64,000 nt of DNA, from positions 62,001 through 126,000 of the forward strand of contig NZ_JAIQDE010000006.1 of assembly GCF_020037015.1 (NCBI RefSeq). Direction: 5' to 3'. Shown in pieces: positions 1 to 64,000 of this stretch (position 1 is the first letter of the stretch; each line of letters starts with the position of its first letter). This DNA is from Corallococcus sp. AS-1-6. GTDB lineage: Bacteria > Myxococcota > Myxococcia > Myxococcales > Myxococcaceae. The notes under the pieces are model-generated. The model searched no databases. It saw nothing but the letters and a program-made list of their open reading frames with translations, and was not told the DNA's origin. Both the position numbers and the translations under genes were made by a program.

Positions 1-2
1 TG

Positions 3-1172
3 CGCGGCGTGCTCGCGCGCGAGCAACTGGCGTCGCGCCCCCACGTGGGCGCCCTCTTCGCGGAGAGCGAGGATGGCGAGACGCACGAGTGGTCCCGCAT
101 CCGTGCGGGCGTCTTCAGCCACGTGGCCCGCTCCGGCCTGCTGGGCGGCGCGGACATCAACGGCGACGGCCAGGTGGAGTACAGCGAGCTGGCCGCGTTC
201 GTGGCCGCGTCCCTGCACGGCGTGAAGGGCATGCCCGCGCGCCTGTCCGTCAACGCCTTCGCGCCCACGGCCGAGCCCCGCCGCCCGCTGGTGGGCCCCG
301 CGCCCGAAGGGCCCCGGGTCACCTTCCCCGCCGGCTTCGAGTACGCGCGCCTCTCCGTGGAGGACGCGGACGGCCAGCGGCTGGTGGACGTGCGGCGCTC
401 GAAGGAGCAGTGGACGCAGATCCTGCTGCCGCTGCGCGACGTGTACTGGGTGCGCGCGCCGGACGCGGAGGCGCGCATCACGCTGGCGCAGGTGTCCTCG
501 GGCACGCCGAAGCTGCGCCCGCGCGAGCTCCAGGAAAGAGGTCCCGCGGAGGAGGCGCTCCGCCGGGGCCTGTTCGCCGTTCCGCTGGACCGGTCGTTCT
601 ACGACGAATACGTCGCCGCCGTGGGGCTGGTGCCGGTGGACTTCGGCGACCCCTTCCAGCCGTCCGTCATCGGCGGGGCGCGCTCGCCGCTGGCCGTGGC
701 GGCGCCGTCCGACTGGACGTCGCGGTTGGAGCTGGGCCTGGGCGCGGGGCGCTCGCCGCTGGGGCTGGCGAAGTTCGCCGCCGGGCCCAGCCTGTCGTGG
801 CGCACGCCGTCCTCCGTGGACCTGCTCTACTACGGCGTGCGCGGGGCGTATGGCGTCACGCCGCTCGCGTCCCGGGACGGCATCCGCCTGCACCGCTTCA
901 CGGTGGAGGGGCTGGTGGGGCTGGAGCGCCCCGCGAACACGCCGCTGTTCGCGGAGGTGGGCCTGGGCTGGGGGCTGCTGGGCCTCACGGCGCCGGGCTT
1001 CCGCCAGGCGGACCCGGCGATGCTCACCGGCCACGTGGCCGCGGGCGTGATGGGGCGGCTCGCGGGCATGCCGCTGCGGCTCTCGGCCCGGGTGGGCATG
1101 GATCGCGTCACCGCCAACGGCCACACCGGCATGGACAAGCAGTACGGCCTGGAGATTTCCCTGAGGCGCTAG
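3..1172 (+). CDS. Caspase-family (C14-like) protein, 5' end missing
   Basis: The reading frame is open to the left edge, so this is the C-terminal part of a longer protein (about 389 residues visible). Early in the fragment is a calcium-loop-like segment reading GADINGDGQVEYSEL, preceded by a segment ending AGVFSHVARSGLLGG. This arrangement, the tail of a caspase-like domain followed by an EF-hand-like loop, is common in large myxobacterial caspase-family proteins. The catalytic His and Cys would lie upstream of the window and cannot be checked. The remaining C-terminal part, about 250 residues, is rich in alternating hydrophobic segments and could be a beta-barrel or beta-sandwich domain. 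The family call rests mainly on the loop and its context. No function can be assigned beyond a possible cysteine peptidase. Confidence 0.55.
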   Translation, partial: RGVLAREQLASRPHVGALFAESEDGETHEWSRIRAGVFSHVARSGLLGGADINGDGQVEYSELAAFVAASLHGVKGMPARLSVNAFAPTAEPRRPLVGPAPEGPRVTFPAGFEYARLSVEDADGQRLVDVRRSKEQWTQILLPLRDVYWVRAPDAEARITLAQVSSGTPKLRPRELQERGPAEEALRRGLFAVPLDRSFYDEYVAAVGLVPVDFGDPFQPSVIGGARSPLAVAAPSDWTSRLELGLGAGRSPLGLAKFAAGPSLSWRTPSSVDLLYYGVRGAYGVTPLASRDGIRLHRFTVEGLVGLERPANTPLFAEVGLGWGLLGLTAPGFRQADPAMLTGHVAAGVMGRLAGMPLRLSARVGMDRVTANGHTGMDKQYGLEISLRR

Positions 1173-1265
1173 CGGACGCGGGCCGTTGGGCCCGACCGTG
1201 TCCGTGCGTGGGTGCGCCGCTGTCCGCGCCCACCGCGCCAACCTCGAGCCCTGACGGTCCCTCCC

Positions 1266-2543
1266 GTGTCCCGTTCATTCCTCGTGTACACCGCGCTGTC
1301 GAGCGCCGCCGTGGCCACCGCCCTGCTGGCCGGCTGCGACCCCATCTGCACGAACGGGGTCTCCAGTCCCGGGCAGGGACAGGTGACCCGGAACGCCGCC
1401 GGCACCTGCGTGCAGTTGGTGGTCACCCACCCCGACGCCGGCGCGGAGGGCGACCCGGACGGGGGCACGGATGGTGGGGTGTGCGGCGCCGGGCCGGGCT
1501 GGACGACGCAGGTGGTGGACGAGGGCATCGACGCCCTCACCGCCACGTTCGTCTTCGACGCGCAGGGCGTGGGCCACTACGCCTATTCGAAGAACTCCAA
1601 CCTCCACATCGGCACCACCCGGCCGGGCGACGTGCCGACGCGGGTGTGGAACGTGTGGACCGCCTACGACGTGAACATGGTGGTGGCCGCGGACGGGACG
1701 CACCGCGTGCTGTACCAGCAGGGAGAGCAGGTCGGCTACGCGACCGACGCCAGCGGGACCTGGACCTTCCACATCCTGGTCCGGGGCTGGGCGAGGGCCA
1801 TCGCGCTCGATTCGCAGGGCCGGGCCCACGTGCTCATCGCCAAACCCTCCCTGGACGGCTACCTGCTTGGCACCGTGGCCGCCAACGGCACCTGGAGCCT
1901 GCCGCCGGTGGAGTCGCTCGGTGCCGCGGGCGACCGCGAGCGGCTGGTCGTGGATGCCAATGGCCACGGCCACCTCGTGTTCGCGCGTGGGTTCGGCACG
2001 AAGAGCCAGGTCTTCTACGCGAGCAATGCGTCGGGCACCTGGCTCCCCGAGCCGCTGGACTGGATGATTCCCTTGAACTCGCCGCGCCTTCGCATCGCGT
2101 TGGAGGTGGACTCCACGGGGCGGCCCTCCCTGCTGGCCTCCGACGACCAGGAGGCCCGGCTGTGGGTGAAGGAGGACAGCGGCTGGCGGTCCTACGCGCT
2201 GGGCGCCTTCCGCAGCCGGGGCCCCGCGCTGTCGAGGAGCGCCTCCGTCCCGGGCCTCCGCCACGCGCTGCTGGACGACGCGGCCATCAACGCGGATGTG
2301 ACGGGGGGCACCAGCCAGTTGCTCGTGCAGGCGCTGGACGGCACGTCCCCCGCCGGCGCGACACCGCCGCTCGTCCTGGAGACACTGGACGGCGGGAACG
2401 CGTTCCCCGGTCACTCCTCGGTCCACGTGGACGACCAGGACCAGGTGCAGGTGGGCTTCTCCTACGTGCACTATTACTTCCCGCCGGACGGCGGCGCGCT
2501 GCAGACGACGCGCGGCCTGCGCTACGCGCGCTACTGCCCGTGA
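1266..2543 (+). CDS. Putative secreted lipoprotein with propeller-like repeats
   Basis: A 425-residue protein from a GTG start. The N-terminus has a short hydrophobic stretch ending in the lipobox LLAGC, so it should be a lipoprotein processed by signal peptidase II. The mature part carries several spaced copies of a D-x-x-G-x-x-H-like turn (FDAQGVGHY, DSQGRAHV, DANGHGHL, DSTGRPSL) at intervals of roughly 50-70 residues. That pattern looks like blades of a beta-propeller or BNR-type repeat protein. The gene follows the caspase-family gene by about 90 bases on the same strand. No enzymatic motif was recognised. An upstream in-frame start at 1212 is possible but would place extra charged residues before the signal peptide. 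Confidence 0.7.
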   Translation: MSRSFLVYTALSSAAVATALLAGCDPICTNGVSSPGQGQVTRNAAGTCVQLVVTHPDAGAEGDPDGGTDGGVCGAGPGWTTQVVDEGIDALTATFVFDAQGVGHYAYSKNSNLHIGTTRPGDVPTRVWNVWTAYDVNMVVAADGTHRVLYQQGEQVGYATDASGTWTFHILVRGWARAIALDSQGRAHVLIAKPSLDGYLLGTVAANGTWSLPPVESLGAAGDRERLVVDANGHGHLVFARGFGTKSQVFYASNASGTWLPEPLDWMIPLNSPRLRIALEVDSTGRPSLLASDDQEARLWVKEDSGWRSYALGAFRSRGPALSRSASVPGLRHALLDDAAINADVTGGTSQLLVQALDGTSPAGATPPLVLETLDGGNAFPGHSSVHVDDQDQVQVGFSYVHYYFPPDGGALQTTRGLRYARYCP

Positions 2544-2604
2544 ACTCCACGGGGGCAGCGCGCGGTTGCGGGGCACGGAAGCGGGCGCCTACAGTCGCCG
2601 CGCC

Positions 2605-4305
2605 TTGAGCCAGTCCGTCCTTCCCCCGAGTCCCCCGCCCTCCCCGTCCACCTCCCACCGGGCCCTCGTCGTGGCGCGAGCGCTGGCGGTGCTCGGCGGG
2701 CTGGGCTGGTTCCTGTGGCTGGGCGGCGGGCCGGTGCTGCCGCCCACGCGCATCGACTGGATGATGCGCGAGGACTGGGCCGCGCACATCTTCGGCTGGC
2801 TCTTCTTCCGCAACGCGGACTGGACGCTGCCCCTGGGCGCGGCGCCCAACCACTTCTACCCGTACGGCTCGTCGGTGGCGCTCACGGACGGCAACCCGTG
2901 GGTGGCGCTGCTCTTCAAGCCCCTCTCGCCGCTGTTGCCCGTGGACTTCCAGTACACCGGGCCGTGGCTGGCCCTGTGCTACGCGCTGATGGGGTACTTC
3001 GGCGCGCGGCTGGTGGAGACGGTGTCCCCGCGTCCGGTGCCCATGGCGCTGGGCGGCACGCTGCTGGCGCTGTCGCCGGTGATGGCGGCGCGCTTCGGCC
3101 ACCCCACGCTGTGCGCGCACTGGCTGCTGCTGGCCCTGCTGTGGCTCAACCTGCGGGACATCCCGGACGCGCGCGCCGCGACGCGGAGCCTGGGCCTGGC
3201 GGCCCTCTTCAACGCCATCGCGTCCGGCACCCATCCGTACTGGGTGGCCATGTTGATGCCGCTGACGCTGGCGCTCGGGGTGCGGCTCGCCTGGAGCCGG
3301 AAGCTGGGCCCCGCGCGCGTCGCGGCGCTGTGCGCGGGCATCGCGGCGCTGGACGTGGGGCTGTTCGCCCTCTTCGGCTACTTCGGCGGCGGCGGGCTGG
3401 GCGCGGAGGGCTTCGGGGACTTCTCCGCGGACCTGGCCACGCTGGTGAACCCCATGGGCTGGGCGCGCCTGTTGCCGGACCTGCCCGCCGCGCCCCGGCA
3501 GGGCGAGGGCTTCGGCTACCTGGGCGCGGGGGCGCTGCTGCTCGGCGCCGTGGCGTGCGTGAGCCTGTTCGCGCGCATGCGGGAGGCGCGCGCGCTGGAC
3601 TGGCGCCGGGTGCTGCCCGCGGCGGCGGTGGTGCTGCTCATGGCCTTCTACGCGCTGTCCTCGCGCGTGACGTGGCTGGGCCAGCCGGTGGCGGACCTGG
3701 GCGCGCTGTACGCGCCGCTGACGAAGGCGACGAACGCGTTCCGCGCGTCCGGCCGCTTCGTCTGGCCGCTGCACTACCTGCTCGTCGTTGGCGCGGTGCT
3801 GGGGGTGGTGCGCCTGTGGCGCGGCGTGCCCGTCGTGGCCGTGGCCGCGCTGGCGGTGGCGGTGGCGCTCCAGGCGTACGACGTGCGCGAGGACAAGAGC
3901 GCCCTCTTCAAGCCCGTGCGCTTCCACCGCCTGAAGTCCCCGGAGTGGGACGCGCTGAAGGGCTCCTACCAGCACCTGGCCCTCTTCCCGCCGCAGGTGC
4001 AGTGGGTGTGCCGCTACGACGAGCCGCTGGTGAACGCGCTGGCGTATCAGGCGTACCGGCTGAAGCTGACGTTCAACAGCGGCTACGCGTCGCGCACGCC
4101 GGAGGCGCTGGCCGCGGAGTGCCGCGCGCCCCTGCCTTCGGGCGGCCTGGACGCGAAGACCGCGTACGTGGTGCTGCCGCCGCACGTGCGGCCCTTCCTC
4201 GACGCGGGCGCGCGCTGCGGGCTCGTGGAGGACCTGCCGGTGTGCGTGGTGGGGAGCAACACGGATGCGTTCGCGCAGGGGCTCGCGCGTCAGCCCCGCC
4301 GCTGA
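2605..4305 (+). CDS. Polytopic membrane protein, DUF6311-like
   Basis: About 566 residues with roughly ten hydrophobic segments in the first 460 residues and a soluble C-terminal part of about 120 residues. The N-terminal portion includes the segment WMMREDWAAHIFGWLFFRN followed by a PLG motif and a conserved-looking YPYGSSVAL stretch, as in DUF6311 and related GT-C-like membrane glycosyltransferases. An Asp in the first extracytoplasmic loop (IDWMMRED) would fit the catalytic Asp of GT-C enzymes, but this is inference. A TTG start at 2605 is chosen because it avoids an atypical leader; a further TTG lies at 2566. It may modify surface glycans, but no sugar-biosynthesis neighbours support a specific substrate. 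Confidence 0.65.
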   Translation: MSQSVLPPSPPPSPSTSHRALVVARALAVLGGLGWFLWLGGGPVLPPTRIDWMMREDWAAHIFGWLFFRNADWTLPLGAAPNHFYPYGSSVALTDGNPWVALLFKPLSPLLPVDFQYTGPWLALCYALMGYFGARLVETVSPRPVPMALGGTLLALSPVMAARFGHPTLCAHWLLLALLWLNLRDIPDARAATRSLGLAALFNAIASGTHPYWVAMLMPLTLALGVRLAWSRKLGPARVAALCAGIAALDVGLFALFGYFGGGGLGAEGFGDFSADLATLVNPMGWARLLPDLPAAPRQGEGFGYLGAGALLLGAVACVSLFARMREARALDWRRVLPAAAVVLLMAFYALSSRVTWLGQPVADLGALYAPLTKATNAFRASGRFVWPLHYLLVVGAVLGVVRLWRGVPVVAVAALAVAVALQAYDVREDKSALFKPVRFHRLKSPEWDALKGSYQHLALFPPQVQWVCRYDEPLVNALAYQAYRLKLTFNSGYASRTPEALAAECRAPLPSGGLDAKTAYVVLPPHVRPFLDAGARCGLVEDLPVCVVGSNTDAFAQGLARQPRR

Positions 4306-4316
4306 CGCGGAGCACC

Positions 4317-4334
4317 ACTGAAAATCCTTTCAGT
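4317..4334. promoter_or_regulatory. Inverted repeat after the membrane protein gene
   Basis: ACTGAAA (4317-4323) pairs perfectly with TTTCAGT (4328-4334) across a 4-base loop. It lies 12 bases past the upstream stop and about 70 bases before the VOC gene. There is no T-run, so it may be a weak terminator or an operator. A second small palindrome, TACCT-TCC-AGGTA, lies at 4353-4365. Confidence 0.4.
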
Positions 4335-4405
4335 CCGCCGCGAATCCGCTGTTACCTTCCAGGTAGCCCCGGTGTCCCACCGGGCGCACTGCGAGGGGAG
4401 CGACG

Positions 4406-5182
4406 ATGCCTGCGATGACGAAGCACGCTGCGGGGACGGTGTCCTGGGTGGACCTGTCGGCCTGGGACCTGGAGAAGGCCCTGGACTTCTACGGTGCGCT
4501 GTTCGGCTGGACGTTCGACCCCACGTCCCAGCAGAACGGCTACTACACGATGGCCCGCAAGAACGGCCAGCTCGTGGCGGCGATGATGCCGCGCCCCAAG
4601 GACGCGCCGCCCCCGCCGGCGTGGAACACCTACTTCGCCGTGGAGAGCGTGGACCGCTCCGTCGCCCGCCTGAAGGAGCTGGGCGGCAAGGTGATGTTGG
4701 AGCCCATGGACGTCATGGAGGCGGGGCGCATGGCCTTCTGCGCGGACAACACCGGCGCGGCGTTCGGCTTCTGGCAGCCGAACCTGTTCCCCGGCGCGGC
4801 CCTGGTGAACGAGCCCGGCGCCGTGGCCTGGTTCGAGGCCAAGACGCGCGACGGCGCCAAGGCCGTCGCCTTCTACAAGGACCTCTTCGGCATGACGGCG
4901 GACAAGATGCCGGATGACCGGATGCACTACTGGGTGCTGAAGCAGGGCGGCACCGAGGCGGCCGGCGTGATGCAGCTCGACGACAAGACGCCCGCCGAGG
5001 TGGGGCCCCACTGGATGATCACCTTCGCCGTGGCCAACACCGACGAGGCCGCCGCCACCGTCACCGCCAGGGGCGGCAAGGTGCTCATGCGGCCGTTCGA
5101 CTCACCCTACGGCCGCATCGCCATCGTGGCCGACCCCGGCGGCGCGTCCTTCGGCGTCATCACCCTGGCGCGGCCGGCCTAG
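4406..5182 (+). CDS. VOC family protein with two glyoxalase-like domains
   Basis: A 258-residue protein with two vicinal-oxygen-chelate modules. The first (about 8-125) opens with SWVDLSAWDLEKALDFYGAL and the second (about 135-255) with AWFEAKTRDGAKAVAFYKDL, the typical first beta-alpha unit of each module. This layout matches bleomycin-resistance/glyoxalase/dioxygenase-superfamily proteins that are common and mostly uncharacterised in soil bacteria. A purine-rich GAGGGGAGCGA lies directly before the ATG and fits a ribosome binding site. Its own promoter probably lies in the 100-base gap upstream. The 3' end faces larC with only three bases between the genes. The substrate is unknown. Confidence 0.85.
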   Translation: MPAMTKHAAGTVSWVDLSAWDLEKALDFYGALFGWTFDPTSQQNGYYTMARKNGQLVAAMMPRPKDAPPPPAWNTYFAVESVDRSVARLKELGGKVMLEPMDVMEAGRMAFCADNTGAAFGFWQPNLFPGAALVNEPGAVAWFEAKTRDGAKAVAFYKDLFGMTADKMPDDRMHYWVLKQGGTEAAGVMQLDDKTPAEVGPHWMITFAVANTDEAAATVTARGGKVLMRPFDSPYGRIAIVADPGGASFGVITLARPA

Positions 5183-5185
5183 GCG

Positions 5186-6352
5186 TCACGGCGTGAGGGC
5201 CGCCATCGCGGCGGCCATCACCTGCTTCACCGGCACGCCCGCGGCCCGGGCCAGCCGGACGCAGTCGTCGAACTCCGGGTGCGCGTTGAGCACCCGGCCG
5301 TCCCTGAGGCCGCGCTTCACGCGGACCCGGCCCCAGGGCGTCTCCACCTCCACGAAGTCGCGCGCCAGCGCGTGGCGCTCCACCCGGTGGTAGCGCACGC
5401 CCAGCGACGTGGACTCCGTCAGCAGCGCGTCCACCACCGCCTCGCGCAGGCCGCCCTCCACCAGCGCGCCCAACAGGTGCGCCGGCCGGCCCTTCTTCAT
5501 CACCACCGGGGACACCCACGCGTCCTTCGCGCCCACCTCCAACAGCCGCTCCACCAGGTGCGCCAGGAGCTGCGGCGTGGCGTCATCCAGGTTCGCCTCC
5601 ACCACCCACAGCCCTTCGGTGGCCTGCGTCTCCACGCGGCCCAGCGACGCGCGCAGCACGTTGGGCCGGTCGCGGAAGTCCTTCGTCCCCACGCCGTAGC
5701 CCACCTTCTCCACGATGAAGTCCGGCGGGTGGCCAATCCGCGTCAGCACCTTGAGCAGCGCCGCGCCCGTGGGCGTCGTCAGCTCGCCCACGCCCTCGAA
5801 GCGCACGGGCACGTCGCGCAGCAGCTCCAGCGTCGCGGGCACGGGGATGGGCATCTGGCCGTGCGCCACGCGGATGGTGCCGCTGCCCAGGGGCGGCGGC
5901 GCGGCGTGCACCTCCGGGTCGCCCAGCAGCTCCAGCACCACGGCGGCGCCGCAGATGTCCACGATGGAGTCCACCGCGCCCACTTCATGGAAGTGGATGG
6001 CGTCGATGGACACGCCGTGCACCTTCGCCTCCGCCTCGCCGATGGCGCGGAACACCGCCAGGGCCCGCGCCTTCGCGCGCTCCGGCAGCGTGGGCGCGGC
6101 CTCAATCAACTGGCGGATGTCCGCGTAGGCGCGGTGCGGGTGCGCCTCCTTCGCGTCCAGCACCACGTCCAGGTGCGTGCCGCTGATGGCGTGGCGCACC
6201 GCTCGCGACACCGCCAGCTTCCAGCCCGGCACGTTGAGGCCGGACAGCGCCTGCGCGAGCGCGTCCGGGGACACGCCCAGGTCGATGCCCGCCGCCAGGA
6301 ACATGTCCCCGGCGATGCCGCCCACCGGCTCCAGGTAGAGGATGCGCCGCAT
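5186..6352 (-). CDS. larC: LarC, nickel insertion for the nickel-pincer cofactor
   Basis: A 388-residue LarC-family protein starting [20 protein letters not shown], the family's hallmark N-terminus. A second signature region reads [17 protein letters not shown]. LarC uses CTP to insert nickel into the pyridinium dithiocarboxylate nucleotide and so completes the pincer cofactor of lactate racemase and relatives. In some lactobacilli LarC is made from two frames by a programmed frameshift; here it is one uninterrupted frame. It lies six bases downstream of larB on the same strand and is surely co-transcribed with it. LarE, the sulfur-transfer enzyme, and any LarA-type racemase are not in the window. 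Confidence 0.93.
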
Positions 6353-6358
6353 GACCTG

Positions 6359-7111
6359 TCAGCTCCGTCCCTTGGTGCGGGAGATGAGCGCCGCGTAGAA
6401 GCCGCCGCCGAACCCGTTGTCGATGTTCATCGTGGCCACGTTGGAGGCGCACGAGTTCACCATGGAGAGCAGCGCGGAGATGCCCCCGAGGTTCGCGCCG
6501 TAGCCCACCGACGTGGGCACCGCCACCACCGGGATGCCCACCAGGCCCCCCAGCGCGGACGCGAGCGCGCCCTCCATGCCCGCCACCGCCACGGCGACGT
6601 GGCACTCCTGAATCTCCTCACGCCGGCGCAAGAGCCGGTGGATGCCCGCCACGCCCACGTCGTAGACGCGCCGCACGTCCGCGCCCATGGCCTGCGCGGT
6701 GAGCGCGGCCTCCTCCGCCACCGGGAGGTCGCTGGTGCCGCCCGTCACGATGGCCACGCGGCCCGCCTTCACCTTGCGCTGGGGCAGGTGGAAGATGCGC
6801 GCCACCGGGTGGTACTGGCCCTTGGGGAAGCGGGCCACCAGGGCCTCCGCCTTCTCCGGCTGCAGCCGCGTCACCAGCACCGTCTGCTTGCGCTCCACCA
6901 GCGCGCCCACGATGCCCAGGATCTGCTCCGCCGTCTTGGGCTCTCCCAGCACCACCTCCGGGAAGCCGAACCGCAGGTTGCGGTGCGTGTCCACCGTCGC
7001 GTAGCCCAGCTCCGCGTACGGCAGGTCCTTCAGCTTGCCCACCGCGTCGTCCAGGCTGACCTTGCCCGTCTTCACCTGGCCCAGCAGGGCCCTGAGCGCC
7101 TTCTCGTCCAT
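6359..7111 (-). CDS. larB: LarB, nickel-pincer cofactor biosynthesis carboxylase
   Basis: A 250-residue LarB/PurE-like protein. LarB carboxylates and hydrolyses nicotinic acid adenine dinucleotide to give the biscarboxylic mononucleotide precursor of the nickel-pincer cofactor. The C-terminal half has the PurE-like fold signature: VAIVTGGTSDLPVAEEA, then VYDVGVAGIHRLL, then VAVAGMEGALASAL and PVVAVPTSVGYGA. The start MDEKALRALLGQ at 7111 is preferred because it gives the usual LarB length. Upstream it is 44 bases from cheC, so the lar pair may be read through from the chemotaxis operon; no terminator was seen between them. Confidence 0.93.
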   Translation of the reverse strand: MDEKALRALLGQVKTGKVSLDDAVGKLKDLPYAELGYATVDTHRNLRFGFPEVVLGEPKTAEQILGIVGALVERKQTVLVTRLQPEKAEALVARFPKGQYHPVARIFHLPQRKVKAGRVAIVTGGTSDLPVAEEAALTAQAMGADVRRVYDVGVAGIHRLLRRREEIQECHVAVAVAGMEGALASALGGLVGIPVVAVPTSVGYGANLGGISALLSMVNSCASNVATMNIDNGFGGGFYAALISRTKGRS

Positions 7112-7155
7112 GGGCGAGCGGTCTACCCCAGCCGCCCCCGCGCCTCCAGGCGGAC

Positions 7156-7746
7156 CTAGAGGCCCAGCCGGGACAGGAGCGCCTGGGCGCTCCCGCGCTC
7201 CAGCACCAGCAGCATCTGCCCCCCCAGCGACGTGGGCCCGGACGCCGTGAAGCGCGCCGCCAGCACCACGCCCGGCCCCGGCTCCACGTCTCCCAGCACG
7301 CCCGCCAGCACGGGGCGCATGGGCCCGCGCTGGAGCTGGGGCACGGAGGGCAGCAACCGCCAGCCCGTCAGCCGTCCGATGGCGGACAGGCACGCGCTGG
7401 CGAGGATGTTCGCGGCCTCCGCCAGGGCGCTCTCGCGCTCCTCGGGGGACGCGGGGTGGCCGCGCACCAGCGCGAACTCCAGCGCCTCCGCGTCCCTGGA
7501 CGGCAGCGCCAGCACCAGCGCGCCGCGCAGCTCTCCCGTCATGCCCAGGCGCACGGCGACGGCGGGGGCGTCGTCCGCGAAGAGCGCGGGGCCTTGAGTG
7601 GCGTCCGTGACGCGCACGTCCGGGACGGACAGGTCCACGCGGCCACCCACCAGCCGGGCCAGGGCGTTCGCGCCGTGTCCACAGCCGATGTTGGCCACCT
7701 CGCGCAGGGCGTCGAGCTGCGCGTCACTGGGCAGGGGGGGGCTCAC
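7156..7746 (-). CDS. cheC: CheC-family CheY phosphatase
   Basis: A 196-residue protein from a GTG start that overlaps the cheA stop (GTGA), indicating translational coupling. Two copies of the CheC/CheX active-site pattern D/S-x3-E-x2-N are visible: DALREVAN near residue 12 and SALAEAAN in the middle, each followed by a proline after about 20 residues. Having both sites is the mark of true CheC rather than CheX. It should dephosphorylate the CheY encoded two genes upstream and so reset the signal. It may partner a CheD deamidase in other species, but no cheD is present here. Confidence 0.88.
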   Translation of the reverse strand: MSPPLPSDAQLDALREVANIGCGHGANALARLVGGRVDLSVPDVRVTDATQGPALFADDAPAVAVRLGMTGELRGALVLALPSRDAEALEFALVRGHPASPEERESALAEAANILASACLSAIGRLTGWRLLPSVPQLQRGPMRPVLAGVLGDVEPGPGVVLAARFTASGPTSLGGQMLLVLERGSAQALLSRLGL

Positions 7747-10139
7747 GCGGTCAGTAACCTCGGGACGTCCAGGATGAACACGGGACGACCGCTGCCCAGG
7801 ATGGTCACGCCGGACAATCCCGGCAGCAAGTCCAGGGGGCGGGACAAGGGTTTGAGCACGACTTCCTCCTGCCCCAGGAGGCGATCCACCGCCAGCGCCA
7901 CCTTGCCGGTGCCGGCGTCGCCCTCCATCACCACGAAGGGCCGGTAGCCCGGCTTCGGCGCCGCGGGCACGCCCAGGAGCACCTCCAGTGCGTGCACCGG
8001 AAGCAGGCCGTTGCCGTGCGGCAGGAGCGCCGTCTCCCGGCTCTTGCTCAGGGACTGCGGGTCCGCCTCCGTGGCGCCCACCACCTTGGCGATGGGCAGG
8101 CCGAAGACCTCCTCCCCCACCTCCACGAGGAGCAGGTGCACCACGGCGACGGTGAGCGGCAGGCGCAGCGTGAAGACCGTGCCCCGGCCCCGCTCGCTGT
8201 CGATTTCGAGCGTGCCGCCCACGCTCTCCACCACGCGCTTCACCGCGTCCATGCCCACGCCGCGGCCGGAGATGTCGGTGATGTCCTTGGCGGTGGACAC
8301 GCCCGGCAGGCACGACAGCAGGAACGCGTCGCGGTCCGCCATGCGCTGGGCGGCGTCCTCGGTGATGAGCCCCCGCTTGAGCGCGGAGGCCTTGAGCTTC
8401 GCGGGGTCCATGCCCCGGCCGTCGTCCTCGATGTCGATGATGACGCGGTCGCGTGCGCGGCGCACGGTGACGGTGACGCGGCCGCGCGCGGACTTCTTCG
8501 CGGCCACCCGCTCCTCCGGAGACTCCAGGCCGTGGTCGATGCAATTGCGGAGCAGGTGCAGCAGCGGGTCCGCCAGCTCGTCGAGGATGGCGCGGTCGAG
8601 CTCGATTTCGGCGCCGGTGATGACCAGCTCCACCTCGCGCTCCTTGCGGCGGGCGAGGTCGCGCGCGGCGCGGGGCAGCCGGTCGGTGATGAGCGACAGC
8701 GGCGTCATGCGCGCGCTCATGACCTTGTCGTGCAGGTCCTTCACCAGCGTGTGCAGCCGGTAGACGCCCTCCTCCAGCGCGGGGCGCGTGTTCTCCGGCA
8801 GCACCTTGCCCACTTCGCGCAGGCGCGCGGTGGCGAGCATCAGCTCCCCCACCGTGTCGAGGAAGTAGTCGAGCAGCTCCGTGCGCACGCGCACCGTGCG
8901 GGAGCCCGCGTCCGCGGTGGCGCGCGCCGGGTCCAACGCGGGCGCGGCGACGGGGAGCGCGGGCGGCTCCGGGACGGCCGGGGCGACGGAGACGACCTCC
9001 ACCTCCGCCACGTTGCGCAGGGCCGTCTGGATGCCGGCGTCGCCCACGCCGGTCTCCACGTCCACCTGGATGTAGCCGTCCGGGATGCGGCCGGCCTTGA
9101 GCTCCTCCAGGGGCGGGCGCAGGTCCACCAGCGTGCCCAGGGAGGACAGCCGCTTGTGCACGAGGAACGCGCGCACGCCGGGCACCTGGCAGTTGGGGGA
9201 GATGCGCAGGCGCACCGACCAGCGGGGAGAACCGGCCTTGCCGTCCCCCGCGCTGGCGGCGGCCTTGAGCCCGGAGGCCAGCGCCGCCACGGACGCGGCA
9301 GCGTCGTTCTCCGGCACCACCGCCAGGGACCGCGCCCCCGGGGCACCGTAGAGGGCATCCGGGCCGCTCAGGTCGCGAGGCGGCATCAAAGTGGCCGGCG
9401 GCATCACCGCCAGGGAGGAGGGCGCTCCGCCTGCTCCCGAGGCCGCCTCTCCGCGGGATGCTCCCGAACCCGAGGCCCCCGAGTCCGAAGGCCCGGCGCC
9501 ACCTGAAGCGGAGCCTCCCGAAGCCTCGGAGCCCTCCGTCGTCCCCGCACCCGACGCACCGGCGCCGGAGGCACCGGCCGCGCTCCCCGGCGTCCCCGAA
9601 CCCGGCGCGGGCCCGGCGTTGCCTCCCGGCGTCCCCGAGCCCGAGGCACCCGACGGCCCCTCCCCGCCTCCCGAGCCCTCCCCGTCGTCTCCGGACGGGG
9701 TCGCGGGCTTGAGCGCGGTGACCTGGGCCACGCGGGTCGCGGCGGGGGCGTGGCCGGTGAGCGACTGCACGCGGGTGCTCAACTGCTTGAGCAACCCCTC
9801 CGCCTGCTCCGGCTCGCGGTTGGACGACACGGCGCGCACCTGGGCGGTGAGCGTGTCCGTGGCGCTCAGCAGCAGGTCCACCAGGTCCCGGTCCAGGAGC
9901 TTGCGGTCCTGCCGCACCGCGTCCACCAGGTCCTCCACCCGGTGCGCCAGCATCGCGATGGGCTCGAAGCCCATGGACGACGCCATGCCCTTCACCGAGT
10001 GGGCGTGCCGGAACATCGAGTCCACGGTGCTGGCGGTGGCCTCGCGCTCCAGCGCCACGAGGTCCCGCCCGAGCGCCTCCAGGTGCTCGGTGGCCTCCGA
10101 GATGAAGAGGCCCAGGTACCGGGACATGTCCATCGTCAT
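7743..10139 (-). CDS. cheA: CheA chemotaxis histidine kinase
   Basis: A 798-residue CheA. Domains in order: Hpt (1-105) with phospho-acceptor His47 in the motif AHSVKG; a Gly/Ala/Pro/Ser-rich linker (about 145-300); a P2-like region (about 304-385); the dimerisation helix pair (from about 418, ELLDYFLDTVGELM); an ATPase domain with N-box LRNCIDHGLESPEER (about 531) and G-box DDGRGMDP; and a C-terminal CheW-like domain (from about 658). It phosphorylates the CheY encoded just upstream in response to the receptor at 11.1-12.5 kb. The long low-complexity linker is unusual and may give the phosphotransfer domain extra reach. The 3' end overlaps cheC by four bases. Confidence 0.95.
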   Translation of the reverse strand: MTMDMSRYLGLFISEATEHLEALGRDLVALEREATASTVDSMFRHAHSVKGMASSMGFEPIAMLAHRVEDLVDAVRQDRKLLDRDLVDLLLSATDTLTAQVRAVSSNREPEQAEGLLKQLSTRVQSLTGHAPAATRVAQVTALKPATPSGDDGEGSGGGEGPSGASGSGTPGGNAGPAPGSGTPGSAAGASGAGASGAGTTEGSEASGGSASGGAGPSDSGASGSGASRGEAASGAGGAPSSLAVMPPATLMPPRDLSGPDALYGAPGARSLAVVPENDAAASVAALASGLKAAASAGDGKAGSPRWSVRLRISPNCQVPGVRAFLVHKRLSSLGTLVDLRPPLEELKAGRIPDGYIQVDVETGVGDAGIQTALRNVAEVEVVSVAPAVPEPPALPVAAPALDPARATADAGSRTVRVRTELLDYFLDTVGELMLATARLREVGKVLPENTRPALEEGVYRLHTLVKDLHDKVMSARMTPLSLITDRLPRAARDLARRKEREVELVITGAEIELDRAILDELADPLLHLLRNCIDHGLESPEERVAAKKSARGRVTVTVRRARDRVIIDIEDDGRGMDPAKLKASALKRGLITEDAAQRMADRDAFLLSCLPGVSTAKDITDISGRGVGMDAVKRVVESVGGTLEIDSERGRGTVFTLRLPLTVAVVHLLLVEVGEEVFGLPIAKVVGATEADPQSLSKSRETALLPHGNGLLPVHALEVLLGVPAAPKPGYRPFVVMEGDAGTGKVALAVDRLLGQEEVVLKPLSRPLDLLPGLSGVTILGSGRPVFILDVPRLLTA

Positions 10140-10207
10140 GACCCGGCACCTCCTTCACAGGCGGACAGGGCCGCGACCCGGGCGGCAGCGGCCCCGTGTG
10201 CGCCGAT

Positions 10208-10576
10208 TCAGGCCTCGCCCAGCACCTTCTTGACGACCGCCAGCACGTCCTCCGCCCGGAACGGCTTGACGATGAAGTCCGAGGCACCCGCCTCGATGGC
10301 CTCCATCACCAGGCTCTCCTGCCCGAGCGCCGAGCACATGATGACGACCGCGCTGCTGTCGGCCTTGATGATTTCCCGTGTGGCTTCAATGCCACTCTTG
10401 AAGGGCATCACGATGTCCATCGTCGTGAGGTCCGGCTTCAACTCCTTGAACTTCTCCACGGCCTCCAGGCCGTTGGCCGCCTCACCGACGACCTCGAACC
10501 CTCCAGACGCAAAGATGTCCTTGATCATGTTGCGCATGAAGATGGCGTCGTCGACGACCAGCACCCGCTTAGCCAT
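10208..10576 (-). CDS. cheY: CheY single-domain response regulator
   Basis: A 122-residue stand-alone receiver domain. The acidic pair Asp9/Asp10, the phospho-acceptor Asp54 (TTMDIVMP), Ser82 and Lys104 (IVKPF) are all in the expected places. It should accept phosphate from the adjacent CheA and be dephosphorylated by CheC. There is no output domain, so it acts by protein contact. What it contacts is unknown; myxobacteria lack flagella, so gliding, pilus or developmental targets are more likely than a flagellar switch. It lies 68 bases upstream of cheA. Confidence 0.95.
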   Translation of the reverse strand: MAKRVLVVDDAIFMRNMIKDIFASGGFEVVGEAANGLEAVEKFKELKPDLTTMDIVMPFKSGIEATREIIKADSSAVVIMCSALGQESLVMEAIEAGASDFIVKPFRAEDVLAVVKKVLGEA

Positions 10577-10647
10577 GTGAAGAACTCCGCCTCCGTTTCA
10601 GGCCTAGAGGGAGCGCACCCTATCACCGGCCGTTTCCAGGGGGCTAC

Positions 10648-11070
10648 TCACTTGGAGGGAGTGAACAAGGCAACGACCGCCGCATCAAGTCCTTCCGGAT
10701 CCAGCACGGTCACTCCCAGACCGCCCAGGCGGGCAACGCCGCGAACCGCGGGCATGACCTTGCCCGGCGCGGCGCTGACGCGCTCCACCGCCTCGATGCC
10801 ATCCACGTCCGTCACCAGCAGCCCCAAATCCCTGCGACCCCGGTCCAGTAGCACGACCCGGCACAGGGGCGTGGGACCTTCTGGCAAATGGAGCAACTGG
10901 CGCAGCTCCACCACCGTCACCACCCGGCCGCGCAGGTTCATCACCCCGGTGATGGCGGCGGGGGCGCGCGGTACACGGGTGTAGCGCTCCGGGGGGACGA
11001 CCACCTCCCGGACGGCCGACAAGGGCAACCCGTAGCGTTCCTTCTCGACCCGGAAGATGACGTGCCGCAC
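10648..11070 (-). CDS. cheW: CheW coupling protein
   Basis: A 140-residue CheW-domain protein. The family core is visible in VIFRVEKERYGLPLSAVREVV near the N-terminus and in the loop ITGVMNLRGRVVTVVELR, which is the most conserved CheW segment. It bridges chemoreceptors and CheA. It lies 51 bases after the receptor gene and 71 bases before cheY on the same strand, fitting one operon. A start at 11070 gives a normal single-domain length. Confidence 0.93.
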   Translation of the reverse strand: MRHVIFRVEKERYGLPLSAVREVVVPPERYTRVPRAPAAITGVMNLRGRVVTVVELRQLLHLPEGPTPLCRVVLLDRGRRDLGLLVTDVDGIEAVERVSAAPGKVMPAVRGVARLGGLGVTVLDPEGLDAAVVALFTPSK

Positions 11071-11121
11071 GGTGAGGGCCCTGGTGCCGGAAGGCGGCGG
11101 AAAGGCGGGGAATGGGGGCTT

Positions 11122-12495
11122 TCAGGGCCCCAGGCGGAAGCTGCGCACCACGCTCTGCAGCTCCACGGAGAGGTTGGTCAGCTCGCTCGCCAGCGACGTC
11201 ATCCGCGACACCGCGGCCGTCTGCTCCTGGATGACGGCCTGGATGGCCTCCGTGGAGCTGGCGTTGTTCTTCGCCACGAGCTTGATCTCCTCGATGGCCT
11301 TCACCATCTCCTCGCTGCCCTTCATCTGGTCGCGGGTGCTGTCGGAGATGAGCGTCACCTTCTCCGCGCCCTTGCGGGCGGTGTCGGTGATGGCCCCCAT
11401 GGAGCGCATGATGTCGGTGAGGTCCTCACGGCCTTCCGCCAGCTCCGCGATGCCTTCCTTCATGGCGCTCACGACGGAGGTGGACTGGCCGGAGATGTCG
11501 CGCGCCAGGCGGGAAATCTGCTCCGCGGAGCGGCCGGCGCTCTCCGCCAGCTTGCGCACTTCGTCCGCCACCACCGCGAAGCCGCGGCCGTACTCGCCCG
11601 CGCGCGCCGCTTCGATGGTGGCGTTGAGGGCCAGGAGGTTCGTCTGCTGCGCCACCTGGGTGATGGCGTCGACGATCTTCGAAATCTCCTGCGTCTTCTC
11701 GCCGAAGGCGAACACCTGCTGGCTGGCGGACTCGATGCGGTTGAAGACCTTCTTCACCTTGTCGCCCGCGAGCCGCGCCGCCTTGGAGCCGTCCTCCGCG
11801 CTGCTGCTCGTCTCCGCGGACGTGCGGGCCGCGTCCAGGGCGCTGGCCGCCGTGCGCTGGATGCTGCCGGCCATCTCCGTGATGACCTTGGAGGCCTGCG
11901 ACACCAACTGCGACTGGGTCTCCGCGCCGCTGGCGATCTTCTCCATCGACGAGCCCACCTCCTCCGTGGACCCGTTGACGTTCTCCGCGCTGCGCTGCAG
12001 GTCGATGGCCGTGTCCGCCACGCTCTTGGCGGTGTCTTGAATCTTGCCCACCAGCTCGCGCAGGTTCTCCTGCATGCGGGAGATGGCGCCCGTCAGCTCG
12101 TCGATTTCGTCGCGGGTGCTGTGCACCTCCGCGGCCACGGGCTTGGACAGGTCACCCTGCGAGATTTCGAAGGCGGAGCGGCTGAGCACCTTCACGCGGG
12201 TGACGCGCGCCAGCAGCGACGGCAGGAACGTGGCGCCGCCGAAGGTGATGAGCACGCCCACGCCCACCCGGATGATGAAGCTCCAGTTGCCCCAGGACGC
12301 GTCGAAGAGGCTCTCCGTGCACAAGAGCCACGTGCCCAGCAGCAGGCCCAGCAGGATGTAGCCGGTGGTGATCTTCCGGTGCAGGGACTGCTCGCGAACC
12401 GCCTTGGGGCCCTCGACGGCGCGCAGCAGTCGCTGCACCGGCTCGCGTCGGGGGGTGAGGCCAGAGGAGGGGTCGTCGCGAAGGGGGCGGCGCAC
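11122..12495 (-). CDS. Methyl-accepting protein without a sensor domain
   Basis: A 457-residue chemoreceptor. Two membrane helices (about 42-59 and 72-95) are separated by only about a dozen residues, so there is no periplasmic ligand domain. A HAMP domain (about 90-150) and a long signalling coiled coil follow, with the conserved hairpin tip around [21 protein letters not shown]. It is the only receptor in the cluster and presumably feeds the CheW/CheA encoded downstream. A receptor of this shape may sense the membrane itself, a partner protein or an intracellular cue. The first 40 residues are basic and cytoplasmic. No CheR or CheB is encoded nearby. Confidence 0.92.
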
Positions 12496-12534
12496 GGGGT
12501 GCTTTCAGCGGGAGGGGCGGAAAACAGCCCAGGG

Positions 12535-12563
12535 GTTTAGCCTTGCTGTCCGGTACGGGTCAA
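12535..12563 (-). promoter_or_regulatory. Possible promoter of the chemotaxis operon
   Basis: On the minus strand TTGACC (12563 to 12558) is followed after 17 bases by CTAAAC (12540 to 12535), about 40 bases before the receptor start. The -35 match is good and the -10 match is poor. The -35 overlaps the thiL stop codon. Confidence 0.3.
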
Positions 12564-13522
12564 TCATCCGGCCGGATCTGCCTGCCTGACCGGGCGAAGT
12601 GATCGTATCCCGCGGGAGGGGTCACAAGGTGCCCCCCCGCGTCCCGGATTCGCAACGTCCGCTCCCGGGTGAGCACGCCCACGCGCGTCACCTCCTGCCC
12701 GGCGCGGGCACACGCCCGCTCGAACGCCTGCATGCGCGAGGGGGGGATGGCGAGCAGCAGCTCGTAGTCCTCCCCTCCCCGCAGGGCCCCCTCCGGTCCC
12801 AGCGCCGCGCGCACGGCGCGTGACAGGGGCAGCCGGTCCAGCGCCAGCTCCGCGCCCACCCGGGACGCGGCGCACAGGTGGCCCAGGTCCTGCGCCAGGC
12901 CATCCGACACGTCCATCCCGGCGGAGGCGAAGCGCGCGGCCAGCCTCCCCAGGGCGATGCGGGGCTCGGGGCGGCGCTGGCGTCTCACGGCCGAGCCCCG
13001 CCGGACGCCGGCCTTCAGGTGCTGGAGCCCCAGGCGCGCGTCGCCCAGCGTGCCGGAGGCATAGAGGAGGTCTCCGGGCCGGGCGCCGGCGCGGGTGAGG
13101 GGCGCGTGGGACAGCTCCCCGGTGACGGTGAGGGTGACGGACACCTCGCGCGCGGAGGTGAAGTTGCCGCCCACGAGCATGATGCGGTGGGCCTTCGCCA
13201 GCGCGGCCATGCCCCGGCCCAGCGCGGACACCTCGCGGGCGGGGAAGTCCCGGGGCAGCGCGAGCGCGCAGACGAACCAGCGCGGCGTGGCGCCCATGGC
13301 GGCCAGGTCCGACAGGTTCACCGCGAGCGCCTTGTGGCCGATGTCCGCGGCGGAGAACGTCGCGCGGGTGAAGTGCACGTCCTCCACCACGGCGTCGGTG
13401 GTGACGCACAGCGCGCCCCGGGACGGCGCGAGCACGGCGCAGTCGTCTCCCGGGCCCACCGGCACCCGCGCGCGCGGGAAGCAGGCGAGGAAGCGTTGGA
13501 TGAGGTCGAACTCGCCGGGCAT
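12560..13522 (-). CDS. thiL: ThiL, thiamine-monophosphate kinase
   Basis: A 320-residue ThiL. It phosphorylates thiamine monophosphate with ATP to thiamine diphosphate, the last step of cofactor synthesis. Family features: VGPGDDCAVLAPSRG near residue 22, TTDAVVEDVHFTR near residue 41, KALAVNLSDLAAMGA with metal-binding Asp, VGGNFTSA, and the late GMDVSDGLAQDL motif. The start MPGEFDLIQRF at 13522 gives the usual length. It lies 64 bases upstream of the receptor gene on the same strand, but a metabolic link to chemotaxis is not expected; co-transcription is possible. Confidence 0.94.
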   Translation of the reverse strand: MPGEFDLIQRFLACFPRARVPVGPGDDCAVLAPSRGALCVTTDAVVEDVHFTRATFSAADIGHKALAVNLSDLAAMGATPRWFVCALALPRDFPAREVSALGRGMAALAKAHRIMLVGGNFTSAREVSVTLTVTGELSHAPLTRAGARPGDLLYASGTLGDARLGLQHLKAGVRRGSAVRRQRRPEPRIALGRLAARFASAGMDVSDGLAQDLGHLCAASRVGAELALDRLPLSRAVRAALGPEGALRGGEDYELLLAIPPSRMQAFERACARAGQEVTRVGVLTRERTLRIRDAGGHLVTPPAGYDHFARSGRQIRPDD

Positions 13523-13637
13523 GGCGCACTGAAGACCACGCCCGCGCCGGGGACGCAATGACGACCCGCGAACGTGAGGGCGGGATGGGGGCGCGTGGCG
13601 TTGACGGTGTCGGACCGCCCAGGCATAGGACTGGGGA

Positions 13638-14771
13638 GTGCCCTCTTCCACCCCACCCATGGACCTGCGCCGCCGGCTGGTGACGGAAGCGCTGGGCTGC
13701 GGGCTGGTGGTGGTGGCGCTGGAGGGGTCGCACCACGTCGCGGAGCACCTGGGCGCGAGCGCCACGGAGGGACGCCTCTTCATGTCCCTGTCCTGCGGCG
13801 CGGTGCTGGCGTGCCTCTTGTGGGTGCTGCGGCCGCTGTCGGGGGCGCACCTGAATCCGGCGCTCACCTTCGCGGACGCGCTGGGGGACCGCACGCCCTG
13901 GCGCGAGGTGCCGCTGTACGCGCTGGCGCAGTTGACCGGCAGCCTGGTGGGGCGGCTCGTCGCGCACCGCATGTGCAATGAGCCGCTGCTGCTCACCGCG
14001 AGGCTGCCCGCGGCGGACGGGGCGCGGTTCCTCACGGAGATGGTGGCCACGTTCGGGCTGCTGGTGGTGGTGCGGGGCTGCGTGCGCACGCGTCCGTCGG
14101 CGACGCCGCTGGCCATCGCGGGGTACGTGGCCGCGACGGTGTGGTTCACGGACTCGCGCTCGCTGGCGAACCCGGCGCTGGTGCTGGCCAGAGCGGCCAG
14201 CGCCCACCTGGGCGTGATGAGCCCGTGGGAGGTGGAGTCCTTCGTCGCGGCGCAGCTTCTGGGCGCGGCGCTGGCGGTGTTCCTCTTCCGGTGGCTGCTG
14301 GGCGGCCCGCCGAGGCCCGCGCCCACGGCCGTGGAGACCGTCGTCTTCGAGTGCTCGGAGGCAGGGCCCGCGCACCTGGCCGCCGCCCTCTTCAACACGC
14401 TGGCGCACCCGGACCGGGCGCGGGCGGTGGTGGCGCCGCCACCGGGCGCGGGCCTGGATGACGGGCCGCCGCCGGCGGTGGAGGCGCTGATGCGGGAGAC
14501 GAACCTGCGCGCCGCGCCGACGCGCGACCGGACCGTGCCCGCATCGCACTACGTCCTCATCGACGTCGCGGGCCATGCGCCCGGCATGGACGCACGCGTG
14601 AGGGAGCGTTGGTCGCTGCCCGCGCTGTCATTGAAGGACGAGGCCGGAGTGAAGGCGTTGCAGGCGGCGCTGCGGCTCCGGCTGCATCAGCTCCTCGCGC
14701 GCCAGGGCTGGGAGCGGCTGCACGTCATCCCCGGCGGCCCCGCTCCCGAAGGCCCCCGCGCGCTCACCTGA
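13638..14771 (+). CDS. Aquaporin-like channel fused to degenerate ArsC-like domain
   Basis: A 377-residue fusion. Residues 1-225 form a six-helix MIP/aquaporin channel with both pore motifs, Asn73-Pro-Ala and Asn178-Pro-Ala. The residue after the second NPA is Leu, not the Arg found in water-selective aquaporins. Residues 231-370 resemble a low-molecular-weight phosphatase/ArsC domain. It opens TVVFECSEAGPAHLAAALFN, where Cys239 sits at the catalytic position. The loop Arg and Ser of CX5R(S) are replaced by Ala245 and His246, and no other cysteine follows. Aquaporin and thioredoxin-type arsenate reductase occur together, and fused, in arsenic operons elsewhere; here the reductase half looks inactive. 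It starts 115 bases from divergent thiL. No arsR or arsenic genes are nearby. Confidence 0.75.
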   Translation: MPSSTPPMDLRRRLVTEALGCGLVVVALEGSHHVAEHLGASATEGRLFMSLSCGAVLACLLWVLRPLSGAHLNPALTFADALGDRTPWREVPLYALAQLTGSLVGRLVAHRMCNEPLLLTARLPAADGARFLTEMVATFGLLVVVRGCVRTRPSATPLAIAGYVAATVWFTDSRSLANPALVLARAASAHLGVMSPWEVESFVAAQLLGAALAVFLFRWLLGGPPRPAPTAVETVVFECSEAGPAHLAAALFNTLAHPDRARAVVAPPPGAGLDDGPPPAVEALMRETNLRAAPTRDRTVPASHYVLIDVAGHAPGMDARVRERWSLPALSLKDEAGVKALQAALRLRLHQLLARQGWERLHVIPGGPAPEGPRALT

Positions 14772-14851
14772 CGTGGGCCTCGGGTGCGTGACGGGGTGCG
14801 GCGTTGACGTCCGCCCGGCACGCGAGCAGAGAAAGAGGAGAGGGTTTTCGC

Positions 14852-16177
14852 ATGATGGAAGGTCTTCCCCCCGTCGTCTCCTGGCCGCCGCTGCAGACGC
14901 TGATGCGGCTGACGCTCGCGCTCGCGGTGGGCCTGTTCGTCGGGCTGGAGCGTGAGTGGCGCGGCAAGGAGGCCGGCCTGCGCACGTTCGGCTTCGCGGC
15001 GCTGCTGGGCGGCATGGGCGGCCTCCTGGGCCCGAACTTCGCGCTGCTCAGCCTCGCGCTGCTGGGCGTGCTGCTGTGCTTCCTCAACTGGCAGTCCCTG
15101 CGCGCCAACGGCGGCGCGGAGCTGACCACGTCCGCCGCGCTGCTCGTCACGGGCTTCACCGGCGTGCTGTGCGGCCTGGGCCACACGGTGACGCCCGCGG
15201 CGGTGGGGGTGACGACGGCGGGGCTGCTCGCGTGGAAGGAGCGGATGGCCACCTTCAGCCACAAAATCACCGCCGAGGAGCTGCGCAGCGCCATCCTGCT
15301 GGCCATCCTCGCCTTCGCCATCTACCCGGTGCTGCCCGCGCAGCCGGTGGACCCGTGGGGCCTCATCGAGCCGCGCGCCGCGTGGGTGACCGTCATCCTC
15401 ATCGCGGCCATCGGCTTCGTGAACTACCTGCTGTGGAAGATGTTCGGCACGCACGGCGTGGAGGTGACGGGGTTCCTGGGCGGGCTCGTCAACAGCACCG
15501 TCACCGTGGCGGAGCTGGCCAACCGCGTGCGCGAGACGTCCGGGCGCCTGCTGGACGTGGCCTACCGGGGCGTGATGCTGGCCACCGCCGCCATGGCGCT
15601 GCGCAATGCCGTGCTGCTGGGGCTGCTCTCCTTCCGAGCGCTGGTGGACTCCGCCATCCCGCTGGTGCTCATCCTCCTGTCCAGCACGGGCCTCGCGTTG
15701 ATGCGCTCGCGCACGGAGGCCACGCCCGGCGCCGAGCCCCCCGCCCTGCCCCTGAAGTCGCCCTTCTCCCTGCCGTCCGCGCTGAAGTTCGGCCTCATCT
15801 TCCTGGCGCTCCAGGTGGTGGGCACCGTGGGCCAGACGCTGCTGGGCCGCTGGGGCTTCTACGCGGTGAGCGCCGTGGGCGGACTGGTGTCCAGCGCGTC
15901 CGCGGTGGCGTCCGCCGCGTCGCTGTGCGCCAACGGCACCATCTCCCCCACGACGGCCGGGGTGGGCGCCATCATCGCGTCGCTCGCCAGCGCCGCCATC
16001 AACTTCGTCCTCGTGGCGCGCGTGTCGGAGCAGCGCTCGCTCACGCTCAGGCTGGGCCGCGCGCTGGGCGTGGTGATGCTGCTGGGGCTCGTGGGCGCGC
16101 TGGTGCAGACGCGCCTGCCGGAGTTCCTCCCCACCACGTCAGGAGGCCCGGGGCTCATCGAGCCCCACCCGCCCTGA
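14852..16177 (+). CDS. MgtC/SapB-type membrane protein with DUF4010
   Basis: A 441-residue polytopic membrane protein. The N-terminal third carries the MgtC signature LALAVGLFVGLEREWRGKEA and then LRTFGFAALLGG. The C-terminal two thirds match the DUF4010 type, with the segment GFLGGLVNSTVTVAELANR and about eight further hydrophobic helices. Proteins of this architecture are widespread; a role in ion transport or magnesium/envelope homeostasis is assumed from the MgtC domain but not shown. The ATG at 14852 follows the purine-rich GAAAGAGGAGAGGG, a strong ribosome binding site. It lies 80 bases after the aquaporin fusion on the same strand. Confidence 0.88.
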   Translation: MMEGLPPVVSWPPLQTLMRLTLALAVGLFVGLEREWRGKEAGLRTFGFAALLGGMGGLLGPNFALLSLALLGVLLCFLNWQSLRANGGAELTTSAALLVTGFTGVLCGLGHTVTPAAVGVTTAGLLAWKERMATFSHKITAEELRSAILLAILAFAIYPVLPAQPVDPWGLIEPRAAWVTVILIAAIGFVNYLLWKMFGTHGVEVTGFLGGLVNSTVTVAELANRVRETSGRLLDVAYRGVMLATAAMALRNAVLLGLLSFRALVDSAIPLVLILLSSTGLALMRSRTEATPGAEPPALPLKSPFSLPSALKFGLIFLALQVVGTVGQTLLGRWGFYAVSAVGGLVSSASAVASAASLCANGTISPTTAGVGAIIASLASAAINFVLVARVSEQRSLTLRLGRALGVVMLLGLVGALVQTRLPEFLPTTSGGPGLIEPHPP

Positions 16178-16180
16178 CCG

Positions 16181-17677
16181 TCAGAAGCGGTCGGGCTCCG
16201 GCATGGGCGGCGCGGCCGTCAGCCCGCGCTCCTGCATGGGCGGGTGCAGCGGCAGTTGGACGATGAAGCGCGAGCCGTGGCCGAACTCGCTCTCCACGCG
16301 CACCCGGCCGCCGTGGCCCTCCACCAGGCTCTTCACGATGGCCAGCCCCAGCCCCGCGCCGCCGAACTCGCGCGTGGAGCTGCCGTCCACCTGGTAGAAG
16401 CTCTGGAAGATGCGCTCGAACTCCTCGGCGCGGATGCCCACGCCGGTGTCCTCCACGCTGATGCGGTAGCCGGGCACGCCCAGCTCCTGCTGCATCGCCG
16501 CGTCCGACAGCGTCACCTTCACGCGGCCGCCCGCGGGCGTGAACTTCACCGCGTTGGCCAGCAGGTTCACCACCACCTGGCGCAGCTTGTCCAGGTCACC
16601 CGCGAGCCGGGGCTGCGGCGTGTGCGGCAGCCGCACCTCCAGCTCCAACCCCTTGCGCTGCGCCTGCGGCAGCACGCTGGAGACCGCCGTCTGGATGACG
16701 TAGCCGGGGTCCACCGGCGCCATGGACAGGCGCAGGCGCCCGGCTTCAATCTGGCTCAGGTCCAGCAGCGAGGAGATCATCGAGAGGAGCGTCTCGCCCT
16801 TCTCCACGATGGTGCGCACGTACTGGAGCTGCTCCGGGTTGAGCGGCCCCGCCAGCCCCTCCGCCATCATCTCCGAGTAGCCCAGGATGGACGCGAGCGG
16901 CGTGCGCAGCTCGTGGCTCACCGTGCCCAGGAAGGTGGACTTCAGCCGGTCCAGCTCCTTGAGCCGCGCGTTCGCCTGGAGCAGCCGCGCGTTCTGCGCC
17001 TCCAGCTCGCGGTGCACCTCCAGCGTGGACTCCAGGTGCAGGTGCGTGGCCAGGTACGCCTTCTGGCCGCTGGCCACGAGCGCGCCCAGCACCTGGCCGA
17101 AGTGGCCCAGCACCTGCGCGGCGGTGCGCTCCGGCACGCGGCGCACGCGGCCCAAGAGCTCCTGCGCGCGCTCCAGGTCCAGGCCGTGGATGCCGGTGAG
17201 CGTCTGGGGGAAGTCCGTCAGCTCCTCCGGCGTGAAGGGCCCCAGGATGACCCGGCCCAAGAGGTCGCCGTCCCAGCGCACCGGCATCACCACGTAGCGC
17301 AGGCCGGTGAAGCAGGTGAGCGCGATGAGGCCCGCCGCTTCGGAGACGTCCCCGTCCGCCACGCGCCCGCCGGCCTCCGGCAGCACGGGGCCGTCCTTCA
17401 CCCGGCCCACCATGGCGGTGCACGCGTGGCGGCCGTCCGGGAAGGAGAAGACGTAGGCGCAGAAGTCGCCATGGCCCACCTTCACGTCCGCCAGCTTGTT
17501 GCCGCGCGTGTCCAGCACCTTGATGCCCACGCGGTACAGGTCGCTGAAGCCCTTCACCACCTCCGTGAAGGACGGCAGGTCCAGCAGGTCCCCCAGCGAC
17601 AGCCGCCGCTGGAGCGCGGACTCGCGCCGGGGCACGCTCGCGGTGTTCCGGGGCCCTCCGCCTGACGCGCCGCTCAT
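16181..17677 (-). CDS. PocR-domain sensor histidine kinase
   Basis: A 498-residue cytoplasmic kinase. Residues about 25-190 form a PocR-type sensory domain, seen in the opening FTEVVKGFSDLYRVGIKVLD and in the Cys-containing segments GDFCAYVFS and ALTCFTGLRYVVMPV. A coiled-coil helix (about 215-245) leads into a HisKA domain with phospho-acceptor in SHELRTP (about 254) and an ATPase domain with LLANAVKF, EDTGVGI and GAGLGLAIVK. There are no membrane helices. PocR domains bind small hydrocarbon derivatives in known regulators. The gene overlaps the GTPase gene upstream by four bases (start within its stop), so the two products are probably made together and may interact. No cognate regulator is adjacent. 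Confidence 0.88.
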   Translation of the reverse strand: MSGASGGGPRNTASVPRRESALQRRLSLGDLLDLPSFTEVVKGFSDLYRVGIKVLDTRGNKLADVKVGHGDFCAYVFSFPDGRHACTAMVGRVKDGPVLPEAGGRVADGDVSEAAGLIALTCFTGLRYVVMPVRWDGDLLGRVILGPFTPEELTDFPQTLTGIHGLDLERAQELLGRVRRVPERTAAQVLGHFGQVLGALVASGQKAYLATHLHLESTLEVHRELEAQNARLLQANARLKELDRLKSTFLGTVSHELRTPLASILGYSEMMAEGLAGPLNPEQLQYVRTIVEKGETLLSMISSLLDLSQIEAGRLRLSMAPVDPGYVIQTAVSSVLPQAQRKGLELEVRLPHTPQPRLAGDLDKLRQVVVNLLANAVKFTPAGGRVKVTLSDAAMQQELGVPGYRISVEDTGVGIRAEEFERIFQSFYQVDGSSTREFGGAGLGLAIVKSLVEGHGGRVRVESEFGHGSRFIVQLPLHPPMQERGLTAAPPMPEPDRF

Positions 17678-18399
17678 GGCGCCCTCCCGCTCTCCCTGCC
17701 GCCAGGCATGGCGCCGGGGCCGTACCGCCCCTCCAGCGCCGTGCCGCTCAGGTCGATGTGCCGGAAGATCTGCCCCAGGAACTCTTCCTCGCTCAGGCCC
17801 ACGTTGCGCGACAGTTGGGCCCGGCCCTCCAGCGCGCGCCAGGCCGTCTGCACCACGGCGTGGAAGGTCTCCACCACGCCCTCGCCCCGCACGGCCACGG
17901 AGCCCACCACCGGCTGGCTGCCCCGGCGCTGCACCTCCGCCAGCTCCTCGTCCGTGAGGCTGTCGGGCAGGTCGCGCTTATTGAACTGGATGACCACCGG
18001 CACCTGCGTGGGGTCCAGCTCCATCTCCCGCAGGTTCTCCTGCAGGTTGCGCCAGTAGGCGTTGTTCTCCTGGGCCGCCCCGCGCCGGCTGTCCGCGATG
18101 AAGACCACCGCGTCCGCGCCCTGGAGCACCACCCGCCGCGTGGCGTTGTGGATGACCTGCCCGGGCACGGTGAAGAGCTTCACCTTCACCTTGAAGCCCG
18201 TGGAGGTGGAGAAGAAGACGGGCAAGAGGTCGAAGAAGAGGGTCCGGTCGTCGTGGGTATCCACCGACAGCAGGCGCCCTCGCACGTCCGGCCGCGCTCG
18301 CGCGTGCAGCTTGCGCAAGTTCGTCGTCTTCCCGCTGAGCCCGGGGCCGTAATAGACGATCTTGAGCGTCAGCTCGCGCTGGGCGTGGTTGAGTTGCAA
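17674..18399 (-). CDS. MglA-like small GTPase
   Basis: A 241-residue Ras-like GTPase of the MglA group. The P-loop GPGLSGKTT is at residues 18-26, preceded by KIVYY as in MglA. The switch region reads DRTLFFDLLP, then TVPGQVIHNATRRVV, and the base-specificity motif is FNKRDLP. MglA controls gliding polarity in Myxococcus; this is a paralogue rather than MglA itself, since it has a longer C-terminus (about 45 extra residues after the domain) and no mglB neighbour. It is coupled to the PocR-domain kinase downstream, suggesting a GTPase-kinase signalling module. A TATA-rich element lies about 40 bases before the start. Confidence 0.88.
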   Translation of the reverse strand: MQLNHAQRELTLKIVYYGPGLSGKTTNLRKLHARARPDVRGRLLSVDTHDDRTLFFDLLPVFFSTSTGFKVKVKLFTVPGQVIHNATRRVVLQGADAVVFIADSRRGAAQENNAYWRNLQENLREMELDPTQVPVVIQFNKRDLPDSLTDEELAEVQRRGSQPVVGSVAVRGEGVVETFHAVVQTAWRALEGRAQLSRNVGLSEEEFLGQIFRHIDLSGTALEGRYGPGAMPGGRESGRAP

Positions 18400-18437
18400 G
18401 GGGCGGAACTCGGACCGAGGGGGACCCGGACAGGGGT

Positions 18438-18445
18438 TTTATAAT
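18438..18445. promoter_or_regulatory. TATA-rich -10-like element in divergent region
   Basis: TTTATAAT at 18438-18445 reads as TATAAA on the minus strand, about 40 bases before the GTPase gene, and as a perfect TATAAT on the plus strand toward the acetyltransferase gene. No convincing -35 was found in either direction. The rest of the 270-base divergent gap shows nothing clear. Confidence 0.3.
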
Positions 18446-18669
18446 GGCCTCACGCTCCGCGCGGAAGGCCGCTCGCAGTCCAGACAGCGGAGCGGGACGT
18501 GTCTTCCCGGAATGACGCCTCCGCAAGTGACGTTTCGAGAAGTTCCTGCTCCCCGCCTGGGAGGAGGACGTCTCCCCACACTGAAAACAGGACAATGCGC
18601 GCGGAATGATCGCGTGCATGGGTACGGGGGGACCGGTTAGGATCGCGGACGCGACGGAGGAGCAAGGCG

Positions 18670-19209
18670 ATGACGATGAAGCAGGTGGACCCTGGCGTCG
18701 AGGTGGCGGCCCCCACGCCGGTGCTGGACGGAGCGACGCTCCCCAACGATCTGGTGACCGGGGTCAAATTCGGTCCGCCCACCGACGAGGACCTGACCAC
18801 GGTGTCGGCCTTGCGCGCCAACTCGGAGCCCTGGAAGGGGCGGGGTGAGACGCAGGAGGAGAGCCTCAAGGCTCTCACCCAGTTGAAGCCCTTCCTCCAC
18901 GTGGCGCGGCTGCAGAACCAGGTGGTGGGCTACGTGACGGTGGAGCGCGACGGTCCGGTGCCGGGCGCGGCCTACCTGCGCAACATCGTGGTGAAGCCGG
19001 AGCTGCGGCGCCACGGCGTGGGCGCCATGCTGCTGGACAAGGCGCTGGACGCGGCGCGCGACATGTACCGCAAGACCATCGCCCTGCGCGTGGACCCGGC
19101 GAACGCGCCCGCGGTGGGCTTCTACCGCAAGGCGGGCTTCACCACGGTGGCCACGGTGGTCTCCAAGAAGTCCGGCAAGCTGCGGCTCCTGATGTCGCGC
19201 GAGCTGTAG
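18670..19209 (+). CDS. GNAT family N-acetyltransferase
   Basis: A 179-residue acetyltransferase. The acetyl-CoA binding motif A is visible as YLRNIVVKPELRRHGVGAML (near residues 98-117), followed by the helix LLDKALDAARD and the strand/helix NAPAVGFYRKAGF that closes the GNAT fold. The acceptor is unknown. An AGGAG-type ribosome binding site (GGAGGAGCAAGG) precedes the ATG. The N-terminal 40 residues are variable and lack a signal peptide, so the protein is cytoplasmic. It is divergent from the MglA-like GTPase gene. Confidence 0.9.
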   Translation: MTMKQVDPGVEVAAPTPVLDGATLPNDLVTGVKFGPPTDEDLTTVSALRANSEPWKGRGETQEESLKALTQLKPFLHVARLQNQVVGYVTVERDGPVPGAAYLRNIVVKPELRRHGVGAMLLDKALDAARDMYRKTIALRVDPANAPAVGFYRKAGFTTVATVVSKKSGKLRLLMSREL

Positions 19210-19240
19210 TCCGCCGTACCCCAACGCACTCGGTTGGACC

Positions 19241-19275
19241 CGACGGGAGGGGCCCTCACACGGCCGCTCCCGTCG
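19241..19275. terminator. Perfect 9-bp hairpin after the acetyltransferase gene
   Basis: CGACGGGAG (19241-19249) pairs with CTCCCGTCG (19267-19275). It lies 31 bases past the stop codon and lacks a T-run. In such GC-rich genomes a stem like this can still act as a terminator. Confidence 0.45.
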
Positions 19276-19388
19276 TGCGTTCGGGCCCATGCCCCCAGGG
19301 TGACCTGGAGCGCGGCGGTCGACTATCCTCGCGGGAGTTTCCACCCCGCCGGGCCTGACGCACGGCAGCGGTGGGGCCTCCCCCCTGA

Positions 19389-21269
19389 ATGAAACCGCTC
19401 GCGGAACTGCTGCGTCATCTCTCGCGTCCTGGAATCACCGAGCTGGCCCTGGCCAGCGGCCGTCCTCCGATGGTGCGAGGCGCCAACGGCTACGAGCCCA
19501 TTGATCCAGGCGCCCTCTCCACCGATGAGCTCGTGAAGGCCCTCCAGGCGATGGTGGGCATGGCGCGCGCGTCCTCGGTATCGGAGACGCCGGTGCAGTG
19601 GACGGTGAACGCCACGGGCCTGGGCTCCCTCAACATCGCGGCGGTGCGCCGGGGCGAGCTGATGAACGTGCGCCTCACGCGAGGCACGGAGGGCGCGCCA
19701 GCCGCGGCGGCTCCAGCGGCCGCGGCGGCTCCGGCGACCGCGGCTCCGGCGGCACCCGCCGCGCCCACGCGCACACCCTACGCGGGCATGCCGGCCGTGT
19801 CCGCGCAGGCGCCTACGCGCACGCCCTACGCGGGAGTGCCCGCGGTCTCCGCTCCCGTGGACGCGTCCGCGCGGGCCGCGCAGCCCGGTGGCATGGGCGC
19901 GGGAGCCGCCGCGCGCGGAGCTCCTGGCACGGCCTCCCACGCGGGTGCGCCTTCACACGCGAGCGCACCTTCACACGCGAGCGCGGCCGGGTACGGGGGT
20001 GCTCCTTCACACGCGGGTGCTCCTTCACACGCGGGCGCTCCGGCCCACTCCACCGCCGGCGCGAATCCCCCCGCGCGGATCATCCCCATCTCGCGCGCGA
20101 CGTCCGCTCCGGGCCGCGACCTGACCGTGCTGCTGGAGCAGGCGCGCAGCATGGGCGCCAGCGACCTGCACCTGGTGGCCGGTCGGCCTCCGCTGCTGCG
20201 CCTGGCCGGGGAGCTGCTCCCGCAGGACACGCCGCTGTCCCCGGAGACGGTGGAGCGGCTGCTGCTCCCCATCATCCCGGAGCGGCTGCGGCCCGTGCTG
20301 GAGAAGGACGGCAGCGTGGACTTCGCGCTGGACTCCGAGGAGACCGGCCGCTTCCGCGTCAACGTGGGCCGCCAGCGCACGGGCCTCAAGGGCACCTTCC
20401 GCGTCATCGCCCGCGAAATCCCCACCTTGGAGTCGCTGGGCCTGCCCCCGGACATCGCCAAGGCCACGCACCACCACCAGGGCCTCATCGTGCTCACCGG
20501 CCCCTCCGGCCACGGCAAGACGAGCACGCTCGCGGCGCTGGTGGACATCATCAACCGCGAGACCACGCACCACGTGCTCACCGTGGAGGACCCGGTGGAG
20601 TACGTGCACCCGCGCAAGCGCGCCCTCATCAGCCAGCGCGAGGTGGGCACCAGCACCCGCACCTTCGCCAGCGCCCTCAAGGGCAGCCTCCGCGAGGACC
20701 CGGACGTCATCGTCGTGGGCGAGCTGCGCGACACGGAGACCGTGCGCATGGCGCTCGCCGCCAGCGAGACGGGCCACCTGCTCATCAGCACCATGAACAC
20801 GCCCAGCGCGGCGAAGACCATCGACCGGCTCATCGACCTCTTCCCGCCGGGAGACCAGCAGCAGGTGCGCCTGTCGCTCTCCAGCGGCCTGCGCCTCATC
20901 GTCAGCCAGCGGCTGATGCCCGCCACGGACGGCAAGTCCCTGGTCGCCGCCGCCGAGGTGCTCACCGGCTCCGTGGCCCTGGGCAACCTCATCCGCGACA
21001 ACAAGACGTTCCAGATCCCCTCCCTCCAGCAGCGCGGCAAGTCGCTGGGCATCATCCGCTTCGAGGACTCGCTCGCGGACCTGGCCCGCTCCGGCAAGGC
21101 GACGCTGGAGACGGTGAAGGGCTTCGCGGAGAACCCGGACGAGATTGAAGCCATGGTGACGGGCAAGCGGCCCGGCGCCGCCCCCACCGTGCCCACGCCC
21201 GCCAGCGCCCAGGAGGGCGCGCGGATGCTGTCCAAGGTGGGCTCACTGCTTGGCAAGAAGGGCGCCTGA
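19389..21269 (+). CDS. PilT-like ATPase with extra N-terminal domain
   Basis: A 626-residue protein. Residues 1-110 form an extra domain, possibly a second copy of the PilT N-terminal domain (GITELALASGRPPMVRG resembles ASDLHLVAGRPPLLRL at about 255). Next comes an Ala/Pro/Ser/His-rich linker (about 110-235) with short repeats. The PilT/VirB11 ATPase domain follows, with Walker A GPSGHGKTS (about 371-379), EDPVEYVH and VIVVGELRD (about 440). The family His box (usually TLHT) reads STMNT here, losing the His, and the AIRNLIRE motif is altered to ALGNLIRD. It may be a regulatory rather than a force-generating paralogue. One base separates it from the next pilT-like gene. Confidence 0.88.
   Translation: MKPLAELLRHLSRPGITELALASGRPPMVRGANGYEPIDPGALSTDELVKALQAMVGMARASSVSETPVQWTVNATGLGSLNIAAVRRGELMNVRLTRGTEGAPAAAAPAAAAAPATAAPAAPAAPTRTPYAGMPAVSAQAPTRTPYAGVPAVSAPVDASARAAQPGGMGAGAAARGAPGTASHAGAPSHASAPSHASAAGYGGAPSHAGAPSHAGAPAHSTAGANPPARIIPISRATSAPGRDLTVLLEQARSMGASDLHLVAGRPPLLRLAGELLPQDTPLSPETVERLLLPIIPERLRPVLEKDGSVDFALDSEETGRFRVNVGRQRTGLKGTFRVIAREIPTLESLGLPPDIAKATHHHQGLIVLTGPSGHGKTSTLAALVDIINRETTHHVLTVEDPVEYVHPRKRALISQREVGTSTRTFASALKGSLREDPDVIVVGELRDTETVRMALAASETGHLLISTMNTPSAAKTIDRLIDLFPPGDQQQVRLSLSSGLRLIVSQRLMPATDGKSLVAAAEVLTGSVALGNLIRDNKTFQIPSLQQRGKSLGIIRFEDSLADLARSGKATLETVKGFAENPDEIEAMVTGKRPGAAPTVPTPASAQEGARMLSKVGSLLGKKGA
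19939..20042 (+). repeat. Low-complexity repeats in the PilT-like linker
   Basis: About five imperfect copies of an 18-base unit (GCTCCTTCACACGCGGGT-like) encode repeated GAPSHA hexapeptides. A second pair of longer repeats lies just upstream (about 19762-19852), encoding two copies of TRTPYAGxPAVSA. Slippage could change the linker length. Confidence 0.75.
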
Positions 21270-21270
21270 C

Positions 21271-22377
21271 ATGACGGACACCCCCCGCATCGCCGGCTGG
21301 TTCGACATGCTGCTCGACAGGAAGGGCAGCGACCTGCACCTGAGCGTGGGCTACCCGCCCCTGGGCCGCATCCGCGGCGAGCTGGTGCCCCTGCGCGAGG
21401 AGGCCCTCACCACCGACGAGCTGGAGTCGGTGCTCTTCGAGATCTGCTCGCCCGAACAGAAGCGGCAGATCACCGAGGAGCTGGACCTGGACTTCGCCTA
21501 CGGCTACGGCAACAAGGCCCGCTTCCGCGCCAACTACTTCTACAAGATGACCGGCATTGGCGCCGTGTTCCGCACCATCCCCAGCAAGGTCCTGTCGCTG
21601 GAGGACCTGAAGACGCCCGAGGTGGTGCGCAAGATGGCGGACCGCCGCAGCGGCCTGGTGCTGGTGACGGGCCCCACGGGCTCCGGCAAGTCCACGACGC
21701 TCGCGGGGATGATCAACCACATCAACAAGACGCGCCCCGCGCACGTGCTCACCATCGAGGACCCGGTGGAGTTCGTGCACGAGTCGCTCAAGGCCCAGGT
21801 CACCCACCGCGAGGTGGGCCCGCACGCCTCCAGCTTCGCCACCGCCATCCGCTCCGCGGGCCGTGAGGACCCCAACGTCATCCTCATCGGCGAGCTGCGC
21901 ACCAACGAGACCATGAAGCTGGCGCTCCAGCTCGCGAGCTTCGGCGTGCTCGTCTTCGCCACGGTGCACACCAACAGCGCCCCCGCCACCATCGACCGCA
22001 TCATCAACTCCTTCCCCGCGGACGAGCAGGGCCAGGTGCGCGGCATGCTCGCGGAGTCGCTGGCCGGCATCGTCGCCCAGCAGCTCATCAAGACCGCGGA
22101 CGGCAAGGGCCGCGTCGCCGCGCTCGAAATCCTGGTGGGCAGCGCCGCCATCGCCGCGATGATCCGCGAGGGCAAGGTGTTCCAGATCGCCTCCAAGATG
22201 CAGGCGGGCCAGGGCCAGGGCATGCAGACCCTGGACATGCACCTGGAGCGGCTGGTGAAGGACGACGTCATCCTCCCGGAGGCCGCCCTGGAGAAAGCCC
22301 AGGACAAAGAGAATTTCGTGAAGATCATCCAGCGCCTGAAGCCGGACTGGCAGGTGCCGGAGACGCTGAAGGCCTGA
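21271..22377 (+). CDS. PilT-like twitching ATPase
   Basis: A 368-residue ATPase of normal PilT length. The N-terminal domain begins with the Asp-containing GSDLHLSVGYPPLGRIRG. The Walker A box is GPTGSGKSTT, followed by EDPVEFVHE and NVILIGELRTNET. The His box is present (FATVHTNSA), but the family ETGHLV segment before it reads ASFGVLV, and AIRNLIRE reads AIAAMIRE. Canonical PilT drives type IV pilus retraction; with these changes and no pil genes around, this is best called a PilT paralogue. It is co-transcribed with the longer paralogue upstream, and the two may form mixed or paired hexamers. Confidence 0.9.
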   Translation: MTDTPRIAGWFDMLLDRKGSDLHLSVGYPPLGRIRGELVPLREEALTTDELESVLFEICSPEQKRQITEELDLDFAYGYGNKARFRANYFYKMTGIGAVFRTIPSKVLSLEDLKTPEVVRKMADRRSGLVLVTGPTGSGKSTTLAGMINHINKTRPAHVLTIEDPVEFVHESLKAQVTHREVGPHASSFATAIRSAGREDPNVILIGELRTNETMKLALQLASFGVLVFATVHTNSAPATIDRIINSFPADEQGQVRGMLAESLAGIVAQQLIKTADGKGRVAALEILVGSAAIAAMIREGKVFQIASKMQAGQGQGMQTLDMHLERLVKDDVILPEAALEKAQDKENFVKIIQRLKPDWQVPETLKA

Positions 22378-22493
22378 GCGGGCCCGGCCCGGGCGGGGAA
22401 GACATTTGCTTTCCCCCCCCGACTTCGCCTTTGTTCGGGAGTGAACTGGGACCCGCCCACCGGGGTGGGGCCCGCACTTCCGAGGGGGAAGTC

Positions 22494-22913
22494 ATGGATC
22501 AGCAGCAGCTCGAGATGATGCAGCAGATGCAGGACCAGCAGGCGGCGGGCCCGGGCCCGCTGTTCTGGATCTTCTACCTGGCGTTCATCGGCTTCATCAT
22601 CGCCGGCATGTGGAAGACGTTCGCCAAGGCGGGCGAGCCCGGGTGGGCGGCCATCGTGCCCTTCTACAACATCTACGTGCTGACCAAGATCGTCGGCCGT
22701 CCGGCGTGGTGGGTGGTGCTGGCGCTCCTGCCGTGCGTGAACTTCATCGCGCTGTTCATCATCAGCATCGACATGGCGAAGTCGTTCGGGAAGGGCGTGG
22801 GCTTCGGCATCGGCCTGGCGCTGCTCGGCCCGGTCTTCTACGCCATCCTCGGCTTCGGCGACGCGCAGTACCAGGGCCCGGCCGCCGCCTCCGGTGGCAT
22901 GTCCGCGGCGTAG
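22494..22913 (+). CDS. Small membrane protein, DUF5684-like
   Basis: A 139-residue protein with a Met/Gln-rich N-terminus (DQQQLEMMQQMQDQQ), then three or four hydrophobic helices. The central motif EPGWAAIVPFYNIYVLTKI, followed by PAWWVVLALLP and NFIALFIISIDMAKSFGK, is the signature of the DUF5684 family, often found as stand-alone inner-membrane proteins of unknown function. A strong purine-rich ribosome binding site (CGAGGGGGAAG) precedes the ATG. It follows the pilT-like pair by 116 bases; a weak GGGGAA/TTCCCC hairpin at 22395-22416 may separate the transcripts. Confidence 0.82.
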   Translation: MDQQQLEMMQQMQDQQAAGPGPLFWIFYLAFIGFIIAGMWKTFAKAGEPGWAAIVPFYNIYVLTKIVGRPAWWVVLALLPCVNFIALFIISIDMAKSFGKGVGFGIGLALLGPVFYAILGFGDAQYQGPAAASGGMSAA

Positions 22914-23042
22914 TTCCCCCACGGCCTCCGAGGCCGTGAGCGGCGGCGGTGGAGTGGCCTTCCGGTCGCTTCACCGCCGTTCGTGTTTGTGGAGCCCGCC
23001 ATCACTCGCCCGGGCGCCGGACATCCAGTAGAGCGGAGCGCG

Positions 23043-25196
23043 ATGCCTGGACCGCGCGCTCCCTCTCGACTGTCGCTCCCCTTCGGCCTCGGACTCGCGT
23101 TGCTGCTGCCCGGAGTGGCCGCCGCGCAGGCCGTGCCGCCCGTGGAGACGGAGCCCGAGGAGGAACAGGTCCCCAGTGAGACCCGCACCGTCGTCACCGC
23201 CACGCGCCTGCCGCGTCCGCTGCGCGACGTGCCCGCCACCACGGTGGTGATTCCCCGCGCGGAGATGGAGCGCAGCCCCACGCTCACGCAGGACGCGCTC
23301 ATCCGCACGCTGCCGTCCGCGGCCACCTTCCGCCGCACGCCGTCGCTCGTCGCGGACCCCACCGCGCAGGGGCTCAACCTGCGCGGGCTCGCGCCCTCCG
23401 GTGTGGCGCGCGGGCTGGTGCTGCTGGACGGACTCCCCTTCAACGACCCCTACGGCGGCTGGGTCTTCTGGCGCGCCCTGCCCCGCCTGGGCCTGGACCA
23501 CGTCGAGGTCGTCCCCACCGGCGGCTCCGCGCTCTACGGCAGCGCCGCGCTGGGCGGCGTGGTGCAGTGGTTCTCCCGCCCCATCACCGGCCCGGTGCTC
23601 GATGCCGACGTGTCCGCCGGCAACCTGGGCACCGGCTTCGCCGCCGCGCGCATCGCGGACCGCTGGGGCCGCGTGGGCGCGGCCCTGGAGGTCGAGGGCC
23701 TCACCAGCAACGGCTACCACATCGTCCCCGAGGGCCAGCGCGGCCGCATCGACGGTGACACGCCCTCCGAGCACGTCAGCGCCCAGGCCCGCGTCGAAGC
23801 GGCGGCCACCGACCACCTCTCCCTCTCCGCCCGGGCGGGCGTGTTCCGCGAGGTGCAGAACGGCGGCACGCAGCACACCGTCGCCAGCGTGGACCTGGCG
23901 TGGTTCGCCGCGAACGCCCGCCTGCGCACGGACGCCGCCGGCGCCTTCGAGCTGGGCCTCTACGGCCGCACCCAGCACTTCGCCCAGGACCGCGCCCGCG
24001 TCACCCCGGACCGCGCCTTCGAGACCCGCTCCGCCCTCCAGGACGTGCCCGCGAACGACCAGGGCGGCTCGCTCGTCTGGACCGGCCCGGAGCTGGCGCT
24101 GGGAGGACGCCACGTGCTCGCCGCGGGCGTGGACGTGCGGCGCTCCCACGGCAGGGCCGATGAGCTGCTCTTCCCCCCCACCTACACCGCCACGACGCTC
24201 TACGCGCGCAACACGCGGGGCACGCAGCGCTCCGGCGGCGTCTTCGTGCAGGACCTCTACACCGTGTCCCCCGCGCTGGAGTTCGCCGGAACCCTGCGCT
24301 GGGACACGTGGCGCAACTTCGACGGCAGGCAGTTGGAGAGCTTCGCGAACGGCACCACCACCGCCACCGCCTACACGCCCCGCACCGCGAGCCAGCTCAG
24401 CCCCCGCATGGCCGCGCGCGTGCGCCCGCGGGAGTGGCTCACCCTGCGCGCCTCCGCGTACCGCGCCTTCCGCGCCCCCACCCTCAACGAGCTCTACCGC
24501 CCCTTCCAGGTGGGCACCGTCCTCACCGCCGCGAACCCGGACCTGGGCGCCGAGCGCCTCTGGGGCACCGAGGCCGGCGTGGAGGCCACCGGCCCGCGCG
24601 GGCTCACCGGCCGCGTCACCGGCTTCTGGAACGTGCTGGACGCCCCCGTCACCAACGTCACCCTCGCCACGCCGCTGCCGGGCGGCGCCACCCGCCAGCG
24701 CCAGAACCTGGGCCGGGCCCGCGTGCGCGGCGTGGAGCTGGGCGCGGACTGGCGCGTGTCACGGCGGTGGACCGCGCTCGCCGCCTACACCTTCGTGGAC
24801 CCCGTCGTCACGCGGGCTCCCGGACAGCCCGACCTCGTGGGTCGCCAGCTCCCGCAGGACCCCCGGCATCGCGGCGCGCTCGCGCTCTCCTTCGACGACC
24901 CGTCCATCGTCTCCGTCACCGCGCAACTGCGCGTGTTCGGCCCGCAGTACGAGGACGACCTCAACACGCGCGGCATGGGCGGCGCGGCGGTGGTGGACCT
25001 GTTCGTGAGCCGCCACCTCTTCTGGAAGGTGGACGCCTTCGGCGCGGTGGAGAACCTCTTCGACCGGCGCTACCTCGCGGGCCGCGCGGGCGTGGACACC
25101 CTGGCCCCGCCCCTCCAGGCGCGCGTGGGCCTGCGCCTGCGCGACGTGTTCAGCGAATCGAGCGCACGGGCGGCACCGGGCGCACCGGGCCGTTGA
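23043..25196 (+). CDS. TonB-dependent outer-membrane receptor
   Basis: A 717-residue receptor with a cleavable signal peptide (hydrophobic core LGLALLLPGVAAAQA). The plug domain follows at about 45-160 with TVVTATRLPRPLRDVPATTV and the late plug signature VEVVPTGGSALYGSAALGG. The rest forms the 22-strand barrel, ending LQARVGLRLRDVF and then an extension of about 15 residues. The overall pattern is BtuB/FepA-like. No uptake or siderophore genes are adjacent, so the ligand is unknown. Its 3' end overlaps the convergent DinG-like gene by 47 bases, which accounts for the unusual C-terminal extension after the final barrel strand. Confidence 0.92.
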   Translation: MPGPRAPSRLSLPFGLGLALLLPGVAAAQAVPPVETEPEEEQVPSETRTVVTATRLPRPLRDVPATTVVIPRAEMERSPTLTQDALIRTLPSAATFRRTPSLVADPTAQGLNLRGLAPSGVARGLVLLDGLPFNDPYGGWVFWRALPRLGLDHVEVVPTGGSALYGSAALGGVVQWFSRPITGPVLDADVSAGNLGTGFAAARIADRWGRVGAALEVEGLTSNGYHIVPEGQRGRIDGDTPSEHVSAQARVEAAATDHLSLSARAGVFREVQNGGTQHTVASVDLAWFAANARLRTDAAGAFELGLYGRTQHFAQDRARVTPDRAFETRSALQDVPANDQGGSLVWTGPELALGGRHVLAAGVDVRRSHGRADELLFPPTYTATTLYARNTRGTQRSGGVFVQDLYTVSPALEFAGTLRWDTWRNFDGRQLESFANGTTTATAYTPRTASQLSPRMAARVRPREWLTLRASAYRAFRAPTLNELYRPFQVGTVLTAANPDLGAERLWGTEAGVEATGPRGLTGRVTGFWNVLDAPVTNVTLATPLPGGATRQRQNLGRARVRGVELGADWRVSRRWTALAAYTFVDPVVTRAPGQPDLVGRQLPQDPRHRGALALSFDDPSIVSVTAQLRVFGPQYEDDLNTRGMGGAAVVDLFVSRHLFWKVDAFGAVENLFDRRYLAGRAGVDTLAPPLQARVGLRLRDVFSESSARAAPGAPGR

Positions 25197-27147
25197 ACCA
25201 GCGGCTCAGCTCCGTCGTGTCGTCCATCCGCTTCGCGGGCGGCAGGCTGGAGAGGAACACGCGGCCATAGCCCTTGGTCACGATGCGGCGGTCCAGCATC
25301 GCCACGATGCCCCGGTCCGCCTGTGTGCGGATGAGCCGCCCGAAGCCCTGCCGCAGCGCCAGCGCCGCCTGCGGCAGTTGGTACTGGTCGAAGGGCTCCT
25401 CCCCGCGCGCTTGAATCTGACGGATGCGCGCGGCCACCAGCGGGTCGCCGGGAGACGCGAACGGGAGCCGGTCGATGATGACCAGGCTCAGCGCGTCCCC
25501 GGGCACGTCCACGCCCTCCCAGAAGCTGTGCGCGGCGAAGAGCACGCTGGGCGTCTGGCGGAAGGCGTCCAGCAACTGCTGCTTGGGCCGCTCCCCCTGG
25601 AGCAGCGCCTGGTAGGGCAGCCGCGTCGCCGTCAGCTCGTACGCGCGCACCATGTTGCGCAGCGACGTGAAGAGCACGAACGCGCGCCCGCCCGTCACCT
25701 CGCACAACTGGATGATTTCTTCCGCCGCCGCCTCGATGAAGCCCGGGGCGCTGGGGTCCGGCAGGTGCGTGGGCAGGTACAGCGCGGACTGGCGGGGGAA
25801 GTCGAACGGGCTGGGCACCGCCAGCGTGCGCACGCGCGTCACGGGCTGGCCCTCGTCGTCGTACATGCCCATGCGCCTGGCGAAGAAGTCGAAGCGGCTG
25901 TCCGCCGCGAGCGTCGCGGAGGTGAACACCACCGTGTCCAGCGCGCCGTAGAGCCGGTCGCGCAGCTCCTTCGCCACGTCGATGGGGTTCGCGCGCAGGA
26001 ACAACCCCTTGCCGCGCGCCTCCGCCCAGTACACGTGGTCCGCGGACTCGGACTTCTCCAGGAAGGTGAGCTGCTCCGCCATCTCCTCCGCGCGGCGGTG
26101 GATGGCGGCCAGCTCCGGCTCGCGCTCGCTGCCCGCGAAGGACGCCAGCGCGGCCAGGCCTTCACGCACCTGCTCCAGCGCGCCGGACAGCTTGCCCATC
26201 GTCTCCGGGCGCAGGGCCACGGTGGACTCCTGGCTGGACAGCCCCAGCGCGCGCGGCGCCTGGAGGAACAGCGCGTCCGCGTGCGAGCGCACCCGCTGGG
26301 CCAGCGCGGAGAGCGTCGCGTGCCGCTCGTCCTTCGCCGGCAGGGCCGCCACCGCGTCGCGCGACAGCTCCTCCAGCCGGTAGTTGGACACGCTGCACCC
26401 GAAGTGGCTGCTGGCCGCGTCCTCCAGCGCGTGCGCCTCGTCGAAGATGACCGCGTCGTAGAAGGGCAGCACCCCTTCCGTGCGCTTGCCGGAGCTGCGC
26501 AGCGCCAGGTCCGCGAAGAACAGGTGGTGGTTCACCACCAGCAGGTCCGCCGCCTCCGCGCGCTTGCGCATCCGCGTGACGAAGCACGTCTCGTACTGCG
26601 AGCAGCGCGAGCCCAGGCACGTCTCCGACGTGGTGGACAGCCGCGACCACGCGGCGAAGGACTCCGGCAAATCCAGCTCCGCCCGGTCCCCCGTCTCCGT
26701 CTGCGTCACCCACTTCTTGAGCAGCGGCCACTGCTTCGCCTCGTCCTTCGAGACGAACTGCGGGTCCTTCTCGAAGGAGTCGTAGCGGTGCAGGCACAGG
26801 TAGTTGCCGCGCCCCTTGAGGTACGCCGCCTGGAAGCGCAGCCCCAGCTTCTCGCTGAGCAGCGGCAGGTCCTTGAAGAACACCTGGTCCTGGAGCGTCT
26901 TCGTGGCCGTGGACACCACCACCTTGCGCCCGGACAGCAGCGCGGGCACCAGGTACGCCAGCGTCTTGCCCGTGCCGGTGCCGGCCTCCGCCAAGAGGTA
27001 GCTGCCCTCCGCGAAGGCCCGCTCCACCGCGCGCGCCATCTGGAGCTGCTCCGGGCGGTGCTCGTACGCGGGCAGCGCCTCCTCCAGCGCGCCACCGGGC
27101 CCCAGCAGGCTGTCGACAGAGAGAGGACGGGGCGCGGGCGCGGACAT
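25150..27147 (-). CDS. DinG/XPD-type ATP-dependent DNA helicase
   Basis: A 665-residue superfamily 2 helicase. The Walker A box is GTGTGKT (about 56-62). Four cysteines (NYLCLH, ETCLGSRC, YETCF) form the iron-sulfur cluster site of XPD/DinG proteins, followed by VVNHHLFFADL. The DEAH box is FDEAHALED and the C-terminal motif VI is QGFGRLIRTQADRG. It should unwind 5'-tailed or R-loop substrates during repair. There is no exonuclease domain. It stands alone and converges on the TonB-dependent receptor gene. Confidence 0.92.
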   Translation of the reverse strand: MSAPAPRPLSVDSLLGPGGALEEALPAYEHRPEQLQMARAVERAFAEGSYLLAEAGTGTGKTLAYLVPALLSGRKVVVSTATKTLQDQVFFKDLPLLSEKLGLRFQAAYLKGRGNYLCLHRYDSFEKDPQFVSKDEAKQWPLLKKWVTQTETGDRAELDLPESFAAWSRLSTTSETCLGSRCSQYETCFVTRMRKRAEAADLLVVNHHLFFADLALRSSGKRTEGVLPFYDAVIFDEAHALEDAASSHFGCSVSNYRLEELSRDAVAALPAKDERHATLSALAQRVRSHADALFLQAPRALGLSSQESTVALRPETMGKLSGALEQVREGLAALASFAGSEREPELAAIHRRAEEMAEQLTFLEKSESADHVYWAEARGKGLFLRANPIDVAKELRDRLYGALDTVVFTSATLAADSRFDFFARRMGMYDDEGQPVTRVRTLAVPSPFDFPRQSALYLPTHLPDPSAPGFIEAAAEEIIQLCEVTGGRAFVLFTSLRNMVRAYELTATRLPYQALLQGERPKQQLLDAFRQTPSVLFAAHSFWEGVDVPGDALSLVIIDRLPFASPGDPLVAARIRQIQARGEEPFDQYQLPQAALALRQGFGRLIRTQADRGIVAMLDRRIVTKGYGRVFLSSLPPAKRMDDTTELSRWFNGPVRPVPPVRSIR

Positions 27148-27300
27148 GCGGCGGTTCGGGGGCAGGAGGACGCGAAAGGCGGCCCCGCAGGATAACAGCG
27201 CCCGGCGCCCCCCGCGCGTTCCCTGACGCGGCCCGGAAGCCCTGCCTCCCGCCCGCCCGGGAAGCGGGCCGGCCGGCGCTCCGCCGCGCCCGAGGCCGGC

Positions 27301-28056
27301 TCAGGCCGCGCGTATCATCTGGACGAGCACCAGCAACAGCACCAGGGACACCACCAACACGGCGCCCATCACCACGGTCTTCACCTTGCGCCCCAGCACC
27401 GGTGACGGCCCGTCGGAGGTGAGCGGCGTCGCCGTCGTCACCCGGCGGACCACCTCATCCCGCCCGCGCAGCGCCTGGGCGTCGTTCGGCGCCCGGGCCA
27501 GCCGCATGCGGTACAGCCGGCCCACCATGGCCATCTCGCCCCGCCCCATCGCCTGGGACAGCAGGCGGTCATGCGCGTCCCAGTCGTGCCAGGCCTCCAG
27601 CAGCTCGCGCCACTCCCCGGCCAGGAGTTCGGAGGGCTGGTGCTCGTCCGGGATGAAGTTGGCGTAGACCAACCCGCACGCCGAACAGGACCCGGCGTCC
27701 TCGCGCATGGGCGCCACGCACTTGGGGCAGCGGCCCGGAGGCGCCTGGAAGGGGTCCTCACCCGACACCCGCGGATCCGCGGCGGGCGCGTCCTGGCGCA
27801 CCACCCGCAGCGCGGTGACGCTGGGTCGCGACGGAGGACCCTCGGCGGGGGCCTTCACCGGCACCGCCACCGCCAGGCCCTCCCCTCCGTCACCCGCCGG
27901 AGCAGGCGCGGGCCGCGCGGACGCAGGTGGGGAGAGGGACGGCGCCGCCCGCGTCCACGCCCCACACGCCGGGCACGCCACGGCCAGCGCGTGGTCCTCC
28001 AGGACGTAGGTCTCCACCTTCACCAGCCGGTCGCAGCTCTCGCACTGGTACTTCAT
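27301..28056 (-). CDS. Zinc-ribbon protein with C-terminal membrane anchor
   Basis: A 251-residue protein. The N-terminal zinc ribbon uses Cys5/Cys8 and a second CPAC pair near residue 30; another pair of motifs (CPKC and CSAC) lies in the middle after a Pro/Ala-rich linker. The C-terminus is one membrane helix (about 225-247), so the ribbons face the cytoplasm. The start overlaps the end of the M50 protease gene by four bases (ATGA-type coupling), so the two are made together and may work together. No specific function is known. Confidence 0.75.
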   Translation of the reverse strand: MKYQCESCDRLVKVETYVLEDHALAVACPACGAWTRAAPSLSPPASARPAPAPAGDGGEGLAVAVPVKAPAEGPPSRPSVTALRVVRQDAPAADPRVSGEDPFQAPPGRCPKCVAPMREDAGSCSACGLVYANFIPDEHQPSELLAGEWRELLEAWHDWDAHDRLLSQAMGRGEMAMVGRLYRMRLARAPNDAQALRGRDEVVRRVTTATPLTSDGPSPVLGRKVKTVVMGAVLVVSLVLLLVLVQMIRAA

Positions 28057-29054
28057 GACCACACCTCTCGCAGCGGGATGGGCATCGCGCACCCTACCAG
28101 CGCCAGCAGGCACAGCGCGCAGATGACCTTGCGCGAGGCGCTCAGGGGCTCCTCGGGCCGCAGCACCTCCGGGTGGCCGAAGCCCACGACCTTGCTCGCC
28201 ACCACCAGCCACAGCCCCCATGACACGGTGACGAACACGGTGAGGAACAGCAGCACCACCGCCACGCCGTGGCCCACCCACCGGGCCCGGGGCCCCAGCA
28301 CCGCGAACGTCAGGTGCCCGCCGTCCAACTGCCCCACCGGCAGCAGGTTGAGCAGCGTCACCAGCAGGCCGAACCACGCCGCCATCACCACCGGGTGCAC
28401 CACCACGTCCTTGCCCTCCGGCAGCGGCCCCAGCGCCAGCCACGTCAGCGCCTTCATGATGAGGTTGTCGCCAAAGAGCGTCTGGTGGCTCGTGTAGACG
28501 GGCGCCATCGCGGGCGGAGCCTGCGTCAGCTTCTCCATCGCCCACCGCAGCAGGTCCTGCCCCAGCACCCACAGCGACGACTCGCCGGGGAACGCGGACG
28601 GCACCGGCGGCGAGTCCACCACCGTGGAGTGCAGCAGCCCCCAGTAGAGCAGGGGCAGCGCCACCACCAGGCCCGCCAGCGGCCCCGCCGCGCCAATGTC
28701 CACCAGCGCGTCGCGCGTGGGGATGCGCCCGCGCAGCCGGATGACCGCGCCCAGCGTGCCCAGGCTCCCCGGCACCGGCAGCGGGATGAAGTACGGCAGG
28801 GACGTGTCCACCCGGTGCCACCGCGCGAGCACGTAGTGCCCCATCTCGTGCGAGCCCAGGATGGCCAGCAGCGACCCGCTGAAGAACAGCGCCTGGGTCC
28901 GGTCCTCCGCGAGCAGCCCGCCCCCGCTGAACGGGAACGAGCGGCCGAAGAGCAGCAGGTACGCGAGGAACGTCGTCCCCAGCGTCACCACGAAGAGCAG
29001 CAGGTGCAGCCAGACGCGGGCCGGGGCGGGACGGGGAACGGAAACCGGGTGCAT
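28053..29054 (-). CDS. Site-2 protease (M50) family membrane protein
   Basis: A 333-residue polytopic metalloprotease. The zinc motif HEMGH is at residues 69-73 and the third ligand lies in QLDGGH (Asp244). About six hydrophobic helices are visible. No PDZ domain interrupts it, so it belongs to the short M50 group related to SpoIVFB/EcsB-neighbour types rather than RseP. Such proteases cut membrane-anchored regulators; the co-encoded zinc-ribbon protein with one membrane helix is a candidate partner or substrate (inference). The first 12 residues are basic and short before the first helix. Confidence 0.9.
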   Translation of the reverse strand: MHPVSVPRPAPARVWLHLLLFVVTLGTTFLAYLLLFGRSFPFSGGGLLAEDRTQALFFSGSLLAILGSHEMGHYVLARWHRVDTSLPYFIPLPVPGSLGTLGAVIRLRGRIPTRDALVDIGAAGPLAGLVVALPLLYWGLLHSTVVDSPPVPSAFPGESSLWVLGQDLLRWAMEKLTQAPPAMAPVYTSHQTLFGDNLIMKALTWLALGPLPEGKDVVVHPVVMAAWFGLLVTLLNLLPVGQLDGGHLTFAVLGPRARWVGHGVAVVLLFLTVFVTVSWGLWLVVASKVVGFGHPEVLRPEEPLSASRKVICALCLLALVGCAMPIPLREVWS

Positions 29055-29152
29055 GCGCGAAGATGCCTCACGTCCGCCAGAGGGGCGACCACTCCCGCGC
29101 CGCCCGGCGGATGAAGTGTCCAACAGAACTCGGAATACCCCGACCCGGGTCC

Positions 29153-29180
29153 TTGACTTGAAAAAGCCTTCTGCTACGTA
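29153..29180 (+). promoter_or_regulatory. Probable promoter of the small lipoprotein gene
   Basis: TTGACT (29153-29158) and TACGTA (29175-29180) are separated by 16 bases and preceded by TGC (extended -10 type). The gene starts about 90 bases downstream. The surrounding 200 bases between the protease and lipoprotein genes hold nothing else clear. Confidence 0.4.
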
Positions 29181-29270
29181 CCCGGCCGCTTGAGGTTTTA
29201 CTGAACGGCGGAGGGCCCGTCCGGGCCGTTCCGTCACCATCCAAGCCACCGTCTGTTGGGGAGATAAAAC

Positions 29271-29618
29271 ATGAAGAAGTTCATCCTGTCCGCCGTCGCC
29301 GCCGCCTCCCTCGTGGGCTGCACCAGCGTCGAGTCCGCCGTCGTCTCCGGCTCCGAGATCGCCGCCAACGGCGAGGCCGTGGCCGTCATCCAGGGCAGCT
29401 CGCTGGGCCTGACCGCGATCTTCCACATCATCGACATCGTCCAGAGCGACCTGGACACCGTGGTGAACAAGCTCCTCATCACCGAGGCGAAGGCCATGGG
29501 CGCCTCCAAGGTGGACCTGAAGTCGGCGAACACCACGCCCCGTCACGGCATCTTCGCCCTGTTCGGCACCATCATCGGCATCACCAGCTCCTCCGCGACC
29601 GGCGTGGCGGTGAAGTAG
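29271..29618 (+). CDS. Small lipoprotein of unknown function
   Basis: A 115-residue protein. Two lysines, a hydrophobic stretch and the lipobox LVGC (Cys17) show a lipoprotein signal peptide. The mature 99 residues contain an amphipathic region around SLGLTAIFHIIDIVQSD and a segment ITEAKAMGASKVDLKSAN that looks like a small alpha/beta unit found in short lipoproteins with heavy-metal or stress-associated folds, but no family is certain. It has its own promoter-like sequence, a good ribosome binding site (GGGGAGATAAAAC before the ATG) and a downstream terminator, so it is probably a stand-alone, well-expressed envelope gene. Confidence 0.8.
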   Translation: MKKFILSAVAAASLVGCTSVESAVVSGSEIAANGEAVAVIQGSSLGLTAIFHIIDIVQSDLDTVVNKLLITEAKAMGASKVDLKSANTTPRHGIFALFGTIIGITSSSATGVAVK

Positions 29619-29649
29619 TCCGAAGCTGCCTCCTCACCGAGGCAGTCCG

Positions 29650-29679
29650 AAGGCCCCCTGGGAACAGCGGGGCCTTTTC
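29650..29679 (+). terminator. Intrinsic terminator after the small lipoprotein gene
   Basis: AAGGCCCC (29650-29657) pairs perfectly with GGGGCCTT (29669-29676) across an 11-base loop, and the stem runs into TTT. It lies 31 bases past the stop. Confidence 0.7.
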
Positions 29680-29704
29680 CATTTCCAGCCCCCGGATTCT
29701 CCCC

Positions 29705-30526
29705 ATGCGCGCCCTCCTCCTCGTGCCCCTCGTGTGCGTCCTCGCGTGCCGTTCGTCCTCGTCCGGAGGCGCGAACGACGCGGAGCTGATGGCCCAGGTG
29801 CGGGAGAAGCTGGCCGCGCGCGACGCGAAGCTCCAGGCCTACCAGTTGGAGGGCACCCAGACGGAAGGGGAGACGGCCTCCGCGGGCTTCACCTTCGCCT
29901 ACCGCGCGCCCCAGAAGATGCGCGGCACCGTGTCCGCGCCCCAGGCCCGGCAGGTGTGGTGGGACGGCAAGCACCTGTACGAGCAGGTGGAGGCGACGAA
30001 GCAGTTCACCACCTTCACCTCCCAGGTCTCCGCGGAGAAGCTGTCCGCGTTCCTCACCGAAATCTTCACCCCCTTCGTGCCGGACGGCTTCCGCGCGCCG
30101 CTGCTCCTGCGCAGCGCGAAGGCGAAGCGCACCACCGGCCTGCCCCAGGCGAAGGAGGCCGTGGAGCTGACCATGGCGCTGGAGGGCGAGGCGGGCGGCG
30201 GCGTGGAGGTGACGTACGTGCTGCGCTGGCCCTCGCTGGACTTCCTGGCCAAGAAGACGCGCGCGCCGGACGGCACCCGGGCGGAGGTGCGGATGGAGGA
30301 GGAGCACTGCGACGCGGCCCTGGGGCTGTGCGTGCCCCGGAAGCTGACGCGCTGGCTGGGGGACGCGAAGCAGGGGGAGACGGTGCTGTCGAAGGTGGAC
30401 CTGAAGACGCCGCTGCCCAACGACGCCTTCACCCCCGCCGCTCCGGACGGATACAGCGTGCAGACCCGGACACTCGTGGACAGCGAAGCGCAGGAGAGTG
30501 GACCGAAGTCGCCCGCGGGCGGTTGA
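29705..30526 (+). CDS. LolA-like lipoprotein
   Basis: A 273-residue protein with a short signal peptide and lipobox VLAC (Cys15). After a Ser/Gly linker, the mature part reads as a LolA/LolB-type half-barrel: an initial helix (LMAQVREKLAARDAKLQAY), then YQLEGTQTEG and FTFAYRAPQKMRG, where the family usually has a lipid-contact strand and the R-x-P-x-K/R-x-R motif. A disulfide-capable pair lies in HCDAALGLCVP. LolA-like lipoproteins carry or bind lipids at the outer membrane; the exact cargo is unknown. It is followed closely by the HAD phosphatase gene on the same strand. Confidence 0.6.
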   Translation: MRALLLVPLVCVLACRSSSSGGANDAELMAQVREKLAARDAKLQAYQLEGTQTEGETASAGFTFAYRAPQKMRGTVSAPQARQVWWDGKHLYEQVEATKQFTTFTSQVSAEKLSAFLTEIFTPFVPDGFRAPLLLRSAKAKRTTGLPQAKEAVELTMALEGEAGGGVEVTYVLRWPSLDFLAKKTRAPDGTRAEVRMEEEHCDAALGLCVPRKLTRWLGDAKQGETVLSKVDLKTPLPNDAFTPAAPDGYSVQTRTLVDSEAQESGPKSPAGG

Positions 30527-30572
30527 CCGGCCCGCCGCCCGTCGCCACCTTGGCGGCGGAGGTTTGCCGCGA

Positions 30573-31286
30573 ATGGTCGAGAACGTCATCTTCGACGTGG
30601 ATGGGACGCTGGTGGATTCCGTGGACGAGCACGCCGAGGCCTGGCGCCGGTCGTTCATCGAGTTCGGGCGGGACATCCCGTTCGCCCACGTGCGCAGCCA
30701 GATTGGCAAGGGCGCCGACCAGTTGCTGCCCGTCTTCTTCAACGACGAGGAGCTGGAGCGCTTCGGCAAGGACCTGGAGGAGGACCGCTCCGCGCGCTTC
30801 AAGCGCGAGTTCCTGCCCAAGGTGCGCGCCTTCCCGCGCGTGAAGGAGCTGTTCCAGCTCCTGCGCAAGCGCGGCCGGAAGATCGCCCTGGCCTCCAGCG
30901 CCAAGGACGACGAGCTCAAGCGCTACGTGGAGCTGTGCGGCATCGACGGACTGTTCGAGGCGAAGACGGCCAAGGACGAGGTCGACAAGAGCAAGCCGCA
31001 CCCGGACATCTTCGAGGCCGCGCTCGCGAAGCTGGGCAAGCCGGACCCCGCCACGGTGGTGGTGGTGGGTGACACGCCCTTCGACGCGCTGGCCGCGGGC
31101 AAGCTGCACCTGGCGTCCGTGGGCATGCTGTGCGGCGGCTTCCGCGCGGAGGACCTGCGCACGGCCGGCTGCCGCACGCTGGTGAAGGACCCCGCGGAGC
31201 TGCTGCGCCGCCTGGAGACGGATCCCGAAATCTGGCCCTGGGACGCGGCGTCGCGGGACACCTCCAAGGACGAGGAGTCGCGCTGA
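30573..31286 (+). CDS. HAD-family phosphatase
   Basis: A 237-residue haloacid-dehalogenase hydrolase. Motif I is DVDGTLVDS with nucleophile Asp8 and acid/base Asp10. Motif II Ser lies in ALASSAK, the Lys is in DEVDKSKPHPD, and motif IV is VVGDTPFDALAA. A helical cap sits between motifs I and II. The pattern is that of phosphoglycolate phosphatase/beta-phosphoglucomutase-like enzymes; the substrate is unknown. The start at 30573 follows GGCGGAGG and gives the family's typical first strand at residue 3. Confidence 0.9.
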   Translation: MVENVIFDVDGTLVDSVDEHAEAWRRSFIEFGRDIPFAHVRSQIGKGADQLLPVFFNDEELERFGKDLEEDRSARFKREFLPKVRAFPRVKELFQLLRKRGRKIALASSAKDDELKRYVELCGIDGLFEAKTAKDEVDKSKPHPDIFEAALAKLGKPDPATVVVVGDTPFDALAAGKLHLASVGMLCGGFRAEDLRTAGCRTLVKDPAELLRRLETDPEIWPWDAASRDTSKDEESR

Positions 31287-31289
31287 CGT

Positions 31290-31334
31290 CCGCCGCGGGG
31301 TGAAGGCGTCCCCGGCGGCCACGGACACGTGGCC
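31290..31334. terminator. Probable bidirectional terminator region
   Basis: Two adjacent hairpins lie between convergent genes. CCGCCGCGGGG (31290-31300) pairs with CCCCGGCGG (31310-31318) with one bulged base, and GGCCAC (31317-31322) pairs with GTGGCC (31329-31334). There is no T-run. Confidence 0.4.
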
Positions 31335-31355
31335 ACCGGTGGAGCCCTCCGGGTG

Positions 31356-31808
31356 CTACTTGCGCGAACCGCCCCGCTTCGCGCGTGAACGCGACGCGGT
31401 GCTCTTGCGAGCCGTCCCGCGACGCGCGGTGCTCTTGCGAGCCGTGGAGCGCTTGCCGGCGGTCCCGGTGCGCGAGGTGGCCTTGCGGCCGGTGGTGGTG
31501 CGCCGGGCCCGGGTGGGCGCGGCCTTCCTGCGGCTGGAGGTCGTCTTCTTCGCCGTGGCGGCGCGGCGCTTGCCGCCCACGCGTCCGGCCTTGCGCGCGT
31601 TCTTGCGGGCCGTGGGGCGCCGGCGGGCCGCCTTCGCCTTGCTGCCGGAGCCGCCCTTCACGCCGCCACCGGTGAGCTTGTTGACGGTGGCCCACGCGCG
31701 GGCCTCCGCGGTCTTCTCGCTGGTGCCCTTGTCCTCGTAGCCCTTCTCGATGTGCCGGGCCATGCGCTTCTGCTTCGCCGAGTACTTGTCCTTGCTTCCT
31801 CGTGCCAT
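31356..31808 (-). CDS. Histone-like protein with Lys/Arg/Ala-rich tail
   Basis: A 150-residue, very basic protein. The first 50 residues form a small domain (YSAKQKRMARHIEKGYEDKG, then SEKTAEARAWATVNKLTGGG) that in databases is often labelled plasmid stabilisation. The last 95 residues are almost only Lys, Arg, Ala, Thr, Ser and Gly with repeated TARK/TSRR-like blocks, resembling the C-terminal tail of histone H1. It probably binds DNA non-specifically. The repetitive tail is encoded by short imperfect DNA repeats (GTGCTCTTGCGAGCCGT-type on the plus strand near 31400-31450). Confidence 0.78.
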   Translation of the reverse strand: MARGSKDKYSAKQKRMARHIEKGYEDKGTSEKTAEARAWATVNKLTGGGVKGGSGSKAKAARRRPTARKNARKAGRVGGKRRAATAKKTTSSRRKAAPTRARRTTTGRKATSRTGTAGKRSTARKSTARRGTARKSTASRSRAKRGGSRK

Positions 31809-32012
31809 TCAATCCCCTCCTGGAGAACGTCCCGGCGCGGGTCCGTGGCACGGAGTCCGCGTCGCCTGGAAGGTGAACACGCCTGCCCAGGGAGGGAACC
31901 CGCCGGCCCCCTACCCCTGTCCACCCGTGGAAGCTCTCCGCGCGCGGGAGGTGGGGAATGGACAGTGCCCCTGCCCTTTTCTCCCGGCTCCCGCTGGTGC
32001 GCGGGGACGGTC

Positions 32013-33026
32013 GTGCGCAGCTTGGAGACGCCGCACAGAAAGCCGAGGTTTCCTCTGGAACCCGCACTCAACGCACCGCCGCGCCTTCGCCACCTGGATG
32101 AGGGGCCCGCGGTCCTGGTGGTGAACACGCGCTCGCGCTCGGGGCGCGACGCCTTCGAACAAGCCCGGGAGCTGCTGGCCGCCCACGGCATCCCGCTCAT
32201 GGCCGCGCACGCGCTCACGCGGCCCAAGCGCCTGCGCAAGGTGGTGGAGGAGGCCCTGGCCCAGGGGGCCCGCCGCGTCCTCGTGGGAGGAGGCGACGGC
32301 ACCATCAGTTGCGCGGTGCAGGCGCTGATGGGGCGCGACGTGACGCTGGGCGTGGTGCCGCTGGGCACCGGCAACGACTTCGCCCGCTCGCTGGGCATCC
32401 CGGACACGCTGGAGGCCGCGTGTGACGTCATCGCCGGTGGCTACACGGCGCGCGTGGACGTGGGGCTCGTCAACGGGCGGCCCTTCCTCAACGCCGCCAG
32501 CCTGGGGCTCACCACCGCCATCGCGAAGCGGCTCACGCAGGAATTGAAGCAGCGCGCCGGCAAGCTGGCCTACCCCATGGCCGCCGCCGCGGAGATGCGC
32601 ACGCTGCAGCCCTTCCACGTCCGGCTCCAGGCGGACGGCCGGACGCTGGAGGTGGACGCGCTCCAACTGGTGGTGGGCAACGGCCGCTACCACGGCGCGG
32701 GCAACATGGTGGCGCCGGACGCGACGCTGGATGACCGCTGCTTCCACGTCTATGCCATCACCGCGCCCTCCGCGGCGGAGGGCGGAGAGCGCACGGGGCT
32801 GGGCCACCTGCAGGACGTGGCCACGCTGGCGCGCGTGGCGCTGGGCATGAGGAGCGGCGGGCACCTGGAGCACGAGTCCGTCGTGCACCTGCACACCTCG
32901 CGGCTCGTCGTGGAGACGGACCCGCCCATGGAGATGAACGCGGACGGGGAGAACGTGGGCATGACGCCCATGCGCTTCGAGGTCGCCCCCGCGGCGCTGC
33001 GCGTCTACGCGCCCGCGCCGCAGTAG
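32013..33026 (+). CDS. Diacylglycerol/sphingosine kinase-like lipid kinase
   Basis: About 337 residues. The nucleotide-binding signature of the DAGK catalytic domain is clear: VLVVNTRSRSGRD near the N-terminus, VLVGGGDGTISCAVQALMG, and VVPLGTGNDFARSLGI. The C-terminal beta-sandwich half contains ALQLVVGNGRYHGAGNMVAP and ends with the ADGENVGMTP motif. The family includes YegS/DgkB lipid kinases acting on diacylglycerol at the inner membrane. The start is uncertain: GTG at 32013 adds about 28 residues before the first strand, and other starts exist up to 31752. Confidence 0.85.
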   Translation: MRSLETPHRKPRFPLEPALNAPPRLRHLDEGPAVLVVNTRSRSGRDAFEQARELLAAHGIPLMAAHALTRPKRLRKVVEEALAQGARRVLVGGGDGTISCAVQALMGRDVTLGVVPLGTGNDFARSLGIPDTLEAACDVIAGGYTARVDVGLVNGRPFLNAASLGLTTAIAKRLTQELKQRAGKLAYPMAAAAEMRTLQPFHVRLQADGRTLEVDALQLVVGNGRYHGAGNMVAPDATLDDRCFHVYAITAPSAAEGGERTGLGHLQDVATLARVALGMRSGGHLEHESVVHLHTSRLVVETDPPMEMNADGENVGMTPMRFEVAPAALRVYAPAPQ

Positions 33027-33041
33027 GGCCGCTTCGCGCGG

Positions 33042-34073
33042 CTACACCTTCTCCAGCACGCTGGAGAGCACCTGGGCGGTGAAGTTCACCAGGGGAATCA
33101 CGCGCCGGTAGTCCATGCGCGTGGGCCCGATGACGCCCACCGTGCCCAGCACCGCCTCCGCCGTGCCGTAGGGGCTGGCGATGACGGTGACGTCGCCGGC
33201 CGCGGAGAACTCGCTCTCCGCGCCGATGAAGACGTGCATCTCCTTGGTGCGCTGCACGCGGTCCAGCAGGTGCAGCAGCTTGTGCTTCTCATCCAGGGCG
33301 CGGAACAGCGCGCGGATGCGCTCCACGTCCGCGAACTCCGGCTGCTCCAGGAAGGAGCCGGTGCCTTCGATGAGCACGCGCTCGGGCGTCTGCAGGTCGG
33401 TGGCGGCGGCGCCCAGCTTGAGGGCCTTGGCGGTGAGCGCGTTGTAGAGCGCCTGCTCCTGGTCCATCTCCGCGCGGATGCGCTCGCGCGCCTCCTCCAG
33501 GGGCACCTGGTGCAAGAGCTCGGAGAGGTAGTTGCTGGCCTTCATGAGCTCATCGGACGTCACCGGGAAGTCCACGGTGAGGGCCTTGTTGTGCACCTGG
33601 CCGTTCTGGCCCACGAGGATGGCGAGCACGCGGTTCTCGCGCAGGCGCAGGAACTCGATGCGCTGGAACACGGCGGCGTCGGCGCGGGGCGTGAGGACGA
33701 CGCCCGCGTGGCGCGTGAGCGAGTGCAGCACGCGGCTGGCCTCCGACAGCACCTCGTCCAGGCTGGACTCGTGGACCAGGCCGGCGTGGATGAGCTCGCG
33801 GTCGCGGGGGGCGGGGTCGCGCAGCTTCACCAGGGTGTCCACGTAGAAGCGGTAGCCCCGGTCGGTGGGCACGCGGCCGGCGGACGTGTGGGGCTTCTCC
33901 AGGAAGCCCAGGGCCTCCAGGTCCGCGAGCACGTTGCGCATGGTCGCGGAGGACACCTCGAACTCTCCGCGGCGCGTCAGTTGCTGACTGCCGACCGGGC
34001 CGCCGGTGGTGATGTGCTCCTGCACCACGGCCCGGAGGACTTCCTTCTCGCGCTCACCCAATTCGTCGAGCAT
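33042..34073 (-). CDS. hrcA: HrcA heat-shock repressor
   Basis: A 343-residue HrcA. The N-terminal winged helix is at about 1-75 (EREKEVLRAVVQEHITTGGP, then SSATMRNVLADLEALGFLEKPHTSAGRVPT), which is the family signature. A central GAF-like dimerisation domain and inserted domain follow, ending FTAQVLSSVLEKV. HrcA represses groE and dnaK operons by binding the CIRCE operator. No CIRCE-like TTAGCACTC-N9-GAGTGCTAA repeat is seen in this window, and no chaperone genes are adjacent, so its targets lie elsewhere and it may not regulate itself. Confidence 0.95.
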   Translation of the reverse strand: MLDELGEREKEVLRAVVQEHITTGGPVGSQQLTRRGEFEVSSATMRNVLADLEALGFLEKPHTSAGRVPTDRGYRFYVDTLVKLRDPAPRDRELIHAGLVHESSLDEVLSEASRVLHSLTRHAGVVLTPRADAAVFQRIEFLRLRENRVLAILVGQNGQVHNKALTVDFPVTSDELMKASNYLSELLHQVPLEEARERIRAEMDQEQALYNALTAKALKLGAAATDLQTPERVLIEGTGSFLEQPEFADVERIRALFRALDEKHKLLHLLDRVQRTKEMHVFIGAESEFSAAGDVTVIASPYGTAEAVLGTVGVIGPTRMDYRRVIPLVNFTAQVLSSVLEKV

Positions 34074-34132
34074 TCCCGCTCACGCTCCGGAGGGTGTCGG
34101 CCCGACCTCCGGGTCTCCATGCCTCCTGTAGA

Positions 34133-34161
34133 ATTCTAAAAGGGACGCCCGGGGCATTCAA
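34133..34161 (-). promoter_or_regulatory. Likely housekeeping promoter of hrcA
   Basis: On the minus strand TTGAAT (34161 to 34156) and TAGAAT (34138 to 34133) are separated by exactly 17 bases, about 60 bases before hrcA. The -10 is part of a perfect 10-base palindrome TAGAATTCTA (34129-34138) that could also serve as an operator. Confidence 0.5.
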
Positions 34162-34278
34162 TTGGGAGGGCTGTGCAGGAAGGCAGGCAGGCGGGGCGCT
34201 GGTCCGCCGGCCCGTGGAGCGGGTACGGCAAAGCGCACATCGCACGGCGGGGAGGTCGGGCGTTAGAAGGCCGCCGCC

Positions 34279-35178
34279 GTGACGACCGCGACCGTGACCC
34301 CCGACGTAGCCGAGCCCGCGCCCCACCGGGGACGCCTGCTGTTCAGTCTTTTCGCGCTCTACGTCATCTGGGGGTCGACCTACCTGGCGATGCGCTTCGC
34401 GCTGACGGGCTTTCCGCCATTCCGGATGGCGGGGCTGCGCTTCCTGCTGGCGGGCGGGGTGTTGTTCGCCGGGCTGCGGTTGAAGGGGCAGCCGGGGCCG
34501 GGCCTGCGGCAGTGGGGGGCGGGCGTGGTGACGGGCTTCCTGTTGCTGGTGCTGGGCAACGGGGGCATCGCGGTGGCGCAGAACCTGGGGGTGCCGTCCG
34601 GGGTGGCGGCGCTGGTGGTGGGGAGCATGCCCTTGTGGGCGGCCATCTTCGGGGCGGCGTTCGGGCAGAAGCCGGGCCGCGCGGAGCTGGCGGGGCTGGT
34701 GCTGGGGTTCGCGGGGGTGGCGCTGCTCAACCTGGGCGGGGACATGAGCGGCGGAGGCGTGGCGGCGCTGGCGGTGGTGGTGGCGCCGGCCGCGTGGGCC
34801 TTCGGGTCGGTGTGGAGCCGGCGCTTGCCGATGGCCTCGGGGTTGATGACGCCGGCGACGCAGATGTTGAGCGCGGGCGTGATGATGATGGCGCTGAGCT
34901 TCGCGCTGGGGGAGCGGATGGCGGACGCGGTGCCCCCGCGCGCGATGGCGTCGTTCGTGTATCTGGTGGTGTTCGGTTCGCTGGTGGCGTTCAGCGCGTA
35001 CGGCTATCTGCTGAAGCACGCGAGGCCGGCGCTCGCGACGAGCTATGCGTACGTGAACCCGGCGGTGGCGGTGCTCCTGGGCGTGGTGTTCGCGGGAGAG
35101 ACGCTGGGCCCCATGACCTGGGGCGCGATGAGCGCCATCCTGGTCGCGGTGATGCTGCTGGCTCGCGGGAAGCGGTGA
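34279..35178 (+). CDS. EamA/DMT-family transporter
   Basis: A 299-residue inner-membrane protein with ten hydrophobic helices in two EamA repeats. The first repeat starts LFALYVIWGSTYLAMRFAL, the family's opening motif; the second begins around ALAVVVAPAAWAFGSVWSRR. The helix SYAYVNPAVAVLLGVVFAGE near the end is the classic DMT signature. Such proteins export amino acids or other small metabolites; the substrate is not predictable. It is divergent from hrcA with a gap of about 205 bases. Confidence 0.93.
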   Translation: MTTATVTPDVAEPAPHRGRLLFSLFALYVIWGSTYLAMRFALTGFPPFRMAGLRFLLAGGVLFAGLRLKGQPGPGLRQWGAGVVTGFLLLVLGNGGIAVAQNLGVPSGVAALVVGSMPLWAAIFGAAFGQKPGRAELAGLVLGFAGVALLNLGGDMSGGGVAALAVVVAPAAWAFGSVWSRRLPMASGLMTPATQMLSAGVMMMALSFALGERMADAVPPRAMASFVYLVVFGSLVAFSAYGYLLKHARPALATSYAYVNPAVAVLLGVVFAGETLGPMTWGAMSAILVAVMLLARGKR

Positions 35179-35184
35179 GGCGCT

Positions 35185-37110
35185 TCAGCGCCCGCAGCGG
35201 CTGAGCTTGGACACGCACAGCGTGAGGGCGTTGGCGAAGCCGTGGGCGTAACAGCTCTCGTGCCAGGACTGGGCGATGAGCGGATCATTGACCCCGGTGG
35301 GCACGCGGGTCATCTGGAAGAACGCGCGGAACTCGCCGCCCTGGAGCTGGGGGCCGTTGCGGTCCTCGTAGTTGCGGGCGTAGTTCTCGAAGGTGATGCG
35401 GTCCGCGCCGCTCTCCGCGACCACGCCGCCCCAGTGATACTCCCACACCGGCTCGCAGTAGACGGGCGGAGGGATGGGCGCCACCGGGCGGGGAGCGACC
35501 TCGTCCCGCATCCGCATCCAGTTGCGGTTCTGGGCGTCCTGGTAGCGCTCCATGGCGCCCACGGAGTACGTCTGGAACGCGTCCCCCACGCGCGGATCCG
35601 CGTAGGCGTTGAGGCCCAGCCGGAAGAGGAGCTGCTCGTAGCGTGCGCTCAGCGTCTGCCCGTTGAGGTTGACGCCGTTGAGGGTCATGCCGGCATTGGC
35701 GCGGACCCGGTTCACCAGGCGGCCGTAGTTGCGGCCAATGGGGCCGTAGTAGCCCGCGAGCGCCGCCATCTGGGCATTGGGGGTGTTGGCGCCCGCCAGC
35801 GCGTTCTGCAGCCCCACCTGGTAGTCGTTGACCGCGCGTTGCCGGGCCGCGGCGGCGTTGGGGCCCTCTCCCTGTCCGTGGAAGAGGAACGTGGTGAGGA
35901 GCACCGCCAGCCGGAAGGGGATGTCGCCGTGGGCGGGGAAGACGGGGGCCCATCCGCCGAGCTGCCAGCGCGGCAGGTTGAGGAAGAGCTGATTGCCGGA
36001 CTGCGAGAGCCGCACGGTGCGCTGCGAGTCCTGCTGCTCCCCCATGACCTTGCCGGAGATTTCGTTGCAGTTCTGCGACACGGCGGGCTCGAGGTGCCCG
36101 TCCTCGGACATGGCCACCTGGAACAGCCGCTTGGGTCCCGGGCCGCTCAGGAAGGGCAGACAGCCCGGCTGCACGGGAGGGCCGATTTCGAGGTAGCGCG
36201 GCCCGGGGACCTTGGCGATCCGATAGCTGGAGCCCACGGACCGCAGCGCGCGGTTGCACCGGTCGATGGCACGGTCCGTGGCGAAGAAGTGCTTGGCCTG
36301 CTGGTGGCGGGGATCGGTGTCCTCGATGGCGAGTTCGTTGTCATCCGAGAACCGGAGCGCGACCTGGTCGTGCCCCCGGACCATGACGTTCGCGGTCCCG
36401 GCATTGATGAGGAAGCTTTCGCCGTTCGTCTTCGGGTAGGGCTGGGGCCGCAGCCCGTCGCGCTGGGTCTCGAAGGTGGCGTTGTGGAGGTTGACGTCCT
36501 GGGCGGCGAGCTGGGCGTTCGGGATGACGTGGTACGCCTGGAGCGCGGGAGTGGGCGAGGTCCACCGGCCTGCGCGCGCCCAGGAAGCCGCGAGGTGCGC
36601 ACCGGAGAGGGCCTGGGCCGCCAGGGTCTCGGCCTCTGCTTCCAGGGCTTCATCCACGAGCAACCCGGTCCCACCGTTCCCATGAGGGACGCGCCCCGCG
36701 CGCTGTTGCAGCACATGCACCAGCTCATGCGCGAGGATCCGGCTCCCGCGAGCCAGGTCGAGTTCCAGGGTTCCCGGAGCGAAGAGGATCTGCTCGCCCC
36801 AGCACAGGGCCTTGGCGCCCAGCCGAGCGACCAGGGGGTGCTCGTGCAGGCGCACAGCGCTCAGGTCGGTCCCGAAGGCGCGCTCGAACCGGACACGCAA
36901 CGCCCCAGGGAGTGCCTGGCCCCGAGCGCAGGCCTGACCCAGGAGCGTGGGAGAGATCCAACTGTGCCGAGCATCCAAGTTCCGGGCTCCCCATGTATCA
37001 AGGCGTGTCTCGTCGAAGGGTCTACTACACCCGGGCGCCCCGCTCACGCGAGCCGCGGAAGACACGCCGTGCATCGACCAGCGTCCTCGGAATCCAAGTG
37101 ACTCCTCCAA
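35185..37110 (-). CDS. DUF4157 (eCIS-core) protein with unknown C-terminal domain
   Basis: A 641-residue protein. The DUF4157/eCIS-core domain lies at about 60-150, with LPGALRVRFERAFGTDLSAVR, VRLHEHPLVARLGAKAL and a zinc-type motif HELVH in LAHELVHVLQQR. This domain marks proteins linked to extracellular contractile injection systems and other toxin-like cargo. The roughly 450 residues after it have no recognised domain; they include two conserved-looking Trp/His clusters near the end (WEYHWGG and AQSWHESCYAHGFANA). No contractile-injection genes are in the window. It is divergent from the toxin cassette with at most 44 bases between starts; a later start at 37074 is possible. Its location suggests it belongs to the competition/defence island. 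Confidence 0.72.
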   Translation of the reverse strand: MEESLGFRGRWSMHGVSSAARVSGAPGCSRPFDETRLDTWGARNLDARHSWISPTLLGQACARGQALPGALRVRFERAFGTDLSAVRLHEHPLVARLGAKALCWGEQILFAPGTLELDLARGSRILAHELVHVLQQRAGRVPHGNGGTGLLVDEALEAEAETLAAQALSGAHLAASWARAGRWTSPTPALQAYHVIPNAQLAAQDVNLHNATFETQRDGLRPQPYPKTNGESFLINAGTANVMVRGHDQVALRFSDDNELAIEDTDPRHQQAKHFFATDRAIDRCNRALRSVGSSYRIAKVPGPRYLEIGPPVQPGCLPFLSGPGPKRLFQVAMSEDGHLEPAVSQNCNEISGKVMGEQQDSQRTVRLSQSGNQLFLNLPRWQLGGWAPVFPAHGDIPFRLAVLLTTFLFHGQGEGPNAAAARQRAVNDYQVGLQNALAGANTPNAQMAALAGYYGPIGRNYGRLVNRVRANAGMTLNGVNLNGQTLSARYEQLLFRLGLNAYADPRVGDAFQTYSVGAMERYQDAQNRNWMRMRDEVAPRPVAPIPPPVYCEPVWEYHWGGVVAESGADRITFENYARNYEDRNGPQLQGGEFRAFFQMTRVPTGVNDPLIAQSWHESCYAHGFANALTLCVSKLSRCGR

Positions 37111-37154
37111 TCATGGACATCGCTGGAGCCAGGGGAGGCAATAGAGTCCGGCGC

Positions 37155-37937
37155 GTGCGTCCTGCGACGAGTCCCTGGATGTTCTGTGTGTTGCTCACGG
37201 CGTGTGCCGGAGGTTCACGGCATGGGACGCTGCGGTTCGTGGACACGGAGACGGCCGGGAAGGCACGGCACGCGGCCTACGTGGCGGAGCAGGCGTCCGC
37301 ACGAGCGGCGGCGTCAACCCTGGTTCAAGCAGCCCCGGTGTTACTTGGGTTGATGCAACAGGACCACTCCGCCGTGGATGAGTTGGAGGAACGCCTCACG
37401 GAGTGTGCTGCTCGGGCTGAGCAGGTAGGAAATGCGCGCTACTTCCAAGGACGGCCTCCAACGCGGCAGGAATGCAGCGAGGTCGTCGAGAAGGACCGCT
37501 GTGGCAAACCCGTCACGAGGGCGATGCAGTTGGGAAAGCTGAAGCACGTACTCGCCCTCCAGTGCGCGGAAGAGGTGCTGAAGGAGCTGTGGCCCGCGCC
37601 CTTCAGCATCGAGCAGCGCTACCGCTACTACCCGAACGCCCGCTTCCTGGAGACCATCAGCCGGGCGAAGGAAGCGCAACTCATCGCCGATGGCTGCACT
37701 GACGAACTCAGGGGCACGATCAAGCCGGACATCGTCCTGCACGAGGACCGCAACCTGCTCGAGTCCGCGCTCACCCTGGACTTCAAGTTCCCCTGCCCTG
37801 ATAGCAACCTGCCAAAGTGGACAGAGTATGGCCCCAACAGTCCATACATCGGCATGAACCAGGGTGAAGTCTACAAGGCAGCGCTGGGCGGACCGGCTCT
37901 GCTCATCTCTCCAGGCAATGGAGTGAGGCCGCGGTGA
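37155..37937 (+). CDS. Lipoprotein nuclease toxin, SitA-like (copy 1)
   Basis: A 260-residue protein from GTG. A short signal peptide ends in the lipobox LTAC (Cys17). Next comes a conserved segment starting GGSRHGTLRFVDTETAGKAR, a helical middle with paired cysteines, and a C-terminal nuclease-like domain: RYRYYPNARFLETISRAKEA, then KPDIVLH and LTLDFKFPCP, which together fit the D...(D/E)xK metal site of PD-(D/E)XK nucleases. A lipoprotein with a toxic C-terminus next to an immunity gene matches the SitA toxins that myxobacteria pass between sibling cells by TraAB outer-membrane exchange; this link is inference. Its stop overlaps the start of the DUF3396 gene (GTGA). Confidence 0.7.
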   Translation: MRPATSPWMFCVLLTACAGGSRHGTLRFVDTETAGKARHAAYVAEQASARAAASTLVQAAPVLLGLMQQDHSAVDELEERLTECAARAEQVGNARYFQGRPPTRQECSEVVEKDRCGKPVTRAMQLGKLKHVLALQCAEEVLKELWPAPFSIEQRYRYYPNARFLETISRAKEAQLIADGCTDELRGTIKPDIVLHEDRNLLESALTLDFKFPCPDSNLPKWTEYGPNSPYIGMNQGEVYKAALGGPALLISPGNGVRPR

Positions 37938-38848
37938 AGGACATCTTTCCGGTCATCCAGCTTCGCGCCAGGAGAGGCTGGCTCGCGGGACGCGACGGCA
38001 TCGTCATCTCCTTCTTCATCCATCGTCCCCCCCAGGATGTCGCTCCTGCGGCATGGCGCGCCCTGCAAATCTACCGTCGAGTCATTCCTGCGGGAATGCT
38101 GGGCTGGTACCCGTCCGACGACGGAGACATGACTCCTCTCGATGACGCTGGATGGGCGTATCTCCGGGAATGTCTGCTGGAGCCTCCCTGGAATGGACTC
38201 CGCCCCATCGAACTCCTGGAGAGTCCGAGCGAGGCTGGCAGCTACCACTTCGAATACTACGGGCGGCAACTCGAGAACCCCATCCTCGAGGACCCCATCA
38301 GCTCGGTGTCGTTCACCTTCCCGACCGAATACCTCAAGGAGCACGGAGCTTCACACCTGCGAGCCCTTGCACTCCAACTCGGGAATGAGCTGCCTTTCAA
38401 CTTCGGCTACGCCAGCTTCGCCGTCGTCTCCCCCCAAGGCTTGTTCAGCTCCGCCGACTGGAACATCACTGAGGCGCTTCTCAACCGGTATCCGGGACTG
38501 GACGCCTACAACAACAGGGAGCTCAGCGCGGTCATCGGCACGCACGCCCTGGCCCCCGCCTGGCTCACGTTTCTCGGTCAGCCCCTGCTGGGACAACTGG
38601 GCGGCATCGACGCGCTCCGCAACGCGCTCTCCTTCCCAGAGGTCTCCCTGCTCCCCATGGACGGAGACCGTGTGCTCGTCACCCTGGACGACTGGCCAGA
38701 CCCCATCGACACGCAGACGAAGGCCATCCCCCCCCAGTACCGCGCGCTGGCCCGCCTGATGGAACCCTTCCTCTTCCAGTACGAAGGGGAAGGACTTCCC
38801 GTCTACGAACAAGACATGAATCAGTGGCTACGAAGATACTTGAGATGA
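37934..38848 (+). CDS. DUF3396 immunity protein (copy 1)
   Basis: A 304-residue cytoplasmic protein starting at GTG inside the toxin stop. The DUF3396 pattern is clear: ISFFIHRPPQDVAPAAWRAL, then GMLGWYPSDDGDMTPLDD, the central VSFTFPTEYLKEHGASHL, and ELPFNFGYASFAVV. The family is called type VI immunity because many members neutralise partner toxins. It should protect the cell from the lipoprotein nuclease encoded just upstream. The C-terminal 100 residues (ALAPAWLTFLGQPLLGQLGG onward) are nearly the same as in copy 2; the N-terminal 200 residues are much more divergent, as expected if they bind the toxin. Confidence 0.85.
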   Translation: MKDIFPVIQLRARRGWLAGRDGIVISFFIHRPPQDVAPAAWRALQIYRRVIPAGMLGWYPSDDGDMTPLDDAGWAYLRECLLEPPWNGLRPIELLESPSEAGSYHFEYYGRQLENPILEDPISSVSFTFPTEYLKEHGASHLRALALQLGNELPFNFGYASFAVVSPQGLFSSADWNITEALLNRYPGLDAYNNRELSAVIGTHALAPAWLTFLGQPLLGQLGGIDALRNALSFPEVSLLPMDGDRVLVTLDDWPDPIDTQTKAIPPQYRALARLMEPFLFQYEGEGLPVYEQDMNQWLRRYLR

Positions 38849-38953
38849 GCGAACAGCAGTACCGGCATCCTGATTGTATGGGTTTCGCGCCACGACGACG
38901 CTGCCCCGAAAGAGGTATGGTCTAGTCCGAAGCTGTAGCGGCATGTTGCACGC
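38849..38953 (+). promoter_or_regulatory. Leader region before DISARM
   Basis: A 105-base gap between the immunity gene and drmD. A TATGGT (38916-38921) could be a -10 box, but no good -35 lies 16-18 bases before it. The operon may have its own weak promoter or be read from the toxin cassette. Confidence 0.25.
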
Positions 38954-41900
38954 ATGCCCTCCGCTCCCATGCCGTGCGCGGGTGATATCGCGCAGGTCCG
39001 ACACCGCCAATATCTGGTCAACGAGGTCGTGGCTCCTTCGGATGTCCGGGAGCAACACACCCTCGTCCGTCTCACCTGTCTGGATGATGACGCACAGGGC
39101 CGTCCCCTGTCTGTCCTGTGGGAGCGGGAACTCGCGGCGCGGGTCATCCGGCCTGAACACGGTGGATTGGGAACCCCCGAGCGCTTCGACGAACCCCGTC
39201 ACTTCGCCGCGTACCTGCACGCGCTCAAGTGGAGCTCCGTCACCGCCACCGATGCCCGGCTCTTCCAGGCGCCGTTCCGCGCGGGCATCCACCTGATGAA
39301 CCACCAGCTCACGCCTCTCAAGAAGGCGCTCGAGCTGCCCCGGGTGAACCTCTTCATCGCGGACGACGTAGGTCTGGGAAAGACCATCGAAGCCGGGCTG
39401 GTGTTGCAGGAGCTCATCCTCCGCCAGCGCGTGGACCGCGTCCTCATCGTCTGCCCGGCGTCCGTGACGCTCCAGTGGCGCGATGAGATGGAGAAGCGCT
39501 TCGGCCTGCGCTTCGAGATCTTCAACAGCGAGTTCGTCTCCCGCCGTCGTCAGGAGCGCGGCTTCCAGGTCCCCGTCTGGGCCACGCACTCGCGCTTCAT
39601 CGTGTCGTACCAGACGCTGCGCCGCAGCGAGTACTTCGAGCCGCTCAAGACCCTGCTGGAAGAGAAGGGCCACCACAAGTCCATGCTGGTGCTGGACGAG
39701 GCGCACGTCGTCGCCCCCGCATCGGCCAGCCGGTACGCCATCGACACGGAGACGACCCGCAGCATCCGCTCCCTCGCGGAGCGCTTCGAGCACCGGCTCT
39801 TCCTCTCCGCCACGCCCCACAACGGCCACTCCAACAGCTTCTCCGCGCTGCTGGAGATGCTGGACCCGCAGCGCTTCACCCGAGGCACTCGCGTCCGCGA
39901 AGCCCAGCTCGCCCCCGTCATGGTGCGCCGGCTCAAGGGCGACCTGCGCGCCCTGGGCAGTGCACAGCGCTACCCCGAGCGACACGTCGTGGGCGTGCGC
40001 CTGACGCATGAGGCGGGGCGCTGGCATGCCGAGTGGCTCGCGCCGGACGGGAAGAGCGTCGAACAGCGAGTCGACCTGGGTGAAGGCTCAGCCGCTGAAC
40101 TGGAGCTGTCCCAGAAGCTCGCTCGCTACACGGAGCTGATGGCGCCTGCGACGAAGCAGGGGCGCCTGGTCTTCATCAACCTCCAGAAGCGCCTCCTCTC
40201 CAGCATCGAGGCCTTCCACCGCACCCTCTCCGTCCATGCGGCGGCCTTCGGCGCGGGGAGCCTGGCCCCTGACGGCGGAGCACTCACCGGCGAAACGACC
40301 CCCGACTCCGAGGAACACGGCGAGACGGACGAATCCCTCGAGCAGGCGTTCGCGGAGACCATCCGCGAGCAGAGTCAGGAGCTGTCCGCCAGCATCCAGG
40401 CACGCCAGCTCCTGGATGACATGCTCAAGCTGAGCGCCCGGCACCGCACCGCCCGGGACGCGAAGCTGCGGGCCCTGCTCCACTGGATTCGCGAGCACCA
40501 ATGTCCGCTCACCCGGGGTGCCCCATGGAAGCCCCGCCGGGTCATCGTCTTCACGGAGTACGGCGACACGCTCCGCTTCCTCAAGGAGCAGCTCACCGCG
40601 GCCTTCGAAGGAACCCACCGGGGCGATGAGCGAATCCTCACGCTGACGGGCGGCATCGATGACGTGAGGCGCGCACTGGTCCAGGCCGCCTTCAACGGCC
40701 CGATGGAGGAGTCCCCCGTCCGGGTCCTCCTCGCGACCGACGCCGCGCGCGAAGGCATCAACCTGCAGGGCCATTGCGCGGACCTCTTCCACTACGATGT
40801 CCCGTGGAATCCCTCGCGCATGGAGCAGCGCAACGGTCGCATCGACCGGGCCCTGCAACCCGCGCCGGCGGTCCGCTGCGGCTACTTCGTCTACAGCCAG
40901 CGCGCCGAGGACGCGGTGCTCGACACCCTGGCTCGCAAGGTCGAGACCATCACGCGCGAGCTGGGCAGCCTGGGCTGCGTGCTGATGGACCAGATGCACG
41001 ATGCCCTCGCCTCGGGCATCAACAAAGGCACCCTGGAGAGCCTCTCCCGCGCCGCGACCTCCTCCCGCACCGAGGTCACGAAGCGGGAACTGGAGTCCCA
41101 ACGCACGCTGCAGTCGCTGCGCAAGGAGTTGGATGCGATTGGAGACCTCCGCGACCGCAGCGGCAAGGTCATGGATTTCAACCCCGTCCTGCTGCGCGAC
41201 GCGCTGGACGTGGGGTTCGAGCTGGCTGGCGCGGGACGGCTGGAGCGGGAGACCGTCACGGAGGAGGGCCGGACGCTGGAGGCCTGGAAGGTTCCCGCGC
41301 TCCCCGCTTCATGGAACTCGACCCTGGATGCCATCCGCCCCAGGCGGGAGCAGGACGAAGCGCCCTGGGAGTGGCGCAAGCGCCCCCTGTCTCCCGTGGT
41401 CTTCGAGGCGCCTCCGGGGGTCTCCAGCAAGCTCGCCCACCTGCACCTGTCCCATCCGCTCGTCCAGCGGGTGCTCCAGCGGTTCCTGGCGCAGGGGTTC
41501 TCCGCCAACGACCTGAGCCGGGTCACGGTGGTCCAGACGAAGCGCGACTCGGTGGCGCGCGTCATCGTCTTCGGCCGGCTGTCGCTCTTTGGTGAAGGCG
41601 CGGCGCGGCTCCATGACGAGGTTGTCTCCGTCTCAGCGAAGTGGCTGGACGGCGGCGGCCGCGGGCACCTGAAGCCCTTCGCGGACGAGGCGGACCGCAA
41701 GGCGATTGATCAGTTGGAGACCACGCTGGCGGAAGCGCCCGCGCTCTCCGCGACACCGAAGGCCGTCCAGAAGCGACTGCTGGCCAGCGCCGCGTCCGAC
41801 TTCTCGAAGCTCTGGCCCGCCATCGAGGAGCAGGCCTCGGAGCGGGAGAAGGAGGCTCGCAAGAAGCTGGCGGCTCGGGGGGCATCCGAAGCCAAGGCCC

Positions 41901-42148
41901 TGACACAGATTCTCCTCACGCAGCAGGAGGCCATCCAAGAGGCGCTGGGCGCACAGCTCGAGCTCAAGCTCGACGCACGGGCGGAGCAGGACCAATGGAG
42001 GCGAGACAAGGCCCACCTCGAGCAACGTTTGACAGCGCTCGGGAAGGAGCTCGTTGAGCAGCCCGAATCCTTGAAAGCCACCTACGCCGTGCGGGTCGCC
42101 CGTCTGGTGCCCGTGGGCATGGTCTACCTGTGGCCGGGGGCGCGCTGA
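38954..42148 (+). CDS. drmD: DrmD, SNF2-like helicase of class 1 DISARM
   Basis: A 1064-residue SNF2/RapA-type helicase. Walker A is DDVGLGKTIEAG (Lys143) and Walker B is LDEAH (248-251). Motif III reads LFLSATPHNGHS, and the C-terminal RecA-like domain holds LLATDAAREGINLQGH and VPWNPSRMEQRNGRIDR (motif VI). A long C-terminal helical region (about 760-1040) follows. In class 1 DISARM systems drmD is the accessory helicase gene that goes with the adenine methylase; its exact role in defence is not settled. The stop overlaps the next start (TGATG), so translation is coupled to drmMI. Confidence 0.92.
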   Translation: MPSAPMPCAGDIAQVRHRQYLVNEVVAPSDVREQHTLVRLTCLDDDAQGRPLSVLWERELAARVIRPEHGGLGTPERFDEPRHFAAYLHALKWSSVTATDARLFQAPFRAGIHLMNHQLTPLKKALELPRVNLFIADDVGLGKTIEAGLVLQELILRQRVDRVLIVCPASVTLQWRDEMEKRFGLRFEIFNSEFVSRRRQERGFQVPVWATHSRFIVSYQTLRRSEYFEPLKTLLEEKGHHKSMLVLDEAHVVAPASASRYAIDTETTRSIRSLAERFEHRLFLSATPHNGHSNSFSALLEMLDPQRFTRGTRVREAQLAPVMVRRLKGDLRALGSAQRYPERHVVGVRLTHEAGRWHAEWLAPDGKSVEQRVDLGEGSAAELELSQKLARYTELMAPATKQGRLVFINLQKRLLSSIEAFHRTLSVHAAAFGAGSLAPDGGALTGETTPDSEEHGETDESLEQAFAETIREQSQELSASIQARQLLDDMLKLSARHRTARDAKLRALLHWIREHQCPLTRGAPWKPRRVIVFTEYGDTLRFLKEQLTAAFEGTHRGDERILTLTGGIDDVRRALVQAAFNGPMEESPVRVLLATDAAREGINLQGHCADLFHYDVPWNPSRMEQRNGRIDRALQPAPAVRCGYFVYSQRAEDAVLDTLARKVETITRELGSLGCVLMDQMHDALASGINKGTLESLSRAATSSRTEVTKRELESQRTLQSLRKELDAIGDLRDRSGKVMDFNPVLLRDALDVGFELAGAGRLERETVTEEGRTLEAWKVPALPASWNSTLDAIRPRREQDEAPWEWRKRPLSPVVFEAPPGVSSKLAHLHLSHPLVQRVLQRFLAQGFSANDLSRVTVVQTKRDSVARVIVFGRLSLFGEGAARLHDEVVSVSAKWLDGGGRGHLKPFADEADRKAIDQLETTLAEAPALSATPKAVQKRLLASAASDFSKLWPAIEEQASEREKEARKKLAARGASEAKALTQILLTQQEAIQEALGAQLELKLDARAEQDQWRRDKAHLEQRLTALGKELVEQPESLKATYAVRVARLVPVGMVYLWPGAR

Positions 42149-45100
42149 TGAACGGCCAGGGCTTTGGCGGTGACGTCGAGCGTCGCTATCACCAGACATG
42201 GATGGGGATGGCGCAGCCCATCGAAGGGCTGGTGGTCTCCATCCCGGTCCTCGAGGACGCGCAGTGCATGCAGCGCCTGCCGGTGTCCGCGCAGTCGCGG
42301 TTCATCCTGCTCGCGGGCCGGGAGTCACCTCGCGTGACGGATGTCCCGCGCTTCCTCCGGGAGGTGCTGGGCTTCTCCGACGATGACTTCGTCACGGAGT
42401 TCCCGGAGGACCTCCGGCTCGACATCGCGGAGGGACACCAGACGATCCGGCCCACGCGGGCTCTGCGGCGGCGCGGTCCTCCACCCGCGAAGCCGGAAGG
42501 CCTGCCGGACGACTCCACACCGGTCAGCCGGGCCGCGGAGGGTTTCGCGCTCCTCACCTGGGAGCTGCCGCTCGGGTTGGACCTGGACAAGAAGGAGGAC
42601 ACCACGGGCGCGTGGTTCTACGAGCCCACCGCCAAGTTCGACCGCCTGCTGCGCGCAGCCCGCGTCCCCATCGGCCTGCTGTTCAATGGGGACTGCGTGC
42701 GCCTGGTCTACGCCCCCCACGGGGAGACCTCGGGGCACCTCACCTTCCGGTTCAAGGACCTCGTCACCTCCAGCGGCCGGCCCCTGTTCGACGCGATGGT
42801 GATGCTCCTGCACGCGCGCCGCTTCTTCGGCGTGCTGCCCGAGCATCAGCTCCCCGCGCTCCTGGAGCAGTCCCGCCGCCGCCAGGCCGATGTCACCGAG
42901 GAGCTGGCGGACCAGGTGCTGGAGGCGCTCAGCATCTTGTTGACGGGGTTCGAGACGGCCGCGGAGCGGGATGGCTCCCGTGCCCTGGACGAGGCGTTCG
43001 CGCGAGGGGAGGACCATGTCTACGGGGGACTCCTCTCCACGCTCCTGAGGCTCGTCTTCATCCTCTATGCGGAGGACCAGGGCCTGCTCCCCGTGGACCA
43101 GGAGCCCTACCGCGACGACCTGTCGGTGAAGGCGCTTCACGAGCAACTGGTCGAGGACGCCAGCCAGTACCCCGACGCGATGAACCGCCGGTTCGGCGCG
43201 TGGCCACGGCTGCTGGCGCTCTTCCGGTGCATCTATCTGGGGGCCTCACACGACAAGCTGCGCATGCCGGCACGTCGCGGGCAGCTCTTCGACCCCGACA
43301 GGTTTCCCTTCCTGGGTGGAGGGACCTCCGACGATGCGGGCACGCAGGCGCCAACGCCATCCATCGATGATGAGACCGTCCACCAGGTCCTGGAGCGGCT
43401 CATCTTCCTCAAGGGACAGCGACTGAGCTTCAAGTCGCTCGACGTGGAGCAGATCGGCTCCGTGTACGAGGGGCTGATGGGCTTTCACGTCAAGCGCCTG
43501 ACCGGCGCTGGACTCTGCCTCAAGCCCTCGAAGGTCTGGGTCTCCGCGGACGAAGTGCTGGCCCAGCCCGCGAAGCGGCGCGCCGCATGGCTGGGGGAGG
43601 AAGCAGGTCTTGATACGAAGGCCGTGAAGGCCCTGGCGAAGACGCTGGAGCAGGCCGTCACGCAGCAGATGGTCCTGGCCGCGCTGGAGCCGTACCGCGT
43701 GAGGGGCACCGAGACGCGGCGAGCCTCCCAGTGGGTGCTCCAGCCCGGAGACGAGCGACGGCGGACGAGCAGCCACTACACGCCTCGAAGCCTCTCGACG
43801 CCCATCGTTCAGCGTGCGTTGGAGCCGCTGCTCAAGACGATGGGACCCCAGCCGTCCTCGGAGCGCCTCCTCAACCTGAAGATCTGTGACCCGGCCATGG
43901 GGTCGGGCGCGTTCCTCGTGGAGTCCTGCCGCTTCCTCGCGGACCAGGTCGTCGCCGCCTGGACCCGTGAGGGCGTGCTGAAGCGCGACAAGCACGAGGA
44001 TGAGGTGATGCGAGCGCGCCGGCTGGTGGCCCAGCGGTGCCTGTACGGCGTGGACAAGAACCCGTGGGCGGTGAGCCTCGCGAAGCTGTCGTTGTGGCTC
44101 GTGACGCTGGCGAAGACAGAGCCGTTCACGTTCCTGGACCATGCGCTCAAGTGTGGGGATTCGCTGGTCGGGCTCGACCTGGAGCAGCTTCAAGCGTTCC
44201 ATTGGGACCCGGCCAGCAAGAAGCAGTCAGAGCTGCCGTGGGCGCTCATCAACAATCAACTGACGCGTTCGCTCGAGAAGCGCGAGAGGATCCTCCAGCT
44301 CGCGCTCGACCTGGAAGGACCAGAGCGCAAGCCATTGCAGTTGGACCTGGACCCTGGCCGGGTGAAGGAAGGGCTGCTCGGTGACGCGGACGCGGCGCTG
44401 GCGGACGTCAAACGGATCGCCAACGCGTGCGTCGGTGCGTTCTTCGCACACGGCTCGGACAAGGAGCGGGAGAAGGAGCGCGTCCGTCGGCTCGATCGGA
44501 TTGGAGCGTGGCTGGCCCAGGAGAAGAAGGGCGTTCTGCCCCCCATGCCGGCGGACATCGCCGCGTTCTCCGCGCCGTCTTGGACGTTTCACTGGCCGCT
44601 GGAGTTCCCCGAGGTGTTCCATGGAAGTCGGCCCGATCCGCTCGACAACGAGCAGCCCAACAAGGCGGCATGGATCGATGGGTTCGTGGGCAACCCGCCC
44701 TTCGCGGGGAAGAACGCGATCATCGAGACAGGGGGAGAGAACTACCTGCCCTGGCTCCAGGCGGTCCACGAGGGAGCACACGGCAACGCGGACCTGTCCG
44801 CGCATTTCTTCCGCCGCGCGTTCCACTTGCTGGGTGAGCACGGCAGCTTCGGATTCATCGCCACCAACACCATCGCGCAGGGAGACACGAGGGCCACGGG
44901 GCTGAAGTACCTGGTGGACCATGGCGGCCACCTGTACGACGCCGTGCGCTCCATGAAGTGGCCCGTGACCGGAGCCAACGTCTCGGTGTCCGTGGTCCAT
45001 CTGGCGAAGGGGCACGTCTCTGACCTGAAGCTGGAGTCCCGACTGGACCGGCTGCCCGTGAAGCACCTCAATTCCCGACTGCGGGGGAAAGCTGAACGAG

Positions 45101-46065
45101 CGGATCCCGTGGTCCTCAGAGCCAACGCGGGCAAGAGCTTTCAGGGAAGCATCGTTCTTGGCATGGGATTCGTGCTCAGTCCTGAGCAGCGCTCGGCCCT
45201 TATCGCAAAGTCACCCAAGAACGCGGAGCGCATCTTTCGCTACGTCGGTGGGGAGGAGATCAATTCCGATCCCAGTCCCGAACTTGAAAGGTACGTCATC
45301 AACTTCGGACAGATGGAATTAAAAGACGCGAAACAATGGCCCGACCTCATCCATATCGTGCAAGAACAGGTAAAACCTGAGCGCGACAAGAGCAAGGACA
45401 AGGGAGCGAAGCACCTCTGGTGGCAATACATACGCCCGCGGCAAGAGCTCTACCAGACACTTCGACCGCTCCACCGATGCCTCGTAAACTCACAGGTATC
45501 CAAGCACCTTGTCTTCGATTGGCGTCCCACAGGCGGCATTTTCTCCCATGCAGCCTACGTTTACACTCAAGAACAAGACAGATGGCTCGCGGTCTTGCAA
45601 TCCCGAGCGCATGAGGCCTGGGCACGTTTGCTGTCCTCCTCCATGCGCAACGACCTTCGCTACACGCCAAGCAGTTGCTTCGAAACCTTCCCATTTCCCG
45701 AAGACGCACGGGGGGCCACGCTTGACGCAATAGGCAAGCGACTCCACTTCGAGCGCAGCCAGTACATTCAGGCCCACAACATCGGCCTGACGACGACGTA
45801 CAACCGGCTCAAGGACAGGTCCGTCACGGACGCCGCGACGCAGCGACTGCGTGACCTGCACGTCGCCGTGGACCAGGCCGTCCTGGATGCGTACGGCTGG
45901 AATGACCTCCACGCACCTCCCTACTGCGGCGCCACTCCCAAACAACTCGATGCCTTCGAGGACGAAGTCCTCGACCGCCTCTTCGACCTGAACGAGCAGC
46001 GCGCCCACGAGGAAGCCCACCCCACGTCCCGCCGTCCCTCGAAGTCCCGCACCCAGACCGCCTGA
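42148..46065 (+). CDS. drmMI: DrmMI, DISARM adenine methyltransferase
   Basis: A 1305-residue class I methylase of type IIG-like layout. The SAM-binding motif is CDPAMGSGAF (Asp581-Phe589) and the catalytic N6-adenine motif is NPPF (849-852). The N-terminal third resembles the nuclease-like domain of type IIG enzymes (GLLFNGDCVRLVY, LLRLVFILYAEDQGLLP). The C-terminal third (from about 960) should hold target recognition. In DISARM the methylase marks host DNA as self. Codon use is clearly more AT-rich in about 45080-45760, inside the recognition part (60 G/C of 120 bases at 45241-45360). Eight bases separate it from drmA. Confidence 0.92.
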   Translation: MNGQGFGGDVERRYHQTWMGMAQPIEGLVVSIPVLEDAQCMQRLPVSAQSRFILLAGRESPRVTDVPRFLREVLGFSDDDFVTEFPEDLRLDIAEGHQTIRPTRALRRRGPPPAKPEGLPDDSTPVSRAAEGFALLTWELPLGLDLDKKEDTTGAWFYEPTAKFDRLLRAARVPIGLLFNGDCVRLVYAPHGETSGHLTFRFKDLVTSSGRPLFDAMVMLLHARRFFGVLPEHQLPALLEQSRRRQADVTEELADQVLEALSILLTGFETAAERDGSRALDEAFARGEDHVYGGLLSTLLRLVFILYAEDQGLLPVDQEPYRDDLSVKALHEQLVEDASQYPDAMNRRFGAWPRLLALFRCIYLGASHDKLRMPARRGQLFDPDRFPFLGGGTSDDAGTQAPTPSIDDETVHQVLERLIFLKGQRLSFKSLDVEQIGSVYEGLMGFHVKRLTGAGLCLKPSKVWVSADEVLAQPAKRRAAWLGEEAGLDTKAVKALAKTLEQAVTQQMVLAALEPYRVRGTETRRASQWVLQPGDERRRTSSHYTPRSLSTPIVQRALEPLLKTMGPQPSSERLLNLKICDPAMGSGAFLVESCRFLADQVVAAWTREGVLKRDKHEDEVMRARRLVAQRCLYGVDKNPWAVSLAKLSLWLVTLAKTEPFTFLDHALKCGDSLVGLDLEQLQAFHWDPASKKQSELPWALINNQLTRSLEKRERILQLALDLEGPERKPLQLDLDPGRVKEGLLGDADAALADVKRIANACVGAFFAHGSDKEREKERVRRLDRIGAWLAQEKKGVLPPMPADIAAFSAPSWTFHWPLEFPEVFHGSRPDPLDNEQPNKAAWIDGFVGNPPFAGKNAIIETGGENYLPWLQAVHEGAHGNADLSAHFFRRAFHLLGEHGSFGFIATNTIAQGDTRATGLKYLVDHGGHLYDAVRSMKWPVTGANVSVSVVHLAKGHVSDLKLESRLDRLPVKHLNSRLRGKAERADPVVLRANAGKSFQGSIVLGMGFVLSPEQRSALIAKSPKNAERIFRYVGGEEINSDPSPELERYVINFGQMELKDAKQWPDLIHIVQEQVKPERDKSKDKGAKHLWWQYIRPRQELYQTLRPLHRCLVNSQVSKHLVFDWRPTGGIFSHAAYVYTQEQDRWLAVLQSRAHEAWARLLSSSMRNDLRYTPSSCFETFPFPEDARGATLDAIGKRLHFERSQYIQAHNIGLTTTYNRLKDRSVTDAATQRLRDLHVAVDQAVLDAYGWNDLHAPPYCGATPKQLDAFEDEVLDRLFDLNEQRAHEEAHPTSRRPSKSRTQTA

Positions 46066-46073
46066 GCCCTCCC

Positions 46074-49000
46074 ATGAATGCCCATGACGCCGGAGCGGTC
46101 CGCTCCCACCTCATCGATGCGCTCGAAGCGGACCTCGTCGGTCCGTTCCACAAGCCCCCAGGCGCTCCCGTGTCGGACGCCACCGAAGTGCTCCGCACGC
46201 CGCCGTCCCGTTGGTACCTGACAGGCTTCCTCGTCCCACTCGACCAGGGTGTCATCGAGGACGACCCGGACGACGAAGAGGACGACCTGGCCGCGGGCAA
46301 CGACGAGGACAACGAGGAAGCCTCCCGTCCCGACCCGACCGCCAAGAAGGTGCGCCGCCTTCCCGCGTCCATGGGTCTGTCCGTCTTCGTCCCCTCAGGC
46401 ACTTCCCAGCTCACCGCGCATGTCTGCTGGGCGGACTACCAGCGCACCGAGGCGGACGGGCGCAAGCCATGGAGCCGCACCTTCCACCAACGCACCGTCA
46501 CCCTGTCCTTGAACGACTCGGTGCTGCGCGAAGGCGTGCACCTCCAGGACAGCCGGGGTCTGCGCCTGGAGGGCCACGTGGAGAGGACGCGCGAAGGGGA
46601 GCTCGCCGTCGCCATCTTCCTCGTGAACGCGCGTCCCCCCACCTCCACCGCCGCGGACCGCGACGAGGCCTATGCCTTCCAGACGCACCTCGCCCTGGAG
46701 TGCGCGCAGGGCTTCGTCAGCCGGCAGGACTCCAGCGACGCCCGGAGCGAGGACGATGACGACCGCGTCAACGACCTCCAGTTCCGCCACCGTCAGCAGT
46801 GGGCCGTGGGCCACGGCGTCTCCGTGCGCGTCCCCTCCACTTCCATGCCCGTCACCCTCGTGGAGACGGACTGGCTGCCTCGCGTCGAGGTGCTCCCCGT
46901 CGAAGCGCGCCAGATTCGCGAGGTCGCTGTGGGAATGGAACAGCTCGCCGCGTTCACGACGCCTTCGGAAGCCGTCGCGGCCCTGAGTCCCCTGGTGCGT
47001 GCCTACCGCGACTGGGTGACCACCCAGTCCGCCCTCGACGTGGGCAGTGAGCGCCGGGAGGAGACCCGGGATGAGCTGGTCCGCCGCGCCCACCGCGCGG
47101 CAACCCGCATCGAGGAGGGCATCCAGCTCCTGGAGCGGGAGCCCCTCGCCTTCGACGCCTTCCGCTGGATGAACAGCGTCATGGCCCAGGCCGAACGCAA
47201 GGCCCGCCCGGACCGGGCTCCCGAATGGCGCCTCTTCCAGCTCGCCTTCATCCTGCTCAACCTCCCGTCCGTCGAGGACGAAGCCCACGCGGACCGCGAG
47301 CTCGTGGAACTCATCTTCTTCCCCACGGGCGGCGGCAAGACGCAGGCGTACCTGGGCCTCATCGCCTTCACCCTGCTCCTGCGCCGCCTCCGCGGTCAGG
47401 CGCATCTCCACGGAGGCCTGGGGGTGGCCGTGCTGCTGCGCTACACGCTGCGGCTGCTCACGCTCGACCAGCTCGGCCGCGCGGCGACGCTCATCTGCGC
47501 GCTCGACGTGCTCCGTCAGCAGGAGCCGAAACGCCTGGGAGCGGTGCGCTTCTCCATCGGCCTGTGGGTCGGCCGCTCCGCCACCGCCAACACCCTGGAG
47601 CAGGTCTCCACGCAGATCACCGAGTACAAGAACGACAACAGCGCCCGCGCCCAGTCGCCCTTTCCGCTCGCCACCTGCCCGTGGTGCGCCACGCCCTTCG
47701 AACGGGAGTGCTTCATCCTCCGGCCCTCCAAGTCCAAGCCTGAAGAGGTGCTCGTCGGCTGCGCGAACATCGCGTGCGCCTTCAACCTGGGCCGCAACCC
47801 GGAGGGGCTCCCCGTCCTCTTCGTCGACGAGCAGATCTACCGCGAGCTGCCATGCTTCCTCGTGGCCACCGTGGACAAGTTCGCCATGCTGCCCTGGCGT
47901 GGAGAGACCGGGCTGCTCTTCGGCCGGGCCCTGGGCCGCACCGGGAAGCGCTTCGTCGGCCCGTGCGACGACGCCGCGGACGTGAAGGCGGCGCTCGTGA
48001 CGCTCCCGAAGGGCCTGCGCCCCCCGGAGCTCATCGTGCAGGACGAGCTGCACCTCATCTCCGGTCCCCTGGGCTCCATGGTGGGCCTCTACGAAGGGGC
48101 CGTCCTGACGCTCGCGCCCCGGGCGAAGCTGGTGGCCTCCACGGCCACGGTCCGCCGTTCGCGGCAACAGGTGAGCCGCCTCTATGGACGGGACGTGGCG
48201 CTCTTCCCTCCCCCTGGCGTGGACGCCTCCGAGACGTTCTTCGCCTCCGTGGGCAAGAAGGGCGCGCGCCAGTACTTGGGTGTGGCGGCGCCCGGACGGC
48301 CCATGAAGGCCATCCTGCTGCGCGTCTACGTCAGCGTGCTCGCCGCCGCCGCGCGCGGTGAACAACTCCACGGCGCGCCCAGCGCCGACCCGTACCTGAC
48401 CCTCGTCGGCTACTTCAACAGCCTGCGGGAGTTGGGCGGCATGCGCCGGCTCGTCGAGGACGAGGTGCGACGGCTGGTGATGGACCGCGCCCGCCGCCGT
48501 CCCGAGGACTTCGACAAGGACGCCGAGCACCCCTGGTACCGGAGCCGGACCATCCGTGGCGAGCCCATCGAGCTGACCAGCCGGGAGAAGACCGCCGACA
48601 TCAAGGCCTCGAAGAACCGACTGGAGCTCACGCACGGCCAGCCCCAGAGCATCGACGTCGTGCTCGCCAGCAACATGATCTCCGTGGGCGTGGACATCGA
48701 CCGGCTGGGCCTCATGGTCGTGGCGGGTCAACCCAAGACAACCAGCGAGTACATCCAGGCGTCCAGCCGCGTGGGCCGCAACACGAACAAGCCCGGCCTG
48801 GTGGTGACGTGCCTCAACGCCGCCAAGCCTCGCGACCGCAGCCACTACGAGCGCTTCGGGACGTACCATGAGTCGTTCTACCGCTTCGTCGAAGCCACCT
48901 CGGTGACGCCCTTCTCCGCCCCGGCGCTCGATCGGGGCCTCGCGGGCGTGGTGGTGGCGCTGGGCCGGCTGCTGGACACCGCGATGACCGCTCCCCTGGA

Positions 49001-49412
49001 GTGGAAGTCGTTGCAGGCGCACCGGGACGCGCTGGAGCAGACGCTCGAAACGCTGGCGAAGCGCGCGGGGCGCGGGCTTCCCAAGGAGGAGTCGGAGCGC
49101 GCCAGCGGCATCGTGATGCAGCGGGCACGGAGCCTGCTCGACTCGTGGCGCAACATCATCGAGCAGTCGAAGAAGGACGCCGCCCAGCGCGCGTACTCGC
49201 GCTACGACCCGGCGGGAAAGGGTCTCAAGCCCCTGCTGCGCGGCTTCCTGGACACCACCGAGAACCTCACCCAGGACGAGCTCAAGTTCGAAGCGCCCAC
49301 GTCCATGCGCGACGTGGAGTCCTCGGTGCACCTGTGGATTTCACGTCAACCACTGGGCGGCTACCGCGCCCCGAAGGCCGCGACGGAGGAGGTGACGCAT
49401 GACGAACCGTAG
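46074..49412 (+). CDS. drmA: DrmA, DISARM core helicase
   Basis: A 1112-residue superfamily 2 helicase. Walker A is PTGGGKTQAYLG (Lys422); the DEAD-box equivalent is QDELHLISGP (Asp657-His660). A Cys-rich zinc-type insert (CPWCATPFERECF, then CANIAC) lies at about 538-570. The C-terminal motifs are SNMISVGVDIDRLG and IQASSRVGR. The acidic stretch at 60-80 (EDDPDDEEDD) is notable. DrmA and DrmB form the core complex that loads on DNA with a 5' overhang and is needed for phage restriction in DISARM. It overlaps drmB by 14 bases. Confidence 0.94.
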   Translation: MNAHDAGAVRSHLIDALEADLVGPFHKPPGAPVSDATEVLRTPPSRWYLTGFLVPLDQGVIEDDPDDEEDDLAAGNDEDNEEASRPDPTAKKVRRLPASMGLSVFVPSGTSQLTAHVCWADYQRTEADGRKPWSRTFHQRTVTLSLNDSVLREGVHLQDSRGLRLEGHVERTREGELAVAIFLVNARPPTSTAADRDEAYAFQTHLALECAQGFVSRQDSSDARSEDDDDRVNDLQFRHRQQWAVGHGVSVRVPSTSMPVTLVETDWLPRVEVLPVEARQIREVAVGMEQLAAFTTPSEAVAALSPLVRAYRDWVTTQSALDVGSERREETRDELVRRAHRAATRIEEGIQLLEREPLAFDAFRWMNSVMAQAERKARPDRAPEWRLFQLAFILLNLPSVEDEAHADRELVELIFFPTGGGKTQAYLGLIAFTLLLRRLRGQAHLHGGLGVAVLLRYTLRLLTLDQLGRAATLICALDVLRQQEPKRLGAVRFSIGLWVGRSATANTLEQVSTQITEYKNDNSARAQSPFPLATCPWCATPFERECFILRPSKSKPEEVLVGCANIACAFNLGRNPEGLPVLFVDEQIYRELPCFLVATVDKFAMLPWRGETGLLFGRALGRTGKRFVGPCDDAADVKAALVTLPKGLRPPELIVQDELHLISGPLGSMVGLYEGAVLTLAPRAKLVASTATVRRSRQQVSRLYGRDVALFPPPGVDASETFFASVGKKGARQYLGVAAPGRPMKAILLRVYVSVLAAAARGEQLHGAPSADPYLTLVGYFNSLRELGGMRRLVEDEVRRLVMDRARRRPEDFDKDAEHPWYRSRTIRGEPIELTSREKTADIKASKNRLELTHGQPQSIDVVLASNMISVGVDIDRLGLMVVAGQPKTTSEYIQASSRVGRNTNKPGLVVTCLNAAKPRDRSHYERFGTYHESFYRFVEATSVTPFSAPALDRGLAGVVVALGRLLDTAMTAPLEWKSLQAHRDALEQTLETLAKRAGRGLPKEESERASGIVMQRARSLLDSWRNIIEQSKKDAAQRAYSRYDPAGKGLKPLLRGFLDTTENLTQDELKFEAPTSMRDVESSVHLWISRQPLGGYRAPKAATEEVTHDEP

Positions 49413-51246
49413 GAAGTGGACCCGGGCCCGCTCGACGCGGCCGCCGGATGGGCGCGTGCGCCAGAGCCAGGTGGTCTCCACCTTCGGCCCGGGCAGCATG
49501 CTGGACCTGCTCAACGATGCGGTCCTCGTGGGAGGCCTGGACTTCTGGCGGCTCAAGGGCCAGGGCGAGGTGGTCAACGAGCCCAGGCTCCTGGAGATCG
49601 TCGAACCGCTCTACCACCGCAACAAGTGGCCCCTCAGCAAGGAGGCGCCCTTCCGCAAACCACCCGCCGGGGATGAGCGCGAGCCGACGGAGTCCTGCGG
49701 CATCCAGGTGTATGAGTTTCCGCGCTGGTTCGTCTGCCAGAACCCCCACTGCCGTGCGCTGGTGCGGGCCAACAGCCTGGAGCGCGTGAACCAGGAGTAC
49801 CGCCACCGTTGCTCGGGCATGGAGGCGAAGCCGGAGCGGTGCGTACCGGTGCGCTTCGTCGCGGCGTGTCCCCGGGGGCATCTGTCGGACATTGACTGGT
49901 CCTGGTGGACGCACGAGCGCAAGCCCTGCGACGCCCCGCAGCTCAGGCTGGAAGAAGGCGTGAGCGGAGACTTCAGCGACATCGAGGTCGCGTGCTCGAC
50001 GTGCGGCAAGCGCAAGCGCCTTGCCGACATGATGGTCAAGGAGCAGCAGGACCGCTGCGACGGAGAGCGGCCCTGGCTGGGGCTGGAGGCCCGGGAGCGC
50101 TGCGACGAGAAGCAGCGGCTGCTGGTCCGCACCGCCAGCAATGGCTACTTCGCGCAGACCACCAGCGCCATCACCATCCCCGAGCCCGAGTCGCTCCGGC
50201 GCAAAGTGCAGTCCGCGTGGAACATCCTCCAGGCGGCCACAGCGGAGAGCCTGCCCGCCTTCCGGACCATCCCCCAGGTCCAGGCGGCGCTGGGCTCCGC
50301 CTCCAACGCGGAGGTGCTGGCGGCCATCCAGGCGGAGCGCGAGCACACGCCCGAGGCCGTCCCGGAGATTCGCACCGCGGAGTGGCTCCAGTTCCTCGCG
50401 CAGCCGCAGGAGAAGCCGGGTGAGATGCCCCGGGACCGCACCGAGGTCTTCTGGGCGCGGCGCATCGCCCGGCCCCAGGGGCTGCCCTCGCTGGTCGAAC
50501 GCGTGGTGCTGGCGCGGCGGCTGCGCGAGGTCCAGGCCCAGGTCGGCTTCACGCGGCTGGAGCCGCTGTCGAAGGACCTCCAGGGCCGCTACGACCTGGA
50601 CGTGGCGCTCGCGCCGATGTCGCTGCACCGGGACTGGGTGCCCGTCACGGAGATGCAGGGCGAGGGCATGCTGCTGGTGCTCGACGAGCAGCAGGTGCAC
50701 GCATGGGAGACCTCCGAGCCGGTGCGACGGCGCGAGGAGGTGCTCCAGGCCGGCTGGGAGCGCTGGAAGCAGGGCTCCGGTTCGAAGCTCACCTTCCCGG
50801 GGGTGCGGCTCTACCTGCTGCACTCGCTGGCGCACCTCCTGATGACGGAGGTGGCGCTGGAGTGTGGCTACCCCGCGAGCTCCATCCGCGAGCGGCTGTA
50901 CTGCGCGCCGCACAGCGATGCCGTCCCCATGGCGGGCATCCTGCTGATGACGGGAACCACGGGCGCGGAGGGCACGTTGGGCGGACTGGTGGAGGAGGGG
51001 CGGAGGCTGGGGCAGCACCTGTCCCGCGCGCTGGAGGACGCGCGCCTCTGCTCCAACGACCCTGTCTGCGCGCACCACGAGCCCACGGGTCGTGACGACC
51101 GCGACCTGGAAGGGGCCGCGTGCCACGGCTGCCTCTTCCTGCCGGAGTGCTCCTGCGAGCGTTTCAACCAATACCTCGACCGCGCGCTCGTCGTGCCCAC
51201 GCTGGGCCACGAGGACGTCGCCTTCCTGAAGACGCCGTGGACCTGA
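49399..51246 (+). CDS. drmB: DrmB, DISARM DUF1998 protein
   Basis: A 615-residue protein opening MTNRRKWTRARSTRPPDGRV and then QSQVVSTFGPGSMLDLLNDA, the DrmB hallmark. Several Cys pairs suggest zinc sites: CPRGHLSD, ACSTCGKRKRL and a late cluster CSNDPVC...CHGCLFLPECSCE. The DUF1998 domain lies at about 455-600, with LLHSLAHLLMTEVALECGYP. DrmB binds DrmA and positions DNA in the core complex. It starts within drmA by a 14-base overlap, so the two are translated together, fitting their known complex. Confidence 0.94.
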   Translation: MTNRRKWTRARSTRPPDGRVRQSQVVSTFGPGSMLDLLNDAVLVGGLDFWRLKGQGEVVNEPRLLEIVEPLYHRNKWPLSKEAPFRKPPAGDEREPTESCGIQVYEFPRWFVCQNPHCRALVRANSLERVNQEYRHRCSGMEAKPERCVPVRFVAACPRGHLSDIDWSWWTHERKPCDAPQLRLEEGVSGDFSDIEVACSTCGKRKRLADMMVKEQQDRCDGERPWLGLEARERCDEKQRLLVRTASNGYFAQTTSAITIPEPESLRRKVQSAWNILQAATAESLPAFRTIPQVQAALGSASNAEVLAAIQAEREHTPEAVPEIRTAEWLQFLAQPQEKPGEMPRDRTEVFWARRIARPQGLPSLVERVVLARRLREVQAQVGFTRLEPLSKDLQGRYDLDVALAPMSLHRDWVPVTEMQGEGMLLVLDEQQVHAWETSEPVRRREEVLQAGWERWKQGSGSKLTFPGVRLYLLHSLAHLLMTEVALECGYPASSIRERLYCAPHSDAVPMAGILLMTGTTGAEGTLGGLVEEGRRLGQHLSRALEDARLCSNDPVCAHHEPTGRDDRDLEGAACHGCLFLPECSCERFNQYLDRALVVPTLGHEDVAFLKTPWT

Positions 51247-51923
51247 GCGGCGTGGCGACGCTGGACCTGGAGCGGCTGAGGGACGTGGTGGCCGCGCGGA
51301 GGCTCGGGTTCCCGCTGTCACGGCTGGCGCTCCAGGGTGAAGGGCTGGAGCGGTTGGCGGGCGAGGCCGCGGCGTTGAACGCGCTGGGGCGGGACGGGAC
51401 GCTCGTGTTGCTGGACACGCTGCTCGTGGAGCGGCGCGGGAGAGCCCGGCGTCCGGAGCTGGTCTGGACGGGGCCGGAGACGCGCTGGAGCGGCGCCCGC
51501 GACACGGCGGTGGTGCTGGCGGACCTGTTCCACAAGGCCACGAGCACGGTGCTGGTGGCCGGGTTCGCGTTCGACCACGCGGCGGAGGTCCTGAAGCCGC
51601 TGCACGAAGCGCTCAAGCGGGGTGTGGGTTGCCGGCTCTATGCCAGTGCCTCGGTGGCCTCGGCGTTCCTGAAGGAGCACTGGCCGTTCGGGCCACCGTT
51701 TCCGGAGTGTCACGGCTTCTCGCCGGAGAAGGGAGTCTTCGCCAGCCTGCATGCGAAGTGCGTCGTGGTGGACGCGCGGTGGGTCTTCGTGACGTCCGCG
51801 AACTTCACCGACCGGGGACAGACGCGGAACATCGAGGTGGGCGTGCTGCTGGAGGATGCGCACCTGGCGGCGGTGCTGGAGGCCCAGTTCTCCACGGGGG
51901 AGTGGTTCTCAAGGGTCGCCTGA
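51237..51923 (+). CDS. drmC: DrmC, DISARM phospholipase-D-fold protein
   Basis: A 228-residue PLD-family protein from a GTG that overlaps the drmB stop by ten bases. One HKD motif is present, HAKCVVVD (His172, Lys174, Asp179), followed by TSANFTDRGQ with the usual Asn; PLD-type nucleases with a single motif work as dimers. Residues 1-80 form a small helical N-terminal domain. DrmC completes the DISARM gene set and has been proposed as its nuclease, although in tested systems it is not always required. It ends 30 bases before the second toxin gene. Confidence 0.9.
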   Translation: MDLSGVATLDLERLRDVVAARRLGFPLSRLALQGEGLERLAGEAAALNALGRDGTLVLLDTLLVERRGRARRPELVWTGPETRWSGARDTAVVLADLFHKATSTVLVAGFAFDHAAEVLKPLHEALKRGVGCRLYASASVASAFLKEHWPFGPPFPECHGFSPEKGVFASLHAKCVVVDARWVFVTSANFTDRGQTRNIEVGVLLEDAHLAAVLEAQFSTGEWFSRVA

Positions 51924-51953
51924 TTCGACGCAGCGCCGGATAGAGTCCGGCGT

Positions 51954-52751
51954 GTGCGTTCCGTAACGAGCCTCTGGGTAGCCTGCGTCCTGCTGACAGC
52001 GTGTGCCGGTGGTTCACGGCATGGGACGCTGCGGTTCGTGGACACGGAGACGGCCGGGAAGGCACGGCACGCGGCCTACGTGGCGGAGCAGGCGTCCGCG
52101 CGGGCGGCGACCCAGGCCATGGCGTCCCCGTTGGTCCGAGCCATCCCGCCGGCCATGCTCGCGCTGATGCAGCAGGAGCACGACGCGGATGAGCTGGAGC
52201 AGCAGCTCGCCGCGTGTGCCATCCAGGCGGAGCAGTTGGGGAACGCGCGCTACTTCAAGGACCGGCCTCCGACGCGCCAGGAGTGCGCCGAGGTGGTGGA
52301 GCAGGACCGCTGCGGCAAGCCCGTAACGCGGGCCATGAAACTCGGTCAGCATAAGCACGTGCTCGCGCTTCAGTGCGCGGAAGCAGTGCTGAAGGAGCTG
52401 TGGCCCGCTCCCTTCAGCATCGAGCAGCGCTACCGCTACTACCCGAACGCCCGCTTCCTGGAGACCATCAGCCGGGCGAAAGAGGCGCAACTCATCGCAG
52501 ACGGCTGCACCGACGAACTCAGGGGCACGATCAAGCCGGACATTGTCCTTCACGGAGACCGCGACCTGCTCAGGTCCGCGCTCACCCTGGACTTCAAGTT
52601 CCCGTGTCCGGACACCAATGGTCCAGCCTGGACGAGGTATGGCACAGGCACCTACGCCGGCATGTCCCAGCGGTCCGTCTACGAGGAAGCCCTGGGAGGG
52701 CAGGCCTTGCTCATATCGCCCCGTACAGGGGTCAAGGAGGTGGAGCCATGA
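51954..52751 (+). CDS. Lipoprotein nuclease toxin, SitA-like (copy 2)
   Basis: A 265-residue paralogue of the toxin at 37.2 kb. It has the same GTG start context, the lipobox LTAC (Cys17) and the same conserved segment GGSRHGTLRFVDTETAGKAR. The nuclease core from SIEQRYRYYPNARFLE to KPDIVLH is identical in protein sequence to copy 1. The middle (about 50-100) and the last 35 residues after DFKFPCP differ. The tip differs in charge and composition (TRYGTGTYAGMSQRSVYEE here), which may set which immunity protein fits. The stop overlaps the start of its own DUF3396 gene (ATGA). Confidence 0.7.
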   Translation: MRSVTSLWVACVLLTACAGGSRHGTLRFVDTETAGKARHAAYVAEQASARAATQAMASPLVRAIPPAMLALMQQEHDADELEQQLAACAIQAEQLGNARYFKDRPPTRQECAEVVEQDRCGKPVTRAMKLGQHKHVLALQCAEAVLKELWPAPFSIEQRYRYYPNARFLETISRAKEAQLIADGCTDELRGTIKPDIVLHGDRDLLRSALTLDFKFPCPDTNGPAWTRYGTGTYAGMSQRSVYEEALGGQALLISPRTGVKEVEP

Positions 52752-53674
52752 CCAGGGAATACCCTGTCATCCGCCTGTGGTCTAAAGGTTCGCCCCCGCT
52801 TCCCGCGGCCCGTGATGGCATTGGCCTCAGCTTTTTCATCCACCGCGATCACAAGGAGATTGCGCCCTCCGTATGGCGTGCGCTGCAGGCTTATCTTCGC
52901 GCCATTCCTCCGGGCTCGCTGGGTTGGTACGGCACGGACGACGGCGACATCCTGGAGCTGGATGACAAGGGCTGGGAGATCGCTCGCCAGCAAATACTCG
53001 AGCGTCCCTGGGGCACCAGTGGGAATGCGGAGCTCTCCGAGAGCCCTGGCGGAGGTGAGATCTCCAGCGGGTACGTTTTTGAGTACGAAGGGCATCCACT
53101 CGACACACCGTTCGGTAAGGCTCCCGTCAACGCGGTGTCATTCACCTTTCCCACGGACTACCTCCAGGGAAACAGTGCGGCTCACCTGCGCACATTGGCG
53201 CTGGAGCTCGCTCGGGAGCTGCCCTTCAACTTCGGATACGCCAGCTTCGCCATCATCTCCTCCCATGGAATGTGGGGCGCGGCGAAGTGGCCCATCGTCG
53301 AGGCACTCCTCGCTCGCTATCCAGGCTTGGATCTCCATCAAGGCACCGGCTTCAGGTCCATCTTGGGAACCCGGGCCCTGGCCCCCGCCTGGCTCACGTT
53401 CCTCGGCCAGCCCCTGCTGGGACAACTGGGCGGCATCACCGCGCTCCGCAACGCCCTCCCCATCCCAGAGGTCTCCCTGCTCCCCATGGACGGAGACCGC
53501 GTGCTCGTCACCCTGGATGAATGGCCTGACCCCATCGACACGCAGGCCAAGGCCATCCCCCCCCAGTACCGCGCCCTTGCGCGCCTGCTTGAGCCGTTTA
53601 CGTTCAAGTACGAGGGTCAAGAACTCATTCCATACGAGAGCGACACGAACCAGTGGCTCCGGCGGTTCCTCTAA
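52748..53674 (+). CDS. DUF3396 immunity protein (copy 2)
   Basis: A 308-residue paralogue of the immunity protein at 37.9 kb. It shares the DUF3396 marks: LSFFIHRDHKEIAPSVWRAL, SLGWYGTDDGDILELDD, VSFTFPTDYLQGNSAAHL and ELPFNFGYASFAII. The C-terminal segment beginning ALAPAWLTFLGQPLLGQLGG is nearly identical to copy 1, while the first two thirds diverge strongly. It is presumably specific for the second lipoprotein toxin. The 3' end overlaps the convergent sulfatase gene by four bases, marking the right border of the island. Confidence 0.85.
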   Translation: MTREYPVIRLWSKGSPPLPAARDGIGLSFFIHRDHKEIAPSVWRALQAYLRAIPPGSLGWYGTDDGDILELDDKGWEIARQQILERPWGTSGNAELSESPGGGEISSGYVFEYEGHPLDTPFGKAPVNAVSFTFPTDYLQGNSAAHLRTLALELARELPFNFGYASFAIISSHGMWGAAKWPIVEALLARYPGLDLHQGTGFRSILGTRALAPAWLTFLGQPLLGQLGGITALRNALPIPEVSLLPMDGDRVLVTLDEWPDPIDTQAKAIPPQYRALARLLEPFTFKYEGQELIPYESDTNQWLRRFL

Positions 53675-55596
53675 CCCTGCGGCCAGGGCGACAGCTTCTC
53701 CGCCTCGTACCGCTCCAGCAGCGCGTGCGTCGCGCGCGCCGCCTCCTCCACCTCCACGCGGGACAGCCCTCGCGGCAGTGACGGAATCAACGTCGGGAAC
53801 GGCTGGTCGAAGACGAGCAGGTTCTCCAGCTCCAGCGGGTCCGTCTGCAGGTCATACAGCTCCCACTGGTCCGCGTGCGCTCCGGACGGGTCGAACGTCC
53901 TCGCCAGCTTCCAGCGGGGCGTGCGCACGCAGCGGACGTGGTTCGGCTGGCACACCGCTCCGGGCCTCAACCCGGGCACCTTGCCCTGCTCCCTCAGCCG
54001 CTCCACCGCTCGCGTATACACGTTGAACAGCGCGTCGTCGTGCACCTGGTGCGGGTCTCCCGTGCGCGGCAGCGGCTCCGTGATTTCGTCGTCCGTGATG
54101 AAGAGGACGCCTTCTCGCGGCGTGCCGTTGGGCTCCAGCACCGTGGTGGACTCGCCCTTCGCCAGCGGGCTCAGGTCCGCGCCCACGAACGGCGGCACCG
54201 GCCGGTGGAGCCGCAGGTCCGTGCGGATCGCCGCCTGCTCCTCGCGCGTGATCCCCGCCAGCCCCAACACCGTGGGCACGATGTCCGCGTGGCTCGTCAG
54301 CGCGTCGATGTACCGCGTCTCCTGCTCCTGGGAGAACTGCACCACCAGCGGCACGTGCAGCGCCTCCTGGTAGGACGCGTGCCACTTCTCCATCAGGTAG
54401 CCGTGCGCCGCGCCGTACTCGCCGTGGTCGGAGAGGAACACCACCACCGTGTTCTCCCGCAGCCCCGTCTCGTCCAGCGTCTTCAGCACCCTCGCCAGGT
54501 GCCCGTCCACCAGGTGGATGAGCCACGCGTAGTACTGCTGGAAGCGCTCCGCCGCCTTCTCCGGGTCGTGCGTCAACTGGAACGGGATGCCCGCGTTCAA
54601 CGTCACCGTCACCGGGTCGATGTTCTCGTTCGCCTGGTGGAACGTCAGCCCCGTCTTCGACGACAGCGCGAGCCCCATCTTGTACGCGTAGTCCCGCTGG
54701 CAGTCCGGCTTGTTCGCCAGCGTGTCGCGCAGGTTCGACGGCACCCTCGCGTTGTCCTGCGGGAACCCCAGCGGGTTCAGCGGCACCGTGAGCGTCCCCG
54801 CCGTGGGCGTCACCGACCGCGCCCCCTGCGCCGGCACCGTCAGCGGCCCCAGCTTGGGCGCCCCCGGGTCCAACTGCCGCGGCAGGATGGGATACGTCGC
54901 GATGTCGTGCGGGTTGGTGAACGACGCCACCGCCAGCCATGGCTGGGCCTCGCCCTCCGGCGCCGCGGCCCGGGGCGCCGCGTACGACTGCTCCGCCAGG
55001 GCCCGGTTGTACGGCTCCCCCAGCGCCATCCGCCGCAGGAAGCCGCACGTCACGTCCGCGAAGCCCTCGTCGCGGAACGCGCCCAGGTTGTTGATGGAGG
55101 CCCCGTGCGGCTCCGGATACGACAGCTCCCAGTCGTCAAAGCCATACTGTTTCAACGAGTGGTCCGGCGGATTGCTCACGTGCCACTTGCCGAAGTAGTG
55201 CGTGTGGTAGCCCGCCTTCTGGAACCAGTGCCCCAGGGTCGGGATCCCCTGCGCCGACAGCCACGGGAAGGCCGCCGCGTCCCCGCTCTTGAACAGGCCG
55301 TCCGTCTGCGTGACGCCCGTGCGCGTGCCGTACTGCCCCGTGTAGATGACCGCGCGGCTGGGCGTGCACGCCGACGCCGCGATGGTGTGGTTGCGGAACA
55401 CCGCCGCGTTCTTCCGCAGCGCCGCGAAGCCGGGGAAGAACTTCCGGAACGGGTTGTCCTCCCCGCCCTCGGCCACGAAGCCCAGGATGTCCTTGATGGC
55501 CGGCAGGAAGCCGCCCTCCGGCCCATAGGCGAAGCGGGGGAACTGGAGCTGATCAACCGTCAGGATGAGGATGTTGGGCCGCGAGGACGAGGGCAT
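53671..55596 (-). CDS. Formylglycine-dependent sulfatase
   Basis: A 641-residue sulfatase. The formylglycine motif CTPSR is at residues 77-81, followed by AVIYTGQYGTRTG. The N-terminal metal site reads NILILTVDQLQ and the later metal motif is VVVFLSDHGEYGAAHGYLMEK. Cys77 would be converted to formylglycine by an FGE enzyme elsewhere in the genome. No signal peptide is seen, so it may act in the cytoplasm. The substrate is unknown, and phosphonate monoester hydrolases share the same motifs. It lies downstream of the REC-PAS kinase on the same strand with about 120 bases between. Confidence 0.9.
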   Translation of the reverse strand: MPSSSRPNILILTVDQLQFPRFAYGPEGGFLPAIKDILGFVAEGGEDNPFRKFFPGFAALRKNAAVFRNHTIAASACTPSRAVIYTGQYGTRTGVTQTDGLFKSGDAAAFPWLSAQGIPTLGHWFQKAGYHTHYFGKWHVSNPPDHSLKQYGFDDWELSYPEPHGASINNLGAFRDEGFADVTCGFLRRMALGEPYNRALAEQSYAAPRAAAPEGEAQPWLAVASFTNPHDIATYPILPRQLDPGAPKLGPLTVPAQGARSVTPTAGTLTVPLNPLGFPQDNARVPSNLRDTLANKPDCQRDYAYKMGLALSSKTGLTFHQANENIDPVTVTLNAGIPFQLTHDPEKAAERFQQYYAWLIHLVDGHLARVLKTLDETGLRENTVVVFLSDHGEYGAAHGYLMEKWHASYQEALHVPLVVQFSQEQETRYIDALTSHADIVPTVLGLAGITREEQAAIRTDLRLHRPVPPFVGADLSPLAKGESTTVLEPNGTPREGVLFITDDEITEPLPRTGDPHQVHDDALFNVYTRAVERLREQGKVPGLRPGAVCQPNHVRCVRTPRWKLARTFDPSGAHADQWELYDLQTDPLELENLLVFDQPFPTLIPSLPRGLSRVEVEEAARATHALLERYEAEKLSPWPQG

Positions 55597-55613
55597 GCCC
55601 CGTCCCTGAGCAC

Positions 55614-55631
55614 GCGCCGTACCAACGGCGC
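55614..55631. promoter_or_regulatory. Inverted repeat before the sulfatase gene
   Basis: GCGCCGT (55614-55620) pairs with ACGGCGC (55625-55631) around ACCA, about 20 bases before the sulfatase start. A further GCGTCC/GGACGC hairpin lies at 55669-55685. These could be operators or a weak terminator of the kinase gene upstream. Confidence 0.4.
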
Positions 55632-55715
55632 TTCAGAGCCACGGGCGGACACCCCCGCCCCCCGGACCGCGTCCCCCCGGGACGCACGCCGCGTCCCGGC
55701 CCGACGCGCGGGCTT

Positions 55716-57689
55716 TCAGCTCGGCGTGCGCGAGGACTCCGTCGGCGTCGCCGCCTGGGCCTCCGTGCGCCGGGGCAGCCAGACGTTGAAGGTGGAGCCC
55801 TGGCCGGCGGTGCCCGTGGACTCCGCCCAGATGCGGCCCCCGTGCTGCTCCACGATGCCCTGGCTGATGGTGAGCCCCAGCCCCAGCCCGCCGTACTTGC
55901 TGCCGTGCGCGCGGCCGAAGCGCTCGAAGATGAGGCGCTGCTTCTCGCTGGGGATGCCCACGCCCTGGTCCTTCACGGACAGGTGCACGCCGCTGTCGCC
56001 CTCCGCCACCAGGCGCACCAGCACCTGGCCGCCCTCCGGCGAATAGCGGATGGCGTTGGACAGGAGGTTCGTCAGCACCTGGTCCAGCCGCCCCCGGTCC
56101 CACGTGCCCTCCAGGTGCTCGGGCACCTCCACCTTCAGCTCGTGCGTCTGCGACAGCACCGCCATGCGGTCCCGCGTCTCCAGCACCAACTGCGACAAGT
56201 CGAACGGCTCCAGCTCCAATGACAGACGCCCCGCCTGCAGGCGGCTGATGTCCAGCAGGTCCTCCACCAGCTTCGCCATGCGGTCGATCTGCCGGTTGAT
56301 GATCTGCAGCGACTTGCCGGGGCCGGCCTCCGTCTGCCCGCCCAGTTTGAGCAGCGCCAGGTGCGCGTGGCCCTTCGCCGCGGCCAGCGGCGTGCGCAGC
56401 TCGTGGCTCGCGGCGGCGAGGAACGCGTCCTTCGCCTCGCTCGCCAGCCGCAGCGCCGTCTCCGCGCGCTGGCGCTCGGTGATGTCGCGCGCCACGGAGA
56501 TGAAGCGGCCGGGGCCGTCCCCCTCCGCCACGTACTGGAGCACCACCTCCACCGGCACCTCCGAGCCGTCGCGGCGGCGGTGGTTGGTGGAGTACGTCTG
56601 CGACGGCAGCGTGCCGGACATCAGCGGCGCCAGCAGCTTGCGGAAGCCCGTCTCGTCGAAGGCGCTCTCCACCTCCAGCACGGACAGGCCCACCAGCTCC
56701 TCCACGGAGGAGGCCAGTTGCTTGGCCGCGCCCGCGTTCGCGTACGCCAGCGTGAGCGAGTCCGGGGTGAACATCAGGACGCAGTCCAGCGTGGCGTCCA
56801 GCGTCGTCTTGAAGCGCCCCAGCGCCTCCTCCGCGCGCCGCTTGTCGTCGATGTCCGTGGCGATGGCCAGCCAGCCCACCAGTTGCCCGTGCTCGTCCTG
56901 CTCGGGCACCGCGCGCGCTAGGTGCCAGCGGTAGACGCCGTCCTTGCGCCGCAGCCGGAACTCCTGCGAGCTGCTCTGCACCTGCACCACACCCTCGCTC
57001 CACACGCCGCGCATCCGCTCGCGGTCCGCCGGGTGCACGTCCTGGAGGAAGGAGGAGAGCGACAGCTCATAGCCCTCCTGGTGGCCCGTGTACTCCCGCC
57101 AGGCGCGGTTGGCGTACGTCAGCGAGCCATCCGCCCGGGCCGCCCACATGGGCTCCGGCAGGGCCTCCGTGAGCCGGCGGTAGCGCAGCGCGCTCTGGCG
57201 CTCCAGGGCCTCGCGGTCGCGCTGGCGCAGGAGGGCCGCCTGGCGCTGGAGCTGCTGCTCCTTGAGGAACAGGTCCACGAAGACGCTGACCTTCGAGCGG
57301 AGGATTTCCGGGTCGAAGGGCTTGAGCAGGTAGTCCACCGCGCCGTGCGCGTAGCCCTTGAAGACATGCGCCGCGTCACGGCTGAGCGCGGTGAGGAAGA
57401 TGATGGGGATGGTGCGCGTGCGCTCGCGCTGCTTGATGAGCGCCGCCGTCTGGAACCCGTCCAGCCCCGGCATCTGCACGTCCATCAGGATGACCGCGAA
57501 GTCGCGCTGCAACAACTGCTTGAGCGCCTCCTCGCCGCTGGTCGCCTTCACCAGTTCCTGGCCCAGGGGCTCGAGGATGGCTTCCAGCGCCAGCAGGTTG
57601 GCCGGGTGGTCGTCCACCATCAGGATGGCCGCGCGTGGGCTCGCGGCGGCTTCCTGGGGACGTTCCGGAGTGTGCTCAGTGGAGTTCAT
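55716..57689 (-). CDS. REC-PAS-PAS hybrid histidine kinase
   Basis: A 657-residue cytoplasmic kinase with the receiver at the N-terminus. The receiver (about 21-140) has LMVDDHP, phospho-acceptor in VILMDVQMPG and DYLLKPF. Two PAS/PAC domains follow (about 165-410; ADGSLTYANRAWREYTGH marks the first). The HisKA motif is SHELRTP (about 429) and the ATPase has NAIRYSPEG and GLGLGLTISQGI. Kinases with an N-terminal receiver often take phosphate from another kinase, and here the giant HAMP kinase gene lies just upstream in the same direction, about 120 bases away. The C-terminal tail is short and basic. Confidence 0.92.
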   Translation of the reverse strand: MNSTEHTPERPQEAAASPRAAILMVDDHPANLLALEAILEPLGQELVKATSGEEALKQLLQRDFAVILMDVQMPGLDGFQTAALIKQRERTRTIPIIFLTALSRDAAHVFKGYAHGAVDYLLKPFDPEILRSKVSVFVDLFLKEQQLQRQAALLRQRDREALERQSALRYRRLTEALPEPMWAARADGSLTYANRAWREYTGHQEGYELSLSSFLQDVHPADRERMRGVWSEGVVQVQSSSQEFRLRRKDGVYRWHLARAVPEQDEHGQLVGWLAIATDIDDKRRAEEALGRFKTTLDATLDCVLMFTPDSLTLAYANAGAAKQLASSVEELVGLSVLEVESAFDETGFRKLLAPLMSGTLPSQTYSTNHRRRDGSEVPVEVVLQYVAEGDGPGRFISVARDITERQRAETALRLASEAKDAFLAAASHELRTPLAAAKGHAHLALLKLGGQTEAGPGKSLQIINRQIDRMAKLVEDLLDISRLQAGRLSLELEPFDLSQLVLETRDRMAVLSQTHELKVEVPEHLEGTWDRGRLDQVLTNLLSNAIRYSPEGGQVLVRLVAEGDSGVHLSVKDQGVGIPSEKQRLIFERFGRAHGSKYGGLGLGLTISQGIVEQHGGRIWAESTGTAGQGSTFNVWLPRRTEAQAATPTESSRTPS

Positions 57690-57750
57690 GTGCGCGGTGG
57701 GGGAGCGCGTGGGTCAGGGGACCCGAGACACGGCGAACAAGGCTAGGGCT

Positions 57751-57781
57751 GCCCCCTTCCAGACGGAAGTGCAAAGGGGGC
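57751..57781. terminator. Hairpin between the two kinase genes
   Basis: GCCCCCTT (57751-57758) pairs with AAGGGGGC (57774-57781). An alternative inner hairpin CTTCC/GGAAG (57756-57760 with 57765-57769) would compete with it. It lies about 28 bases past the stop of the giant kinase and has no T-run. Confidence 0.45.
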
Positions 57782-57808
57782 ACGAGGATGGATCGCCCTC
57801 GTTGAGTA

Positions 57809-64000
<6,192 letters not shown>

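Follow-up and report, generated by a model that had tools for sequence, protein, structure and literature searches.

We find that a single gene of the myxobacterium Corallococcus sp. AS-1-6 encodes an aquaporin-type channel and, in the same polypeptide, a domain derived from an arsenate reductase (ArsC) that has lost its catalytic residues, and that this domain is nevertheless kept under selection in orthologs of the fusion-bearing Myxococcaceae. Catalytic aquaporin–reductase fusions are already known; for the conserved family described here, dead but kept and with a rebuilt pore, no description was found in the literature covered, from which subscription papers were mostly absent.

The fusion gene and its surroundings

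The gene occupies positions 13638..14771 (+ strand) of the window, that is, of the whole 64,000-nucleotide stretch of DNA analysed. It is a single open reading frame (ORF) of 377 codons that starts with GTG at 13638 (alternative ATG at 13659, residue 8) and joins an aquaporin (residues 9–222) to an ArsC-derived domain (residues 231–363), the architecture of the known fusion enzymes. The first-pass annotation had read it as an aquaporin fused to a dead ArsC-like domain, and the Pfam MIP match, a profile comparison with hhalign and the absence of catalytic residues, all given below, bear this out. A scan of the locus for promoters and terminators found none of either. By Pfam, the genes around the fusion encode an AIRS-domain protein, which we take to be thiL, an MgtC-DUF4010 protein and a PocR kinase. 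No arsenic gene was recognised among these neighbours, and the neighbouring genes place the fusion outside the arsR/arsC setting expected of an AqpS-type arsenite channel. Further along the window, the PocR kinase (16181–18399, − strand) is a histidine kinase whose sensory domain is PocR; directly upstream of it, on the same strand, lies a gene for a small GTPase with an Arf-type Pfam match. Positions 19389–21269 encode a T2SSE/PilT-like ATPase (Pfam T2SSE at residues 307–512) whose first part looks PilT-N-like by eye and whose Ala/Ser/His-rich linker is encoded over 18- and 48-base repeats.

The C-terminal domain derives from ArsC

The tail (residues 231–363; 14328..14726, + strand) is homologous to free ArsC. 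When 28 fusion C-terminal domains were compared by hhalign with 13 free ArsC-type proteins from relatives (11 are encoded near an AqpS gene), the probability was 98.4 and the E value 6.2e-15; a single BLASTP comparison of the window domain with one free ArsC gave 34% over 141 columns (E = 1e-16). These values rule out a chance resemblance. Searched against the phylum, the C-domain profile matched other genes at E values from 1.5e-14, and the matches inspected (G000:C5, G032:C10, G042 and G051) are free ArsC genes; the one in G032, an ordinary free ArsC, lies near an ORF that by its sequence seems to encode an Acr3-type exporter. Pfam returned no ArsC family for the 28 tails at E values up to 1; its three weak matches, each in a single member, were to unrelated families, and the tail profile matched nothing relevant among PDB sequences.

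A model of the tail alone, built from an alignment that contained free ArsC rows, has the ArsC/LMW-phosphatase fold (pLDDT 81, pTM 0.78) and resembles ArsC 1y1l (Z 14.4, r.m.s.d. 2.4, 117 aligned) and 1jfv, 1lju and 2cd7 (Z 13.8), with a Foldseek E value of 1.4e-5. In a full-length model, where tail rows came only from two other fusions (L054 and L076) and free ArsC rows were absent, the tail reached a pLDDT of about 41–72 and showed the same order of elements together with a short last strand. The phosphatase-like C-terminal fold supposed in the first-pass annotation is thus supported by the match to 1y1l, with the free ArsC rows in the alignment, and the relationship to free ArsC by the profile alignment. 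Compared with pI258-type thioredoxin-coupled ArsC and LMW protein tyrosine phosphatases, the tail shares the fold but lacks both the CX5R loop and the redox pair, and in most other genera it is shortened, by about 20–30 residues. Among the best-kept parts of the domain are the last helix and its GW-x-RL motif (residues 338–361; 14649..14720, + strand), and residues identical in 42/42 orthologs include A248, W325, L345, L353, G357, W358, R360 and L361.

The fused domain has lost the residues of catalysis

The domain opens with TVVFEC(239)SEAGPAHLAAALFN where free ArsC has TVIFACVHNAGRSQMAAAFFN, so that the Cys is kept and the Arg is gone. Aligned with free ArsC, the anion loop survives as a remnant, FECSEAGPAH (residues 237–246; 14346..14375, + strand), one residue short and without Arg. 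Along the rest of the protein, the CVHNAGRS ... TMGCGDACP ... DDWPLEDP of free ArsC stands against C-SEAGPAH ... LIDVAGHAP ... ERWSLPAL in the window tail; no Cys occupies the places of those in TMGCGDACP, which agrees with the earlier reading that the loop Arg and both redox cysteines are missing. The loss is general. Across 44 dead fusions, made up of the 42 main-clade orthologs and a second group of two (L039 and L040), no member has the loop Arg, the first of the redox cysteines or the Asp of the DP motif, and one has the second redox Cys, whereas free ArsC proteins have the loop Arg in 13/13 and each redox Cys in 12/13. The pattern CX5R[ST] occurs in 0/44, and the sole CX5R (L134) lies outside the loop. 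In 42/42 of the main clade the loop has lost a residue; L039 and L040 retain its full length. Judged from these residues, the fused ArsC-fold domain cannot be a working reductase.

Elsewhere in the genome of the window, an intact free ArsC lies beside an Acr3 gene (G000:C5); across the genus, Acr3 is found above the cut-off in 4/16 genomes. The dead-fusion loci searched yielded no free ArsC that carries the loop motif. The same genome holds a further free ArsC-like protein (L002, G000:C15:142121–142531), which keeps the loop CTHNAGRS and, with both redox cysteines absent (LVTLGGLPDAP), no longer has the chemistry that depends on residues outside the loop.

Selection holds the tail, more loosely than the channel

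The ratio of non-synonymous to synonymous change (NG86 dN/dS) in the genus of the window (14 sequences, 91 pairs) was 0.139 for the channel (5–95% 0.112–0.189) and 0.300 for the tail (0.243–0.371); in a second genus (18 sequences) it was 0.113 and 0.446 (0.379–0.516), respectively, and the 8-residue linker gave 0.87 (85 pairs). For the tail, 19 close pairs without overlap gave values from 0.07 to 0.52, below 1 in 19/19. Neutral evolution was also simulated along a tree of channel third positions (100 runs under each of six settings, indels left out), and on average 8.9 to 37.1 of 42 tips acquired an in-frame stop, with 2 as the lowest single run, against 0/42 interrupted frames among the complete orthologs. 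With dN/dS below 1 and frames intact, the tail is held, more loosely than the channel, and a neutral relic as the sole explanation of the tail is ruled out by the same two results.

A slowly eroding relic is a different matter: the reductase would have become redundant given the other ArsC, and only the channel would count. The tail does evolve two to four times faster than the channel (0.30 vs 0.14; 0.45 vs 0.11), it is shorter in most other genera, and the genome of the window has its intact ArsC and Acr3. The 19 close pairs, the missing stops and the invariance of GW-x-RL and of parts of the last helix in 42 orthologs all speak against erosion, and we consider it unlikely, if the best placed of the alternatives. 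For an inactive domain with a role, as the first-pass annotation had proposed, the selection data and open frames favour the general part of the claim, a domain that is kept and non-catalytic; the oxyanion or arsenite sensing offered as its role is weighed below.

The channel has departed from its AqpS-like relatives

The channel half (residues 9–222; 13662..14303, + strand) belongs to the MIP/aquaporin superfamily by profile, motifs and fold. Pfam MIP matches the fusion at E = 2.2e-21 (77.1 bits vs a cut-off of 25), and the NCBIfam MIP model matches it under its curated cut-off (81 vs 171 bits). The AF2 model has a pLDDT of at least 90 in most ten-residue blocks, with 72 as the lowest, and aligns with AqpM (2evu) at Z 27.3 and r.m.s.d. 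2.1 Å over 214 residues. Both NPA motifs are present, as had been noted on first inspection together with the Leu that follows the second: N73-P-A (13854..13862, + strand; N73 kept in 44/44 fusions) and N178-P-A-L181 (14169..14180, + strand; N178 in 44/44, L181 in 42/42 of the main clade). The same inspection had noted that this Leu replaces the usual Arg, which is not peculiar to the protein. Among 95 AqpS-like relatives the position is occupied by V in 84, I in 7, M in 2, A in 1 and L in 1, with Arg in 0/95; absence of Arg is the norm of the clade, so Leu181 says nothing about a special gate, and an altered gate through a missing Arg is ruled out.

Other positions set the fusion apart. Measured against these 95 proteins (94 distinct, L037 and L057 being the same contig; L076 included), 27 channel sites carry a residue common to at least 95% of the 42 orthologs and found in less than 10% of the relatives, among them T21C, V29E, G32H, I33H, R37H, L46R, N49M, V106R, F113C, Y168V, S/A172D, T174R, F176L and V181L. 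Five ionisable residues form a clade-specific cluster, E29-x2-H32-H33-x2-E36-H37, which the alignment and the AF2 model place at the end of helix 10–37 (13722..13748, + strand). In the main clade E29 is found in 40/42 and H32, H33 and H37 each in 42/42, E36 being ancestral; the commonest residues of the relatives at positions 29, 32, 33 and 37 are V, G, I and R. R174, on the loop that leads to the second NPA (14157..14159, + strand), replaces a Thr and is as strict (R in 42/42 of the main clade, T in 95/95 relatives). In the AF2 model R46 stands at the start of helix 42–68 and R106 in the later part of helix 88–112; by aquaporin topology, the helix ends holding E29–H37, R46 and R106 presumably face outwards. 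On the alignment and the predicted helices, the new charged and His residues E29, H32, H33, H37, R46, R106, D172 and R174 would lie mostly in the outer half of the pore. Cysteines are fixed too, C21, C59 and C148 in 42/42 and C113 in 41/42, C148 also being common in relatives.

We take positions 53, 168, 175 and 181 to be the four aquaporin filter positions; the assignment comes from aligning the fusion with an AqpZ-like protein encoded in the same genome, and because a loop is two residues shorter in the fusion the assignment of 168 (H5) depends on that alignment. The main clade has A or C at 53 in 41/42, V168 and L181 in 42/42 each and S175 in 38/42. Of the AqpS set (T53, Y168, S175 and V/I181 in the window numbering) only S175 is retained, so that three of four positions have moved from near-invariant AqpS states, and R174 adjoins one of the four.

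AqpS of Sinorhizobium meliloti is an aquaglyceroporin of an ars operon, according to three papers (PMC6205960, PMC4435449, PMC4531530). The fusion resembles AqpS in belonging to the same channel clade, with Ensifer and Sinorhizobium AqpS-type genes (L071 and L131) in the trees, and in having two NPA motifs with a hydrophobic residue for Arg after the second; it differs in standing outside an ars operon, in near-fixed radical changes at the filter and outer mouth, in its dead ArsC tail and in its frequent MgtC neighbour. The channel might still export arsenite, or methylarsenite, fed by the separate intact ArsC. Its place by sequence in the AqpS clade, the retained NPA motifs and Arg-less filter and the ArsC elsewhere in the genome are in keeping with such efflux. 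Against it stand the three changed filter positions with their new charges and, in the genome of the window, an intact Acr3 exporter, although the Acr3 objection is weak, since the gene passed the cut-off in so few genomes of the genus. We regard an efflux role as improbable.

Distribution and origin of the fusion

The fusion was found in 44/96 Myxococcaceae genomes searched: in 16/16 of the genus of the window (two cut by contig ends) and in genomes of five further genera. Complete orthologs number 42, the window copy included. One of the fusion-bearing genera includes Myxococcus, with a fusion in Myxococcus qinghaiensis (L054); for M. xanthus, a transporter survey counts two MIP proteins (PMC3924187). 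In one genome (G006; L189, G006:C1, about 8476427–8476534) only some 34 last residues of the fusion were found, probably the relic of a lost gene.

In five genomes (G042, G051, G098, G103 and G137) an AqpS gene is followed by a separate ArsC with an intact loop, which makes fusion of such an aqpS–arsC pair the simplest origin. At two loci of Actinomycetota (L125 and L130), two or three distinct ArsC-like ORFs lie near the AqpS gene. Three non-AqpS MIPs, from the genome of the window and two related ones, are separated in the tree, with support 100/100, from 36 AqpS-like rows that include the fusions, and the fusions group with the MIPs of ars operons, on a branch of 1.75–2.0 changes per column. 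The placement of L039 and L040 varies: in a quick tree of 117 rows they stand apart from the main clade, whereas a careful tree of 62 rows joins them to it with support of 61/45 and a long-branch warning. A topology that groups nine main-clade rows with five operonic Myxococcaceae AqpS rows was not rejected (p 0.60). The two dead-fusion groups may therefore be one clade or two, as far as these sequences tell, and the link to MgtC described below one event or two independent ones.

Intact relatives show what the fused domain has given up. Two papers (PMC6205960, PMC12838822), which attribute the finding to Wu, Song and Beitz 2010, describe the aquaporin–ArsC fusions of actinobacteria as catalytic proteins that give resistance to arsenate. 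These enzymes have the architecture seen here, an aquaporin followed by an LMW-phosphatase-type ArsC domain; the myxobacterial fusion differs in lacking the catalytic residues. One of the comparison proteins, from an Acidimicrobiaceae bacterium (L076), is an aquaporin–ArsC fusion with an intact loop, CIHNAGRS, and redox cysteines, and on these residues is likely to be a working fusion. It adjoins a further ArsC-like ORF.

An MgtC-family gene recurs downstream of the fusion

Directly downstream of the fusion, on the + strand (14852..16177), lies a gene for a membrane protein of 441 residues with Pfam MgtC and DUF4010 domains. Its ATG at 14852 follows AGAGGAGAG, and it starts 80 bp past the stop of the fusion. 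Pfam, run on the longer frame 14804–16177, gave MgtC at 4.1e-13 (50.2 bits vs a cut-off of 31.4) and DUF4010 at 6.7e-51. By that cut-off the protein belongs with Salmonella MgtC and its relatives, but it carries DUF4010; no paper that joins DUF4010 and MgtC was found in the literature covered.

An MgtC gene stands directly downstream on the same strand in 24/42 main-clade orthologs and, as a different, shorter type, in 2/2 of the second dead-fusion group (L039/L151 and L040/L152). Searches by phmmer with three MgtC queries, over ORFs of at least 70 residues at 171 loci (L001–L171, some genomes being represented twice), found 40 ORFs, each just downstream of a dead fusion and on its strand. None was found at the 95 other AqpS loci, mostly covered for up to 6 kb per side, with some contigs short. 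An MgtC-DUF4010 ortholog is present in 25/96 genomes, and the fusion is present in 25/25 of these; in G026 the ortholog is a 108-residue piece on a contig other than that of the fusion. Six genomes inspected have 2–4 MgtC-family genes each, so adjacency to the fusion by chance is unlikely. The pair occurs in three neighbourhoods (the genus of the window with g5; g19; and G041), which had no other gene seen in common within about 8 kb per side, counting the genes of a simple caller; that caller missed the fusion in 7/20 loci, and the neighbourhoods were compared with tblastn too. Where MgtC is present, fusion and MgtC are probably made from one operon. With 18/42 complete orthologs lacking an adjacent MgtC, it is not obligatory. 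In one genus the tail dN/dS was 0.54 without MgtC and 0.38 with it, the channel being unchanged; over the 19 close pairs the medians were 0.33 vs 0.23, which is not significant (p 0.24).

The remaining alternative, raised in the first-pass annotation, is that the dead domain senses an oxyanion or arsenite and gates the channel; we rate it the least probable of all, because although the ArsC fold is kept, Cys239 persists in 34/42 main-clade orthologs and other cysteines of the channel are fixed (C21, C59, C148 and C113), the anion loop is short throughout the main clade, its Arg is lost in 44/44, Cys239 is Ser in the other 8/42, and what recurs beside the dead fusions is MgtC, with no free loop-motif ArsC at these loci, no arsenic gene recognised among the window's neighbours and the intact ArsC and Acr3 lying elsewhere. 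The ArsC opening and Cys239 that the annotation reported are indeed kept in the window protein, but Cys239 does not stand as a conserved residue, and its replacement by Ser leaves binding of arsenite or an oxyanion in the old pocket unsupported.

Proposed role of the fusion

We suggest that an AqpS–ArsC system was put to a new use, as a channel that carries a non-catalytic domain in the cytoplasm and probably works with MgtC, a reading to which we give about an even chance. An AqpS-type arsenite channel, encoded beside a working ArsC, would have been fused to it in the Myxococcaceae and would then have taken on a new job. The reductase chemistry has been lost, as the sequences show, and the domain is kept under purifying selection, presumably in the cytoplasm as a structural or regulatory scaffold with no enzyme role. 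The pore has been rebuilt around a small, hydrophobic filter (A or C at position 53, V168, S or A at 175 and L181). It would passively conduct some small solute, though not arsenite derived from arsenate, and opening or assembly of the channel may depend on the ArsC-like tail together with MgtC.

A more specific form of this proposal, which we put forward tentatively and think rather unlikely as it stands, is a two-gene myxobacterial membrane system in which the channel and the MgtC-type protein form a cation- or stress-responsive gated channel, the dead reductase serves as the coupling domain, and E29, H32, H33, E36 and H37, with R46, R106, R174 and D172, make up an outer site like those for divalent metals. 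A similar pair, with the second MgtC type, would exist in another group, whose fusions (L039 and L040) are without the His cluster.

For the family, these results remove the label of an arsenic gene that transferred annotation might attach to the fusion. The recurring MgtC neighbour offers a testable handle on the MgtC-DUF4010 proteins, and the fusion itself provides a clean natural case in which the partner enzyme of a channel has turned into a non-catalytic domain.
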